Shown piece by piece: positions 1 to 64,000 of a stretch of 64,000 bases of DNA (the first letter of the stretch is position 1; each line of letters begins with the position of its first letter). A program made the position numbers and the translations under genes. The stretch spans positions 116,894 through 180,893 of the forward strand of contig JAJPIC010000004.1 in assembly GCA_021324915.1 (NCBI GenBank), given 5' to 3'. The notes beneath the pieces were generated by a model. It was not told the origin of the DNA and ran no database searches. It saw only the letters and a list, made by a program, of their open reading frames with translations. Source of the DNA: Beijerinckiaceae bacterium (GTDB lineage: Bacteria; Pseudomonadota; Alphaproteobacteria; Rhizobiales; Beijerinckiaceae).

Positions 1-364
1 CCGCATATTTCTCGAGCTGCGAGCCATTGGTCGTAAGCGTGAGCTCTTCGAGCGCGCCCGCCTTGAGGTGGCGCGAGAGCGCCTGGAACAGGCCCATGAT
101 GTTCCGGCGCACCAGCGGCTCGCCGCCCGTGATCCTGATCTTGCGAGTGCCGCGCGCGACGAAGGCGCTGCAGATTCGGTCGAGCTCTTCGAGCGTGAGT
201 AGGTCGCGCTTCGGCAAAAAGGCCATGTTTTCCGCCATGCAATAGACGCAGCGGAAATCGCAACGGTCCGTCACCGAGACGCGGATATAATTGATCCGGC
301 GGCCAAAAGGATCGATCAGCGGCGACACGCCTGGCGCGGCTTGCTTGAGCTCAGGACTGTTCAT
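1..364 (-). CDS. moaA: GTP 3',8-cyclase MoaA, N-terminal part (truncated by window edge)
   Basis: Minus-strand translation starting at 364 reads [45 protein letters not shown]...; radical SAM CxxxCxxC motif typical of MoaA. Confidence 0.9.
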
Positions 365-420
365 GAGAGAGTTCAGGCCTTTTCATTGCCATAATATAGG
401 GTGGTCTGCACAGGTGTGAA

Positions 421-807
421 ATGGCTGAGGCGGCGATGGAGAAACAATGGCCAAAGGAACTGCGGCTAAGTGAGGCAGGCAAGGTTCTCAAGGTGGCGTT
501 CGAAAACGGCCGGGCTTTCGATCTTTCGGCGGAATATCTGCGCGTCATGAGCCCCAGCGCCGAAGTCAAAGGCCACACCGAGCAGGAACGCAAGACGGTC
601 GGCGGCAAGCGCAATGTCGCGATCACCGAGATTGTGCCAGTCGGCACCTACGCGGTGCGACTCACCTTCGATGATCTCCATTCGACGGGCATTTACACCT
701 GGGACTATCTTTATGAGCTCGGCGATCGCCATGCCGTGACGTGGCAGGCCTATCTTGCGTCGCTCGCCGCGAAAGGATTGAGCCGCGATCGGCCGGGAGA
801 AAAATGA
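421..807 (+). CDS. DUF971 (gamma-butyrobetaine hydroxylase-like N-terminal) domain protein
   Basis: ORF with WPKELRLSEAGKVLKVAFENGRAFDLSAEYLRVMSPSAEVKGH...YTWDYLYELG, typical DUF971. Confidence 0.85.
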   Translation: MAEAAMEKQWPKELRLSEAGKVLKVAFENGRAFDLSAEYLRVMSPSAEVKGHTEQERKTVGGKRNVAITEIVPVGTYAVRLTFDDLHSTGIYTWDYLYELGDRHAVTWQAYLASLAAKGLSRDRPGEK

Positions 808-839
808 GCGCGAAGGGAAATGAGTGCGAAGGCATAGGC

Positions 840-910
840 AAAAAAAGGCCCGGACGCGCCGGGCCTAGGAGAGCCGCCGAGGTTTCGCTGGGAGGAGGGC
901 GGCTCGGTTA
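840..910 (-). ncRNA. Candidate small RNA with CUCCUCCC (anti-SD) loop and intrinsic terminator
   Basis: Minus strand: stem GAGCCGCC (898-905) / GGCGGCTC (871-878) enclosing CTCCTCCCAGCGAAACCTC, then hairpin GGCCCGG-CGCGT-CCGGGCC followed by a T-run (846 to 841). Confidence 0.55.
841..865 (-). terminator. Rho-independent terminator
   Basis: GGCCCGG(847-853)/CCGGGCC(859-865) stem followed on the minus strand by TTTTTT. Confidence 0.75.
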
Positions 911-1191
911 TTAGCGCAAATCGACAAATTTGGTTCCGATCCTTATGGGATCGTTGCCTTTCTCAGCTTGGCGCAACCAAGGCTCAGCAAGTGCCCGGCT
1001 GGCGCGGAGTTCGAAAACCAGAATCAAAGCGCCAAGCAGCATGGATAATCTGACCAAGACTGCGGCTTTGCAATGGCGGAACGCCTAAACATTGTGACAG
1101 ACCACGAATTTGCGCCGACGTAACCGGTCTGCAACAGAGTAGGGCGCGAGATTAGATAGACTCTGGATATCTAACGCGTGAAAGGCGCGAC

Positions 1192-1425
1192 ATGCCCTTA
1201 CCAATACCTCTGGCCGTGGTGCTGTTTCTAACGATCTGGTTCGTGGTTCTCTTCGCGATCCTGCCTTTCGGCGTTCGCTCGCAGCACGAGGTTGGCGACT
1301 ATGTCGCCGGCACCGACCCTGGCGCACCCGTTGCCCCGCGGCTGCTCCTCAAGGCCGTGTGGACCACTTTGGCGACCTCCGTCGTGTTCGGTGTCGTTAT
1401 CCTCGTGATGTTGCTTATGAAATGA
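1192..1425 (+). CDS. DUF1467 family membrane protein
   Basis: 77 aa: MPLPIPLAVVLFLTIWFVVLFAILPFGVRSQHEVGDYVAGTDPGAPVAPRLLLKAVWTTLATSVVFG; typical DUF1467. Confidence 0.85.
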   Translation: MPLPIPLAVVLFLTIWFVVLFAILPFGVRSQHEVGDYVAGTDPGAPVAPRLLLKAVWTTLATSVVFGVVILVMLLMK

Positions 1426-1497
1426 GGTCCTGCCGCTAGGGTATCGTTAACCGGCTCTATTGACCGTTCGGGCCGATGCGGATAGGTGGGCGGCGAC

Positions 1498-1573
1498 GAG
1501 CGCGTAGCTCAGGTGGTAGAGCATCTGACTTTTAATCAGGAGGTCATGGGTTCGAATCCCATCGCGCTCACCA
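1498..1573 (+). tRNA. tRNA-Lys(TTT)
   Basis: GAGCGCG acceptor pairs CGCGCTC; anticodon loop CTTTTAA; T-loop GGTTCGAATCC; encoded CCA. Confidence 0.95.
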
Positions 1574-1988
1574 GGGGATCACACGATTGATCCCGATTTT
1601 CGGCTCACCGGACCATTGCTGATCGGCGCTGTGACGAGTCTCGATAGCGCGTCGCGAGGGGCGCGCCATCGCGCACCGCCGTCAGCCTGCAAATTATTTT
1701 TCGCGTCATTCCGCTCTGAACATACGGGCACATCTGCGGACGATGCGTGTCGATGACTGTTGCATGGATGCAACCGTTGTCCGGCCGCTGCCCTAAAAGA
1801 GACGCACAGCGGCGCTTTTCCGAACGCGCATATACATGTCCAACGTGGCGCCTGCGCCTGTCGCCGCGTTGAATATTTGGCGATATGAGTGCGGCGGAAT
1901 ATAGAGACGGTTGTATCGGCTTGCCCGTCCTCCTTCCAAGGCAATTCGCTGAGAACAAAGGCCCGTCCGCAGCTTCGAACTGTGCTTT

Positions 1989-3416
1989 ATGAATGAACTG
2001 ATGCCCCAGGAAATCACGCGCGGCGCGTCTCCCGAGTCCTTCGATATTGCGAGATTGCTCAAGGCGCGCGAGGCCGAACGCTACGACCTCCACAGCCGCT
2101 ATTTGAACGATCGGATGGTGCAGGCCTTGCGCACCATCGGCTTCGATGTCGCCTTCCAGCGTGGCAGCGGCCAATATTTGTTCGATCGGGCAGGCTCACG
2201 CTATCTCGATCTCTTGAGCGGCTGGGGCGTGTTCGCGGTCGGGCGAAATCATCCGACCATTCGCCTGGCGCTGCAGCGCGTTCTCGAAGCCGATCTGCCG
2301 AACCTCGTTCAGATGGATGTCACGGCGCTTTCCGGCGTGCTCGCCGAGCGATTGCTGGAGTTCGTCCCTTATCTCGACAAAGCCTTCTTCGCCAATTCCG
2401 GTACGGAAGCGGTCGAAGCTGCGATCAAATTCGCCCGCGGTTTTACGGGCCGGCAAAACATCGTCTATTGCAGCCATGCTTTTCACGGCTTGAGCTACGG
2501 TGCGTTGTCGTTGAATGGCGATCCGACCTTTCGCGACGGGTTCGGCGATTTCTTGCCCGGCTGTTTCGAGGTTCCTTTCAATGATCTCGCGGCGCTCGAA
2601 CAGGTGCTGTCGCGTCGCGAAGTCGCGGCATTCATCATCGAGCCGATCCAGGGCAAGGGGGTCAATGTCGCGGACGAGGGCTATATCAGGGGCGCCCGCG
2701 AGCTCTGCAGCAGATATGGCACCTTGTTTGTCGCCGATGAGATCCAGACGGGGCTTGGCCGCACCGGCCGCTTCCTTGCGATCGAGCACTGGGATGTGGA
2801 GCCGGACATGGTTCTGCTCGCCAAGGCGCTCTCCGGCGGTCATGTGCCGATCGGCGCCGTGCTGATGCGCAAGAAGATTTTCGAGGCGATCTTCAATCGC
2901 ATGGACCGCATGGCTGTGCACGGCTCGACGTTCGCGAAGAACGATCTGGCGATGGCGGCGGGGCTCGCGACGCTCGAGGTGATCAAAGCCGAAAGGCTCG
3001 TCGAAAACGCAGCGCGGAAAGGCCAGCGGCTGTTCGATTTCTTCAGCGCTTTCGCCGAGCGTTACGAACTCGTCAAAACTGTGCGCGGCAAGGGATTGAT
3101 GATCGGTCTCGAGTTCGGGCCGCCGCGCTCCTTCAAGTTGAAGACGGCCTGGAGCGTGCTCGAGTCGGTCCGCACCGGTCTCTTCTGCCAGCTCATCGTC
3201 ATTCCGCTGTTCAAGGACCACAAGGTCGTCACGCAAGTGGCAGCCAATGCCAGCCACACGATCAAGCTGCTGCCGGCGCTCACCATCACCGATGCCGATT
3301 GCACCTGGATCGAGCGCGCTTTCGACAGCGTCGTGGCCGAGGCGCATCGCGTCCCCGGCGCTGTCTGGTCGCTCGGCAAGACGCTCGCGGAGAACGTGCT
3401 CAGGAGCAACCGGTAA
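1989..3416 (+). CDS. Class III (acetylornithine-type) PLP aminotransferase; possibly HpnO-like hopanoid aminotransferase
   Basis: FFANSGTEAVEAAIKFAR, YCSHAFHGLSYGALSLNG, LFVADEIQTGLGRTG, LLAKALSGGHVPIGAVL: PLP-dependent class III motifs; HpnO assignment is only suggestive. Confidence 0.85.
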   Translation: MNELMPQEITRGASPESFDIARLLKAREAERYDLHSRYLNDRMVQALRTIGFDVAFQRGSGQYLFDRAGSRYLDLLSGWGVFAVGRNHPTIRLALQRVLEADLPNLVQMDVTALSGVLAERLLEFVPYLDKAFFANSGTEAVEAAIKFARGFTGRQNIVYCSHAFHGLSYGALSLNGDPTFRDGFGDFLPGCFEVPFNDLAALEQVLSRREVAAFIIEPIQGKGVNVADEGYIRGARELCSRYGTLFVADEIQTGLGRTGRFLAIEHWDVEPDMVLLAKALSGGHVPIGAVLMRKKIFEAIFNRMDRMAVHGSTFAKNDLAMAAGLATLEVIKAERLVENAARKGQRLFDFFSAFAERYELVKTVRGKGLMIGLEFGPPRSFKLKTAWSVLESVRTGLFCQLIVIPLFKDHKVVTQVAANASHTIKLLPALTITDADCTWIERAFDSVVAEAHRVPGAVWSLGKTLAENVLRSNR

Positions 3417-3432
3417 CGGCCGCGGCCGCGGC

Positions 3433-4908
3433 TCAATATTTCGCTTCGACCGGCGCCGTGGGGCTCCAGTTGAACTTATAGACGAGGCCGGCGACGCCCG
3501 ATTGCATTTCCGGATGGAAATGGATCGTGTTGCCCGGTCCGCCCGCCGAATAAGAGGCGATATCGTGCGCCTCGTATTGGGCGTAGCGATATTCGACATT
3601 CCAGAACCAGCCCGGCGCAAATTGTGCCTCGATCCCATCGCCGAGCAGCCAACCGCTGCTCGTGAAACCTTGCGTAGAGAGACCGGAAGGAATGCCATTG
3701 GCGCTGTTGAGCAGTGCGGTTCCGTCAAAATGGGCCTGGGTGAAGCCGAATTTGCTGTAGCTGAGGATTTGCGGCGTCACCAGGAAGCCAAGGCGCGCGC
3801 CGCCGCCCCATGACCAATGCTGCACAATCGTTCCGGTAAGACCCGCGGTCTGATCCTGGATCGTGCCCGATAGGCCGGCGGGGTCGAAATCGCCGAACGC
3901 GCCGGCGACGATTTTCCCAGTCAATTGATAATCATAGCCAAAGCCGATGCGCCCGCCGACGCCGCGCCCGCCTTGGCGCTGGTCGATACAGGCCACGCAG
4001 ACAAGATCATTGGGCAGCCGGGTGACAGTGTTGGCGCTCCAGACGCCGTAGCCGGCGCCAGCATCTATATAGGCGCCGTTCCAGATCGAAGGCCCCGTTG
4101 CCGGGGTGATCAGATCGCTGAAGAGATTGCCGAAGCCGAGACCGGGGAACGCGGGCGGATTCATGCCCGGCCAGCCGAGCTTATAGACGAGGCTGGTCGT
4201 CACGGTCTGCACAATCGGGCGAAACCGGATGTCGTCGAGGCGCCCGGCCGCGCCGGAATCGGCGAGTGTCTGGGTGCCGTAATCCGCCATCCGATATTCA
4301 CTGCGCCAGAACCAGCCGGGCGCGACCATTGTCTCGAGGCCGCCGCCGACGAACCAGCCATCGGGATTAAAGCTCGCAATCGAATTGCCGCTCTCTGCTC
4401 CGTCCGTCGTCCTCACCAAGTCCGAGCCGGTGAAATGGCTCTGCGTGAACCCGGCATTCGCATAGGCGAGAAGATCGGGCGTGACGAGCATCCCGAGCCG
4501 GACGCCCGCCGCCCAGGACCAGGTTTGCGTGATATTGTTGCCGGTCAAGCCCGCAGCCTGGTCCTGCACGGCGCCGCGCATCCCGGCATAGGTGCCGTCG
4601 GCGAAGACGCCGGCGACGAATCGCTCGGCGAATTGGTAATCGAACCCCGCGCCGGCGCGCCCGAGCAAGCCGCGGCCGCCCTGGATCTGATCGATGCAAA
4701 GCGCGCAATTGGCGCTGCCGGGCAGGCGCGTTGTCGTGTCCGCCGCCCATTCCCCGTAGCCGGCTCCGCCATCGACGTAAAAGCCCGTCCAGGTGAAAGC
4801 CGGCGGCGGTGGAAGGGGCGGCGCTTTCGTCGATGGCAGGTCCGCCGCAAATGCCGGGGTCCCGGCGAAAAAAGCTAAACCAAAACCCAGTCTCAAAACC
4901 CTGCGCAT
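3433..4908 (-). CDS. Outer-membrane beta-barrel protein with two tandem Omp25/Omp31-like barrel halves
   Basis: Signal peptide MRRVLRLGFGLAFFAGTPAFAADLP; internally repeated WTGFYVDGGAGYGEWAADTTTRLP.../WNGAYIDAGAGYGVWSANTVTRLP...; ends in VEAKY with aromatic terminus. Confidence 0.85.
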   Translation of the reverse strand: MRRVLRLGFGLAFFAGTPAFAADLPSTKAPPLPPPPAFTWTGFYVDGGAGYGEWAADTTTRLPGSANCALCIDQIQGGRGLLGRAGAGFDYQFAERFVAGVFADGTYAGMRGAVQDQAAGLTGNNITQTWSWAAGVRLGMLVTPDLLAYANAGFTQSHFTGSDLVRTTDGAESGNSIASFNPDGWFVGGGLETMVAPGWFWRSEYRMADYGTQTLADSGAAGRLDDIRFRPIVQTVTTSLVYKLGWPGMNPPAFPGLGFGNLFSDLITPATGPSIWNGAYIDAGAGYGVWSANTVTRLPNDLVCVACIDQRQGGRGVGGRIGFGYDYQLTGKIVAGAFGDFDPAGLSGTIQDQTAGLTGTIVQHWSWGGGARLGFLVTPQILSYSKFGFTQAHFDGTALLNSANGIPSGLSTQGFTSSGWLLGDGIEAQFAPGWFWNVEYRYAQYEAHDIASYSAGGPGNTIHFHPEMQSGVAGLVYKFNWSPTAPVEAKY

Positions 4909-5335
4909 TATTCCGTGGCCTCCGGTTTCCAGCGCCCGGCGCCCTGTGGGCACATGTGATCCACGATGATCCATGGCCTGGACAGCGCCGCATTCACCGT
5001 ATCATCATATCTCATTCGGCAGCAATGAAGCGTGGCTTTTCCGGCATCATTTGCGAGAGAAATCCGAACCCGCGAAGTGCGGCCCGCGAAAGCCAAAGAA
5101 AGGACCTCCCCCAGGCGCGGTTGAGAGGGAGTTCCCCGCAAGGCAAGCAGAATGCCGTCACCGCGGGCAAGGTCCAACCGGCGCTAAGCCGATCGTGCGT
5201 GCCTATCCGTACCCGAGATGTCACCGTAAGCTCGCCGGACTTTCGTCGCCACGCAATGTTTCCTGCCGATCATCTGCCGGGTAGATTTGCCCCACGCGAG
5301 CCTGACGGAAGGCGCGCAATTAGGAGAGATTTGTC

Positions 5336-5662
5336 ATGAAGATCTTGGTGGCGGTTTTCTCGTTCTTCGGCGTCTTCTTGGGCCTCGTCGTTCCGATGGC
5401 CTTTGCGCAACAGCAGCCCGTTCCCGTTGCCGCACCGAAAAGCTCCGTAGCGGCGCTCTTGCAGCAGGGATATGAGGTCAAGGATGTCACGGCTGTTCCT
5501 CGGGATGAAGCCAAAGCCGCGTTTCAGCAGACCGATTCTCAGGCCGTGATCACCCTGCAAAAGGGAACCAAGGTCGCGATTTGCACCATGGCCCTGTTGA
5601 ACTGGGCCTTGGCAAATCCCCCGAGCTTCAACAACGCAACTCTGTGCTACTTGCAGGAATGA
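5336..5662 (+). CDS. Small secreted/periplasmic hypothetical protein
   Basis: 108 aa with signal peptide MKILVAVFSFFGVFLGLVVPMAFAQQ; RBS AGGAGAG upstream. Confidence 0.7.
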   Translation: MKILVAVFSFFGVFLGLVVPMAFAQQQPVPVAAPKSSVAALLQQGYEVKDVTAVPRDEAKAAFQQTDSQAVITLQKGTKVAICTMALLNWALANPPSFNNATLCYLQE

Positions 5663-5750
5663 GCAATTCGCCTGCACCTTCTGGCGCAATGCGCCAATCC
5701 TGCCGACATTGAGACCGTTGCGCGCAAGTTTCGCCCGCCTTCGGCACCCC

Positions 5751-6620
5751 ATGGCTCTGTCGAGATTTCTTCGCCTCTTCTACGTCGCCTACCTGCGCTT
5801 CTTGAAAAACGACGGATGGGCGACGGCCAGCCATGTCGCGCTGACGATTTTGATGTCGATGTTTCCCTTTCTCATCTTCATCACGGCGCTGGCCGGATTT
5901 TTCGGTACACGCGAGCTCGCCGATCAGGCGACCCATATGTTGCTGCAGACCTGGCCCGAGCAGGTCGCCGGGCCGCTCGGGCAAACGATCGACAAAGTCC
6001 TGACGCAAGGCCACAGCGGACTCCTCACGCTCGGGGGCGCCCTCTCGCTCTATTTCTCCTCGAGCGGCGTCGAAGCCTTACGTGTCGGCCTCGACAGGGC
6101 CTATGAGGCGAAAGACAAGCGGCCCTGGTGGCTCGCCCGCATCCAGTCGATCATCTACGTGCTGGTCGGCGCCCTAGCGCTTCTGGCGTTCGGTCTGCTC
6201 GTGGTGCTGGCGCCGCTGATCTGGGCGGCGTTGGTGCATTTTGCGCCCGCGATGCGTCCGCTCGAGCGGGAAGTTACTTATGCGCGGCTGGCGATTGCCG
6301 CCGGCCTCCTGCTCGCGGCGCTCATCATCATCCATAAATTCCTGCCGGCGGGCCGCCGCACGCTTGTCGAGATTGCGCCGGGGATTGCGCTCACCCTCGC
6401 GCTCTGGATCGAGACCGGCTATGGATTTGGCATCTATCTCTCTGGATTTGCGCGCAATTATACGAACGTCTATGCCGGCCTTGCCTCGGTGATGACCGTT
6501 CTTGTCTTTCTCTATTGGCTGGCTGCCATCTTCATTTACGGCGCCGAACTCAATTCGGCGATCATTCTCGCCCGGCGCAAGCAGCGCGAGAGCAGGGCAA
6601 AGCACGCCGCACTACATTGA
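5751..6620 (+). CDS. YihY/BrkB family inner-membrane protein
   Basis: GWATASHVALTILMSMFPFLIFITALAGFFG...SSSGVEALRVGLDRAYEAKDKRPWWLARIQSI; YihY/virulence factor BrkB family. Confidence 0.88.
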   Translation: MALSRFLRLFYVAYLRFLKNDGWATASHVALTILMSMFPFLIFITALAGFFGTRELADQATHMLLQTWPEQVAGPLGQTIDKVLTQGHSGLLTLGGALSLYFSSSGVEALRVGLDRAYEAKDKRPWWLARIQSIIYVLVGALALLAFGLLVVLAPLIWAALVHFAPAMRPLEREVTYARLAIAAGLLLAALIIIHKFLPAGRRTLVEIAPGIALTLALWIETGYGFGIYLSGFARNYTNVYAGLASVMTVLVFLYWLAAIFIYGAELNSAIILARRKQRESRAKHAALH

Positions 6621-6652
6621 CGCAAGCCGTCCTCGGTGTCGTAATCGGCAAG

Positions 6653-6808
6653 AGCATCGGACCCAAAAGTGGGAACCGGTTTTGGGAAAAATCCGATGCT
6701 AAGAAGAGCATCGGACCCAAAAGTGGGAACCGGTTTTGGGAAAAATCCGATGCTAAGAAGAGCATCGGACCCAAAAGTGGGAACCGGTTTTGGGAAAAAT
6801 CCGATGCT
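6653..6808. repeat. Three identical tandem copies of a 48-bp palindromic element (period 54 bp)
   Basis: AGCATCGGACCCAAAAGTGGGAACCGGTTTTGGGAAAAATCCGATGCT at 6653, 6707 and 6761, separated by AAGAAG. Confidence 0.97.
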
Positions 6809-6843
6809 CAACAATTAGGAGCCCATTGCATTCGAGGTGACTC

Positions 6844-7314
6844 ATGTCATCCATTTCCAAAGCCGGATTTGCTGCGCTTATCTTTGCGGTCGATTTCTTT
6901 TTCTTTGCTGCTTCGGGCGCGAAAGCCGACATTACGTTCTGCAATAAATTCGGGCGTCTCGTTTATGTGGCGATCGCCTATCCGCAAAGCGACGGGTCGT
7001 TCATTTCGCGCGGCTGGATGAGCTTGTCGGATGGCAATTGCGCCCAATTCGATACGGCAATCCACGTCAAGACCTTCTACTTTCGTGGCGAGAGCGAGTG
7101 GTATCGCGAGGGCGGCCACCGCAGCCGCGAAATCTGGGGGAAGGGGGACAAATTTGCGATCTGGGAGAACGACAATTTTCAATATTACGACGCCCAGCAA
7201 CAGGTGCTGAATTCGACTCTGGTCGAATTCACCCATGGACCGGAGGCGGAAAATGGCGATGTTTCGACGACGGTCACCTTTACCGACCACGGCTCCACCA
7301 TGACGCTGAACTAG
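6844..7314 (+). CDS. DUF1036 domain protein, secreted
   Basis: Signal peptide then ADITFCNKFGRLVYVAIAYPQSDGSFISRGWMSLSDGNCAQFD; typical DUF1036. Confidence 0.85.
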   Translation: MSSISKAGFAALIFAVDFFFFAASGAKADITFCNKFGRLVYVAIAYPQSDGSFISRGWMSLSDGNCAQFDTAIHVKTFYFRGESEWYREGGHRSREIWGKGDKFAIWENDNFQYYDAQQQVLNSTLVEFTHGPEAENGDVSTTVTFTDHGSTMTLN

Positions 7315-7365
7315 CGTAGGGCCGGAAAGTCGAAGGGCGTCAGCCTGCGGCGCTTGCGGCCAGCC

Positions 7366-7986
7366 TCAAAGCTTGCGCATGAAGCCGGTAAATGTGTCGG
7401 CCACGAAGGTGAAGGGCTTCAACAGCGTATGGGGCGAAGCGAGCCGCGCCGCAAAGGCCATGAGGCCGTTCTGCTGAGGTGCAGGAGCTGGCGCTGCGAC
7501 GGCGATAGCCGGCGCAGCGGGAGCCGCAGGAGTCGCGGGAGCCGGAGCAGCCGCGACCGGATTTGCGGGCGGCGTCGGAACGGCCGATGCTGCCGCAACC
7601 GCCTCCGGATGCCGAGCTTTGCCGCCGCGAAAGGCGCAATTCAAACCGTCCGGGCAGGCATGCGCATCCCGCGCCTGCGGTTTTGCCGCCCGCATGGGCG
7701 CCAGGCTCGCCCGGTCGAAGCCCGACGTGTAGGAAGCCGATGTCAGGGGCGCCGCGGCTGACGATTGTCCCGTCGGACTTTCGAGATGGCCTGCCCAGGT
7801 CTGCGATTTTCCGCCGGATGAAGTTTCGTCCCAGAGTGCGGCTTTCGGCCCGACCGGCCCGAAGATCACAAGAGCGGCGAAGGCAGCCATTGCGGCGAGC
7901 GCCACTCCGGCGCGCGAGAAGCGCCCAAGCTCGCGCAACTGGACGAATTTCGATGCTGCTGGCGTTAGTTTGTAGTGTGCTGCCAT
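7366..7986 (-). CDS. Hypothetical membrane-anchored Ala/Pro-rich protein
   Basis: MAAHYKLTPAASKFVQLRELGRFSRAGVALAAMAAFAALVIFG (TM) followed by low-complexity A/P-rich region; no stop. Confidence 0.6.
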   Translation of the reverse strand: MAAHYKLTPAASKFVQLRELGRFSRAGVALAAMAAFAALVIFGPVGPKAALWDETSSGGKSQTWAGHLESPTGQSSAAAPLTSASYTSGFDRASLAPMRAAKPQARDAHACPDGLNCAFRGGKARHPEAVAAASAVPTPPANPVAAAPAPATPAAPAAPAIAVAAPAPAPQQNGLMAFAARLASPHTLLKPFTFVADTFTGFMRKL

Positions 7987-8138
7987 TGGCCTATCCGGCA
8001 ATATCTGCAGGCGATAGGCGGATTGAACCTAGGCTTTGCGTCAAGACCTGGGCGAGGTGCGTCCCAAATTGGGCGCTAGCGAAAATGTGCTGAAGTGTTG
8101 CCGTGCGCCCACGCTGACAATGTCAGGCAGACTTGGAG

Positions 8139-8834
8139 TCAGGCAGACTTGAATTCGGCGACCCCGCCATGCGCGGCCGACCAGGCCGCCGGATCGCTAA
8201 GGAATTTCTCGACTTCATCGAGGCTCGAAGCGGCGAAATATTTGCCGTCCCGCGCGACGTTCAGCATGTCCCACCAGGTGACGAGATAATGGAGTGTGAC
8301 GCCGAGTTCGCTCATCAGCGCGCGCGTCTGCGGGAAAATATCGTAGAAAAAGAACACGAAGGCGTGGTCGCACCTCTGTCCTGCGGCGCGCAAAGCCTCG
8401 CAGAAATTGACCTTGCTGCGCCCGTCCGTGGCAAGATCCTCGACCAGCAGGGTGCGGCCATTGTCGAAGAGCGTGCCTTCGATCTGCGATTGCCGGCCGA
8501 AGCCTTTGGGCTTCTTGCGAATATATTGCATGGGCAGAGTGAGGCGCTCGGCGATCCAGGCGGCGTAGGGGATGCCGGCCGTTTCGCCGCCGGCGATCAC
8601 GTCGAGGTTTTCGTTGCCGATTTCGGTGGCAATCGTCTCGGCGGCAAAGTCGACGAGCGCCCTGCGGAAGGTCGGATAAGAAATGATCTTGCGCATGTCC
8701 GTATAGACCGGGCTCGCCCAGCCGGACGTGAAGACGAACGGCTTATCGGTATTGAAGGAAACCGCCGCGATCTCGAGTAGAATGCGGGCTGTTTCGCGGG
8801 CGATGCGTTGTTTTTCGGGCGAACGTTCGGACAT
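8139..8834 (-). CDS. pyrE: Orotate phosphoribosyltransferase
   Basis: MSERSPEKQRIARETARILLEIAAVSFNTDKPFVFTSGWASPVYTDMRKIISYP...VEDLATDGRSK (PRPP motif). Confidence 0.93.
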   Translation of the reverse strand: MSERSPEKQRIARETARILLEIAAVSFNTDKPFVFTSGWASPVYTDMRKIISYPTFRRALVDFAAETIATEIGNENLDVIAGGETAGIPYAAWIAERLTLPMQYIRKKPKGFGRQSQIEGTLFDNGRTLLVEDLATDGRSKVNFCEALRAAGQRCDHAFVFFFYDIFPQTRALMSELGVTLHYLVTWWDMLNVARDGKYFAASSLDEVEKFLSDPAAWSAAHGGVAEFKSA

Positions 8835-9156
8835 GGCGAAAACCAAAGAATAGGCAGAGCTTCCCTCGCGCGCGCCGCCTTGTGCGTCAAGTCCGAAAGG
8901 AATGGATTCTGTGCCGGCGATGCGCCTTTCTTCGCAATCACGATCCGGCATGGTCAGGGCGCCGAACGGCCGCGCCCGCGATTGTTGCCCATCACGCGCC
9001 GGATTTGTCAGCATCAATTCTCGCGCTAAGATCGGCTCCGACGGGTAAGGCCAATTGCAGGGCCCGGACGATGACCTAGATGTGCGCTCGAGACCCAGAT
9101 GTGCGCATGATCAGGGTCACGGCTCTGCCTCTCATCCGAGAGAAGACGGGGACTTC

Positions 9157-11346
9157 ATGAACAAAGAAACGCTTCCGGCGACATTCGCTGGCATGTCGCT
9201 GCCGCAATTTTCCATTCCTGCGGCAAGGTCTCTGCAAGAAAGACCCACGCGCACGCTGAAATATGGCGACGCCTTCGCCCTGTTCGACCCCAACGGCGAC
9301 ATCATTTCCGCACCCGGCAATCCCGAGGGGATCTTCTATCGGGATACGCGACATTTGTCGCATCTCAGCCTCTCGATTTGCGACATGCGCCCGATGCTTC
9401 TGAGCTCAGCCATGCGGGACGACAACGCCGCGCTGACCTGCGATCTCACCAATCCCGACCTCTACCGCGACGGCGATCAGATCTTCGAACATGATCTCAT
9501 TCATCTGCGCCGCGTGAAGTTTCTCTGGAAAACCTGCGTGTTCGAGCGGATCGCGATCCGCAACTTCAGCGACAAACGCGAGCACATCGTTTTGCAAGTG
9601 GATTTTGCAGCCGATTTCGCCGATCTCTTCGAAGTGCGCGGCTCGCACCGCAAGAGCCGCGGTAAATTTCATCCAAGCCGGCTCAAGGGCGACAAGGTGA
9701 TCCTCACCTATACCGGCCTCGATGGCCGCGTGCGGGAGACGCAATTGCGTTTCGCTCCGATGCCGAGGGACCTCAATGGCAATTGCGCAATCTTCGATTT
9801 CGAGCTCGAACCACTCGGCACCGCGGCGATCTTTATCGAGGTGCGGTGCGAGAGCGGGGAGACGGAGGTGCCGGTCGATCGGCTCTATTATGCGTCGCTG
9901 CGCGAGTCTCGGCGCGCGCTGCGCCGCTCCGCCTCGCGCGCTACGGCGATCCTGACTTCGAACGACGTCTTCAACGTCGTCGTTCAGCGCTCGATTTCCG
10001 ATCTCTACATGTTGGCCACGGATCTTCCCGAAGGCCCTTATCCCTATGCCGGTATCCCCTGGTTCAGCACGGTCTTCGGACGCGATGCGCTCATCACCGC
10101 CTTGCAGACGCTCTGGGTCGATCCGCTGATGACGCGCGGCGTATTAGGCCATCTCGCCGCAACGCAGGCAACCGCCAAGGACGACGCCGCGGATGCCGAG
10201 CCCGGCAAGATCCTGCATGAGGCGCGCCATGGCGAGATGGCTCAACTCGGCGAGGTTCCATTCCGCCGCTATTACGGAAGCGTCGATTCGACGCCCTTGT
10301 TCGTGATGCTCGCAGGCGCCTATCTCGAGCGCACCGGCAATCTCGACGAGATTCGCCAACTCTGGCCGAATATTGAAGCGGCGCTTCGCTGGATCGACGT
10401 CTACGGCGACCGCGACCGCGACGGCTTCGTCGAATATGGACGCAAGTCGAAGGAAGGTTTGGCCAACCAGGGATGGAAGGACAGCCACGATTCGGTCTTC
10501 CACGCCGATGGGAAGCTGGCCCAAGGGCCGATCGCGCTGGTCGAGGTGCAGGGCTATGTCTTCGCCGCCAAACGCGCTGGCGCCCTCATGGCGCGTCGGC
10601 TCGGGTTCGCTGAGCGCGCATCGACGCTCGAGCGCGAGGCGGAGGAACTGCGCGCCTTGTTCAATAAGACCTTCTGGGACGACGATCTCGGCACCTATGT
10701 TCTGGCGCTCGATGGAGACAAAAGGCCGTGCCGTGTGCGCAGCTCGAACGCCGGGCATGCTCTCTTCACCGGTATTGCTGCCCCCGATCGCGCCAGGCGG
10801 GTCGCCGACGAGCTCATGCGCAGCGCCTCCTTTTCCGGATGGGGCATCAGGACGATCGCCGCTTCGGAATCGCGCTACAATCCGATGAGCTATCATAACG
10901 GCTCTGTCTGGCCGCATGACAATGCGCTCATCGCGCTCGGCTTTGCCCGCTACGGAATGCGCCGCTACGTCAATCAAGTGTTCAAGGGCCTGTTCGAGGC
11001 TTCGACCTACATCGAGCTGCGCCGGCTTCCGGAACTGATGTGCGGCTTCGTCCGGATGCGCACGCAAGGTCCCACTTCTTATCCGGTTGCCTGTTCGCCG
11101 CAGGCCTGGGCGGCGGCAACGCCGCTCGGCCTGTTACAGGCCTCGATGGGCCTGCGTTTCGATCCGGAGAACCGGCACGTGATCTTCGACCGGCCGGTGC
11201 TGCCCGGATTTCTGAACGAGGTGAAGCTCACGGGGCTCGCGATTGCCGATGCGAAGATCGACGTTCAGCTCCTGCGCACCGGGACCGACGTGGCAGTGAA
11301 CGTCATCTCGCGCAAAGGCGACATCTGGGCGACATCGACAAGCTAG
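9157..11346 (+). CDS. Amylo-alpha-1,6-glucosidase / glycogen-debranching-type protein
   Basis: MNKETLPATFAGMS..., LKYGDAFALFDPNGDIISAPGNPEGIFYRDTRHLS (debranching N-term), GIPWFSTVFGRDALITALQTLW, MSYHNGSVWPHDNALIALG. Confidence 0.9.
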   Translation: MNKETLPATFAGMSLPQFSIPAARSLQERPTRTLKYGDAFALFDPNGDIISAPGNPEGIFYRDTRHLSHLSLSICDMRPMLLSSAMRDDNAALTCDLTNPDLYRDGDQIFEHDLIHLRRVKFLWKTCVFERIAIRNFSDKREHIVLQVDFAADFADLFEVRGSHRKSRGKFHPSRLKGDKVILTYTGLDGRVRETQLRFAPMPRDLNGNCAIFDFELEPLGTAAIFIEVRCESGETEVPVDRLYYASLRESRRALRRSASRATAILTSNDVFNVVVQRSISDLYMLATDLPEGPYPYAGIPWFSTVFGRDALITALQTLWVDPLMTRGVLGHLAATQATAKDDAADAEPGKILHEARHGEMAQLGEVPFRRYYGSVDSTPLFVMLAGAYLERTGNLDEIRQLWPNIEAALRWIDVYGDRDRDGFVEYGRKSKEGLANQGWKDSHDSVFHADGKLAQGPIALVEVQGYVFAAKRAGALMARRLGFAERASTLEREAEELRALFNKTFWDDDLGTYVLALDGDKRPCRVRSSNAGHALFTGIAAPDRARRVADELMRSASFSGWGIRTIAASESRYNPMSYHNGSVWPHDNALIALGFARYGMRRYVNQVFKGLFEASTYIELRRLPELMCGFVRMRTQGPTSYPVACSPQAWAAATPLGLLQASMGLRFDPENRHVIFDRPVLPGFLNEVKLTGLAIADAKIDVQLLRTGTDVAVNVISRKGDIWATSTS

Positions 11347-11395
11347 GGTTCAAGTGGCCGAAGCGGCGGCTCCGGCATCGGAAGCTGCGTTGAGA

Positions 11396-13195
11396 TCAGA
11401 CAGTGAGTGCGTAGACGGGCGAGCCGGCGACTTCCTCCGGAATATTCGCGCGGCGCCCGTGGATCTCCCGGTGGATGAATTCGTTATAGCGGCCCTCGGC
11501 GGTGATGAGCTCGCTCGGCGGGCCGTCATGGATGATCTGGCCGCCCTTGAGCACGACGATGCGATCGAAATTGCGCAGCGTGGAGAGCCGATGGGCGATG
11601 GCGAAGACGGTTCTTCCTTCCATCAGGCGGGCGGAGGCTTCGCGGATCTGCTCTTCGACCTCGTAATCGAGCGAGGAGGTCGCCTCGTCGAGGAGAAGAA
11701 TCGGCGCATCCCTCAAGAAGGCGCGAGCAAGCGCAATGCGCTGGCGCTGGCCACCGGAAAGTTTCAAGCCGCGGTCGCCGACGATCGTGTCGAAACCTTC
11801 GGGAAGCTGCTCGATGAATTCGCAATGCGCGGCAGCGGCCGCCTTCATCACTGCCGCATCATCCGCGTCCGGTCGGCTATACCGGATATTTTCAATGAGC
11901 GAGCGGTGAAAGAGACAAATATCCTGCGGCACGACGGCGATCGCGGCGCGCAGGCTCTCCTGCGTAATCTGCGAAATATCCTGACCGTCGATCAAGATCC
12001 GTCCGCCTTGCACATCGTGCAAGCGCTGCAACAGGGAGAGAAGGGTCGACTTGCCCGCGCCCGAGGGGCCCACAATGCCGACGCGCTGGCCCGGTTCGAC
12101 GTGCAGATTGAAATTCTTCAGAACAGCCCGGCCGCCCCGATAGCGGAAGGTCACGTCCTTGAAGGTAATGCCGCGCGCGCTCTCGAGCGGCTTGGCGTTC
12201 GGATGATCGTGCAGTTCGTGCGGGACGAGCAAAGTCTCCACGGCTTCCGAAAGCCGCGCCAGATGCTGCGTGACATCGACGAGGGCGACGGCGAGATCGC
12301 GCGTTGCATGAAGCACCGAAAGGCCGAGCGTGCAGACGAGCACGACTTCGCCGGTGGTCGCGGCGCCCTTCTGCCAAAGCAGAACGCCCCAAGCGAGCAG
12401 ACAGACGATCAGCACGACGGTTATGGAGGCGTGCAGGATCCGCAGCTTCTCGAGATAGCGTAGACTGCGCCGTCGGGCCGTCATTTCGCCACGGACCGTC
12501 GCATTGAACCGGCGCCGCTCCTGGGCGAGGCCGCCGAAAGCCTTCACCAGCAGAACATTGCCGACGACATCGGCCATCTCTCCGTCTACGGCTGCGGCCT
12601 TGCTCGCAAACTCATGATGCAGCGGCTTGCCGTTGGCCGCGATCTTGAACATGGCCACGATGAGGATCGCGGCAATGATCAGCAATCCCAAGGCCATGGG
12701 AATACTGACTGTGCCGACGAGCGCAATCGCCGTAGCCGTCGCCACGCAGGGCGGCAGAACGTTCCAGATGAACATGTTTTCGACGGTGAAACAGGCATTC
12801 GAGGTCGCCGTGACGCGGCTCGTCAGCATGCCCGGCAGCCGGTCGGCGAAATAGCTCGGCGAATGGCCCATGAGGTGTTCGAAGAGATCGCGGCGCAGAT
12901 CGCCCGTGACGCGCACGAATGTGTCGCTCGCGATCCAACCTGCCACGCGCCAAAAGAGGGCATCGCCGGCGATGAAGCCACAGACGCAAATGAAAGCCGG
13001 CCAGGGATTGGCAGTATCCGGTGCGCCTTTCGAAAGCGCATCGACGAGGAATTTGATCGCGTATTGTGTGCCGACCGAGAAGCCGACCGCTGCGAGCACG
13101 CAGGTCAGGATCGTCGCGTGAGCGATGGGTCTCGATCGGATGTAGCTGAAGAGGAAGGCGAGCGGGCGATGTGCATATCTGCAAAGGCTGTCCAT
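11396..13195 (-). CDS. MsbA-like ABC transporter, fused permease and ATPase
   Basis: Six-TM domain plus VGIVGPSGAGKSTLLSLLQ (Walker A), LSGGQRQRIALARA (signature), ILLLDEATSSLD (Walker B); start chosen at MDSLCRYAHRPLAFLFSYIR. Confidence 0.92.
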   Translation of the reverse strand: MDSLCRYAHRPLAFLFSYIRSRPIAHATILTCVLAAVGFSVGTQYAIKFLVDALSKGAPDTANPWPAFICVCGFIAGDALFWRVAGWIASDTFVRVTGDLRRDLFEHLMGHSPSYFADRLPGMLTSRVTATSNACFTVENMFIWNVLPPCVATATAIALVGTVSIPMALGLLIIAAILIVAMFKIAANGKPLHHEFASKAAAVDGEMADVVGNVLLVKAFGGLAQERRRFNATVRGEMTARRRSLRYLEKLRILHASITVVLIVCLLAWGVLLWQKGAATTGEVVLVCTLGLSVLHATRDLAVALVDVTQHLARLSEAVETLLVPHELHDHPNAKPLESARGITFKDVTFRYRGGRAVLKNFNLHVEPGQRVGIVGPSGAGKSTLLSLLQRLHDVQGGRILIDGQDISQITQESLRAAIAVVPQDICLFHRSLIENIRYSRPDADDAAVMKAAAAAHCEFIEQLPEGFDTIVGDRGLKLSGGQRQRIALARAFLRDAPILLLDEATSSLDYEVEEQIREASARLMEGRTVFAIAHRLSTLRNFDRIVVLKGGQIIHDGPPSELITAEGRYNEFIHREIHGRRANIPEEVAGSPVYALTV

Positions 13196-13259
13196 GGACT
13201 CTCCCACTTCGACCTCAGGAAGCCCCCGTGCGATCCTGTCGCGTGCGAGCTCCGCTGCA

Positions 13260-13285
13260 AACGTCGAGATTGTCGCGTCAGTTCC
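13260..13285 (-). promoter_or_regulatory. Candidate EcfG (general stress response) promoter for the ABC transporter
   Basis: Minus strand GGAAC-N17-CGTT, perfect consensus; about 65 bp upstream of the chosen start codon at 13195. Confidence 0.65.
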
Positions 13286-13680
13286 TACTCTCAAGCTTTC
13301 GCTCTGCCTTTTGGTCGAACCACATCGCGTTCGCGCGATCACGTTTTCTGAACAAAATTGACCGCATCGTGACCTGCGAACTTCGCCGGCGTGCTCTGCA
13401 CTGTACGATGCGGGATCGCAACTCTTGCTTCTACGAAACAGAATAATCATCGCGCGATTCAAAACCGCGCAGCATGAATTCGGCATGAATTGCGCGCTCG
13501 GAAAAATTGTCGCGGGGCGCACCGCTGCGCCATCTCGCGCCATAAGGCTCAGGCCAAGTAAGGCAACGTTCGTGCTGCGCCTTGTCTTTTCAAAGTTTGC
13601 GCTAAAACTAAGAAGGGGCCTGATCTCGATCAGATTCCGTCGTCGCTCAATCGACCTTCACATTCGAAGGAAGTTTTTCC

Positions 13681-14736
13681 ATGCGTATCGCACAAGTCGC
13701 GCCTTTGTTCGAAGCTGTTCCGCCGAAACTCTATGGTGGCACTGAAAGAGTCATTTCTTGGCTGACCGAGGAACTGGTGGCGCTCGGCCATCAGGTCACG
13801 CTGTTCGCCAGCGGCGATTCGGTCACTTCGGCAAAGCTCGAAGCCATGTGGCCCCGAGCCTTGCGGCTCGACGGTTCCGTACGCGAGCCAACCGCGCTGC
13901 ATATCGCGATGCTCGAACAGGTCTTCAGGCGCGCTTCAGAATTCGATCTCATTCATTTCCATCTCGATCATTTGCCCTTCTCGATGGCTTCTCGCCTTGG
14001 AACTCCTTGCGTGACGACCCTGCACGGCAGGCTCGATCTTCCCGAGCTCCAGCCGGTGTTCGCAACTTTTCCCGATGTTGCGCTCGTCTCTATTTCCGAC
14101 GCGCAGCGGCGGCCCGCGCCGAATGCCCCTTGGATCGCTTCGATCCACCACGGCATGCCGAAGAACCTGCTGACCCCGCGTCCCGTCGAGCCGAGCTATC
14201 TCGCTTTTCTCGGTCGCATCGCGCCGGAAAAGCGGCTCGATCGAGCCATCAATATCGCCGCGCGCAGCGGACTGCCGCTGAAGATTGCCGCCAAGGTCGA
14301 CGAAGCCGACCGCGATTATTTCGAGGAGAATATCCGTCAGCGTCTCGCCAGCGACGATATCGAATATATCGGGGAGATCGACGATGGACGGAAGTCCGAA
14401 TTCTTGAGCGGCGCCTATGCCTTGCTCGTGCCTATCGATTGGCCCGAACCTTTCGGCCTCGTCATGATCGAGGCCATGGCCTGCGGCACGCCGGTGATCG
14501 CCTTCAACCGGGGCTCGGTGCCGGAAGTCGTCGAGGACGGGGTGACCGGATTCATCGTCGAAGACGAGACGAGCGCGCTCGGTGCCGTGCGCCGGCTCCC
14601 GCAATTGTCGCGCGCCCTCATTCGCCAGCGCTTCGAGGAGCGGTTCACGTCGCGGCGCATGGCGTCCGAATATCTCAATGTCTACGCCGGCCTCATCAAG
14701 GCGGCGGCGCCGCGGCCGCGCCTGGTCTCCCAATGA
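13681..14736 (+). CDS. Glycosyltransferase family 4
   Basis: MRIAQVAPLFEAVPPKLYGGTERVISWLTEELVALGHQVTLFAS...WPEPFGLVMIEAMACGTPVIAFNRGSVPEVVEDGVTGF. Confidence 0.92.
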   Translation: MRIAQVAPLFEAVPPKLYGGTERVISWLTEELVALGHQVTLFASGDSVTSAKLEAMWPRALRLDGSVREPTALHIAMLEQVFRRASEFDLIHFHLDHLPFSMASRLGTPCVTTLHGRLDLPELQPVFATFPDVALVSISDAQRRPAPNAPWIASIHHGMPKNLLTPRPVEPSYLAFLGRIAPEKRLDRAINIAARSGLPLKIAAKVDEADRDYFEENIRQRLASDDIEYIGEIDDGRKSEFLSGAYALLVPIDWPEPFGLVMIEAMACGTPVIAFNRGSVPEVVEDGVTGFIVEDETSALGAVRRLPQLSRALIRQRFEERFTSRRMASEYLNVYAGLIKAAAPRPRLVSQ

Positions 14737-14742
14737 GTCTTG

Positions 14743-16035
14743 TCATTGCTCTTCGTCCGGGCGGGTTTCCGGCATGGTGAGATAGACGAAGACAAGCGCA
14801 AAAGCTGCGACGGCGGCCAGGGCGAGGAATGCGGTCTGGCTGCCGTAGCGATCGGTGATGAAACCGGCAAAGGACGTGCTGAGAGCGGCGCCAATTCCGA
14901 CCGCTGTCCCGATGAGGCCTTGCGCCAAGTTGAACCGGCCCGTGTTGCGGGCGAGATCCGCGACGACCAGGGGCACCAGCACGCCCAGTGCCGCCGCCGA
15001 AATGCCATCGAGCGCCTGAATCGCGACAACGAAATAGAGGTTCGGCGCATCGGCAAAGAGGAAGCTGCGCAGGAGCAGCGCGGCAAAGCCGAGAATGAGG
15101 AGCGGCCGGCGGCCCCAGCGTTCGGCCTTCCGGCCGACCCAGGGCGAGGTGATCGCCACGACGACTTGCGGCACGATGATACAGCTCGCGATGAGCACGG
15201 ACGCCCAATTGGCCGAACGCATGGTCATCACGCTGCCCATCAAAGGCAACATGGCGGCATTGGCGAATTGAAAGAGCGCATTGGCGCCGGCAAAAGCCAG
15301 GAAGCGCTTGTTGGTGAGGAGGCGCCGCAGGCCTCTGCCGAAGTCCGGCGAAGGGGCCGCCAGCCCGCCATGCGCGCGCGCCGTATCGATCTCCGAACCG
15401 CGGATATTGGCGAGCGCGATGAGCGTCGGCACGACGAGCGCCGCCGTCATGAGGAAGACGGCGCGCGGCGCGAGAAAAAAGCCGCAGGCGCCCATTCCGG
15501 CGGCCGTGAGCGCCGTTCCGAGCGATTGGAAGGAAGCATTGCGCCCGAGCCTTTCACCGATCGCGGCATAGCCGACGAGACCCAGGCTGATTGCCGCGAT
15601 CGCCGGGCTCAGAACGCAATTGGCGCCCGCGAACAAAACGCTCGAGAGAAACACGGAGGGAAAAATCGGCCAGAGCGCCAGCATCAGTGCGCTCGCCCCG
15701 ACGCAAAGCACGGCGGCGGCCGCGGCAAAACGCTCGGAGCGCACGGCATCGACGATTGCGCCGCCGGGCACGCGGCCGATCAGCCCCACGACGCTCGCGA
15801 TGCTCAAAATCAGGCCGATATCGCCCTGCGTCCATTTCTCGGTCGTGAGATAGACCGAGATGAAGGCGCCGAAGGCGGTCTGCACGTCGGCGAGACAGAA
15901 AGTGAACCAATCGAGGCCGATGAGGCTGCGGCGCGATGGCGTCGTCGAGACCATCTCGGCCTCGTCTTGCTCGGGTGCCGGCCATTCTGCGATGATCGTT
16001 GCTCTACCCGCCAAGTCGGCGCGTGCGCTTGCCAT
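14743..16035 (-). CDS. Major facilitator superfamily transporter
   Basis: About 12 TM segments; LDWFTFCLADVQTAFGAFISVYLTTEKWTQGDIGLILSIASVVGLIGRVPGG; start may be internal (MVSTTPSRRS). Confidence 0.85.
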   Translation of the reverse strand: MASARADLAGRATIIAEWPAPEQDEAEMVSTTPSRRSLIGLDWFTFCLADVQTAFGAFISVYLTTEKWTQGDIGLILSIASVVGLIGRVPGGAIVDAVRSERFAAAAAVLCVGASALMLALWPIFPSVFLSSVLFAGANCVLSPAIAAISLGLVGYAAIGERLGRNASFQSLGTALTAAGMGACGFFLAPRAVFLMTAALVVPTLIALANIRGSEIDTARAHGGLAAPSPDFGRGLRRLLTNKRFLAFAGANALFQFANAAMLPLMGSVMTMRSANWASVLIASCIIVPQVVVAITSPWVGRKAERWGRRPLLILGFAALLLRSFLFADAPNLYFVVAIQALDGISAAALGVLVPLVVADLARNTGRFNLAQGLIGTAVGIGAALSTSFAGFITDRYGSQTAFLALAAVAAFALVFVYLTMPETRPDEEQ

Positions 16036-16047
16036 TCGGACGTGGGC

Positions 16048-16635
16048 CTATTTCGAGGGAACCGCCTGGTTTCCCGGCGTTCCGGACGCCGGCGGCCTTG
16101 CCGGTTTCGCCGGAGCGACCGCCGTTGCCGGAGCGGCAGGCGATTGCGCCCCCAAGACGACAACCGGTTCGCCGGGCTTATATTCGGGCGCCACACGCAC
16201 TTGATCGCGGCTGAGCGAGAGGACGATATGGTCGGATTTTCCGTCCGGGCCGAATTTTATCGCTCGCCAATCCACCGCGATCTTGCGGGTGCCGACGCCC
16301 AGGAATCCCCCGAAATCAATGATTGCCGCACGCACCTGCCCAGAATGATCGACGAGGACGTCGACAATCTTGCCCATGTCCTCGCCCGTATCGCTATAAA
16401 TCTCGCGCCCGAGAATGGTCTCGACGTCCTTGTCGTCGAGCACGACCGCGGGTGTCGCACCCTTCGCGGGGCTCTGCTGTGCCGGTTTGGGCGGCTCGGC
16501 CGGAGCGGCGGTCGGCGCGGCGGCTGCGAAGTCCCAACTCGAGGCGAGAGCGAAGATTACGGCCGCGATCCGGTCGAGCCGGACGAGCTCGGCTGTGCGG
16601 CGAGCAAGAGCCATTGCGGTTCCTTGGTGACCCAA
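16048..16635 (-). CDS. PRC-barrel domain protein, secreted
   Basis: KDVETILGREIYSDTGEDMGKIVDVLVDHSGQVRAAIIDFGGFLGVGTRKIAVDW; PRC-barrel. Confidence 0.85.
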   Translation of the reverse strand: MGHQGTAMALARRTAELVRLDRIAAVIFALASSWDFAAAAPTAAPAEPPKPAQQSPAKGATPAVVLDDKDVETILGREIYSDTGEDMGKIVDVLVDHSGQVRAAIIDFGGFLGVGTRKIAVDWRAIKFGPDGKSDHIVLSLSRDQVRVAPEYKPGEPVVVLGAQSPAAPATAVAPAKPARPPASGTPGNQAVPSK

Positions 16636-16808
16636 TCCTTAGGGAGGCAAACCATGTCAAAATATAGTCGGACGCACCGCGGCCCAGCATTTTCTGCCCG
16701 CCACACCGCGCCGCTTGCGCTTCGCTGATCGGGCTTGCCTCGGTGAAATCAGTGGCCTAGATGGCGCAGGCTTGACTTCAATTTTCTCCCTCTGCGAACG
16801 GAGGTCGC

Positions 16809-17636
16809 ATGGCTCTCGGTGCACATGGCGCGCTCCCGGCCTGGCTGCCGCTCTCGGTCCTCACCTGGATCGTCATGATGGCCGTCTATCATGGGTTCGG
16901 GCTGGCCTTCGAATATTGCGACCGCACCGGAGTCCTGGGCAGAGCGAAGGTCCGGCGGGCGGACCGGCTCGGCTATTTCGATCTCCTACCGCGCGTCCTC
17001 ATCAATCAAGTTTTTGTGCTGCTTCCTTGCATGATCGCCGTCCAATGGGCGGGTCTTGCCTATATCGGCGCGGCGCATTTGGCCGCCTGGCGCTTCGCTC
17101 TCAATCTGGTGCTGATGGCGATCGGCCACGACGTCGTGCAATATGCGACGCATCGCTATCTGCTGCATGATCCGCGGCTGATGCGCAAGCTTGGTCACGC
17201 GGTGCATCATTCGACCGGAGCGAGCAAGGCGATCAGCGCCTGCTATATGAGCGCGCCGGATTTCTTCCTCGAAATCGTCCTGCCTTATCTTCTGCCGCTC
17301 GTGCTCGTCGGCGGCGGGGGGAGCGACATTTTCTTCCAGCTTTCGGTCGCGGGACTCGGCGCTTTCGGCGGACTCTACGAACATTCGGGCTATGATTTCG
17401 CGGTGCCCTTCCGCGAAACGAGCTTCTATAAATCCGTGCCCTTGGTCGGTCGCCTCGTCGCGCTTGCCATTACCAGCAAGGCGCACGGCGAACATCATCG
17501 CCGCTTCAACGTGAGTTTCAGCGATGGATTCGGCAGTCCCGGCATTTGCGATACGATGATGTCGACGCGCTGGGACAAGGTCGCGGACCCGCGCGCGCCG
17601 CGCCCGCCCGCTCAGAAAGGCTCGATCACCTCATAG
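16809..17636 (+). CDS. Sterol desaturase / fatty acid hydroxylase superfamily protein
   Basis: HDVVQYATHRYLLHDPRLMRKLGHAVHHST...KAHGEHHRRFN His-box motifs. Confidence 0.88.
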   Translation: MALGAHGALPAWLPLSVLTWIVMMAVYHGFGLAFEYCDRTGVLGRAKVRRADRLGYFDLLPRVLINQVFVLLPCMIAVQWAGLAYIGAAHLAAWRFALNLVLMAIGHDVVQYATHRYLLHDPRLMRKLGHAVHHSTGASKAISACYMSAPDFFLEIVLPYLLPLVLVGGGGSDIFFQLSVAGLGAFGGLYEHSGYDFAVPFRETSFYKSVPLVGRLVALAITSKAHGEHHRRFNVSFSDGFGSPGICDTMMSTRWDKVADPRAPRPPAQKGSITS

Positions 17637-17890
17637 GGCGGGACATTGTAATAGGGCGTCTGCTGCGGGATGAAATAGACGCGCACGGGCACGACCGCAT
17701 TTAGTCCTCGCACGTAATCGAGCGTGCGGACCGAAGGGACCATGGGCATGCCCCAGGGAATATGTGCTGTATAGTTCGGGTAAGGATGCCAGCAAGGCAC
17801 GAAATAGCCCGGATATTGGTCGACATAGCTGCCGGCAAAAGCCGGCGTAGCGCCGAGAATGGCTGCCGCAAAGGCGACTGACTTCAGCAT
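17612..17890 (-). CDS. Small secreted hypothetical protein
   Basis: MLKSVAFAAAILGATPAFAGSYVDQYPGYFVPCWHPYP...; signal peptide; convergent 25-bp 3' overlap with the desaturase gene. Confidence 0.6.
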   Translation of the reverse strand: MLKSVAFAAAILGATPAFAGSYVDQYPGYFVPCWHPYPNYTAHIPWGMPMVPSVRTLDYVRGLNAVVPVRVYFIPQQTPYYNVPPYEVIEPF

Positions 17891-17975
17891 CGCGAGCCCT
17901 CGTTCGATCGATTTCGAAGATGCGATCGGTCGGGATGGGCGGCAAGGCCGGGCAGGGATTTTGTCGCAAACGTGG

Positions 17976-18707
17976 TTAGCGACAATCGGCGTCGGGATCG
18001 AAGCCTTCGAAAATGACCTGATCGGCCCAAATCCGGGCGCGTGAACACGATGTTGCATCGCGCAATGTCCAAGCAAGCAGCGGCACGTCGCAGTTCTGCG
18101 GCAGAGGATGGGGGAAATCGGGTGCGCACCATGCGAGAAAATCGGGCGAGGCAGCGCCGAGATCGAGCGGCCGGGGCGGCATCTCTTTGTCTTCTTTGTC
18201 TTCGGAATTATTTGCCTGCGCCACGAGCCCAAGCGGGCAGGCAAGGCCCAATGCCCGGCATTGGGCGAGCACGCCGGGATCGAAACTCATGATCGCCATC
18301 GGGCCGCAATACGCGAGCCGCGCGATCCGTGCGGCAAGGCGTTCATCTCCATCGAATCGGCTTTTGACTTCGACGAAGACCGGCACGCGGCCACCGATTG
18401 CGGCAAGAAAATCGGAAAGTCTCGCGATCGTGCCGGGGCCGTCGCGAAAGCAAAGGCGCATCGCTTCGGCCGCGGTGAGTTCGCCGATATTGCCTTCGGC
18501 GAACGTTACGCGATCGAGCCCGACGTCGTGAAAGACCACTGCCTCTCCGTCGCGGGTCGATTGGACGTCGCATTCGATCGCATAAGCCCGGCCGATCGCC
18601 TGCTCCGCCGCGGCGAGCGAATTTTCGGCAATTCCGTTGCCGTGCAGCCCGCGGTGGGCGATCGGCCGTGCGGTGAGCCAATCGGGCGCTCTCTCAGGAC
18701 GATGCAA
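17976..18707 (-). CDS. Glycerophosphodiester phosphodiesterase
   Basis: LTARPIAHRGLHGNGIAENSLAAAEQAI...IECDVQSTRDGEAVVFHDVGLDRVT; probable TTG start at 18707. Confidence 0.85.
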   Translation of the reverse strand: MHRPERAPDWLTARPIAHRGLHGNGIAENSLAAAEQAIGRAYAIECDVQSTRDGEAVVFHDVGLDRVTFAEGNIGELTAAEAMRLCFRDGPGTIARLSDFLAAIGGRVPVFVEVKSRFDGDERLAARIARLAYCGPMAIMSFDPGVLAQCRALGLACPLGLVAQANNSEDKEDKEMPPRPLDLGAASPDFLAWCAPDFPHPLPQNCDVPLLAWTLRDATSCSRARIWADQVIFEGFDPDADCR

Positions 18708-19170
18708 TCTCGAACAAAGCCTCGACTTCGACGGCGCAATCGAGCGGCAGCTCGGCGACGCCGATCGTCGTGCGCGCATGCCGGCCCTTTTCGCCGAGCA
18801 CTTCGACCACGAGGTCCGAAGCACCGTTCATGACCGCCGCTACTTGCGAAAATCCCGGTGCCGCATTGATGAATCCGCCGAGCCGTACGCAGCGCCCGAT
18901 TCGTTCGAGGTCGCCGAGCGCCGCTTTGGCCTGGGCAAGAATATTGACGGCACAGAGCCGGGCAGCGGCTCGCCCCGCCTCGATCGTCAGGCTGCCGCCA
19001 ACCTTCCCCATGTGGTCGGGATCGAGCTTGCCGTCCGGGCCGAGCGCCAATTGGCCCGAAATGACGAGCAGCGAGCCGGCCACGACAAAGGGCACGTAAT
19101 TGGCGACGGGCGGCGCAGCCTTCGGCAGGACGACGCCAATGGCAGCAAGACGATCTTCTATGGCGCTCAT
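18694..19170 (-). CDS. RidA family (YjgF-like) protein
   Basis: MSAIEDRLAAIGVVLPKAAPPVANYVPFVVAGSLLVISGQLALGPDGKLDPDHMGKVGG. Confidence 0.88.
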   Translation of the reverse strand: MSAIEDRLAAIGVVLPKAAPPVANYVPFVVAGSLLVISGQLALGPDGKLDPDHMGKVGGSLTIEAGRAAARLCAVNILAQAKAALGDLERIGRCVRLGGFINAAPGFSQVAAVMNGASDLVVEVLGEKGRHARTTIGVAELPLDCAVEVEALFEIASS

Positions 19171-19333
19171 GGATAACTCCGGATCGAGGAACGGGCACCA
19201 ATGTCCCATCGCAGTGACGAGCGCAAGACGAAGGATCGGTTCGGCACACCCGGTTCCCGCTATAATTCTTGCCAGGCGCGCCGGAGCGATTTAACACTTC
19301 CGCCTCGGGGGCGCGGCGCAGGAGCGGTAATTT

Positions 19334-20236
19334 ATGGTCGAGTTCCCTGTCCGGAAGAGGAACATCGTAAGGCCGTCTTTTGTCATCGGCGGTGCTGCCT
19401 CGCTCGCGCTCGCGGGCTTCGTTTCGGGGCCGCTTTCGGCAGGCGATCTGAACCCGGATGTGATCCCGGCGGGCATTCAGGCTTCGATCAATGCCATGCC
19501 GCTTGCCTCGCACCGCGCGGTCTATGATCTCACGCTTCTGCGGGCCATAGGCTCGAAAAGCCCGACTGAAGCGCATGGGCGCATCGCCTTCGACTTCAGC
19601 GGTTCGCCCTGCGAAGGCTATGTCCAGAACTTCCGTCAGATGACCGAGCTGCAGCCCGCGGAAGGCCCCACGCGCGTCTCGGATATGCGTTCGGCGACAT
19701 TCGAGGACGGCAACGGCAAGAGCTTTGCCTTCAAGACGCAGACCACCGTCGACGACGAGCAATCGGACGAGGTCGATGGTCGCGCGCAGCGTGCGGTGCA
19801 GGGCCCGGTATCGGTCGATCTCGTCAAGCCGAAAGAGGCGAGACTCGCATTCGCCCGCGATGTTTTATTTCCGACCGAACATCTGAAATTTATTCTTTCC
19901 GCCGCGAAAGCCGGCAAGAGTTCGCTCGAAGTCAAGGTCTACGACGGCTCCGATACCGGCGACAAAATCTATGAGACGACCACCTTCATAGGCCATCCGA
20001 TCGATACGCCGGCGCAAGAGGCCGCGGCGCAAGCGCTCAAAAATATGCGGCGCTGGCCGGTCTCGATCAGCTATTTCGATGTCGGCAAAAAGGATGAATC
20101 GCCGAACTACACTTTGTCGTTCGAGCTTTATGAAAACGGCGTCTCGCGGGCGCTGCGCCTCGACTACGGCGATTTCGTTCTCGCCGGCGAAATGAAAAGC
20201 CTCCAGCTTCTGCCCACACCGCCATGTCCGAAATAG
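19334..20236 (+). CDS. EipB-like (DUF1849) periplasmic envelope-integrity protein
   Basis: MPLASHRAVYDLTLLRAIGSKSPTEAHGRIAFDFSGSPCEGYVQNFRQMTEL; DUF1849 hallmark. Confidence 0.82.
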   Translation: MVEFPVRKRNIVRPSFVIGGAASLALAGFVSGPLSAGDLNPDVIPAGIQASINAMPLASHRAVYDLTLLRAIGSKSPTEAHGRIAFDFSGSPCEGYVQNFRQMTELQPAEGPTRVSDMRSATFEDGNGKSFAFKTQTTVDDEQSDEVDGRAQRAVQGPVSVDLVKPKEARLAFARDVLFPTEHLKFILSAAKAGKSSLEVKVYDGSDTGDKIYETTTFIGHPIDTPAQEAAAQALKNMRRWPVSISYFDVGKKDESPNYTLSFELYENGVSRALRLDYGDFVLAGEMKSLQLLPTPPCPK

Positions 20237-20432
20237 GCGCCGCGTTGAAGAAATAGGCTGCGCCTTAAAGTTGTGCTCTTTGCTTACCGATTGCACGTTC
20301 ATTTCGAGCGTTTGATCGCGCATGACCTTGCACGCGCGTATATGCGCCCCTGTCGGGCTAGGCCAACAGCCCGAACCTGATCAACTCCTGAATTTCGTGG
20401 AAGATAACAAGCCGACGCTCCGCTAGGGTTAG

Positions 20433-21509
20433 GTGGGCTGCAAGGCGCAATTGCCTTCAATAAGCGGCGAGGGGGGAAGAATGCGCAAGCCCGCGGGACG
20501 AGGCGGAGATCGACCGTCTGTCGAAGATGCCTGCAGGGAAGAGCAGCTCTGTTGGGCGGGCGGCTCGGTGCTGATGCGGACGCAGGGCTCGCAAACCTGC
20601 CATCGCAAGTTCCTCTGCAACGATGTTGTTATCGGGATCGTCCTCTTTGAAGAAACCGGGAGCGAGGTGAGATGGCGTGTCGATCATAGGCTCGCCATGT
20701 ACAAGACTTGGTCGCCGACGATCGCGCCGCACGATCTGATCATCGTTCCGCCCGGCCATGAATTCGAATCCGTCACGCGCGGCAGCGGGCAGGCCTTGTG
20801 GCTCTTCATCGACCCCAAGACGATCACCGACGACGCACGCGTGAGATCCTTTGCGCAGAGAACCACTCTCGACAGTTCCTGGTCGAAGGACCGCTTGCTG
20901 TGGACGATCATTTCCGAGATCAGAAAGGAATGTTCGAACGGATTTCCGCGCGGGTCGGTATTTCTCGAGCAGGCCGCGATGGTGTTCATCACTCAACTCG
21001 CCTATTTTCTCGCCGGCCCCGGGCCGCGGCTCGAGCCGACGCGCGCGCTCTGCGACGACAAGTTGCAGATGGTCATCGATTATTTCCGCAGTAATCTCGA
21101 TCGCAACATCACGCTTTCCGAAGTGTCCGGCCTGGTCGAATTGACGCCTCGATATTTCTGCGCCGCCTTCAAGAAGGCGATGGGCCGGCCGCCGCACAAA
21201 TTCCAGATCGAGCTGCGCGTAGAACGCGCCAAGATGCTGCTCGCAGATCCCAATCTCACTCTCGTTGACATGGCGCTGATGCTGGGGTTCAGCAGCCAAA
21301 GTCACCTGAGCGATTGTTTCCGCCGCATTACGGGCGTAACGCCCGCGCGGTTCAGGGCGGAGATCCGCGCCAAAGCATCCGGGTCCGAACCGCGCGCGAA
21401 AGCGCGGCCTCCCGCATGGGCAGGAATATTGGACGAAGTCGCGCCAGGGCCGAAGGCGAGCGATGCCATCGCCTATCGACCCGAGGCGGAGGGACCGCAT
21501 CACGTGTAG
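20433..21509 (+). CDS. AraC family transcriptional regulator
   Basis: C-terminal double HTH: ITLSEVSGLVELTPRYFCAAFKKAMGRPPHKFQIELRVERAKMLLADPNLTLVDMALMLGFSSQSHLSDCFRRITGVTPARFR. Confidence 0.92.
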   Translation: MGCKAQLPSISGEGGRMRKPAGRGGDRPSVEDACREEQLCWAGGSVLMRTQGSQTCHRKFLCNDVVIGIVLFEETGSEVRWRVDHRLAMYKTWSPTIAPHDLIIVPPGHEFESVTRGSGQALWLFIDPKTITDDARVRSFAQRTTLDSSWSKDRLLWTIISEIRKECSNGFPRGSVFLEQAAMVFITQLAYFLAGPGPRLEPTRALCDDKLQMVIDYFRSNLDRNITLSEVSGLVELTPRYFCAAFKKAMGRPPHKFQIELRVERAKMLLADPNLTLVDMALMLGFSSQSHLSDCFRRITGVTPARFRAEIRAKASGSEPRAKARPPAWAGILDEVAPGPKASDAIAYRPEAEGPHHV

Positions 21510-21779
21510 AGCTTTGATCCTTCGCCTACCGCGAGCCAGACTCGGCGGTTGCGCACGCACGCGCGCTTTCCCGATTTGAAACCAATGTCAAAAGCTTCGC
21601 CGAAAGCCAGACGCATCAGCCGCTTGGGCACAGCGGCGGATTGTGGAATTTTGCCAATGGGGCCCTGATTCTTCGGTGGGGTTTCCCTTTCATAAATTTC
21701 TATCTGGTAGCGCTTGTCCTATGTTTGGACCGCGCGGCTGCGGATGGTCCGCCGCCCCTGGGCGCAACAGGTTCAAGAC

Positions 21780-22151
21780 ATGCAAAAAAGCGTTCTGATC
21801 GTCGAAGACAACGAGCTGAACATGAAACTTTTCAACGATCTGCTCGAGGCGCACGGCTACAAGACGGTGCAGACGCGCAGCGGCGTTGAAGCAGTCGAAT
21901 TGGCGCGCACGCACAAGCCTCATCTCATCCTGATGGACATCCAGCTCCCGGAAGTTTCAGGTTTGCAGGTCACGCAATGGATCAAGGACGACGAAAATCT
22001 GCGCCACATTCCAGTGATCGCAATCACCGCTTTCGCCATGAAAGGCGACGAGGAGAAGATCAGACAGGGCGGCTGCGAAGCCTATCTCTCAAAGCCGATC
22101 TCGGTCGTCAAATTTCTCGAAACGGTGCGCAATTACATCGCCGATCAATAG
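21780..22151 (+). CDS. divK: DivK-type single-domain response regulator
   Basis: [69 protein letters not shown]; immediately upstream of pleD. Confidence 0.9.
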
Positions 22152-22180
22152 GTCGCTCTTAAGCGTAAGGACGAGTTCGT

Positions 22181-23551
22181 ATGACCGCTCGGGTTCTGGT
22201 TGTCGACGACGTCGCGCCCAATCTGAAACTGCTGGAAGCGCGGCTCACGGCCGAATATTTCGACGTCACGACAGCCACGAGCGGCGCCGAGGCCTTGTTG
22301 GCGTGCGGACGCGATGATTGCGACGTCGTCTTGCTCGACGTCATGATGCCCGGCATGAATGGATTCGAAGTTTGTCGCAGGTTGAAGAAGGATCCGGCGA
22401 CTGCGCATATTCCGGTCGTGATGGTCACCGCGCTCGATCAGCCGAGCGATCGGTTCAAAGGGCTCGATGCCGGGGCCGACGATTTCCTCACCAAGCCGAT
22501 CGATGAAGTCGCACTTATAGCGAGGGTGCGCTCGCTCGCGCGGCTCAAAATGGTCCTCGATGAGCTGCGCACGCGCGCGTCAACCTCGGTCAGCCTCGGC
22601 ATGCCGGATCCCTTGGTCCATGCGCTCGCCGAGGACGGGCTGGGCGGCCACTTGCTTCTTGTCGAGGATCGCGCGAGTTCGGCCGATCAGATCAAATTCG
22701 TATTGCGCGACAAATATACGGTCGATGTAGAGCCGGATCCGCAGGAAGCCCTCGTGCAGGCGATCAGCGGCCGCTGCGATCTCTTCATCGTCAGCCTCGG
22801 CCTGCACGGCTTCGATGCGCTACGTCTCTGCAGCCAAATCCGGTCCCTCGAGCGCAGCCGCCAATTGCCCATTCTTTGTCTCGCCGAATTGGAAGACCGG
22901 CCACGGGTTCTGCGCGCGCTCGACATCGGCGTGAACGATTTCCTGACCCGTCCGATCGACGCCAACGAGCTTACGGCGCGCATCCGCACCCAATTGCGCC
23001 GCAAGCGCTATGCCGACAAGCTGCGTGACAATGTTCAAGCCTCGATCGAACTTGCCGTGGTCGATCCGCTGACCGGGCTCAACAATCGGCGCTATTTCGA
23101 GACGCATCTTTCGGCGCTCGTCGGCCAGGCGGCTGACCGCGGCCGACCGCTGTCCTTGATGGTCCTCGACATCGATCATTTCAAGGAAGTCAACGACACC
23201 TACGGGCATGAAGCAGGCGACAGGGTCCTGCGGGGATTTGCCGAACGGGTCCGCCGGGTGATCCGGGTGCCCGATCTCGTCTGTCGCCTTGGGGGCGAGG
23301 AATTCGTCATCGTCATGCCCGACACGCATCTCGACGTCGCGACGAAAATCGCCGAACGTGTCCGGGCGGAAGTCGAAAGGGAGCGGTTCGTGGTCGCCGA
23401 GGATGGATCGCGGATCGCGGTTACGGTTTCAATCGGGCTCGCCGAGCGCGGCCACGACGGGGAGCCGGAGGGGCTTTTCCGGCGCGCCGATCGGGCGCTC
23501 TACCGGGCAAAGTCGAGCGGCCGCAACCGGGTTTCGGCCGAAGCGGCCTAG
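22181..23551 (+). CDS. pleD: PleD: tandem receiver domains plus GGDEF diguanylate cyclase
   Basis: REC1 VLLDVMMPGMNGFEV; degenerate REC2; GGEEF active site preceded by RVPD I-site. Confidence 0.92.
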   Translation: MTARVLVVDDVAPNLKLLEARLTAEYFDVTTATSGAEALLACGRDDCDVVLLDVMMPGMNGFEVCRRLKKDPATAHIPVVMVTALDQPSDRFKGLDAGADDFLTKPIDEVALIARVRSLARLKMVLDELRTRASTSVSLGMPDPLVHALAEDGLGGHLLLVEDRASSADQIKFVLRDKYTVDVEPDPQEALVQAISGRCDLFIVSLGLHGFDALRLCSQIRSLERSRQLPILCLAELEDRPRVLRALDIGVNDFLTRPIDANELTARIRTQLRRKRYADKLRDNVQASIELAVVDPLTGLNNRRYFETHLSALVGQAADRGRPLSLMVLDIDHFKEVNDTYGHEAGDRVLRGFAERVRRVIRVPDLVCRLGGEEFVIVMPDTHLDVATKIAERVRAEVERERFVVAEDGSRIAVTVSIGLAERGHDGEPEGLFRRADRALYRAKSSGRNRVSAEAA

Positions 23552-24057
23552 AGCGAAATGCAAAAAATGGACACAGGTTTTTCGTATGACTCCCGCCGAG
23601 ATGGTCGGAATTGGCCGCGTTCATTGCTTTTGGATCGGAGTGATCCAAAGGCACCGTGATCTAGGGTAAACTGTCCTTTGATGCCTGTTTAGGTAAATAA
23701 AACTTTGTCGGCCGCGGTAAGAATTAATCTGTTTTCTTTTCAATGGCATCGCGCTAACGTTTCGATCCGCGGCCATCGAGGGGAAATCGATCTCGCCGCC
23801 CGGGATGCGGATTTTTAGCAGATTCAACGAGATACCCTGCGGAGTGCTCAGGTCCGCCGCATCTCCTGGGTCCGTAGGGTCGGCCGGCGCGCAAGTGGTT
23901 AGGAGTGGCCTCCTCGAGACACCACTTGCCGCCGGCCACCTTTCATCAAAACGCAAAAAACGCTTTCTGCTCCGCCGGCAGCGCCGAGCGGCTGAAACAC
24001 GCCCTCAGATTTTGGCTGCAAATACCTGAAACGACGGGTTTTTCAGCAAACACGCGG

Positions 24058-24225
24058 TCACTTGATCTTGGTTTCCTTGAACTCGACGTGCTTGCGGGCG
24101 ACCGGATCATACTTCTTGAACGACAATTTCTCGGTCTTGGTCCGCGCGTTCTTCTTGGTGACATAGAAATAGCCCGTGTCCGCAGAGGACAGGAGCTTGA
24201 TCTTGATCATGGCGGCCTTGGCCAT
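24058..24225 (-). CDS. rpmG: 50S ribosomal protein L33
   Basis: 55-aa minus [58 protein letters not shown] (below the ORF-track cutoff). Confidence 0.96.
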
Positions 24226-24325
24226 TTCATTCATCCCATAAATTCAAGCGCGCCGGCGCCGCGCTGCGAAAACATAAGTCTGCGGGGCAGATTTGGCGCG
24301 CACCATAAGGTTGGCGCCTGCCTTG

Positions 24326-25513
24326 TCAAGAACGGCGCCACAACGCGAGACTGAAATAAGCAAAAAGGAGCGCAGCAAGGGCGATGAAGAGGCCGGCGGG
24401 CGCAAGATCGAGCCCCAGGCCCATGAGCGGCGGCCCTGCAAGCATTCCGGCCGAGTAGAGCGCGATGTAAGCGGCATTGCCGCTCGCCAATTCCGCGCCT
24501 TCGTAGCGCGATCCGAGTTGCGCCAGACCCAGAGCATAGAGGCTGCCGACGATTCCGCCCCAAAGGAAGAGAAGGCTCGCAAAGGCGCCTAGTCCGGCTG
24601 CGCGCGCCAAAGGCAGAAGAAGCGCGCCGATTGTGCTGGAGCCGGCAACGAAGAGGAGGAGCCGGTGACGGTCGACGCGATCGGATATGATCCCGATCGG
24701 GGTCTGAAGGACGCCATTGCCGAGCGCGAAGATCGCGACGAGAAAGGCGCCGGTCGCAGGATCAAATCCGCTGCGCAGCGCATAGACCGGCAAAAGCCCC
24801 ATGCCGGCCGTCTCCACGGCGCCATAGACGAGCGCCGCGCAGGTCGCTGCCGGCATCGCGGCGACGAGCGAGAGAATAGAGCGGCGCGCGGGCGCTTCCA
24901 ATACCGGCGCATGTGATCCTGCGATCCCGACCGGCACGCCCGCGAGCAAGAAAAGTCCTATGGCGATCAGAAAGGGCGTATTACCCTCGCCGGCAAGCGG
25001 CAACAATATCGGGCCGACCGCAACCCCGATGGCGAAAGCGGCAGTATAGAGGCCCATGACGAGGCCACGCTTTTTTGGTGCGGCGGCCGAACTGATCCAG
25101 AATTCGCTCGTCGCAAAGAGCACGGTCAGCGCCGCGCCGAACAGGATCCGCAAGGCGAACCAAGGCCAATAGCCGTCGAGCGCAGCAAAGCCGCACAGGC
25201 AGATCGCTCCTGCGAAAAGCGAAAGGATGAGCAGCGCCCTTACTCCGAGGCGGCGCGCGAGCCCCGGAACGAAGGGCGCGGAGGCGAAGGTTGCAAGACC
25301 CCCGGCTGCCGCATTGAAACCGATCGCGCGGCCCGAGTAGCCCGCCTGCGCGAGCCGGACGGCGAGCAAAGTCATCGAGAGGGAGAGGCCGACCCCGGCA
25401 ATAGCCACGGCGGCCGTGGCCGCACCGACAGCGGCGTGGGCGGTGCGCTCGTCCGAGAGCTTGACTGCGCTAGGAGGCGCAGCCGGAGACTTCGGCGGCA
25501 GATTCGAAACCAT
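24326..25513 (-). CDS. MFS transporter
   Basis: Multi-TM; RAIGFNAAAGGLATFASAPFVPGLARRLGVRALLILSLFAGAICLCGFAAL. Confidence 0.85.
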   Translation of the reverse strand: MVSNLPPKSPAAPPSAVKLSDERTAHAAVGAATAAVAIAGVGLSLSMTLLAVRLAQAGYSGRAIGFNAAAGGLATFASAPFVPGLARRLGVRALLILSLFAGAICLCGFAALDGYWPWFALRILFGAALTVLFATSEFWISSAAAPKKRGLVMGLYTAAFAIGVAVGPILLPLAGEGNTPFLIAIGLFLLAGVPVGIAGSHAPVLEAPARRSILSLVAAMPAATCAALVYGAVETAGMGLLPVYALRSGFDPATGAFLVAIFALGNGVLQTPIGIISDRVDRHRLLLFVAGSSTIGALLLPLARAAGLGAFASLLFLWGGIVGSLYALGLAQLGSRYEGAELASGNAAYIALYSAGMLAGPPLMGLGLDLAPAGLFIALAALLFAYFSLALWRRS

Positions 25514-25916
25514 GCATGCGCAGCGCCCATTGATAGCCGATCAGCGCGCCTTTGAACGCGGGCAGAAGCGCAAGGCAAAGCGCCAGCGTCAGGGTCGGCC
25601 AGATCAGAACATGATAGAGGATCGGCAGGTTGGGCGCGAGTTCTTCCACACTGAGCATGAGGGCGCCGATAATATGGCCGACGACCAGGATCGTAAGGTA
25701 GGGCGGCGCGTCATCCGCGCGCTGATGGAACAATTCGGTGCCGCAGACAGGGCAACGATCGTTGACCTTGAGATAGCCGCGGAACATTGCGCCTTTCCCG
25801 CAGCATGGACAACGGCCGACAAAGCCGCGTCGCAGAGCAAGCCAGGCGTTGCGGGGCTCAACTTCGTGGCGAGCCGCGGTCTCCGAGGGGGCTGCCTCGG
25901 TCGCTTCGATTGCCAT
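25470..25916 (-). CDS. DUF983 family protein
   Basis: RRGFVGRCPCCGKGAMFRGYLKVNDRCPVCGTELFHQRADDAPPYLTILVVGHI; two CxxC knuckles typical of DUF983. Confidence 0.9.
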   Translation of the reverse strand: MAIEATEAAPSETAARHEVEPRNAWLALRRGFVGRCPCCGKGAMFRGYLKVNDRCPVCGTELFHQRADDAPPYLTILVVGHIIGALMLSVEELAPNLPILYHVLIWPTLTLALCLALLPAFKGALIGYQWALRMHGFESAAEVSGCAS

Positions 25917-25932
25917 GTTCTGGCCTTTCGTT

Positions 25933-28260
25933 TCAGCCCTTTGCACGTAATCTTGCGCGCCCGGTTCCGCCACCGGACCTCTTGTCGCGGCGGCTTGCCC
26001 TTTTGCCGCCGGCAATGCCGCCTCTGAGGCTTTTTCCTTCGCTGAGCAGTTCGAAGCGCAGCGCCCCGGCGAAGGGAGCCGCTTCGACGAGCCTGACGGT
26101 CACGTCATCGCCGAGCCGATGCGCGGCCCGGGTCTTGTTGCCGATGAGCGCATGCAAGCTTTCTTCGTAGCGGAAATAATCATCGCCGAGCGTCGCCGCC
26201 GGAATGAACCCGTCGGCGCCGGTATCGGTCAGCCTTACGAAGAGGCCGACCTGCGTGACCCCGGAAATCCGTCCGGAAAAGATCGTCCCGACTTGCTCGC
26301 TCAGATGAAGCGCGATCAGGCGCTCGACCGTGTCGCGTTCGGCCGCCATGGCGCGCCGCTCGGCTGCCGAAATCTGCGCGGCGATCTCGGCCAGTTGCTC
26401 AAGGCTCATATCGGGCAGGCCATCGGGCCCGAATTGCAAAGCGCGGATCAGTGCGCGGTGCACAATGAGATCCGCATAGCGGCGGATCGGCGAGGTAAAA
26501 TGCGCGTAGCGGCGCAGATTGAGGCCGAAGTGCCCGTAATTTTCGGCGACATATTCCGCTTGCGCCTGGGTGCGCAGCACGACTTCGCTCACGATATTTT
26601 CGTGTTCCGTGCCCTTCACGCGTTTCAAAATGCCGTTGAACTGTCGGGCGGTGAGCACCTGGCCCTTGGCGAGCCGAATATCGAGCGAAGCTAAGAATTC
26701 CGACAGCGCATTGAGCTTTTCGAGCGTCGGCTCGCCATGCGCGCGATAAATGAAGGCTTGGCGATGCGCCTCCAGCGTCTCGGCCGCAGCGACATTGGCG
26801 AGGATCATGAATTCCTCGATCAAGCGATGCGCCTCGAGCCGCGGCGGCACGATGACGCGATCGACCGTCCCGTCCGGCTTCAAGAGAATCTTGCGCTCCG
26901 GCAGATCGAGGTCGAGCGGCGCGCGTTTCTCCCGCGCGCGCTTCAATGCGGCGTAAGCATCGAAGAGCGGCGCCAGAACGGGTTCGCGGATGTTCCGCGT
27001 CTCGGGTCCCGGCATGCCGTCCCAAGCGGCTTGCACTTGCGCATAAGTGAGTTTCGCCGCCGAGCGCATCATGATGCGGTGCACGCGATGGGAAAGCACG
27101 TGCCCGTCTTTGCCGATCACGATACGGAAGGCGAGGGCCGGGCGATCCTCCCCGGCTTTCAGCGAACAGAGATCGTTCGAAATGCGCTCGGGCAACATGG
27201 GAACGACGCGATCGGGGAAATAGACGGAATTGCCGCGTTCCAGCGCGTCGCGATCGAGCGCCGAGCCCGGCCGGACATAGGCTGCGACATCGGCGATTGC
27301 GACGAATATGACGTGGCCGCCGAGATTGTCCGGATTGGAATCGGGCTGTGCGAAGACGGCATCGTCATGATCCTTGGCGTCGGCCGGATCGATGGTCACG
27401 AGGGGAAGTTCGCGCCAATCTTCGCGGCCGATGCGGGCAGGGGCGCCGGCGCGTTCCGCCTCGGCGAGCGATTCAGGGCGAAAGACATTCGGGATGCCAT
27501 GTGCATGAACGGCGATGAGGCTCATGGCCTTTTCGCTCGACATATTGGCGATGCGCTCGCGGATCTTGGCGCTCGGCGGACCCAAGCGCGCGGAACGGAG
27601 CACATCGACAGCGACGAGATCGCCGTCGCGCGCGTCTCCCGGTTCCGTGACGATGAACTCGCCGCGATTGATGTTGCGCTTGTCGACCGGAACGACCCTG
27701 CCGACCCCATGCGAATCCATGCGGTAGATCCCGAGGATTTGCGACTTGCCACGGTCGAGCAGCTTGACGATGCGCCCGGAATAGGCCGGGTCGCGCGGCC
27801 CAGCGTCACGCCGCAGTTCCGCGCGGATAAGGGCGCGATTGCCGATGCCGGGCACGGCCATGCCCGGACGCCGGCGGCCCGAATGGATCAGGATTTTCGG
27901 TACGGGACCTTGCGCCTGATCCCATTCGACCGGAACGGCGATCAATTCGCCATCCGCATCGCGGCTTTCGATGTCCGCGAGCACCACCGAGGGCAATTGG
28001 CCGGGCTTGTGCAATTGCTTGCGGCGCCGCTCGATGGCGCCTTGCTCCTCGAGTTCGCGCAGCAGGTTTTTCAAGGCGACGCGATCGGCACCTTTGATGC
28101 CGAAGGCGCGGGCGATCTCGCGCTTGCCGATCTTGGCCGGCCTTTGCTCGCGGTCGAGATAGGCGAGGATTTCTTCACGCGAAGGCAGGCTTGACGCCAA
28201 GGACGACTCCGCTTTTCTTGGATCGCGACCGACGGCGGTTTCCCGCGCGGCTTTTTTCAC
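25933..28260 (-). CDS. rnr: Ribonuclease R
   Basis: VTIDPADAKDHDDAVFAQ, YFPDRVVPMLPERISNDLCSLKAGEDR, YAHFTSPIRRYADLIVHRAL, C-terminal S1 domain; GTG start overlapping the topA stop. Confidence 0.92.
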   Translation of the reverse strand: MKKAARETAVGRDPRKAESSLASSLPSREEILAYLDREQRPAKIGKREIARAFGIKGADRVALKNLLRELEEQGAIERRRKQLHKPGQLPSVVLADIESRDADGELIAVPVEWDQAQGPVPKILIHSGRRRPGMAVPGIGNRALIRAELRRDAGPRDPAYSGRIVKLLDRGKSQILGIYRMDSHGVGRVVPVDKRNINRGEFIVTEPGDARDGDLVAVDVLRSARLGPPSAKIRERIANMSSEKAMSLIAVHAHGIPNVFRPESLAEAERAGAPARIGREDWRELPLVTIDPADAKDHDDAVFAQPDSNPDNLGGHVIFVAIADVAAYVRPGSALDRDALERGNSVYFPDRVVPMLPERISNDLCSLKAGEDRPALAFRIVIGKDGHVLSHRVHRIMMRSAAKLTYAQVQAAWDGMPGPETRNIREPVLAPLFDAYAALKRAREKRAPLDLDLPERKILLKPDGTVDRVIVPPRLEAHRLIEEFMILANVAAAETLEAHRQAFIYRAHGEPTLEKLNALSEFLASLDIRLAKGQVLTARQFNGILKRVKGTEHENIVSEVVLRTQAQAEYVAENYGHFGLNLRRYAHFTSPIRRYADLIVHRALIRALQFGPDGLPDMSLEQLAEIAAQISAAERRAMAAERDTVERLIALHLSEQVGTIFSGRISGVTQVGLFVRLTDTGADGFIPAATLGDDYFRYEESLHALIGNKTRAAHRLGDDVTVRLVEAAPFAGALRFELLSEGKSLRGGIAGGKRASRRDKRSGGGTGRARLRAKG

Positions 28261-31043
28261 GCCCGCTTGGCCTTCCTGGCAGATTTCGTTGCAGCTTTTG
28301 CGGCCGGCGCAGCCTTGCCGGCGCGTGCTGCGGATTTGGCTTTGCCTTTCGCAGGACCCCGCTTGCCTTTGGGTGCTGCGCCTTTCTTGTCGTCGATGAG
28401 CCTGATCGCTTCCTCGAGCGTGAGCGTTTCGGGCGTAAACCCGTCCTTCAAAGTCGCATTGACCTTTCCGAGGCTCACATAGGGTCCGTAGCGGCCGTTG
28501 CGCACCAGGATTTCTCCGCCGTCCGGATGTTCGCCAAGAACGCGCTCGGCGCCGCTCTCGCGCTTGGCGGTGAGCAGGCCGAGCGCCTCTTCGAGCGTGA
28601 CGTTGGCGGGATCGGCATCGCGCGGCAAGGTCGCGTTGATCTTGCCCCAATTGACATAGGGCCCGTAGCGGCCGGATTTGATGGTCACCATGCCGCCTTC
28701 CGGATGTTCGCCGAGCTCGCGGCTCGCGCTTTCCTTGCCGAAACGGCGGGGGCTGGTTTCCTTGGCGACGATGAGATCGACGGCGCGATTGCCGCCGATC
28801 TCGAGAATATTCTCGTCCTTGCCGATATTGGCGTAAGTCTTGCCGTGCTGCACGTAGGGCCCGAACCGGCCGATCGCAGCGACGATCGGCTGTTTCGTCT
28901 CCGGATGAACGGCGACTTGTCTCGGCAGGCTCAAAAGCCCGAGCGCCTGCTCGAACGTGAGCTCGTCAGCCGAGAGCGGCTTTGGAATTGAAGAGCGTTT
29001 CGGCTTCTCGCCTTCGCCCAATTGCACGTAGGCGCCGAAGCGTCCGTGGCGCAGCGTGATCTCTTCGCCCGTATCGGGATCGATGCCCAGCACCTTGGCG
29101 CCGTTGCCCTCGCCGTTTCCCTCACCATTGGCGAGCGTGCGCGTATACGTGCATTCGGGATAATTGGAGCAGCCGATGAAGGCGCCATATTTGCCGAGCT
29201 TCAGCGACAATTGTCCTGTGCCGCAGGAAGGGCAGGTGCGCGGATTCGAGCCATCTTCCTTCGGCGGGAAAATATGTGGCGCAAGGAGCTCGTTGAGGCT
29301 GTCGAGCACTTGAGCGGTGCGCAGATCCTTGGTCGCGGCGAGCGCGCTCGAAAAATCCGCCCAGAAATGACGTAGCACTTCCTTCCAGTCGATCTCATGA
29401 TTGGAGACATTGTCGAGCTGTTCTTCGAGCCCCGCGGTGAAATCATAGCCGACGTAGCGGGTGAAGAAGCTTTCGAGGAAGGCAGTGACGACGCGACCCT
29501 TATCTTCCGGAAAGAGCCTCTTGTTTTCGAGCCGCACATATTTGCGGTCTTTGAGCACGGCGAGCGTCGAAGCGTAGGTGGAAGGGCGGCCGATGCCGAG
29601 CTCTTCCATCCTTTTGACGAGCGTCGCCTCGGTGAAGCGCGGCGGCGGCTCGGTGAAATGCTGGGTCGCGTCGATCTTTTCCTTGGTCAGGGGATCGCCG
29701 GCGGCCATGGGCGGCAGGCGGAGAGAATCTTCATCCTCTTCGTCGTCCTTGCCTTCTTGGTAGAGTTTCAAAAATCCATCGAAGCGGATCACTTGTCCCG
29801 TCGCGCGCAGATCGATTTTGCGCCCGCCGGCTTCGGCGACAATATCGGCGGTGGTGCGCTCGAGGTCGGCAGATTCCATCTGGCTTGCGACGGCGCGCGT
29901 CCAGATGAGCTCATAGAGCCGGGCCTCGTCTCTTTCGAGATGGCGCCGCACGTTGGCCGGCAGAAGGCTCATGTCGGTTGGCCTGATCGCCTCATGCGCT
30001 TCCTGCGCGTTCTTGGCTTTCGCCGTATATCTGCGCGGCGCGTCCGGCACGTAGCGCGGACCATATTCTTTTTCGATGACACGGCGCGCCGCGGCGATCG
30101 CCTCGGGTGCCACGTCTACGCCGTCGGTTCGCATATAGGTGATGAGGCCGACCGTTTCGCCGCCCAGATCGGCGCCTTCATAAAGCCGCTGGGCGATGAC
30201 CATGGTGCGCGCCGGCGCAAAGCCTAGTTTTCGCGAGGCCTCTTGCTCAAGGGTCGAGGTCGTGAAGGGTGCCGCCGGATGACGCTTGGCTGGCCGCGCC
30301 TCGACCCTCGCAACTGTGAAACGAGCGTTCTCCAGGGCCCGTTTGAAGGCTTCCGCCTCGCTGCCCGAGCCGATGTCGAGGCGAGCAATCCTCTTGCCGT
30401 CGGCGCCGACCAGACGGGCGAGGAACGGCGCGCCGGCCTTGGTTTTCAGATGCGCGACAAGCGACCAATATTCCTGCGGAACGAAGCTTTCGATCTCGAG
30501 CTCGCGGTCGCAGACGAGGCGTAGCGCGACCGATTGCACGCGCCCGGCCGAACGCGCGCCCGGCAATTTGCGCCAGAGCACCGGCGAAAGATTGAAGCCG
30601 ACGAGATAATCGAGCGCGCGGCGGGCGAGATAGGAATCGACAAGCGCTTCATCGATCTGGCGCGGATTTTTCATCGCATCGAGGATCGCCGCCTTGGTGA
30701 TGGCGTTGAACACGACACGCTCGACCGACTTGCCTTTGAGAACCCGCTTGGTCTTCAGGACCTCGAGAACATGCCAGGAGATCGCCTCGCCTTCACGGTC
30801 GGGGTCGGTCGCAAGGATGATCTTCTCGGCGTTTTTGGCGGCGTTGGCGATGTCGCTGAGCCGTTTCGCCGCTTTCGAATCGACCTCCCAAAGCATTTTG
30901 AAATCGTCCTCGGGATCGACCGAGCCGTCTTTTGCGGGCAAATCGCGGACATGGCCGAACGAGGCCATGACCTCGTAATTGCGGCCGAGATATTTGTTGA
31001 TCGTCTTGGCCTTGGAAGGCGATTCGACGATGACCAGATTCAT
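28257..31043 (-). CDS. topA: DNA topoisomerase I
   Basis: MNLVIVESPSKAKTINKYLGRNYEVMASFGHVRDLP...ISYMRTDG-type active site (LITYMRTDG), C-terminal zinc-ribbon/GRYGPYV repeats. Confidence 0.97.
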   Translation of the reverse strand: MNLVIVESPSKAKTINKYLGRNYEVMASFGHVRDLPAKDGSVDPEDDFKMLWEVDSKAAKRLSDIANAAKNAEKIILATDPDREGEAISWHVLEVLKTKRVLKGKSVERVVFNAITKAAILDAMKNPRQIDEALVDSYLARRALDYLVGFNLSPVLWRKLPGARSAGRVQSVALRLVCDRELEIESFVPQEYWSLVAHLKTKAGAPFLARLVGADGKRIARLDIGSGSEAEAFKRALENARFTVARVEARPAKRHPAAPFTTSTLEQEASRKLGFAPARTMVIAQRLYEGADLGGETVGLITYMRTDGVDVAPEAIAAARRVIEKEYGPRYVPDAPRRYTAKAKNAQEAHEAIRPTDMSLLPANVRRHLERDEARLYELIWTRAVASQMESADLERTTADIVAEAGGRKIDLRATGQVIRFDGFLKLYQEGKDDEEDEDSLRLPPMAAGDPLTKEKIDATQHFTEPPPRFTEATLVKRMEELGIGRPSTYASTLAVLKDRKYVRLENKRLFPEDKGRVVTAFLESFFTRYVGYDFTAGLEEQLDNVSNHEIDWKEVLRHFWADFSSALAATKDLRTAQVLDSLNELLAPHIFPPKEDGSNPRTCPSCGTGQLSLKLGKYGAFIGCSNYPECTYTRTLANGEGNGEGNGAKVLGIDPDTGEEITLRHGRFGAYVQLGEGEKPKRSSIPKPLSADELTFEQALGLLSLPRQVAVHPETKQPIVAAIGRFGPYVQHGKTYANIGKDENILEIGGNRAVDLIVAKETSPRRFGKESASRELGEHPEGGMVTIKSGRYGPYVNWGKINATLPRDADPANVTLEEALGLLTAKRESGAERVLGEHPDGGEILVRNGRYGPYVSLGKVNATLKDGFTPETLTLEEAIRLIDDKKGAAPKGKRGPAKGKAKSAARAGKAAPAAKAATKSARKAKRA

Positions 31044-31265
31044 AAGAACAGGAACTCCGATTCTAAGCGGCTGAAAAATCTCACGTTTTTTGGAATTCGG
31101 CGGGGGCCGTCACAGCTGCGGCGCGAGCCTCGGCGGGCACTCGTTGCCGCGGAACATGGGGTAGGGGGGCCCAAGTGTCAAATGGCAAGGGCTAACTTTG
31201 TCCTCGAATAGACCCGCAAGCCACCCTTGCCGAGCGGGCGACTTCGCCCCTATAGAAGTCTTTTA

Positions 31266-32216
31266 ATGTCCGAATTGCGGCCCATTCAGAAATTCCGGCA
31301 CCGGCATCTGCTCGGGATAGAAGGGCTTTCGGCGGCGGACATCTTAACCTTACTCGATAGAGCCGAAGAGGCGATCGAAGTCTCGCGCCAGATCGAGAAG
31401 AAACGCGCCACTTTGCGCGGCCGCACGCTCATCAATCTCTTCTTCGAAGCCTCGACCCGCACGCAAAGCTCGTTCGAGCTCGCCGGCAAGAGGCTCGGCG
31501 CCGATGTGATGAACATGTCGGTTTCGACCTCCAGCGTCAAAAAAGGCGAGACGCTGATCGACACGGCGATGACGCTCAACGCCATGCGGCCCGACATTAT
31601 CGTCGTGCGCCACGCGCAGGCGGGCGCCGTTCACCTTCTTGCCAAGAAAGTTGATTGCGCTGTGGTTAATGCGGGAGACGGCGCCCACGAACATCCGACC
31701 CAGGCCCTTCTCGACGCTCTGACGATCCGGCGCAACAAGGGCCGGATCGAGGGCCTGACGGTCGCGATCTGCGGCGACATTCTCCACTCGCGCGTCGCGC
31801 GCTCGAATATTCTGCTTCTTTCGACGCTCGGCGCGCGGGTGCGCGTCGTCGGGCCTTCCACGCTGATGCCGGTCGGGATCGAGCGCATGGGCGCCGAATG
31901 TTTTCTCGACATGAAGAGCGGGCTCGAGGATGCCGACATCGTCATGATGCTGCGCTTGCAGAGGGAGCGCATGAGCGGTGCCTTCGTGCCGTCCTCACGC
32001 GAATATTTCCGCACCTTCGGTCTCGATGCGGAAAAGCTTCGCTATGCCAAAAAGGACGCGCTCGTTATGCATCCGGGGCCGATGAACCGCGGAGTCGAGA
32101 TCGATTCGAGCATTGCCGACGGACCGCAAAGCCTCATCCGCGAACAGGTCGAAATGGGGGTCGCCGTGCGCATGGCGGTGCTTGCGGCGCTTGCCGAACA
32201 TCTGCCGAATGATTGA
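31266..32216 (+). CDS. pyrB: Aspartate carbamoyltransferase catalytic subunit
   Basis: [49 protein letters not shown]. Confidence 0.96.
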
Positions 32217-32222
32217 GATGCG

Positions 32223-33533
32223 ATGAAAACCTTGCCCTCCATCGCGCATCAGCCGCTCGCGCTCGTGAACGGGCGCTTGCTCGATCCGGGTGCCGGCCGG
32301 CAGGCCCGTGGCGGAGTGCTCATTATCGACGGCGTCATTCGCGATTTGGGGCCTGCCGTCGTTGCGGACGCGCTGCCTGCGCACGCGCAAGTGATCGATT
32401 GCGGCGGCGACGTGATTGCGCCTGGGCTGATCGACATGTGCGCCTTCGTCGGCGAGCCGGGTGCCGAACATCGCGAGACGATCGCTACCGCAACGGCCGC
32501 GGCGGCGGCCGGGGGGGTCACGACCATTCTCGCGCGACCCGATACGAATCCGCCGGTCGATGAGCCCGCCGTCGTCGATTTTCTTCTGCGCCGTGCGCGC
32601 GATACGGGGCTTGTGCGCGTTCTGCCGGTCGCCGCGCTGACGCGCGGCTTGCAAGGCGCGGAGATGGCCGAGATCGGCCTGTTGAAGGAAGCCGGCGCCG
32701 TCGCCTTCAGCGATGCGGCGCAGTCATTGCGCAATGCCCAAGTCATGCGCCGCATATTGGCCTATGCGAAGGATTTCGATGCACTCGTCATGCATCACAC
32801 GCAGGATCCGGATTTTTCGGAAGGCGTGATGAACGAAGGGGAATATGCAACGCGCCTCGGGCTCACGGGCATTCCGCGCGAGGCCGAAGCGATCATGCTC
32901 GACCGCGACATAAGGCTCGTGGCGCTGACCGGCGCGCGCTATCACGCCGCACTCGTCTCGACTTCGCTCTCGCTCGACGCGGTCCGCGCCGCCAAGACAG
33001 CCGGCCTGCCGATCACCTGCGCGACGTCGATCAATCATCTCACGCTGAACGAGAACGACATCGGCGATTACCGGACGTTCCTGAAGCTCTCGCCGCCGCT
33101 GCGCAGCGAAGGCGAGCGCCAGGCGCTCGTCCAAGCGCTCGCCGAAGGCGTGATCGACGTCATCGTCTCGGATCATAATCCGCAGGACGTCGAGACGAAG
33201 CGCCTTCCTTTCACCGAGGCCGAATATGGCGCGATCGGGCTCGAGACGATGCTCTCCGCCGGCCTGCGCCTGGTCCATGCCGGCGAAATTTCACTCGCGC
33301 GTCTCGTCGCTGCCATGTCCTTGCGTCCGGCCGAGATTCTCGGCCTGCCGCAAGGCCGGCTCGCCATTGGAGCGCCCGCCGATCTCATCCGTTTCGATCC
33401 CGACGAGCCCTATGTGCTCGATCCGCTGAAGCTTCATTCGCGCTGCAAGAACACGCCCTTCGACGAAGCGAAAATGCAGGGCAGGGTGAAGCTCACCATG
33501 GTGGCGGGCGAAGTGGTCTGGGAGGCCGCATGA
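32223..33533 (+). CDS. pyrC: Dihydroorotase (PyrC-like)
   Basis: VIAPGLIDMCAFVGEPGAEHRETIATATAAAAAGGVTTI...VIVSDHNPQDVETKRLPF; follows pyrB by 6 bp. Confidence 0.9.
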   Translation: MKTLPSIAHQPLALVNGRLLDPGAGRQARGGVLIIDGVIRDLGPAVVADALPAHAQVIDCGGDVIAPGLIDMCAFVGEPGAEHRETIATATAAAAAGGVTTILARPDTNPPVDEPAVVDFLLRRARDTGLVRVLPVAALTRGLQGAEMAEIGLLKEAGAVAFSDAAQSLRNAQVMRRILAYAKDFDALVMHHTQDPDFSEGVMNEGEYATRLGLTGIPREAEAIMLDRDIRLVALTGARYHAALVSTSLSLDAVRAAKTAGLPITCATSINHLTLNENDIGDYRTFLKLSPPLRSEGERQALVQALAEGVIDVIVSDHNPQDVETKRLPFTEAEYGAIGLETMLSAGLRLVHAGEISLARLVAAMSLRPAEILGLPQGRLAIGAPADLIRFDPDEPYVLDPLKLHSRCKNTPFDEAKMQGRVKLTMVAGEVVWEAA

Positions 33534-33548
33534 GGCCCTGTCGCGCGT

Positions 33549-33989
33549 TTACATCTCCCCATAGCCGCGCGCCATGGCCGCGGCGAATGCGGGCAGAAGC
33601 GCGAAGAGCGCCAATTCGATCCAGAGGAATCTTTGCGCACGCCCCACTTGCGCATCGCTCGGCACGGTCTTCGCGCGGCGCCAATTGATATAGTCGATCG
33701 TCGGCGGAACGGAGAGAAGGCCGACAACGACGAATGTGCCGATCTTCGCCCAGAAAAACGCATTATGGGAATAATAGGCCCAGCCTTTTGCGGCGAAGAC
33801 CGCGCGCGAAAAGCCGACGGCGATAATGAGCCCGGCGAGCACCCCATACCAGATATCGATGAGCCCAAGGCGCTTGACCGCCTGCCAGTCCATGCCGCGG
33901 CGCACGAGAATGAATTCGGCAAAGAGAATGCCGAAGATCGAAAAGACCAGCAGATGATGGGCGATGGCGAGCCAGAGATCGAGCATCAA
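33549..33989 (-). CDS. DUF2214 family membrane protein
   Basis: MMLDLWLAIAHHLLVFSIFGILFAEFILVRRGMDWQAVKRLGLIDIWYGVLAGLIIAVGFSRA. Confidence 0.85.
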   Translation of the reverse strand: MMLDLWLAIAHHLLVFSIFGILFAEFILVRRGMDWQAVKRLGLIDIWYGVLAGLIIAVGFSRAVFAAKGWAYYSHNAFFWAKIGTFVVVGLLSVPPTIDYINWRRAKTVPSDAQVGRAQRFLWIELALFALLPAFAAAMARGYGEM

Positions 33990-34164
33990 AGCCTCCGATT
34001 ATTTCGAGCGTGATCCGAAACCATGCGAAGCGGTTTCCTGGATCCCGGCTCGTCGCTTCGCTCCGGCCGGGAAAGTGGCCTTAGCCCGATTTACTAGCGG
34101 ACGTGAAAAGCGTCGATCCGCCATTTCTGCGAAAGAGAGATCTCGAATTCGGATTGCGGCTGTT

Positions 34165-34377
34165 TCAAGCGAAACGCGAATCGTGCACGCTTGGTGCCGG
34201 ATGGGCCGGCCCGGCCGGCGGCGCCGATCGTATCAAAAGCCCGAGCGTGAAGGCCGCGGACATCAAGATCACGATCAGGGCCACCGAGACCTGAAATTGG
34301 CGGCGGGCGGCTCGCGCATCATAGGACCGAACGAAGCCCAAATCCGGCGCACGATCGAAATGGTCGGCGATCGACAT
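34165..34377 (-). CDS. Small single-TM hypothetical protein, divergent to tetR-like gene
   Basis: 70 aa MSIADHFDRAPDLGFVRSYDARAARRQFQVSVALIVILMSAAFTLGLLI. Confidence 0.6.
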   Translation of the reverse strand: MSIADHFDRAPDLGFVRSYDARAARRQFQVSVALIVILMSAAFTLGLLIRSAPPAGPAHPAPSVHDSRFA

Positions 34378-34436
34378 GGTTCTCTCTCCTGAATTGGACC
34401 GAACTCTCTCGACAGCGCGGCAATTCCGCGCTAGAA

Positions 34437-34476
34437 GTTGACACTGTCAATATAACCCAATATGGGCAGTGTCAAC
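34437..34476 (+). promoter_or_regulatory. Inverted-repeat operator bracketing a sigma70-like promoter upstream of the TetR gene
   Basis: GTTGACACTG (34437-34446) / CAGTGTCAAC (34467-34476); TTGACA-N17-TATGGG inside. Confidence 0.7.
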
Positions 34477-34492
34477 ATCTTTTGGAGCTGGC

Positions 34493-35176
34493 ATGTCGGA
34501 AATTCGACGCGGCGATACACGGCCCTATCATCACGGCGACCTGCGCCGCGCCCTCATCGATGCCGCATTGGACCTGGTAACCGAAGAGCAGGACTGGACT
34601 TTTTCTTTGCGGGAAGTCGCGCGGCGCGCCGGCGTGAGCCACAATGCGCCATACAATCACTTTTCCGAAAAACGCGACCTGCTTGGCGCCGTCGCTGCGG
34701 CTGGCTTCGAGACGTTACGCGAGCGGATGCAGGGCGCGGCACTCCGGGCCGGCGATCCGCGCGCCGCGTTTATTGCTTCCGGCAAGGCCTATGTGAAAAT
34801 GGGAGTGGAAAACCCGGCGCTCTACCGGCTGATGTTCGGCCCGGCACTCGCCGCAGCGAACGGGCCCGCGGGCCGCAATCTCGAGGGCGAGGCCGATCGT
34901 CCGGCCGAAGCACGCGCGGCCGGCGCGCGCGCCAAGGCCGTGCTCGATGAAATCATTTTACGCGGCGCTGAGACGGGCGCCTTTGCTGTTTCTCCCGACA
35001 ATAAGGACAATAAAAAGGAGCGCGCCATCGCCTCGCTTTCGGCATGGTCCGCCGTCCACGGCCTGACCATGCTGATTATCGACGATCTGGCAGCGCAGGA
35101 TCTCGCCATCGACACGCTCGTCACGCGCGTTCTGCACATTATGCTCGAAGGCCTCGTACCGCGGAGGGGCCAATGA
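34493..35176 (+). CDS. TetR/AcrR family transcriptional regulator
   Basis: MSEIRRGDTRPYHHGDLRRALIDAALDLVTEEQDWTFSLREVARRAGVSHNAPYNHFSEKRDLLGAVA. Confidence 0.93.
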   Translation: MSEIRRGDTRPYHHGDLRRALIDAALDLVTEEQDWTFSLREVARRAGVSHNAPYNHFSEKRDLLGAVAAAGFETLRERMQGAALRAGDPRAAFIASGKAYVKMGVENPALYRLMFGPALAAANGPAGRNLEGEADRPAEARAAGARAKAVLDEIILRGAETGAFAVSPDNKDNKKERAIASLSAWSAVHGLTMLIIDDLAAQDLAIDTLVTRVLHIMLEGLVPRRGQ

Positions 35177-35423
35177 GCGGCTTGGCGTGACGCGCGCCGA
35201 GACCGCGGCGGGACTTCGATCGTTCCTCACGGCATGACAAGAAAATGACCTCGCCGGTGCTCGGAAAGCGGCGCGTGCATCGGGTCGAGAAGGATGTTCA
35301 AGGCAGGAAATGGCCTCAAAGCGGTAGACGCGTCGGCCCGGGGCAGCTATCTTTGCGGCCGAAGAAGCCAATAGTTTCAATACCTTTGATCTTGCTATTT
35401 CAGCAGGAATTTCCGGAAGGGCC

Positions 35424-37244
35424 ATGGCCACGTTCCGCACTTTTTTCCACGGGCCGCTCACGGGCTACGAAATTACCTGCCTCAAATCCTTTAAGGACCA
35501 CGGTCATCGTGTCATCGTCCATAGCTATGATCCGCGCAGCATTCCGGATCTGTTCGAGGCGGCCGATGCTCAAGAGATTCTGCCGCGCGAGGAATTGTTC
35601 TGTTACCAAGACGGTCCAGGCAAGGGGAGCGTCGCGGCTTTCGCGAACATCTTCCGCTACGCGCTCTGCGCCACCTTCGGCGATTGGTGGATCGATTGCG
35701 ATGTCCTCTGCCTCTCGCCGGACTGGCCCGAGGATTTTGCGCAGATCATCGCAGGCTGGGAGCGCTCCGATTCCATATGCAATGCGGTGCTTCGCCTGGA
35801 CAAAGGGCTGGCCGCGACATTGGAGAACCGGGCGAAGGTTCTCGGCAAAGAGGTCAAATGGGGCGAAGCCGGACCCGTTCTGCTGACGGAATTGGTCAAG
35901 CAGGAGCGCAAGGAAAGCGAGATCCTTGCTCAATCGGCATTCTACGCGATCCCGATCGATCATTGGCATTGGTTCTATTCGGATGACCGCTGCAATGATG
36001 TCCTCCTAGAAACTCGAGACTCGCTTGCTGCGCATCTCTGGCACGAGTACGGGCGCCAGAACGGGTTCGACAAATCCGTTCTTCCGTCCAAGGATTCCTT
36101 TTTCGGGCACATCGTCGCAAAGCACGACACCGCACGCTTTTTCCGAAGCGAGGCTCAGGCGAAGCCGGAGCGCTCGATGACCCCGACCATCCCGATGGGT
36201 GCTGCGCGGAAGCTTCCTTTGCTGAGCTTCGTCATCGTCAACTACAATTACGGGCGGTTTCTGCGCGCTTGCGTCGAATCCATCATGACGCAAACCTACA
36301 GCAACATCGAATGCGTCGTCGTCGACAATGCCTCGACGGATAATTCGATGAGCGTGCTGGAGGATCTGACGCGCCGATATCCGCCTCTCAAGCTTCTTCG
36401 CAACGAAGAAAATATCGGCCAGACGGCGGCATGCGCGGCCGGGTTTGCGCTGACGCGGGGAAGCTATGTTGCATTCATCGATGCTGACGATTTCCTTCTC
36501 CCGAATTTCGCTGCGACCCATATCCGCACGCATCTGATCTTGCCCTACGGCGTCGGCTTTACATCCGCCGACATGCTGGAAATGGTCGGTGACGCGATTG
36601 TGCTCGGCCATCCATCCTATCTCGGCAAAGAGAAGTGCAAGCCGATAGACCCGGGAAGCCTGCGCCAAGTTCGCGACATCAGCGCCGCTTTGGCGACCGA
36701 TGAGCTGGAATCCGGTGAATTAGATGCAAAGCTCCGCAAGGTGGCCAAGTCGAACATTCATTGGGTCTGGTCGCCGACTTCGGGAACGGTCTATCGACGA
36801 GATGCGGTAAGTCTTTTCGTGAACAACCCACGATTGAGAAATCTCAGGTTCGCCGCCGACTGCTACTTCAATTATCCGATCAATGCCTTGTCGGGCAGCG
36901 TGCTGATCGAGAAGCCGCTCGCAGTGTATCGAATCCATGACAGCAATAATTTCACCGAACGAGCCAGTCTCGGCGGAATGGCCGGATACAAAAAGGAGGT
37001 GGAGGAAGGACGCCGAGCAGCGTTTTTCGCGCTGGAACATATGGTCGTCGAATTCGACTCCTTTTTTGCTCGGTCGCAGGATTTTCTGGATCTATGGGGC
37101 GCTATGCGGACGTTGCGGAGAAAGTCCGGCACTTTCAAATGGGAATTCGGCGAGCGCGCCTTATCTTTCGTCATGAAAGGCTATTTCCAAGGCGCCGTCA
37201 GATATCTTGGCAGACGATATGGATTGCGCTCCGACCGCCGATAG
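35424..37244 (+). CDS. Two-domain glycosyltransferase: DxD capsule-type N-terminus plus GT2 C-terminus
   Basis: N: CLKSFKDHGHRVIVHSYD...FRYALCATFGDWWIDCDVLCL; C: LSFVIVNYNYGRFLRACVESIMTQTYSNIECVVVDNASTDNS...AFIDADDFLLPN. Confidence 0.85.
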   Translation: MATFRTFFHGPLTGYEITCLKSFKDHGHRVIVHSYDPRSIPDLFEAADAQEILPREELFCYQDGPGKGSVAAFANIFRYALCATFGDWWIDCDVLCLSPDWPEDFAQIIAGWERSDSICNAVLRLDKGLAATLENRAKVLGKEVKWGEAGPVLLTELVKQERKESEILAQSAFYAIPIDHWHWFYSDDRCNDVLLETRDSLAAHLWHEYGRQNGFDKSVLPSKDSFFGHIVAKHDTARFFRSEAQAKPERSMTPTIPMGAARKLPLLSFVIVNYNYGRFLRACVESIMTQTYSNIECVVVDNASTDNSMSVLEDLTRRYPPLKLLRNEENIGQTAACAAGFALTRGSYVAFIDADDFLLPNFAATHIRTHLILPYGVGFTSADMLEMVGDAIVLGHPSYLGKEKCKPIDPGSLRQVRDISAALATDELESGELDAKLRKVAKSNIHWVWSPTSGTVYRRDAVSLFVNNPRLRNLRFAADCYFNYPINALSGSVLIEKPLAVYRIHDSNNFTERASLGGMAGYKKEVEEGRRAAFFALEHMVVEFDSFFARSQDFLDLWGAMRTLRRKSGTFKWEFGERALSFVMKGYFQGAVRYLGRRYGLRSDRR

Positions 37245-37307
37245 CGCGATGCCGTGCGGCGGTCATGCAACATGCCCGAAAAATCGCTTTAACGAGCGGA
37301 TTCGTGC

Positions 37308-38234
37308 TTGCCGAATCCGCGCCTGCGGGTTTCTTTAGGCGCGTTCTTATTGGTCGATTACTTCAGTCATTTCGGCATCCCAATGCATTTCGAGCTGCGC
37401 TCCTATTTTCGACTACGCAGAGTGTGCAAGGCGCGCCGAAGCAAGCGACAATTGGGCAGGCGGGCAGCGCGTCGCTTTTTGCCGAGATTTGCGGTGCCCG
37501 CCTTGTTCTTCGCACAATGGGCCCACGCGGCGGACCTGCCGAATTTGAAAGAACCGGGGGCGGAGGCTCCCCCGGCCTTCACATGGACCGGATTCTATAT
37601 CGGCGTAAACGGCGGCTACGGGATCGATCATTACGCCTTCAACCAGAATTATCTCTCGCCGGCGGGATTCGAGCAGTCGTCGAGCGGGATCACGGCTTCC
37701 GGCGTGGTTCTCGGCGGCCAGGCCGGCTATAATTACGAAATCACCGGTCTGCCCCTCATCGACCACGCGGTGGTCGGCATCGAAGTCGATTCGGACTGGA
37801 GCTCGGTCAGGGGCACGACAACCATCGTAACGCCGCTCGCGACTTTGACCTACGGCGGCAAGCTCGAGAATTTCGGCACGCTTCGCGGGCGCATCGGCTA
37901 TAATTTCGACCGCTTGCTCCTTTATCTGACCGGCGGCCTGACCTATGCGACGAGCGAGGCCGATTATACGGTGAACGGCATCTCCGGCTCGTCCACCGTG
38001 ACGCGCACCGGTCTCTTCCCTCGGATCGGCGTCGCAGGCGCCGGAGCCGAATACGCGATCACCGATCATTTCGCGCTTCGCGCAGAATATTTGTACGATT
38101 TCAGCGGCGCGCGTTTCGTCCAATTCTATCCGACGCCGACGAGCCGAATTGGTTTTGGTACGCGCAGCATGTATCACATCGCTCGCATCGGCCTCGATTA
38201 TCGATTCGATTTTTTCGGATCCGGCTCGCAATAA
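37308..38234 (+). CDS. Omp25/Omp31-like outer-membrane beta-barrel protein
   Basis: AADLPNLKEPGAEAPPAFTWTGFYIGVNGGYGIDHYAF... ending ARIGLDYRFDFFGSGSQ; exact start uncertain. Confidence 0.82.
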   Translation: MPNPRLRVSLGAFLLVDYFSHFGIPMHFELRSYFRLRRVCKARRSKRQLGRRAARRFLPRFAVPALFFAQWAHAADLPNLKEPGAEAPPAFTWTGFYIGVNGGYGIDHYAFNQNYLSPAGFEQSSSGITASGVVLGGQAGYNYEITGLPLIDHAVVGIEVDSDWSSVRGTTTIVTPLATLTYGGKLENFGTLRGRIGYNFDRLLLYLTGGLTYATSEADYTVNGISGSSTVTRTGLFPRIGVAGAGAEYAITDHFALRAEYLYDFSGARFVQFYPTPTSRIGFGTRSMYHIARIGLDYRFDFFGSGSQ

Positions 38235-38245
38235 GCTTGCGCCCA

Positions 38246-38869
38246 TCAGGCTTGCGCGGCCGCGAGCTCAGCATCTTTGGCTTTGACACGCGCGACCGCA
38301 GGGCGCGCACCGATGCGCGCCGTGTAGGCAACGATGGCGGGCAGATCCGGAACGAGTTTCCAGCCGACCATATAGGCGAGCGACAAGCCCCAGAGGAGGT
38401 CGGCGGCCGAGAAGCGCTCGCCCAGGAGATACGGGCCTTGCTCGAGCTGTTTCGTCAGCGTGCCGAACATCGTTTCGAAATCGCCGTAGGGTGAGGCGCG
38501 CGGGGTCCCCGAGTCGCGCTTCAGCGCGCGATCCGTCATCGCCGGCTCGAAGCAACTTCCGTAGAAGGCCAGCCAGCGCAGATAGGGCCCGCGCTGCGGA
38601 TCGCCGATTTGAGGAGCGAGCCCCGCCACCGGGAAGAGATCGGCGAGATAGATGTAAATCGCGACTTGCTCGGTGATCAGCGACTCGCCGTGAACGATCG
38701 CCGGCACCTTGCCCATCGGATTGATGGCGAGATAGGCGGGCTGGCGCTGTTCGCCCTTATTCAGGTTGAGGACCCTGAGCTCATAGGGCGCGCCGAGCTC
38801 TTCGAGGAGGAGCAGAGTTCCGCCGGAACGCGCATTGGGGGCGTGATAGAAAATGATTTCGCTCGCCAT
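38246..38869 (-). CDS. Glutathione S-transferase family protein
   Basis: IIFYHAPNARSGGTLLLLEELGAPYELRVLNLNKGEQRQPAYLAINPMGKVPAIVHGESLITEQVAIYIYLADLFP. Confidence 0.9.
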   Translation of the reverse strand: MASEIIFYHAPNARSGGTLLLLEELGAPYELRVLNLNKGEQRQPAYLAINPMGKVPAIVHGESLITEQVAIYIYLADLFPVAGLAPQIGDPQRGPYLRWLAFYGSCFEPAMTDRALKRDSGTPRASPYGDFETMFGTLTKQLEQGPYLLGERFSAADLLWGLSLAYMVGWKLVPDLPAIVAYTARIGARPAVARVKAKDAELAAAQA

Positions 38870-39121
38870 GGCCTCGATTCCTCCTCGCTCTTGCGGATCT
38901 TTTTAGGATCGGGCGCAATTTTGTTCTTGTTATGTTCGTGGTTCTGCGATAAAGATTCCTCTGGGCCGAGCTTACGAAACTTTCATCTCCTCGAAATAGC
39001 GGCGTAAGTCATGCCGCGCCATTTTAGCGAAGAAGGATGCGCGCGCATCGTTCTCAAAGGTTTCGCGTTGTCCTGCTTGCCCATGCCAGGACTGACCCAT
39101 TTGGTTCACGGAGATGCTTAT

Positions 39122-40669
39122 ATGAATCAGCAGCTTCATTCCCAAAGCGAACAGGTTTCGCCGAAGGTTAAGCTCAAAAACCGTCGCTCGATCCGGGTCG
39201 TTCTGTTCGGCTCGGTGGCAGCCTTGGCCCTAGCCGGAGCTGTGGCCGGCAATGTTCGGGCGCCGTTTATGGCGCCGGCGCAAGCCGACACTCAGGCGGC
39301 CCTTCCCACAACCGCCTTCTCTTTTGCCGACGTCGTCGATCGCGTGCGCGGCGCTGTCGTTTCCATCAAGGTGAAGATGACGGATGCCAGTGACAGCGAA
39401 GATAGTTCGGACGTGCCGGGGCTTCAGCCTGGCGATCCGCTCTGGCGATTCTTCAAGAAATTCGGCGGGCAAGGCGACGCCACTCCCTTCGAATTCCACA
39501 ATGAAAAGCCGCATGTCACGCTTGCCCAGGGCTCGGGATTCATCATCAGCCCCGACGGCTATATCGTGACCAACGATCATGTCGTCGACAGCGCCACCGA
39601 AGTCACGGTGACGATGGATGACGGCAAGACCTATCAGGCGAAGGTCGTCGGCACAGACAAGAAGACCGATCTCGCGCTCGTCAAGGTGATGGATGCCAAG
39701 AGCAATTTTCCCTATGTCGGATTTTCCACGACGACGCCGCGCGTCGGCGACTGGGTCATTGCGGTCGGCAATCCCTTTGGTCTCGGCGGCACGGTGACGG
39801 CCGGCATCGTCTCCGCGCGCGGCCGCGACATCGGCTCGGGCCCCTATGACGACTACCTGCAGATCGATGCGCCGGTGAACCGGGGCAATTCCGGCGGACC
39901 GACCTTCAATCTTCAGGGCCAGGTGGTTGGCATCAACACGGCGATCTATTCGCCGTCGGGCGGCAGCGTGGGTATCGGGTTCGACATTCCGGCCGACGAG
40001 GCGCAGGGCGTCATCAATTCTCTGCGTCAACACGGGAAGGTGACGCGCGGCTGGATCGGCGTCGAAATTCAGCCCGTCACCGGCGATATTGCCGATAGCC
40101 TCGGGTTGAAGACGGACAAAGGCGCGCTCGTTGCCAATACGCAGCCGGATTCGCCTGCCGTGAAGGCCGGCATCAAGACCGGCGACGTCATCCTTGGCGT
40201 GAATGGCGAACCCGTCGAAGGACCGCGCGAGCTCGCTCGCAAGATCGCGGCTCTCGGTCCGAACTCCGATGCCAACCTGCTCGTCTGGCACGACGGTTCG
40301 GAAAAGACGGTCTCGGTGAAGCTCGGAACTCTGCCGAACGACCAGGAAGCCAAGAACGAGACCGGCCCGACCTCGCAGGGCGGAATGGACAGTTTCGGTC
40401 TCGCCCTTGCGCCGGCCGATTCGGTCCCCGGTGCGGGCAAGCAGGGTGTCGTGGTCACTGACGTAGATCCGAGCGGCGTTGCGGCGCAAAAAGGACTGAA
40501 GGTCGGCGACGTAATCCTCGAAGCCGGCGGCAAGACAGTCAGCCAGCCGAACGACGTCACCGACGTCATCAACCAGGCCAAGAAGGAGGGTCACAAGGCC
40601 GTGCTTCTGCGCGTCAAGAGCGGTGACGAAACCCATTTTGTGGCTTTGGCGGTCAACCCGGCGTCCTGA
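39122..40669 (+). CDS. Do/DegP family serine endoprotease
   Basis: GSGFIISPDGYIVTNDHVVD, DLALVKV, APVNRGNSGGPTFNLQGQVVGINTAI, two PDZ domains. Confidence 0.94.
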   Translation: MNQQLHSQSEQVSPKVKLKNRRSIRVVLFGSVAALALAGAVAGNVRAPFMAPAQADTQAALPTTAFSFADVVDRVRGAVVSIKVKMTDASDSEDSSDVPGLQPGDPLWRFFKKFGGQGDATPFEFHNEKPHVTLAQGSGFIISPDGYIVTNDHVVDSATEVTVTMDDGKTYQAKVVGTDKKTDLALVKVMDAKSNFPYVGFSTTTPRVGDWVIAVGNPFGLGGTVTAGIVSARGRDIGSGPYDDYLQIDAPVNRGNSGGPTFNLQGQVVGINTAIYSPSGGSVGIGFDIPADEAQGVINSLRQHGKVTRGWIGVEIQPVTGDIADSLGLKTDKGALVANTQPDSPAVKAGIKTGDVILGVNGEPVEGPRELARKIAALGPNSDANLLVWHDGSEKTVSVKLGTLPNDQEAKNETGPTSQGGMDSFGLALAPADSVPGAGKQGVVVTDVDPSGVAAQKGLKVGDVILEAGGKTVSQPNDVTDVINQAKKEGHKAVLLRVKSGDETHFVALAVNPAS

Positions 40670-40756
40670 CGCCGAGGGCTCCGGAACCACGGTGATCTTT
40701 CTCCTCTCCGCCAGGCGTCGCATTTGCCCCCCGTCTGCGGCGCCGGTCTAAGGAGA

Positions 40757-40798
40757 CGGCAGGTCAGGGAGCTCCCGCTCCCGGCCTGCCGTTTTTTT
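40757..40798 (+). terminator. Strong Rho-independent terminator after the DegP-like gene
   Basis: CGGCAGG...GGGAGC-TCCC-GCTCCC...CCTGCCG followed by TTTTTTT. Confidence 0.9.
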
Positions 40799-40821
40799 AA
40801 GGGACGGCTTATATGTCTTCC

Positions 40822-41505
40822 ATGCGGATTCTCGTCATAGAAGATGATCAAGAGGCGGCCCTTTATCTCGTCAAAGCTCTGCGCGAGGCAGGCCATGTCG
40901 CCGATCATGCCGCCGACGGACTCCAGGGCTACGACAAGGCGCGCGAGGGCAGCTATGACGTTCTCGTCGTCGACCGCATGTTGCCGAAGCTCGACGGATT
41001 ATCCCTGATCGGCGGCTTGCGCGTGCAAAAGATCGACACGCCCGTGCTGATCCTCTCCGCGCTCGGCCAAGTCGATGACCGGGTCAAGGGCCTGCGCGCC
41101 GGCGGCGACGACTACCTTTCCAAGCCTTTTGCTTTTTCCGAACTTTTGGCGCGCGTCGAGGTGCTCGCCAGGCGCAAGTCGTCCGGCACCGGCGAAGAGA
41201 CGGTCTATCGCGTCGGCGGCCTCGAGCTTGATCGCCTCTCGCACAAGCTCACGCGCAACGGCAAGGAAATCATCCTTCAGCCGCGCGAATTCCGCCTGCT
41301 GGAATATTTGATGAAACATGCCGGGCAGGTCGTCACCCGCACCATGCTCCTCGAGAACGTCTGGGATTATCATTTCGATCCGCAGACCAATGTGATCGAT
41401 GTTCATATCTCGCGGCTTCGCGCGAAGATCGACAAAGGCTTCGAGCCGCAGCTTCTGCAGACGATCCGCGGTGCCGGGTACATGATCCGTGACGGCCATC
41501 GCTAA
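40822..41505 (+). CDS. OmpR-family response regulator
   Basis: MRILVIEDDQEAALYLVKALREAGHVADHAADGLQGYDKAREGSYDVLVVDRMLPKLDG; winged-helix C-term. Confidence 0.94.
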   Translation: MRILVIEDDQEAALYLVKALREAGHVADHAADGLQGYDKAREGSYDVLVVDRMLPKLDGLSLIGGLRVQKIDTPVLILSALGQVDDRVKGLRAGGDDYLSKPFAFSELLARVEVLARRKSSGTGEETVYRVGGLELDRLSHKLTRNGKEIILQPREFRLLEYLMKHAGQVVTRTMLLENVWDYHFDPQTNVIDVHISRLRAKIDKGFEPQLLQTIRGAGYMIRDGHR

Positions 41506-42949
41506 ACTCCTCCGCTCGACGGCGTTCAAGATTTCGGCCGCTTATCTCGTCGTGGCTGCGATCGGCGCCGGCCTCGTGCTCGCCCGCGCCGGCTGGCACG
41601 TCGAACAGCTGATGGATGCGCAGATTGCGCGCACCGTTAACAGCGATGTCGTCGACCTGGTCGACCAGTATCAGGATGGAGGCATCACGCAGCTCGTCCA
41701 AGCCGTTCAACACAGGTCCGAACAGCCGGGCGCTGGCCTATATCTTCTGACTACGCACGCCGGAGAGCCGATTGCCGGCAATATAGCGCGCTTGCCGCCC
41801 GGTGTGCTTGCCGAGCCGGGTCTCGTCGAGACCGACTATTTGCGCGACGGCGAGACGAGCGGCAGGCACCGTGCACTGGCGCGGATCGTCGCTCTGACCG
41901 GCGGCTTTCGTCTCCTCGTCGGGCACGACATCGACGAGGCGCTGCGGCTACGCCGTATCTTCGCGGGCGCGCTCGTCACCTCGCTCATCTGGCTGGTCAT
42001 CATCGGCACGGTCGGCGGGCTCTGGATCGCGCGCCACGTGCTGCGCCGGGTCGATGCGATCACTGCGAAATCGAAGACGATTGTCGCAGGCGACCTTTCC
42101 GGCCGTCTGCCGCTTGCCGGCACCGGGGACGAGCTCGACAGGCTCGTGATGAATCTCAATTCGATGTTGGACCGGATCTCGGTCCTCCTGACCGGGATCC
42201 ACGAGGTGTCGGACAATATCGCGCATGATTTGAAAACGCCATTGACGCGGTTGCGCAGCCGTGCCGAACAGGCCCTGCAATTTGCGAATTCTCCGGAAGA
42301 TTACAGGCAGGCGCTAGAGAAAGTCATCGAGGAATCCGACGCGCTGATCCGCGTTTTCGACGCGCTCTTGATGATCGCGCGGGCGGAGGCCGACGCCGGG
42401 CCGGAAGGCATGGTCGATTTCGATGTCGGCGGCGTCGCGCGCGATGTCGGCGAGCTCTACGAGCCTTTGGCGGAAGAACGCGGGGTCGCTCTCTCGCTCG
42501 ATATCGAGCCGGCGCTCATTCTCCACGGCAGCCGCGAGCTCATCGGTCAAGCGCTCGCCAATCTCGTCGATAATGCATTCAAATACGGCGCATTGGATGC
42601 CGGCGAGAGACAGGCCGAGGTGGTTCTGGCCGCCAAGCGCCTGGGCAAAATGATCGAAATCAGCGTTGCCGATCGCGGTCCCGGCATTGCGCCTGCCGAT
42701 CATGCGCGCGTGCAGGAACGTTTCGTGCGGCTCGAAAATTCTCGTTCGCGGCCGGGCTCCGGGCTCGGGCTTTCGCTTGCGAGCGCGGTAGCGCGCCTCC
42801 ACAAGGGCACATTGCGTTTCGAGGACAATCATCCCGGTCTCAGGGCGGTGCTCGCTTTGCCGTCGGCAGCGACGCAACCGCCGAAACTTGCGCCGCCTGT
42901 AAAGCCCGCGGCGGTCCTGCAGGAGAATCATGCCGGCAGCGCTTCATGA
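41489..42949 (+). CDS. HAMP sensor histidine kinase
   Basis: DNIAHDLKTPLTRLRSRAEQAL (H-box), NLVDNAFKYG, GSGLGLSLASAVARLHKGTL. Confidence 0.94.
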   Translation: MTAIAKLLRSTAFKISAAYLVVAAIGAGLVLARAGWHVEQLMDAQIARTVNSDVVDLVDQYQDGGITQLVQAVQHRSEQPGAGLYLLTTHAGEPIAGNIARLPPGVLAEPGLVETDYLRDGETSGRHRALARIVALTGGFRLLVGHDIDEALRLRRIFAGALVTSLIWLVIIGTVGGLWIARHVLRRVDAITAKSKTIVAGDLSGRLPLAGTGDELDRLVMNLNSMLDRISVLLTGIHEVSDNIAHDLKTPLTRLRSRAEQALQFANSPEDYRQALEKVIEESDALIRVFDALLMIARAEADAGPEGMVDFDVGGVARDVGELYEPLAEERGVALSLDIEPALILHGSRELIGQALANLVDNAFKYGALDAGERQAEVVLAAKRLGKMIEISVADRGPGIAPADHARVQERFVRLENSRSRPGSGLGLSLASAVARLHKGTLRFEDNHPGLRAVLALPSAATQPPKLAPPVKPAAVLQENHAGSAS

Positions 42950-45815
42950 GCTTTTCCGCACCGCGCCGCAGCTTGCCGACAGAGGCAGGGCGCAAGCGCG
43001 CTTTTCCGACTTCGTGCTCAGCAACGCCGAGCTGTCGCAGCTCGGTTCGGCAACGCAAGCACTGGTTCTGGCGATTGCCGATCATTCGCCTTACTTGTGG
43101 GAGCTGATCAAGGCCGACGCGCGACGGCTGCAGTGCCTCATCAATACGCCGCCGCAAGAAACCCTCGATCACCTGCTCGCGAGGCTCGCCTCTGCTGCCG
43201 ACACGGCGGGTTCCGAGGCAGAATTGATGCGCGTTCTTCGGCGTGCCAAGCAGGAAGTCGCGCTGCTCGTCGCGCTTTGCGATCTCGGCGGCGTCTGGTC
43301 GACCGAGAAAGTGATGGAAGCGCTGACCGCCAGCGCCGACCAATTCGTCACGAGCGCTTTGAATTTCATTCTGCGCGAAGCTTCCGCAAAGCTGCAAGTT
43401 CCCGCCGATCACGAATGCGGAGTAGTCGTTCTAGCGCTCGGCAAGCATGGCGGGCGTGAATTGAATTATTCAAGCGACACCGATCTCATCGTTCTATTCG
43501 ATCCGGAAAGTCCGGCTGCGAGGCGCGTCGGCGAGCCTGCGCTCTTCTTCGTGCGGATCACGCAACGGCTCGTCAAGATTTTGCAGGAGCGCACCGCGGA
43601 CGGCTATGTCCTGCGCGTCGATCTGAGACTGCGACCCGATCCGGGTTCGACGGCTGCCGCCATCTCTCTGCCTGCCGCCTTCTTTTATTATGAATCCTTC
43701 GGTCAGAACTGGGAGCGCGCGGCCTTGATCAAGGCGCGGCCGATTGCGGGCGAGCGTTCGCTCGGCGATGCTTTTATCGCGCAACTGACGCCCTTCATTT
43801 GGCGCCGCTATTTCGATTATGCGGCGATCGCCGACATTCATGCGATGAAGCGCCAGATTCATGCAGTGCGCGGGCATGAGGAGATTGCGATCGCCGGTCA
43901 CGACCTCAAATTGGGCCGCGGCGGCATCCGCGAAATCGAATTTTTCGTCCAAACCCAGCAGTTGATCTTCGGCGGCAAACGCCCGCTTCTGCGCGGTGCA
44001 CGCACGCTCTCAATGCTCGCCGAGCTCGAGCGCGAGGATTTGATCAGCCGGCAGGCGCGTGAGGATCTCGAGCGCGCTTATCTTTTCCTGCGCGAGACCG
44101 AACATCGGCTCCAGATGATCGGGGATCAGCAGACGCAGAAATTGCCGGCCGACCTCGACGAGCTTGCGCGTTTCGCGAGGTTCTGCGGCTATGGCGATCT
44201 TCCGTCTTTTGCTGAAGACGTTCGCGGACATCTGACGCGCGTCGCCGAACATTACGCACGTCTTTTCGAGACCTCGCCGGGGCTTTCGAGCGGGACCGGC
44301 AGCCTCGTCTTCACCGGAGTGGCAGACGATCCCGAGACTCTCGAGACCTTGGCGCAGCTCGGTTTCGCTCATCCGGCGCAGGTCGCCGAAACAGTGCGCG
44401 GCTGGCATTTCGGCCGGCGTTCCGCCGTGCATTCGGAGCGAGCGCGCGAAGTTCTGACCGAGCTGATGCCGGCGCTGCTCGAAGCCTTTGCCCAATCCGC
44501 CGATCCCGACGCGGCGGTTGCCGCTTTTGACCAGGCGCTGGCCCGCATGAAGGCCGCGGTCGAGCTCCTGTCGATCTTGAAATCGAATGCGGAATTGCGC
44601 AGGCTCTTCGCCGATATATTGGGGAGCGCGCCGCGGCTCGCCGAAATCGTCATCCGCCGCCCTCACGTGCTCGACGCGGCGTTCGACCGAAATCTGATGG
44701 CGGCTCCTCTCGGCGAAGCGGATTTCGATGCGCGCCTCGCCACAGTGCTGACACCTCCCGCCGCAGTCGAAGACGTGCTCGACCGTCTGCGCGATTTCGC
44801 CCAGGAAGAATCCTTCTTGATCGGCTTGCGTCTTTTGACGGGCATGATCACGCCGATTGGCGCGGGCGAAGCCTATTCCGCTTTGGCCGCAAGCATTGTG
44901 CGCGCCTGCCTCGAGCACGTGAGCGAAGATTTCGCCGCGCGCTTCGGCAAAGTGCGTGGCGGACGCTGCGTCGTCCTCGCGCTCGGCAAGCTCGGCTCAC
45001 GCGAAATGACCGCGGCTTCGGATCTCGATCTGATCCTCATTTACGATTTCGATCCCGAGCATCCGGAATCTGATGGCGCGGAGGCGCTGCATGCAATCCG
45101 CTATTATGCACGCCTGTCGCAACGGCTCATCTCAGGACTGACCGTCGCGACACGGCGAGGCCTCCTCTATCAGGTCGATATGCGGCTGCGTCCCTCCGGC
45201 CGGCAAGGTCCGCTTGCGACGCAGTTCAGGAGTTTTGCGGATTATCAGGCAAAGGAAGCAGAGACCTGGGAACATATGGCGCTCGTTCGGGCGCGGGTGA
45301 TTGCGGGCGATGCTTCGTTACGCGCCGAAGTCGAGGCCACGCGCGACGAAATTCTCGCCCGGCCGCGTTCCGCATCGCTGCGCGTGGACGTTGCCGGCAT
45401 GCGCGCGCTCATCGCGCGGGAGAAGGGCGAAGACGATCTCTTCGATTTGAAATACGCTGCGGGCGGCCTGATCGACATCGATTTCCTGGCGCAATTTCTC
45501 TGTCTGCGCCATGCCCACGAGAATCGGGAGATGATCGATGTCGCGCCCGCATCCCTCATCGCGAAAGCGGGCGAGCTCGGCTATCTCGCACCCGAACAGG
45601 CCGATGAACTCATAGCTGCGCACCGGCTCTATTCCAACGTGACGCAGGTTCTGCGTACGATCCTCAACCCGAACCAGCCGCTCGCTCAAGCGAGCGAGAC
45701 AGTCAAGCGGCGGCTTGCGGCAGCGGCCGACCTGCCGGGCTTTGCTCAACTGACTGCGCAACTTGCCGAGACCGGCGCAAACGTTCGCGCGATCTTCAGA
45801 GAAATTGTCGGATAG
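42930..45815 (+). CDS. glnE: Bifunctional glutamine synthetase adenylyltransferase/adenylyl-removing enzyme
   Basis: LGKHGGRELNYSSDTDLIVLFD and LGKLGSREMTAASDLDLILIYD (two nucleotidyltransferase domains). Confidence 0.96.
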   Translation: MPAALHELFRTAPQLADRGRAQARFSDFVLSNAELSQLGSATQALVLAIADHSPYLWELIKADARRLQCLINTPPQETLDHLLARLASAADTAGSEAELMRVLRRAKQEVALLVALCDLGGVWSTEKVMEALTASADQFVTSALNFILREASAKLQVPADHECGVVVLALGKHGGRELNYSSDTDLIVLFDPESPAARRVGEPALFFVRITQRLVKILQERTADGYVLRVDLRLRPDPGSTAAAISLPAAFFYYESFGQNWERAALIKARPIAGERSLGDAFIAQLTPFIWRRYFDYAAIADIHAMKRQIHAVRGHEEIAIAGHDLKLGRGGIREIEFFVQTQQLIFGGKRPLLRGARTLSMLAELEREDLISRQAREDLERAYLFLRETEHRLQMIGDQQTQKLPADLDELARFARFCGYGDLPSFAEDVRGHLTRVAEHYARLFETSPGLSSGTGSLVFTGVADDPETLETLAQLGFAHPAQVAETVRGWHFGRRSAVHSERAREVLTELMPALLEAFAQSADPDAAVAAFDQALARMKAAVELLSILKSNAELRRLFADILGSAPRLAEIVIRRPHVLDAAFDRNLMAAPLGEADFDARLATVLTPPAAVEDVLDRLRDFAQEESFLIGLRLLTGMITPIGAGEAYSALAASIVRACLEHVSEDFAARFGKVRGGRCVVLALGKLGSREMTAASDLDLILIYDFDPEHPESDGAEALHAIRYYARLSQRLISGLTVATRRGLLYQVDMRLRPSGRQGPLATQFRSFADYQAKEAETWEHMALVRARVIAGDASLRAEVEATRDEILARPRSASLRVDVAGMRALIAREKGEDDLFDLKYAAGGLIDIDFLAQFLCLRHAHENREMIDVAPASLIAKAGELGYLAPEQADELIAAHRLYSNVTQVLRTILNPNQPLAQASETVKRRLAAAADLPGFAQLTAQLAETGANVRAIFREIVG

Positions 45816-45826
45816 ACAAGAGGCAG

Positions 45827-48163
45827 CTAGTTCGCCGTCGCGCGCTCGAGCCTTCTCTGCGGCGCGTCGCCCAGCGCTTTGGACTGCGGATTTGCCTCCT
45901 CGATCGGCAAATGGACCAGCACGACGGTGCCGCCGCCGAGCCGCGAGCGGATCCGCATTGTGCCGCCGTGAAGATCGACGAGCGAGCGCGCGATCGCAAG
46001 CCCGAGGCCGGAGCCCTTCATGCCATTGTCCAGCACGCCCGTCCATTGTTCGAACGGCCGGCCGAGCCGGGGCAGGGCCGCAGGCGGGATGCCGACGCCC
46101 GAATCCTCGACATAAATGTTGACCGCCCCGTAGAGACGGCGCGTGCGCACGTTGACGCGACCCTTTGCAGGCGTGAACTTCACGGCGTTGCGCAGCAAAG
46201 TCGCGACAATCCGCTCGAGCGCCGCGCGGTCGGCAACGAGAGTCGTGTCCTGAACCTTCGTTGCAATGGCAATTTCCTTTTCGCGCGCAGCCGGCGCGAT
46301 CGTCTCGATCACGCTATCGATGACAGGTTCGAGGGAAAGCTCCTTCTTTTCCAAGCGGACGCGGCCGGCTTCGAGCCGCGACATGTCGAGCACATCGGAA
46401 ATGACGCCGAGCAGATAGCGGCCGCTCGCTCTTATGTCCTTGCTGTAGTCGAGATAGCGCGGCGAGCCGAGGGCGCCGAAGGTTTCAGCGATCATCATCT
46501 CGGAAAACCCGATGATGGCGTTGAGCGGCGTGCGCAATTCGTGGCTCATATTGGCGAGGAATTCGGATTTGGCCTGATTGGCGGTCTCCGCCTCGGCTTT
46601 TTGCTCGAGATATTTCTCGGCGAGCTCGGCGAGCTGCTGCGCCTGCCGCTCCAAGATCTGCCGCGATTTGCGCAGGTCGGCGACGGTGGCCATGAGCCGG
46701 CGCTCCGAATCCATGAGTTGTTCTTCGTGCCGCTTCAGCGCGGTAATGTCGGTGCCGACCGAGACATAGCCGCCGTCCTTGGTGCGGCGCTCGTTGATCT
46801 GCAACCAGCGTCCGTCGGCAAGGCGCGCTTCGTAGGTCTTGGCGCCCGCGACCGGCCGTTCGCCGAGCGTAATCTGCGACTGGATGACCGGCGGCGTGCC
46901 CTTTGCCATGACTTCGCGATAAGTGAGACCGGCGGCGATTGCGTCGTTCGGCAGGTTGTGCAGCTTCTGGAACTTGGAATTGCACATCACGAGGCGGTTG
47001 TCGCTGTCCCAAAGGACGAATGCTTCGGAGACGGTCTCGAGCGCGTCGCGCAGCCGCATATCGGCGGTCGCCGTCTGCTCGGCGAGGAGCTTCTGTTCGG
47101 AAATATCGATGGCAATCCCGACGAGATGCGGGCTCTTCACTCCCTCTTCGTGCACAAGCTCGGCGCGCGCCCGCAGCCAGATCCATTCGCCCGAGGCATT
47201 GCGGATCCGGAACGTATGATCGATCGCGTTGGTTCGCGAGTCCGCGACCATCTCGGCCATTTGCGCGAGATCGCCGTCGTGGGGATGGAGCAGCGCATTG
47301 ATCTCGCCGAAGGAGAGGAAATTTCTCTCCGGCCGCATGCCGAGGATTTCGTACATGGAATCCGACCAATAGATCCGGCCGCGCGAAAGATCCCAGTCCC
47401 AAAGTCCGCAGCGGCCCCGATTGAGTGCGGTGTCGATACGCTCCCCGATGCGCCGGCAAGCCTGATCGGCATTGCGCGTGCGCGCCGCCTGCCAGATGTA
47501 GGCGAAGGCGACCGAGAACAGAACGACGATAGTCGCAACGAGAGCGATTGCCGCGCGCAATGCATTGCTGCGCCAGACCGCAAGCACCGATCCGATAGGT
47601 TGAATGAAAGCGATCTGCCCCGCATTGAAATCGCGGACTGTCGCGAGCGCATCGGTCCCATCCGGCAGGGCGAGGCGCAAGACTCCCGCCTTTTCGGCAA
47701 AGATCGTGAGCGGCTGCGAAGCGCCCAGCCGATCGGTCAACGTACCCCCGACACCGAGCTCCGGCGGATAGGCGGCGACAATTGTGCCCCTGTCGTTGGT
47801 CAACAGCACGTGTTGGCCGCCCGACAAGGCATGATCGGGCAGAGATTGGATCAGCATACGCGCCGGATCAGGGTTGCCGGACCTGTCGGTGACGGTCGCA
47901 AAATCGCCCGTCGTCGCCGCAGCGAGCAATCCGAGTTGCAGGGTCGCATCGGCGATCGCCCGGTCGTGCGCATCGCGCATCAATAATCCCGTAAAGGCGG
48001 TCAGTGCGACGATAAACACGCAGATCAAGGCCGGAACGGCGTGATGAAGCCAAGGTCCGAAGGCCAGGTGAGTTTGTTGGAGCGTGCGCTTCTTAGACGA
48101 CTCGGTTACTTGTCGCGCCGAATTCGCGCGCACAAAAGTATCCGCCGCATCCGCACGGATCAT
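45827..48163 (-). CDS. PAS-domain hybrid-type membrane sensor histidine kinase
   Basis: PAS domains, FLANMSHELRTPLNAIIGFSEMM (HisKA), MKGSGLGLAIARSLVDLHGGTM (HATPase). Confidence 0.92.
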   Translation of the reverse strand: MIRADAADTFVRANSARQVTESSKKRTLQQTHLAFGPWLHHAVPALICVFIVALTAFTGLLMRDAHDRAIADATLQLGLLAAATTGDFATVTDRSGNPDPARMLIQSLPDHALSGGQHVLLTNDRGTIVAAYPPELGVGGTLTDRLGASQPLTIFAEKAGVLRLALPDGTDALATVRDFNAGQIAFIQPIGSVLAVWRSNALRAAIALVATIVVLFSVAFAYIWQAARTRNADQACRRIGERIDTALNRGRCGLWDWDLSRGRIYWSDSMYEILGMRPERNFLSFGEINALLHPHDGDLAQMAEMVADSRTNAIDHTFRIRNASGEWIWLRARAELVHEEGVKSPHLVGIAIDISEQKLLAEQTATADMRLRDALETVSEAFVLWDSDNRLVMCNSKFQKLHNLPNDAIAAGLTYREVMAKGTPPVIQSQITLGERPVAGAKTYEARLADGRWLQINERRTKDGGYVSVGTDITALKRHEEQLMDSERRLMATVADLRKSRQILERQAQQLAELAEKYLEQKAEAETANQAKSEFLANMSHELRTPLNAIIGFSEMMIAETFGALGSPRYLDYSKDIRASGRYLLGVISDVLDMSRLEAGRVRLEKKELSLEPVIDSVIETIAPAAREKEIAIATKVQDTTLVADRAALERIVATLLRNAVKFTPAKGRVNVRTRRLYGAVNIYVEDSGVGIPPAALPRLGRPFEQWTGVLDNGMKGSGLGLAIARSLVDLHGGTMRIRSRLGGGTVVLVHLPIEEANPQSKALGDAPQRRLERATAN

Positions 48164-48820
48164 CGGTGAGCCCCCTCGAGACCGATCCGGAACGACGTGC
48201 CGCATCTTTCCGAATCATAGCCATCTGAATCCGAGCTCGACGATTTGTCCAGAAGTTTATGAATGTTGAAAAGAAAATTGATCAGCGAAGTTTTTTCGCC
48301 GGTCGAGAGCGGTTCGCCGGGACGCCCTGTGCGCTGTAAAGCGCGCACGGCGTTGAGGCAGGGCCGGGGCGATCAACCGTCCCATTTTGATACGCGTAAG
48401 TTCGTCGAACGGCTCGAACTGCACCGGGGCTGCTTGGCCGCGAAGCAGATGCGATGCGCTTGTCCACCCACCATGGATCCCGGCTCCCGATCTCAGCGGA
48501 ACGCGCGGAACCCGTTTCTCGGCAAAGCGGTTTTTCACGGGCCTAAGCGTCGAGTACGGATGGAGACCGCGATGTCCAAGATAGGTCATGCCAAAAAGGA
48601 GCGGGATCGCGCGGGAGCGCGCGTCACGCCGCGCGATGCTCAAAAGGGTGGCCAAGGCGCCCTGAGTAAAAGACATCCCGAAAGGCAGCTCGAGAAGAGC
48701 TCCGGGTTTGCATCAGCGGACGAGCAGGGACATGGGGTCTGCTCCAAGGAGCGTTGATGCGCTCTCTCAGCTCGCTCGGCCCTCGTGAGTGGGGCGCGGC
48801 CGGCGCAAAGGGACCGGCGG

Positions 48821-51481
48821 CTAAGCGAGCGAGCGTTCGGCAATATCCTTGACGTCCGGCGAGAGGTGGCTTGCGCCCGCGACGCGCCGCAGCGCGGCTT
48901 CCGCTCGCGTGCGCCTGCGCTCCTCCAGAGCCCGCCAGCTCTTGAAGGCGCCTAAAAGCCGCGCGGCCACCTGCGGATTCTTGGCATCGAGCAGCAGCAC
49001 GATCGTGGCGACGAACTCGTAGCCGCTCCCGTCCGGCGCGTTAAATTGCGTCTGGTTGCCGGAGGCAAAAGCGCCGATCAGCGCCCGCACGCGGTTGGGA
49101 TTGGCGAGCGAAAAGGCCGGGTGATCCATCAGCCGCTTCACCCTGGCGAGCGTATCGCCTTCCGGGATCACGGCCTGGAGCGCGAACCATTTGTCGATCA
49201 CCAGAGGTTCGCTCGAATAAAGCCGATAGAAGGAGCCGAGCGCTTCGTCCCGCGCTGCGCCGGGCTGCATCGCGATGATGCCCAACGCCGCGATCTTGTC
49301 GGTCATGAAGCGTGCGTCTTCGAATTGCTTGAGCGCAAGCGCGAGCCCCTCGGCCGGATCGGAGGCGGCATAAAGGTCGAGGGCGGCATTGCGCAGCGCC
49401 CGGCGCCCGGCCGCCGCCGCATCGGGCGAATACGGGCCCGTTTCGGTCAGCTCCTCGTAAATGGCGAGGAGCTCCCGGGCGAGCCCGCCGCCGATAGCGG
49501 CGCGGAGCGATTTGCGCGCAGCAAAGATCGCGTCCGGATCGACGTTGGCGCCGATTTCGCGAGCGATATCGGCCTCGCCGGGCAAGGTGATCACTTGCGC
49601 GGCGAAGGCGGGATCGGCCTCGCTGGCTTCGAGCACGCGGCGCAGCGCATCGGCAAAGCGCGGGTCTGCTTGCGGCGTTTGTCCGGCACGAATGAGCTCG
49701 ACCGAACGCAAGAGCAGGCGGGTCGCATAGGTCTGCGAAGCCTGCCAGCGATTGAAACTATCGCTGTCGTAGGCGGTCAGCGTGATGAGATCGGATTCGC
49801 TCGCCGGATAGGAAAGCCGCACGGGCGCCGAGAAGCCGCGCAGGAGCGAAGCGACCGGACGCACCGGCAAGTCGTGAAACACAACGCGGCGTTCCGGAGT
49901 GGAAAGTTCGATCACTCCTGAAGCGAGTTCGGTGGCGCTCGCCCCGTTTTCCGGCCGCACGATGAGGGGAAAATTCTCGCCACGCTCGCCGATAAGCCCG
50001 AGTTCGATCGGAATGACGAGCGGTTTTTTCTCGTCTTGCCCGGGCGTCTTGTTGGTGCTCTGGCGAAAATCGAGGCTGAGCGTTCGCGCCGCTGCATCAT
50101 AGGAAGCTTGCGCCTCGACGAGCGGTGTGCCCGCCTGCCGGTACCAGAGCGAGAAATGGTCGAGATCGCGTCCTGAAATTTCGGCGAAACAGCCGATGAA
50201 ATCCTCGATCGTCGCGGCAGTGCCGTCATAGCGCGAAAAATAAAGATCCATGCCTTTTCTGAAAGCCTCGGCCCCGATGAGGACCTTCAGCATGCGAATG
50301 ATTTCGGCGCCTTTCTCGTAGACCGTCGCCGTGTAGAAATTATTGATCTCGTAATAGACATCCGGACGCACATTATGTGCGAGCGGTCCGGCGTCCTCGG
50401 GAAATTGTTGCGCGCGCAGAGTGCGCACGTCGGCGATCCGCCGCACCGGTCTCGAGCGCTGATCGGCCGAGAATTCGTGATCGCGGAAGACGGTCAGGCC
50501 CTCCTTGAGGCAAAGCTGAAACCAGTCTCGACAGGTGATTCTATTGCCGGTCCAATTGTGGAAATATTCATGCGCGATCACCGCCTCGATCTGCGCATAA
50601 TCGGTATCGGTCGCGGTCTGCGGCGAGGCGAGCACATATTTGTCGTTGAAGACGTTGAGCCCCTTATTCTCCATCGCGCCCATGTTGAAGTCGGAAACGG
50701 CGACGATATTGAAGACGTCGAGATCATATTCGCGTCCGAAGGTCTCTTCGTCCCAGCGCATGGCGCGTTTCAGCGCATCCATCGCGTAGAGCGCGCTTTC
50801 CTCCTTGCCGTGTTCGACATAAATGCCGAGCGACACATTGCGTCCCGAGGCCGTGACGAAGGAATCATGGATCGAGCCGAGATCGCCGCCGACGACTGCA
50901 AAGAGGTAGCAGGGCTTCGGAAAAGGGTCGTGCCAGATCGCAAAATGCCGGTTGGTGCCCGCGATCTTGCCGCTCTCCAGCAGATTGCCGTTGGAGAGGA
51001 GAACGGGGGCTTCTGCGATCTCCGCCTCGAGCCGCGTGGTATAGACGCTGAGCACGTCAGGCCGGTCGAGAAAATAGGTGATGCGCCGGAAGCCTTCGGC
51101 TTCGCATTGCGTGCAATAGGCAGAGCCCGAGCGATAGAGGCCCATCAGATAAGTATTGGCCGAAGGATCGATCTCGGTCTCGATCTCCAAAGTGAATGGG
51201 TGTTGCGGCGGTCTTGCGATCGTGAGTCCGTTCGGCGTGACGTAATTGGCCTTGATGTCGATCTCCTGGCCATCGAGCGCGATCCGCTTGGCGACGAGCC
51301 CATCGCCGTCGAGCATGAGATCGGCGCCGGCGCGCCCCTTTGGATTGGGGCGGATCGCCAAGCGCGCGACAACGCGTGTCGCATGCGGGTCGAGCCTGAC
51401 ATCGAGATTGACGGTGTCGATCAGATAATCGGGCGGATGATAATCGGCGAGACGGATGGGCTTGGCGATGTCTGTGCGCAT
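48821..51481 (-). CDS. pepN: Aminopeptidase N
   Basis: GAMENKGLNVFNDKYVLA, VIAHEYFHNWTGNRITCRDWFQLCLKEGLTVFRDHEF (HExxH zinc site). Confidence 0.96.
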   Translation of the reverse strand: MRTDIAKPIRLADYHPPDYLIDTVNLDVRLDPHATRVVARLAIRPNPKGRAGADLMLDGDGLVAKRIALDGQEIDIKANYVTPNGLTIARPPQHPFTLEIETEIDPSANTYLMGLYRSGSAYCTQCEAEGFRRITYFLDRPDVLSVYTTRLEAEIAEAPVLLSNGNLLESGKIAGTNRHFAIWHDPFPKPCYLFAVVGGDLGSIHDSFVTASGRNVSLGIYVEHGKEESALYAMDALKRAMRWDEETFGREYDLDVFNIVAVSDFNMGAMENKGLNVFNDKYVLASPQTATDTDYAQIEAVIAHEYFHNWTGNRITCRDWFQLCLKEGLTVFRDHEFSADQRSRPVRRIADVRTLRAQQFPEDAGPLAHNVRPDVYYEINNFYTATVYEKGAEIIRMLKVLIGAEAFRKGMDLYFSRYDGTAATIEDFIGCFAEISGRDLDHFSLWYRQAGTPLVEAQASYDAAARTLSLDFRQSTNKTPGQDEKKPLVIPIELGLIGERGENFPLIVRPENGASATELASGVIELSTPERRVVFHDLPVRPVASLLRGFSAPVRLSYPASESDLITLTAYDSDSFNRWQASQTYATRLLLRSVELIRAGQTPQADPRFADALRRVLEASEADPAFAAQVITLPGEADIAREIGANVDPDAIFAARKSLRAAIGGGLARELLAIYEELTETGPYSPDAAAAGRRALRNAALDLYAASDPAEGLALALKQFEDARFMTDKIAALGIIAMQPGAARDEALGSFYRLYSSEPLVIDKWFALQAVIPEGDTLARVKRLMDHPAFSLANPNRVRALIGAFASGNQTQFNAPDGSGYEFVATIVLLLDAKNPQVAARLLGAFKSWRALEERRRTRAEAALRRVAGASHLSPDVKDIAERSLA

Positions 51482-51575
51482 AGGGGCCTTGCATGAAGAG
51501 AACCGCCAAGCTGAGCAGGCCGCTCCGCGGGTCAGGAGAGGATCATAGGGCCTCGCGCGGCCGGCGCAAACCCCG

Positions 51576-52862
51576 TCACGTGTCGGCATGCCGGACCAAG
51601 GGCAAGATCCGCGCCTGGACATAGGCTGCGGCGGCAATGTTGCAAAATCCCAAAACAGCGAGAAGCAAAGCTTCGGAGGCGCCGAAGAGCCGGCTTTGCA
51701 GCAAAGCTGTGATCAGCGTTCCGGCGACCATGAAAACCGCATTGAGCACGTTGACGCCAGCGATTGTGCGCGCGCGCCGCTCGATCGGCGATAGGGCCTG
51801 AACCGCCGCAAAGAGCGGAACAGTGAAGAGCCCGCCTGCAGCCGCAAGCCCCACGACGCCGAGGCTGATCGCGAGGCCCTTAGGGCTGGTCAAAAAACCG
51901 AATAAGCCGAGATCGGTGGATTTTTCCGCAAAACCGCCGGTGGCAAATCCGAGCATCACGAGAAAGAAGGCCATCCCGAGCGCCGCAATCGGAACAGGCT
52001 TCAGCCGAATGCGGCCGGCGGCGATCCACGCCGCAGTCAGACAGCCCGTACCGATCCCCAACGCAAAAAGCGCGCTGACGGCCGCCTCCGCCTCTATGCC
52101 GGCGCCCGTCGCATGGCGCACAGCGACTGGAACAAGCGAAATGGCGACGGCGCCCGTCAGCCAGAACCAGGAGAGCGCCAGCCCGGCGCGCCAGAGGAAG
52201 GCCGAGCGGCGCAATTCGCGCATGAGCGCCAAGGTCGAAGCAAAGAGATTGGCGTCGATCGGCAGGTCCGGGCTGGCCGCGCCGGTCGGCGGAATGAGGA
52301 AACTCGTGACGAAACAGGCGATCGCGATTGTCATGAGCTGAAAGGTGATCGCGAGGGGCGAGAGATTTTGTTTTGCGGCGAGCGCGCCCGCAATGAGGCC
52401 GAAGAGGATGGCGAGAAAGGTTGCCGCTTCGACCAGCGCGTTGCCCGCGACGAGTTCATGACGTTTGAGGTGATCGGGCAGAATTCCGTATTTGACGGGG
52501 CCGAAGAGGGTCGCGATCACGCCGAGGCCGAAGAGCGCCGCGTAAAGCAAGGGCAGGGACGCGAGCCAGAGGCCCGCGGCGGCGACCATCTGAACGAAGA
52601 TCTCGGCGAATTTCAGCGTGCGGGCAACCTCGGCCTTGTCGCGCGCATCGGCGATCTGGCCAGCCAAAGCGGAAAGAAAGATCGAAGGAAAGATGAAAAT
52701 GCCGACGGCCAAAGTGATCAGCGTGCCCGCTTGCGGTCCGCCGAAGCGAAAGAGGATCAGCATCGCCAGCATGTTGCGGACGAAATTGTCGTTGAAGGCC
52801 GAGAGAAACTGGCACCAGAAGAGGGGCGCGAAGCGGCGGGTGCGCAGGAGCTCGCCGAACAT
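51576..52862 (-). CDS. MFS transporter, LplT-like lysophospholipid transporter family
   Basis: RFAPLFWCQFLSAFNDNFVRNMLAMLILF...FGPVKYGILPDHLKRHELVAGNALVEAATFLAILFG. Confidence 0.85.
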   Translation of the reverse strand: MFGELLRTRRFAPLFWCQFLSAFNDNFVRNMLAMLILFRFGGPQAGTLITLAVGIFIFPSIFLSALAGQIADARDKAEVARTLKFAEIFVQMVAAAGLWLASLPLLYAALFGLGVIATLFGPVKYGILPDHLKRHELVAGNALVEAATFLAILFGLIAGALAAKQNLSPLAITFQLMTIAIACFVTSFLIPPTGAASPDLPIDANLFASTLALMRELRRSAFLWRAGLALSWFWLTGAVAISLVPVAVRHATGAGIEAEAAVSALFALGIGTGCLTAAWIAAGRIRLKPVPIAALGMAFFLVMLGFATGGFAEKSTDLGLFGFLTSPKGLAISLGVVGLAAAGGLFTVPLFAAVQALSPIERRARTIAGVNVLNAVFMVAGTLITALLQSRLFGASEALLLAVLGFCNIAAAAYVQARILPLVRHADT

Positions 52863-52864
52863 GC

Positions 52865-54235
52865 CTAGCGCAGAGGCTCCGCGTGGCCGACGATCCGCAG
52901 AATGGCCGGGAAATCGGCTTTCATCCGGCGCTCGAGCTCGTCGACAGCGTGATGCACTTCGCCGACGCTGAGCCTCGGATCGGCGCGGCAATGATAATTG
53001 ACGATCAATCCTTCCGGCGTTTCGCGCACCCGCACGTTATGGACCTCGACGATCCCGCCCGCGGCAGATTCGGCGAGCGCGGCAGCGATCGCATCGCGGA
53101 CGTTCGTCGGCGCATCGCGCCCGGATAATTCGCGCGGCTCGAGCGGTTCGATATGAGTCTCGACCTCGATACCAGGGCCGAGCTCTTTGCGGGCATCCGC
53201 CTCCAGGCGCGAGGCAATGGCATGCGCCTCGCCGAGCGGCATGCGCCCGTCGACCTCGACGTCGAAGCTCAGCGAAGTGCGCCCGGCTACCTGCTGCACG
53301 ATGACGTGATGAACCGGTGCGTGCCGTTTGGCGGCGATCAGGAGAACGCGTTCGAGCACGCTCTCGTTATCGGCGGCAACGGGGGTCGTCGCGACAGTGA
53401 GCGCGACGCCCGGATGGGCCGCAGCCACCGCTGCGCCGACCTCGTCCGTAATCGCGGCGACCTTTTCCTGCGGGAGGGTGCGTGGCACCGAGATGACCAG
53501 GTCACCGAAGACGTTGGCGCCTGCCGGACGCAGTCTCAGACTATCGATGGCGATCACGCCGGGCACGTTTCCGGCAATTCGGCGCAGGCTCGCCGCGAGC
53601 CCCTTGGGCGCCGCGTCGATCAAGGTGTCGACTGCGCGCCGTCCGAGCTTGTAACCGGCGATCGAAATGACGAGCGCCACCGTAAGGGCCGCCAGAGCAT
53701 CGCCCTGCGGATAGCCGAAGCGCGCGGCAATGAGGCCGAGGAGAGCGACGAAGGAGCCGACCATGTCCGAGGCGAAATGCACCAGGTCGGCGGCGAGTGC
53801 GTCGCTCTTGGTCTCATGCGCAACTCGCGAGAGAAGGTGAGACCGGGAAATATCGACCCCGATCGAGACGATGAGCACGCCGAAGGCGAGGAGATTGGCA
53901 TTGATCTCGGTCTGGCCTATGGCCAGGCGCCGCACGGCCTCGACGAGAATGGCGATGGCAAGTGCGAAGAGAAATCCCGTCTCGATCAGCGCGGCGAGCG
54001 TTTCGATTTTTGCATGCCCATAATTATGCTCTTCGTCTGCCGGCTTGCCGGCGGCGCGCACGGCGAAATAAGTGATGATCGTAATGCCCGTGTCGGCAAG
54101 GTTATGGCCGGCTTCCGACAAGAGAGCGAGCGACCCGGAAAGCAGGCCCGCGAAGATCTTGGCAGCCGTGAGCAGCGCGCTCGCAACAATGGAGAAGAGC
54201 GCGGCGCGTTCTTTGACGTTTTGGGCGCCGTCCAT
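52865..54235 (-). CDS. Cation diffusion facilitator transporter with extended C-terminus
   Basis: [46 protein letters not shown]; three tandem dimerisation-like modules after TM domain. Confidence 0.92.
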
Positions 54236-54353
54236 GGACGTCTCGACGTTAGAAACTATATGCGTTGAAGCCGGGCCAAGCCCGCGGTTTATCAGTGCGG
54301 CGACGCCGTCCGCAAGCGCTTTGCAGAATGGACATCACCCGCGAGGAGGCAGC

Positions 54354-54794
54354 ATGGAATATCTCCACACAATGGTTCGCGTAACGGACCTCAAGCAGTC
54401 GCTCGAGTTCTATTGCGGCAAGCTCGGCTTTGTCGAAACCCACAGAATCGAGAACGAAAAGGGCCGCTTTACGCTGGTCTATCTTGCCGCGCCCGGCGAT
54501 GCCGAAACCGCCAAGAAAGCCCAGCGTCCGCTGCTCGAGCTCACGTATAATTGGGATCCGGAGACCTATACCGGCGGCCGCAATTTCGGCCATCTCGCCT
54601 TCGCCGTGGACGATATTTACGCGACCTGCGACAAGCTCATGAAGGCCGGCATTACCATCAACCGGCCGCCGCGCGACGGCTATATGGCCTTCATCCGCTC
54701 GCCTGACCAGATCTCGATCGAGCTTCTGCAAAAGGGCGCCGCCAAGCCGGCGCAGGAACCCTGGGCTTCGATGCCCAATAGCGGCGTCTGGTGA
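54354..54794 (+). CDS. gloA: Lactoylglutathione lyase / VOC family protein
   Basis: [49 protein letters not shown]...[28 protein letters not shown]. Confidence 0.9.
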
Positions 54795-54925
54795 GGGAGT
54801 CTCGCCGGGCGAAACAAAGCGCGGCGCCGGCATCCGACAGCGACCTGGATCCCTGATCTTCGCCGGTCAGCCGCGGCTCGTCGGAAAGTCGCCTTTTTCC
54901 CCGCAGGCAACCAGCGGAGCCTCCT

Positions 54926-55663
54926 TCAGTTTCGGCGCGCTTTCGTTTTCTTCTGGGCCGCCCGTTTGGCAATGGGAGGCCTTGCCGGCTTGCCGAGCGC
55001 CAGGCTCGCGACTTTCTTCGGCTGATAGCCGTAAAACTTGAACCGTTCGACTGTCCGCATGACCTCATCGTCGGGCAGGACCATAGGCTGGCCGATGCCG
55101 AGTGCCAGAATGTACATTCTGGCGAGCGTTTCGAGCTCGACGGCGCGCCACATCGCTCGCGGAAGATCGCGCCCGGTCGCCAACATGCCGTGCTGCCCGA
55201 GCAGCACGCCATCGCGATCGGCAAGCCCTTCGATTGCAAGCTCGGACAATTCCTTGGTGCCGTAGGGCGCATAATCCGTGCAGCGGACGGTCGGGCCGCC
55301 GAATGCCGCGATCATGTAATGGATCGCCGGGATGGGCTTGTGCAAAATCGACAGCGTCGTCGCGTGAACCGCATGCGTATGAACGACGGCGCCCACGTCG
55401 GGGCGCGCGCGCATGATGTCGAGATGCATGCGCCATTCGCTCGAGGGAGCGAGCGGACCGGTCCAAGAGCCGTAATCGACCTCGATCGGCATCCGCGCGA
55501 TCATGTCCGCGGTCATTTTGTCATAGGGAACGCCGGTCGGCGTAATGAGCATGAAGGCGCCGCTGCGGGCCGAAAGATTGCCGGCCATGCCCTGGTTGAT
55601 GTTCAATTTTTCAAGGGCGCGGCAATTCTCAACGAGAGCTTGGCGCAGCTCTTTTTCGCTCAT
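54926..55663 (-). CDS. Class II aldolase/adducin family protein
   Basis: NINQGMAGNLSARSGAFMLITPTGVPYDKMTADMIARM...VGAVVHTHAVHATTLSIL. Confidence 0.92.
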   Translation of the reverse strand: MSEKELRQALVENCRALEKLNINQGMAGNLSARSGAFMLITPTGVPYDKMTADMIARMPIEVDYGSWTGPLAPSSEWRMHLDIMRARPDVGAVVHTHAVHATTLSILHKPIPAIHYMIAAFGGPTVRCTDYAPYGTKELSELAIEGLADRDGVLLGQHGMLATGRDLPRAMWRAVELETLARMYILALGIGQPMVLPDDEVMRTVERFKFYGYQPKKVASLALGKPARPPIAKRAAQKKTKARRN

Positions 55664-55758
55664 CGGCGCGTTCCTGGGGTGAGGTTAAGGAAAAATTCAC
55701 CGTTCGGCGAACGACCTTTACCGCACCTGCACACGCGCCGGGAATCACAGGGTGAAAC

Positions 55759-55783
55759 AACGTTCGGCCGGTTCGAGAGTTCC
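55759..55783 (-). promoter_or_regulatory. Candidate EcfG promoter for the class II aldolase gene
   Basis: Minus strand GGAAC-N16-CGTT, about 96 bp upstream of the start codon at 55663. Confidence 0.55.
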
Positions 55784-56313
55784 ACCCAAGATTTCATTTT
55801 AATCCGTGCGCCCGGTACGGCTGCCAATCGTCGCTGGAAGAGAATCAAATCTCTGTTCTTCGAAATCTCAATATTGAACTCTCCGCAACATTGCGATGCA
55901 CAAGGCGAGAATAAAATTTCGCGCTAGGCGTGTTCCTCGCATTGCATGCGATAGCGGATCCTGTAGCATGAAGATGCGAGGCCGACGTTGTGCTGCGTTC
56001 TCGTATTTGTGAGTGGCAGCCGTTATTGCGATTGCATGACACGATCGCGCGACGCATCACAAAGATGCGATGTAGCACGAAAGAGCGATGTAGCACGAAA
56101 GGATCGTGTTGCTGTCATTAGAAAGCCGACATCGGCTGTCATTCGTTCAGGGCGCTAGGCTGAATACCTGGATGAGAGCGATAGCCGAGATGCTTTCGGC
56201 GCACATTGCTCGGACACATTGCTCGGGACACATTGCAAAACGAGAGTCGCAGGACCGCGTCTCCAACCAAGCGGCGTTTCGGATCGGTTCTGTTGAAGTG
56301 AAAGGAGGCCCCC

Positions 56314-56652
56314 GTGTTGATCGACGAGATCGTCCGCACGTGCTCGCATGAGAAGGTCGCGCAAGCGGCAGTGGCTTCGCTCGGGTTCGCTTTCGCTTCA
56401 CGGGTCAAAAAAGCCGCGGATGAGCATGGGCTCTCCGTCGGCGCGTTTGCGGCGCGTGCGGTGCGCGAATTTGCAGGCGAGGCGCATGCCGTCGAGCGGC
56501 GCGTCGTGGGCCGCGCCATGCATAAAGCCGATCAGCCGATCTTGCGCGGCTTGCAGATCATCCTCGAGCGCGAAATCGAGGAGCCGGAATCGGCCATACG
56601 CTGGCGCGACGCTGCGCGGCACGCCGCGCCGGAATGCGGCTGCAGCCCGTAA
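56314..56652 (+). CDS. Conserved hypothetical protein
   Basis: 112 aa ORF MLIDEIVRTCSHEKVAQAAVASLGFAFASRVKKAADEHGLSVGAFAARAVREFAGEA. Confidence 0.65.
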   Translation: MLIDEIVRTCSHEKVAQAAVASLGFAFASRVKKAADEHGLSVGAFAARAVREFAGEAHAVERRVVGRAMHKADQPILRGLQIILEREIEEPESAIRWRDAARHAAPECGCSP

Positions 56653-56653
56653 T

Positions 56654-57175
56654 TTAGGTCTTGCGCAGCGGCTGGCGTCGCCAAGGGCTCACGCCAGCTG
56701 CCGCCTCCGGCGCGTCTCCCGGCTGATAATAATGATGCATGGTGATCGGAGAGCGGCCTTCTTCGAGCAGCTTGATCGTCACCGGGTCGGTGATCTCGAA
56801 CGCATCGAATCCGCAACGCGCCATGAATTGCAGCTGGTCGAACAACACCTCGCCGGTCGCCCGGAGTTCGCCCGTAAAGCCGTAGCGTTCGCGAATCTGC
56901 CGCGCTTGGGAAAAGCCGCGGCCGTCGGTGAATTTCGGAAATTGAAGCGCGACCAAAGCGAGATAGGGCAGGTCTTCGGCGATGGTCTCGACCGGCTGGC
57001 TCGGCTCGAGCAGCAGGCCGAAGGCGACATTGCGCCGGTTTGACAGCGTATCGAGGTGGCGCCAGCTCTCCACAGTCATGATGACGTAGCCTTCCGGCGG
57101 CAAATCGGCGATGCCGTCGGCGCGCCGCCAGGGGTCCGGCGTGAACCGGCCGTCCTTGAAGAGCGCCATTTTCAA
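56654..57175 (-). CDS. DUF934 family protein (sulfate assimilation associated)
   Basis: MALFKDGRFTPDPWRRADG...LPYLALVALQFPKFTDGRGFSQARQIRERYGFTGELRATGEVLFDQLQFMARCGFDAFE. Confidence 0.9.
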   Translation of the reverse strand: MKMALFKDGRFTPDPWRRADGIADLPPEGYVIMTVESWRHLDTLSNRRNVAFGLLLEPSQPVETIAEDLPYLALVALQFPKFTDGRGFSQARQIRERYGFTGELRATGEVLFDQLQFMARCGFDAFEITDPVTIKLLEEGRSPITMHHYYQPGDAPEAAAGVSPWRRQPLRKT

Positions 57176-57906
57176 ATGTCCGCGCCGGCTTCAGGGAGTG
57201 CGAAATGGACGCCGCACTCGGTCTTGGCGCGCCCGCGCCAGCGGCCGGCGCGCGGATCTTCGCCCGGCCTGATCGGCGAGGTGCAGGGCACGCACCCGAT
57301 CGAGAGATAATTCTTGGCGACGAGTTCGTGGCGCGGCAAGTCGTGCCTGTCGAAATAGGCGTCGATATCGGCCTGCGTCCAACGAGCCAGCGGATTGAGC
57401 TTGATCCTTGGCCCGTCGGCCTCGAACAGAGGCAGGTTGGCGCGCGTCGCCGACTGAAAGCGCTTGCGACCCGTGATCCAGGCCTCGAAGCCTTCAAGCG
57501 CCTTGGCGAGCGGCTGGACTTTGCGGATCGCGCAGCACCGGTCGGGGTCCTGTGCCCAGAGAAAAGCGTCCGGATCTTCACGTGCAAGTGCCGCCGGGTC
57601 CGGCTTCAGCGTGATGATCTTGCTCAATCCGAGTCTAGCGACGAGCGCGTCGCGGTAGGCGAGCGTTTCGGGAAAGAGATGTAACGTGTCGATGAAGAGG
57701 ACCGGCGTCGCGCGGTCGATCCGCGAAATCATATGGAGAAGCACCGCCGAATCGGCTCCGAAGCTCGAGACGAGAGCAATGCGGCCGGGGAATAGATCTT
57801 CGATCGCGAGGCGCAGCAATTTCTCCGCGTCGAGCGCAAAGAATCTCTCCGCCAGCCGCGAGGCGGCGATCTGGTCCCCGAAAAGAAGACCTTCAGGCAC
57901 GCTCAT
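57172..57906 (-). CDS. cysH: Adenylyl-sulfate (APS-type) reductase
   Basis: LVSSFGADSAVLLHM; DRCCAIRKVQPL and IGCVPCT...KTECGVHF cysteine pairs of [4Fe-4S] APS reductases. Confidence 0.93.
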   Translation of the reverse strand: MSVPEGLLFGDQIAASRLAERFFALDAEKLLRLAIEDLFPGRIALVSSFGADSAVLLHMISRIDRATPVLFIDTLHLFPETLAYRDALVARLGLSKIITLKPDPAALAREDPDAFLWAQDPDRCCAIRKVQPLAKALEGFEAWITGRKRFQSATRANLPLFEADGPRIKLNPLARWTQADIDAYFDRHDLPRHELVAKNYLSIGCVPCTSPIRPGEDPRAGRWRGRAKTECGVHFALPEAGADI

Positions 57907-59551
57907 AAAGGGCTTCCTTGAATGGTGCCATGCCGACACGCCGGTAGGCCGAGAGGAAATCCTCGTCCTTACCCGTACGGACCTTCAAGTAAGTGTCGAC
58001 GATTTTCTCGACCGCATCGACGACCTGGTCGGTCGAAAAGCCGGGTCCCGTCACATCGCCGATCGCGCAGTTTTCATCGGCGGCGCCGCCGAGCGTGATC
58101 TGGTAGGATTCCACGCCCTTCTTTTCCAAGCCCAAAATGCCGATATGGCCCACGTGGTGATGGCCGCAGGCATTGATGCAGCCGGAAATATTGATCTTGA
58201 GCTCACCGATCTCGCGTGCCCGGTCGGTGTCGCCAAAACGCTCCGAGATCCGCTGCGCGACCGGAATCGAGCGCGCGGTTGCGAGCGAGCAATAGTCGAG
58301 ACCGGGGCAGGAGATAATGTCCGTGACAAGGCCGATGTTGGCCGTTGCAAGATCGAGCGCAACGAGCCGATCGTAGACGGCCGGAAGATCGGCGAGCGCC
58401 ACATGCGGCAGCACGAGGTTCTGTTCGTGCGTGACGCGGATCTCGTCATGCGAATAGGTCTCGGCGAGATCGGCAATGGCGTCCATCTGCTCGGCCGACA
58501 CATCACCGGGGACGGCGCCGATCGACTTCAGCGAGATGGTGACGATGGCATAGCCCGGCACTTTGTGCGCAATCACGTTCTGGTCGACGAAACGGGCGAA
58601 TGCGGCGTCCCCGGCGCGGCGCGTCTCGAAGGCGCCGGCGCGAGCCGGCTGCGCGGGAAGGTCGGGCAGGGCGAAATAAGCGCCGATCCGGTCGATCTCC
58701 TCCTTGGGGATGCTGACCGTCGCCCCGCGCGTCCTTGCGAATTCTTCTTCGACTTCGGCGCGGATCGCGTCGGCGCCCTTTTCGTGCACCAGAATCTTGA
58801 TACGCGCCTTGAACTTGTTGTCGCGCCGGCCTTCGAGGTTATAGACTCGCAGAATCGCCTCGGTATAGGCGATGAGATCTGACTTCGGCAGGAAGTCGCG
58901 GATCTTATGGGCGACGAAAGGCGTGCGGCCGAGGCCGCCTCCGACGTAGCAGGCAAAGCCCACTTCGCCGCGCGCATTGCGCACGATATGGAAGCCGACG
59001 TCATGGGTTTGGATCGCGGCGCGATCATGCGGCGCGCCGGCGATCGCGATCTTGAACTTCCGCGGCAGGAAGGAGAATTCGGGATGGAGTGAGGACCATT
59101 GCCGCAGGATCTCGCAATAGGGCCGGGGGTCCTCGATCTCGTCGGCCGCTACTCCGGCGAATTGGTCGGCGGTGATATTGCGGATATTGTTGCCTGACGT
59201 CTGGATGCAATGCATCTCAACGCTGGCGAGCTCGTTTAAAATGTCAGGAACGTCGGCGAGCGCCGGCCAGTGAAACTGAAGATTTTGCCGCGTGGTGAAA
59301 TGGCCATAGCCTTTGTCGTAGCGCCGCGCGATATGAGCGAGTTTGCGCATTTGGCGCGGCGAAAGCGTGCCATAGGGTACGGCGATACGCAGCATATAGG
59401 CGTGCAATTGCAAATAGACGCCATTCTGCAGACGTAGCGGCCGGAACTGCTCTTCGGTCAAGTCGCCCCTAAGCCGCCGCGCAACCTGATCTCTGAATTG
59501 CGCAACACGTTCGGCGACAAAGGCGGCGTCGAATTCGTCGTAGCGGTACAT
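57893..59551 (-). CDS. cysI: Nitrite/sulfite reductase (sulfite reductase hemoprotein)
   Basis: IARRYDKGYGHFTTRQNLQFHW, SGNNIRNITADQFAG, ISGCINACGHHHVGHIGILG (siroheme/4Fe-4S). Confidence 0.93.
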   Translation of the reverse strand: MYRYDEFDAAFVAERVAQFRDQVARRLRGDLTEEQFRPLRLQNGVYLQLHAYMLRIAVPYGTLSPRQMRKLAHIARRYDKGYGHFTTRQNLQFHWPALADVPDILNELASVEMHCIQTSGNNIRNITADQFAGVAADEIEDPRPYCEILRQWSSLHPEFSFLPRKFKIAIAGAPHDRAAIQTHDVGFHIVRNARGEVGFACYVGGGLGRTPFVAHKIRDFLPKSDLIAYTEAILRVYNLEGRRDNKFKARIKILVHEKGADAIRAEVEEEFARTRGATVSIPKEEIDRIGAYFALPDLPAQPARAGAFETRRAGDAAFARFVDQNVIAHKVPGYAIVTISLKSIGAVPGDVSAEQMDAIADLAETYSHDEIRVTHEQNLVLPHVALADLPAVYDRLVALDLATANIGLVTDIISCPGLDYCSLATARSIPVAQRISERFGDTDRAREIGELKINISGCINACGHHHVGHIGILGLEKKGVESYQITLGGAADENCAIGDVTGPGFSTDQVVDAVEKIVDTYLKVRTGKDEDFLSAYRRVGMAPFKEALYERA

Positions 59552-59841
59552 CAAGTCCTCCGCGCCGCTCGGCCGTAGTGGATGGTCGGGCCCTTGGCCC
59601 TGATCGCATCGCGCAAGCTGACGGCTTGGCGCCCATTTTCGGTTTCGATCACGGCAACCGCGAAAGGGTCTATGACCAGATTGGCAGCGACCGCCGCACG
59701 GGCCTTCTCTAGGCCTTGTGCGCATTCCGCCTCGCCGGCAAAGGTCGCGGCCGCTTCGATCTTTTCGACCCAGTTGCCCTGCGCATCGAGGTAGACCACT
59801 CTCCCATCGACCAGACGGTTGGCCGAGACAACCTGCAGCAT
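59551..59841 (-). CDS. DUF2849 family protein, first gene of the cys operon
   Basis: MLQVVSANRLVDGRVVYLDAQGNWVEKIEAAATFAGEAECAQGLEKARAAVAANLVIDPFAV. Confidence 0.88.
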   Translation of the reverse strand: MLQVVSANRLVDGRVVYLDAQGNWVEKIEAAATFAGEAECAQGLEKARAAVAANLVIDPFAVAVIETENGRQAVSLRDAIRAKGPTIHYGRAARRT

Positions 59842-59990
59842 CGCGCGTTAAGTTCCCAAAAACGCCTTAAGTCTAGGTCCATCGATATAAAACAGCCCGG
59901 CCGATTTTGCCAGATCGGATGCGAGATTTTGCCGGATATCACGTTCCAACAATGTAAATATCAAAGCCCACGCCGGCACCGGAGGTCAGT

Positions 59991-60650
59991 TTGTTCGGCA
60001 ATGAAATCCAGCCGCTTATCGTGAGACACGGCTATCTCGCGGTGTTTCTGGTGGTGATGCTCGAGGGAATGGGTTCGCCTTTGCCGGGAGAGACGGCCCT
60101 GGTCCTTGCCGCGATTTATGCCGGGGCTACAGGTCATCTCAATGTTGCGGAAGTCATCATGCTCGCCATGCTCGCGGCCATGCTGGGCGGGAGCGCGGGG
60201 TTCTGGCTCGGCCGCAGCGCAGGTTCGACACTTGTGGAACGTTATGGCCGGTTTCTCGGCCTCAACGCCAATCGCCTGGCGCTCGGCCGTTACCTCTTCC
60301 AACATCATGGCGGGAAGATCGTCTTCTTCGGCCGTTTCATCGCCGTCCTGCGGGTCCTCGCCTCGGTGCTTGCCGGCCTGAACAAATACGATTGGCGGCG
60401 CTTTTTTATTTTCAATGCGGCCGGCGCCATGGCCTGGGCCTTGATCATGGGACTCGGCGGCTATTTCTTCGGCAATGCCATGCGCAACGCGACCGGCCCG
60501 CTCGGCATCGTCGGACTGATCATCGCGATCGCCGGCATCTTCGCCTTCTGGCTCTGGTTCAGGCAGCAGGAGAAGAAGATGGAACAGAACCTCATGAGCT
60601 TGGCTCTCGCCGAGAGCGAGGAAGAGCCGGAAGTGCACTGCGAGTCGTAA
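59991..60650 (+). CDS. DedA family membrane protein
   Basis: LVVMLEGMGSPLPGETALVLAAIYAGATG...FFGRFIAVLRVLASVLAGLNKYDWRRFFIFNAAGAMAWA. Confidence 0.92.
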   Translation: MFGNEIQPLIVRHGYLAVFLVVMLEGMGSPLPGETALVLAAIYAGATGHLNVAEVIMLAMLAAMLGGSAGFWLGRSAGSTLVERYGRFLGLNANRLALGRYLFQHHGGKIVFFGRFIAVLRVLASVLAGLNKYDWRRFFIFNAAGAMAWALIMGLGGYFFGNAMRNATGPLGIVGLIIAIAGIFAFWLWFRQQEKKMEQNLMSLALAESEEEPEVHCES

Positions 60651-60710
60651 ACTGCGCCGATCGTTGCTTCGATCTCATGTTCAAGTTTCGGCGTCATGCT
60701 CCCAACGTCT

Positions 60711-60736
60711 GGAACGGATGCTTGGCCGCCCGCGTT
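60711..60736 (+). promoter_or_regulatory. Candidate EcfG promoter for the small secreted Pro-rich protein
   Basis: GGAAC-N17-CGTT perfect consensus, 31 bp upstream of ATG at 60768. Confidence 0.65.
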
Positions 60737-60767
60737 CGCTCATCGAGCGCAGGCAAGGAGAACAGCC

Positions 60768-61061
60768 ATGCTACCGAAGTGCAAAGCTCGGCCCTGTGCG
60801 CCATTGATATTCGCAAGCGTGATGGCCGTAGCGATAGGGAGCGCCTTCGCGCAGAGCCCCGGCTCGGCGGCAAAGCCGAATTCGACAATCCCCGAGAAAC
60901 AGCACATGGGACCGGTGAATCCGCCGCCAGCCAATGCGACGGGCGGCGTCATCACGCCGAAGGACGACACAGATCCCGGAATGACGAAAAAGCCGCCGCC
61001 TCAAAACCCGGAAGAGACACCGGTCATACCGCCCAAGAACAATGGTTCGGAGGCCAAGTGA
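60768..61061 (+). CDS. Small secreted Pro-rich hypothetical protein
   Basis: MLPKCKARPCAPLIFASVMAVAIGSAFAQSPGSAAKPNSTIPEKQHMGPVNPPPAN...; RBS AAGGAG upstream. Confidence 0.7.
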   Translation: MLPKCKARPCAPLIFASVMAVAIGSAFAQSPGSAAKPNSTIPEKQHMGPVNPPPANATGGVITPKDDTDPGMTKKPPPQNPEETPVIPPKNNGSEAK

Positions 61062-61130
61062 TCGGGGTATCGGGTGTGCACAAGCGCGAACGAATGCGGC
61101 AGCGATCGCTCGAAGCGCTGCCGCGCTAGT

Positions 61131-62456
61131 CTAGGCTGCGGTTCCGAAAAGATCATAAGAATCGGCGCGCTCGATTTTTACGCTGACGATCTCGCCGGGG
61201 CGCAGCGGCCGCCGGCTTGCGACATGGACCTTGCCGTCGATCTCGGGCGCATCGCCTTTCGTGCGGCCTTCGAGAGGCCCGGCGCGATCGATGATAACTT
61301 GAAAATGCCTGCCGATCTTGTTCTTCAGCAAGCGCGTGCTGATCGCTTGCTGATGACGCATGAATCGATCGTAACGCGCATCGCGGACTTCTTGCGGGAC
61401 GGGCTCTAGGCCAAGGTCATTGGCGGGCGCGCCGGCGACCGGCTCATAACGAAACGCCCCGACGCGATCGAGGCGTGCTTCATCGAGCCAGTCGAGAAGA
61501 AATTGGAAATCCTCTTCGCTCTCGCCGGGAAAGCCGACAATGAAGGTCGAACGCAGGGTGAGATCGGGGCAGAGCTTCCGCCACGTCGCGATCCGCGCGA
61601 GCGTCTTCTCCTGATCGCCCGGTCGACGCATGGCGCGCAGCACATCGGGACTTGCGTGCTGAAAAGGCACGTCGAGATAAGGCAGGATCTTGCCCTCGGC
61701 CATCAGCGGCAGAACTTCGTCTATGTGCGGATAGGGATAGACGTAATGCAGCCGCACCCAGATGCCGAGGGAGCCGAGTTCGCGCATGAGATCGATGAAC
61801 TTGGCGCGCACGTGCCGATCGCCAAAGGCGCTTTCGGCGTAAGAGAGATCGCGGCCATAGGCGCCGGTATCCTGCGAAATGACGAGGATCTCCTTGACGC
61901 CGGCAGCGACGAGCTTTTCCGCTTCGCGCAGAACCTCCGCCGCGGGGCGCGAGACGAGCCTGCCGCGCAATTGCGGAATGATGCAGAAGGAGCAGCGATT
62001 GTTGCAGCCTTCGGAAATCTTGAGATAGGCGTAATGGCGCGGCGTGAGCTTGATGCCTTGTTCCGGCACGAGATCGACAAAAGGATCATGCGGCGCAGGG
62101 ACGGCCTCGTGCACGGCGGCCATCGTGCTCTCGTAGGCTTGCGGGCCGGTGATCGAAAGGACTTCTGGAAAAGCTGCGCGAATCGTGCCGGGCTGCGCTC
62201 CCATGCAGCCGGTGACGATGACCTTGCCATTGGCGTCGAGCGCCGCGCCGATTGCGGCGAGCGATTCGGCCTTGGCGCTGTCGAGGAAGCCGCAAGTATT
62301 GACAATCACGGCATCGGCGCCGGCATGAGTCTTCGCGAGCTCATAGCCTTCGGCGCGCAGGCGCGTAATGATGCGCTCGCTGTCGACAAGCGCTTTGGGG
62401 CAGCCGAGCGAAACGAAAGAAATCTTCGGCGCGGCCTTCCGGAGGGGTTCGTTCAT
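61131..62456 (-). CDS. rimO: Ribosomal protein S12 methylthiotransferase
   Basis: [29 protein letters not shown]...[28 protein letters not shown] (radical SAM, MTTase), TRAM domain. Confidence 0.96.
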
Positions 62457-62541
62457 GCGCAGCCGATTGCCACGCCGGCCGTCGACTTGCAACCCGCGAC
62501 TTCGGAAGCTTTGAAGCGCAGCGCCGGCGTGAGAGTAACGA

Positions 62542-62568
62542 AAAGACCCGGCACTGGGCCGGGTCTTT
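62542..62568 (-). terminator. Bidirectional intrinsic terminator between omp gene and rimO
   Basis: AAAGACCCGGC-ACTGG-GCCGGGTCTTT. Confidence 0.8.
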
Positions 62569-62591
62569 CACGCAATCACTGGTACTTACGC

Positions 62592-63347
62592 TTAGTACTT
62601 CGAGACCACCGGCGCCGGCGGCTCGAACAGATCGAACTTGTAGCTGAAACCGACCTGAACGCGATGATCGGTCTCGTGCCGGGTGGCCGTCGCACCCGGG
62701 GCGAAAGATGCAGTCAGAGGATCGGAGATATGGCCGAAATCGCTATAGCGATATTCGCCGCGCAGTGACCAATTGTTGGTGATCGCATATTCGAGGCCGG
62801 CACCGGCCGTCCAGCCCGTATGCTCGTGCCAGATGCTGTCGACGCCGAGCGGGCTGAAATAGGTATCATGGAAATCGCCGAAGGCGACGCCACCCGTGCC
62901 GTAAATCAGGAGGCGGTCCCACGCATAACCGACACGGCCGCGGATCGAGGCTTCGACGGGTTCGCGATCGGTATAGCCAATGATGCCCGAACCGTTGCCG
63001 CCCGAATAGCTCGATCCGTCGACGTCGCCTTCGAGGCCGAAGACGAACTGGGCGACCTGGAAATTATAGCCGACGTGACCGCCGCCCACGATGCCGCGCG
63101 GACTGCTGCCGGGCAGACTCGTGACGAAAGCGCCGGTCGGATCGAAGACATTCGGCGATTGGCTATGCGCGCTCCACTGATAGCCGACCTGGCCACCGAT
63201 ATAGACGCCACTCCAGGTGAAGGCGGGCGGCGGGGGAGGCGGCGGAGTGAAGACCGGCGGGCCTTTTTGATTTGGCAGATCGGCCGCCAGGGCCGAACCG
63301 CCGGCCAAAGAGACAAGCGCCGTCGTTATCAGAAACCTACGCAACAT
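62592..63347 (-). CDS. Omp25/Omp31-like outer-membrane beta-barrel protein
   Basis: MLRRFLITTALVSLAGGSALAADLPNQKGPPVFTPPPPPPPAFTWSGVYIGGQVGYQWSAHS... ending VGFSYKFDLFEPPAPVVSKY. Confidence 0.9.
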   Translation of the reverse strand: MLRRFLITTALVSLAGGSALAADLPNQKGPPVFTPPPPPPPAFTWSGVYIGGQVGYQWSAHSQSPNVFDPTGAFVTSLPGSSPRGIVGGGHVGYNFQVAQFVFGLEGDVDGSSYSGGNGSGIIGYTDREPVEASIRGRVGYAWDRLLIYGTGGVAFGDFHDTYFSPLGVDSIWHEHTGWTAGAGLEYAITNNWSLRGEYRYSDFGHISDPLTASFAPGATATRHETDHRVQVGFSYKFDLFEPPAPVVSKY

Positions 63348-63853
63348 GAGATTTTCCCCTCCAAGTGTGTGCCTAACCAGCTAGTTTCTTCGTCGTCATC
63401 GTTCAATAGAATAAACCAGCAAAATCCAAACAAATGCTTTTTGATCGGAGGTCATGTCGCGTCTATGCAACAGTTTCTTCATCCTCCCCTGGGTATTAAC
63501 AAAGTAGATCCTCGCAATCTCACTTGATAGGCGAATTGCGGCAGAGTTAGGTTTTAACTGCGACCATCAACGGAACTTAGAAGACCAAAGATGGGCGTAA
63601 GATCAACTTTCTGTTAAGGAAGGTTACTCTTGCGAATCCCTTCGGAAGAGAGCCGCGGCGAATCGCTGCGCTCGCGTTTCGTAAACTCGCGTGTACCGGC
63701 AAAGTTTCAGGGCGGGCGCGATGGGGGCGGGCACTCGGCTTCGGGCTTCGATGGCGGAGACGATCGAGGGCGCTGCGGTCGAGCCGATTCTCGCTCTCGC
63801 AAAGTCGCGGGATTTGGGGTTATGAGGGGGCGGGGCGGTTTCGCCCAAATTCC

Positions 63854-63943
63854 GGAAGGGTGGCCGAGTGGTTTAAGGCAGCGGTCTTGAAAACCGCCGC
63901 GGGTGCAAGCCCGCCGTGGGTTCGAATCCCACCCCTTCCGCCA
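63854..63943 (+). tRNA. tRNA-Ser(TGA)
   Basis: GGAAGGG/CCCTTCC acceptor, anticodon loop CTTGAAA, long class II variable arm, TTCGAATCC T-loop, encoded CCA. Confidence 0.95.
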
Positions 63944-64000
63944 CCGAAGCCCAGCGCAGCATGGTGTCCCGAAGATAGCTGGGTCCTAGAGTTGGCGTTC

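Follow-up and report, generated by a model that had tools for sequence, protein, structure and literature searches.

How does an outer-membrane protein fold when one polypeptide carries the sequence of a small β-barrel twice, and what purpose is served by the cysteines that each copy keeps? These questions are raised by a gene at positions 3433-4908 on the minus strand of the window (the whole 64,000-nucleotide stretch of Beijerinckiaceae DNA that we analyzed). A first-pass annotation, made from the sequence alone, had read its product as two homologous Omp25/31-like halves in a family of proteins with normally one barrel, each half with a CxxC motif, which it had called unusual for an outer-membrane barrel.

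Two homologous barrel domains in one chain

The gene is open for 491 codons plus a stop, and a Shine-Dalgarno-like GGAGG can be read at 4919-4923, 10 bases upstream of the ATG at 4908 (all features of the gene are on the minus strand). Residues 1-21 (MRRVLRLGFGLAFFAGTPAFA; 4846-4908) read as a signal peptide with a putative cleavage site between PAFA and ADLP, and the product is a predicted outer-membrane protein. The Pfam match, an alignment of the two halves, and a structural model delimit barrel 1, with eight predicted strands, at residues 40-246 (4171-4791). A domain scan then places a long A/P/G-rich linker of 29 residues, predicted to be periplasmic, at 247-275 (4084-4170). Barrel 2 was located by the Pfam match and the same alignment at residues 276-481 (3466-4083), and the chain ends after its last strand in a tail, SPTAPVEAKY (3436-3465). 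Related tails of the form ...VVAKY terminate single-barrel relatives.

The two halves, residues 40-246 and 276-481, align from end to end with 105 of 207 positions identical (51%), one gap, and E = 2e-66. The Pfam family OMP_b-brl (PF13505) matches the protein in two stretches (E = 1e-14) with a score of 55.6 bits against a cut-off of 28.7, which places it in this family. Hence the Pfam matches, the half-to-half alignment, and the orthologs described below all indicate at least two complete barrel domains in the chain, and the homologous halves proposed by the first-pass annotation are borne out. The protein shares with the Omp25/31-like small barrels of Hyphomicrobiales the WTGFY start, eight predicted strands per half, and a last-strand signature typical of single-barrel proteins, which both halves keep (LVYKLGW and LVYKFNW). 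It differs from a typical OMP_b-brl protein in having two barrels per chain and a CxxC in loop 1 of each: CALC at residues 68-71 (4696-4707) and CVAC at residues 304-307 (3988-3999), which take the same domain position, 29-32, in the alignment of the halves. The remaining two omp genes of the window, at 37308-38234 (+) and 62592-63347 (-), each encode one OMP_b-brl barrel, as had been noted.

The two-barrel protein is maintained within the genus

Of ten further genomes from the genus, three (G003, G005, and G007) encode this two-barrel protein with 57-59% identity. Several of the remaining genomes are incomplete drafts, and the protein is absent from G006, a nearly complete genome. All three orthologs keep both CxxC motifs (in G003 the contig stops within barrel 2, past the second CxxC), and few residues of loop 1 are invariant apart from these cysteines. 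The dN (0.16-0.33) is well under dS (1.0-1.5), a ratio of about 0.15-0.3 that signifies purifying selection, and the protein is thus maintained. Because the first barrels of the orthologs group together, and the second barrels likewise, the duplication is older than these species. We found no close match in other genera of the family among 248 genomes searched; the nearest relatives outside the genus belong to another family of the same order, f26, which by inference is the GTDB family Xanthobacteraceae. The genus may have acquired the gene horizontally. Sequence matches between loci (L113 with L013, from Chelatococcus composti, and L105 with L024, from Rhizobiales bacterium TNE-4) put the window's family among these Hyphomicrobiales, probably as the GTDB family Beijerinckiaceae.

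A predicted 8-strand barrel for half 1

Structure prediction, which the first-pass annotation had proposed as a check, worked for a single half. The whole chain folded from its single sequence with AlphaFold gave a pLDDT of 30, too low to use. A whole-chain alignment that included single-barrel relatives was discarded, since nearly all of these fell on half 1 and the last strand was misplaced, and for this reason only half 1 was folded. Predicted from a 32-row alignment, half 1 alone is a complete 8-strand barrel (pLDDT 87, pTM 0.82), although that alignment is rich in single-barrel relatives, which biases it toward closed 8-strand barrels, and leaves out the loci from our genome searches, true orthologs included. 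An antiparallel 8-strand barrel is thus indicated for half 1 by the model and for half 2 by its 51% identity to half 1. In the model, the CxxC lies in the first extracellular loop (25-35), beside a short helical turn. The periplasmic turns are tight and shorter than the linkers of tandem proteins, which measure 26-29 residues within the genus and 18-41 in other tandem relatives.

A fold search with the half 1 model returned OmpA, Ail, NspA, OmpX, and OprG among its PDB neighbors, with only moderate TM-scores and with larger barrels among them too. A phmmer search of the whole tandem protein against PDB sequences gave no match. OmpA, NspA, Ail, and OmpX thus share the 8-strand fold predicted for each half, but they are single-barrel proteins and their sequence similarity is very weak.

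Paired cysteines favor disulfide-stapled loops

We examined cysteines across the family. A CxxC at the same loop as in the tandem protein is present in three single-barrel proteins (L153, L163, and L199), one of which, L153, is 52% identical to the tandem protein over one barrel and carries a further, distinct pair of cysteines. L159, itself a tandem protein, has CX5C and CX7C in loop 1. In a large sister group, one cysteine is in the first strand, at position 4, and the other in the second, at about position 50 (WTGCY...GCDYQ); pairs of other types lie mostly at the extracellular loops of the model. Paired cysteines are common in this family, whether in its loops or in the first hairpin. Among 120 non-redundant barrels, 37 contain cysteines and all counts are even (0, 2, 4, or 6 per barrel), a tally over related and hence non-independent proteins to which no probability should be attached. 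Even numbers in all barrels are the pattern expected for disulfides and, on sequence grounds, favor bonds within a barrel over a metal site. Together with the conserved pair in an extracellular loop, they point to disulfide-stapled loops, and we infer that both CxxC pairs of the tandem protein are oxidized in this way. A literature search returned nothing useful on disulfides or CxxC motifs in Omp25/31 loops. The suggestion that each CxxC could form a disulfide or bind metal consequently survives in its first half, for a conserved, disulfide-capable loop pair, and loses ground in its second, because of the even counts and the variable spacing. Paired cysteines were also seen at domain positions 75-82 in a tandem protein (L187, 1336-2865) and in a paralog from the window's own genome (L002, 1363-2136), where a staple of loop 2 is predicted.

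Tandem barrels recur in the subfamily

Class and family searches uncovered numerous proteins belonging to this barrel subfamily. In ORF and domain scans, chains with two barrels and linkers of 18-41 residues turned up both in f26 and in f92, a family of another order. About a dozen tandem groups stand alongside single-barrel relatives. The tandem proteins of f26 and f92 resemble ours in subfamily, barrel number, and linker, but mostly lack cysteines, or have a β1-β2 pair, or, in L159, the wider loop 1 spacings. The premise that the family normally has one barrel therefore holds for most relatives, with many exceptions. The verdict of unusual stands only in part, since other families of the class have tandem barrels too and cysteine pairs are common. 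A missing second barrel, or a tandem form and CxxC absent from all relatives, had been named as grounds for giving up the reading; instead, the second barrel is there, and relatives carry both features.

Several loci in these searches had other layouts. L192, L197, and L158 have adjacent separate genes of one barrel each, the pairs in L192 and L197 being closely related; such neighbors are possible precursors of fused tandems. In two loci of Xanthobacteraceae (L058, 852-4850; L082, 1-3591), a TonB-dependent receptor, with plug and barrel, is followed in the same chain by two Omp25-like barrels, giving three barrels per protein. In L122 (603-2223, genome G629), a tandem gene with a β1-β2 cysteine pair changes reading frame midway through barrel 1; a frameshift, a pseudogene, or a sequencing error could account for this.

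A proposed fold and origin

We suggest, with a probability of roughly 0.7 for the explanation as a whole, that the protein is a duplicated Omp25-like barrel that forms a separate 8-strand pair with loop disulfides and has a surface or structural role. One whole 8-strand outer-membrane barrel domain would have been duplicated in frame. After Sec-dependent export, the chain would enter the membrane as an adjacent pair of separate 8-strand barrels, which the 29-residue periplasmic linker would join into a covalent barrel dimer. In each barrel, a disulfide within the CxxC would close the first extracellular loop, and the periplasmic Dsb system would introduce this bond either ahead of assembly or while it proceeds; the genome has a gene for DsbB. 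A single-barrel ancestor probably already had the CxxC, which was then copied together with the barrel, because single-barrel relatives have it at the same loop. The protein likely serves as a surface or structural component of the outer membrane, where a fixed pair might present two similar loop faces and not a wide pore; adhesion, packing, and stability are suggested uses for such paired faces.

The same chain could be read as a single 16-strand pore into which the halves merge, the natural counterpart of an engineered OmpX tandem. Each half has eight antiparallel strands and the topology is in phase, and the OmpX experiment of Arnold et al. (2007; cited in PMC6340704), in which the tandem is reported to form a pore, is a precedent. 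Against this, the model of half 1 by itself is a closed barrel, both halves carry a last strand of the single-barrel type, and all tandem relatives have 18-41 residues between the halves in place of a tight turn. We regard the merged pore as unlikely: a pair of adjacent 8-strand barrels is much more probable, because a half closes by itself in the model, the linkers are long, and single-barrel relatives are abundant, and in the full chain the barrels are presumably separate. The cysteines allow another reading, in which both extracellular CxxC motifs form one four-cysteine site for iron or zinc, similar to a rubredoxin or zinc ribbon, or else disulfides between barrels, and the duplication was selected for that site. 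Rubredoxin-like sites generally consist of two CxxC knuckles, and every ortholog retains both motifs. Nevertheless, the two do not always occur together, since L153, L163, and L199 hold one CxxC only; L159 has shifted to spacings of CX5C and CX7C, and the majority of tandem relatives either lack cysteines or carry their pair at another position. We consider such a site very improbable. It is likewise a long shot that the loop motifs, side by side on the surface, jointly form a site for redox chemistry or metal binding and that the subfamily duplicates repeatedly because paired barrels gain joint functions.

The separate-barrel explanation is compatible with two histories. All tandems might descend from one old duplication, with later gene conversion mimicking independence, and similar halves within one protein are also expected from conversion. 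A tree of 91 barrels usually unites the two halves of any one tandem protein, or of one tandem group, in a well supported clade of their own. Forcing the first barrels of the genus, L152, and L159 together was rejected (p-AU 0.001), as was forcing their second barrels together (p-AU 5e-5), although these values are somewhat optimistic, the groups having been chosen after the larger tree was seen. Long branches are present in the tree and are flagged for L186/L188 and L187. Minimum change counting puts the number of switches between single and tandem forms at seven. Within the genus and other tandem groups, first and second barrels fall in separate clades, so conversion is not under way there; conversion in the distant past is the alternative left to repeated duplication. 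The tree tests thus favor repeated independent duplications, and we think a single old duplication rather doubtful.

Relation to known multi-barrel proteins

As PMC11494523 and PMC9603273 relate, Solan et al. (2021, PNAS) described a class of multi-barrel outer-membrane proteins, and our protein shares their defining feature, stated in PMC11494523, of more than one transmembrane barrel domain per chain. In the best described case, GfcD, a 12-strand and a 13-strand barrel, unlike each other, are separated by a periplasmic domain according to the same text, whereas the protein studied here has two like barrels of eight predicted strands, a short linker, and CxxC motifs in the loops. The class being already known, we see modest interest here in the repeated duplications; judged from sequences, the tandem form and the loop CxxC are recurring habits of the family and not a unique invention. 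Larger outer-membrane barrels are thought to derive from 8-strand ancestors (PMC6340704), partly by duplication. A subfamily with single and repeatedly arisen tandem forms is a test bed for whether 8 + 8 strands stay separate or merge to 16, and for which linker length permits either outcome. The even cysteine counts are a simple testable claim about disulfide staples in outer-membrane loops of alphaproteobacteria.

Neighboring features of the window

The convergent neighbor at 1989-3416 (+) encodes a class III aminotransferase, for which the best NCBIfam matches were below cut-off and which we take to resemble HpnO of hopanoid synthesis. An explanation from genome context was dropped, as the aminotransferase is not adjacent to the tandem gene in G005, G007, or G003. 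At 6650-6808, nearly three perfect tandem copies of a palindromic 54-base unit (AGCATCGG...CCGATGCT) are present. Across the genome there are 45 near copies of this unit, which are often grouped in short arrays; it looks like a REP-type element.
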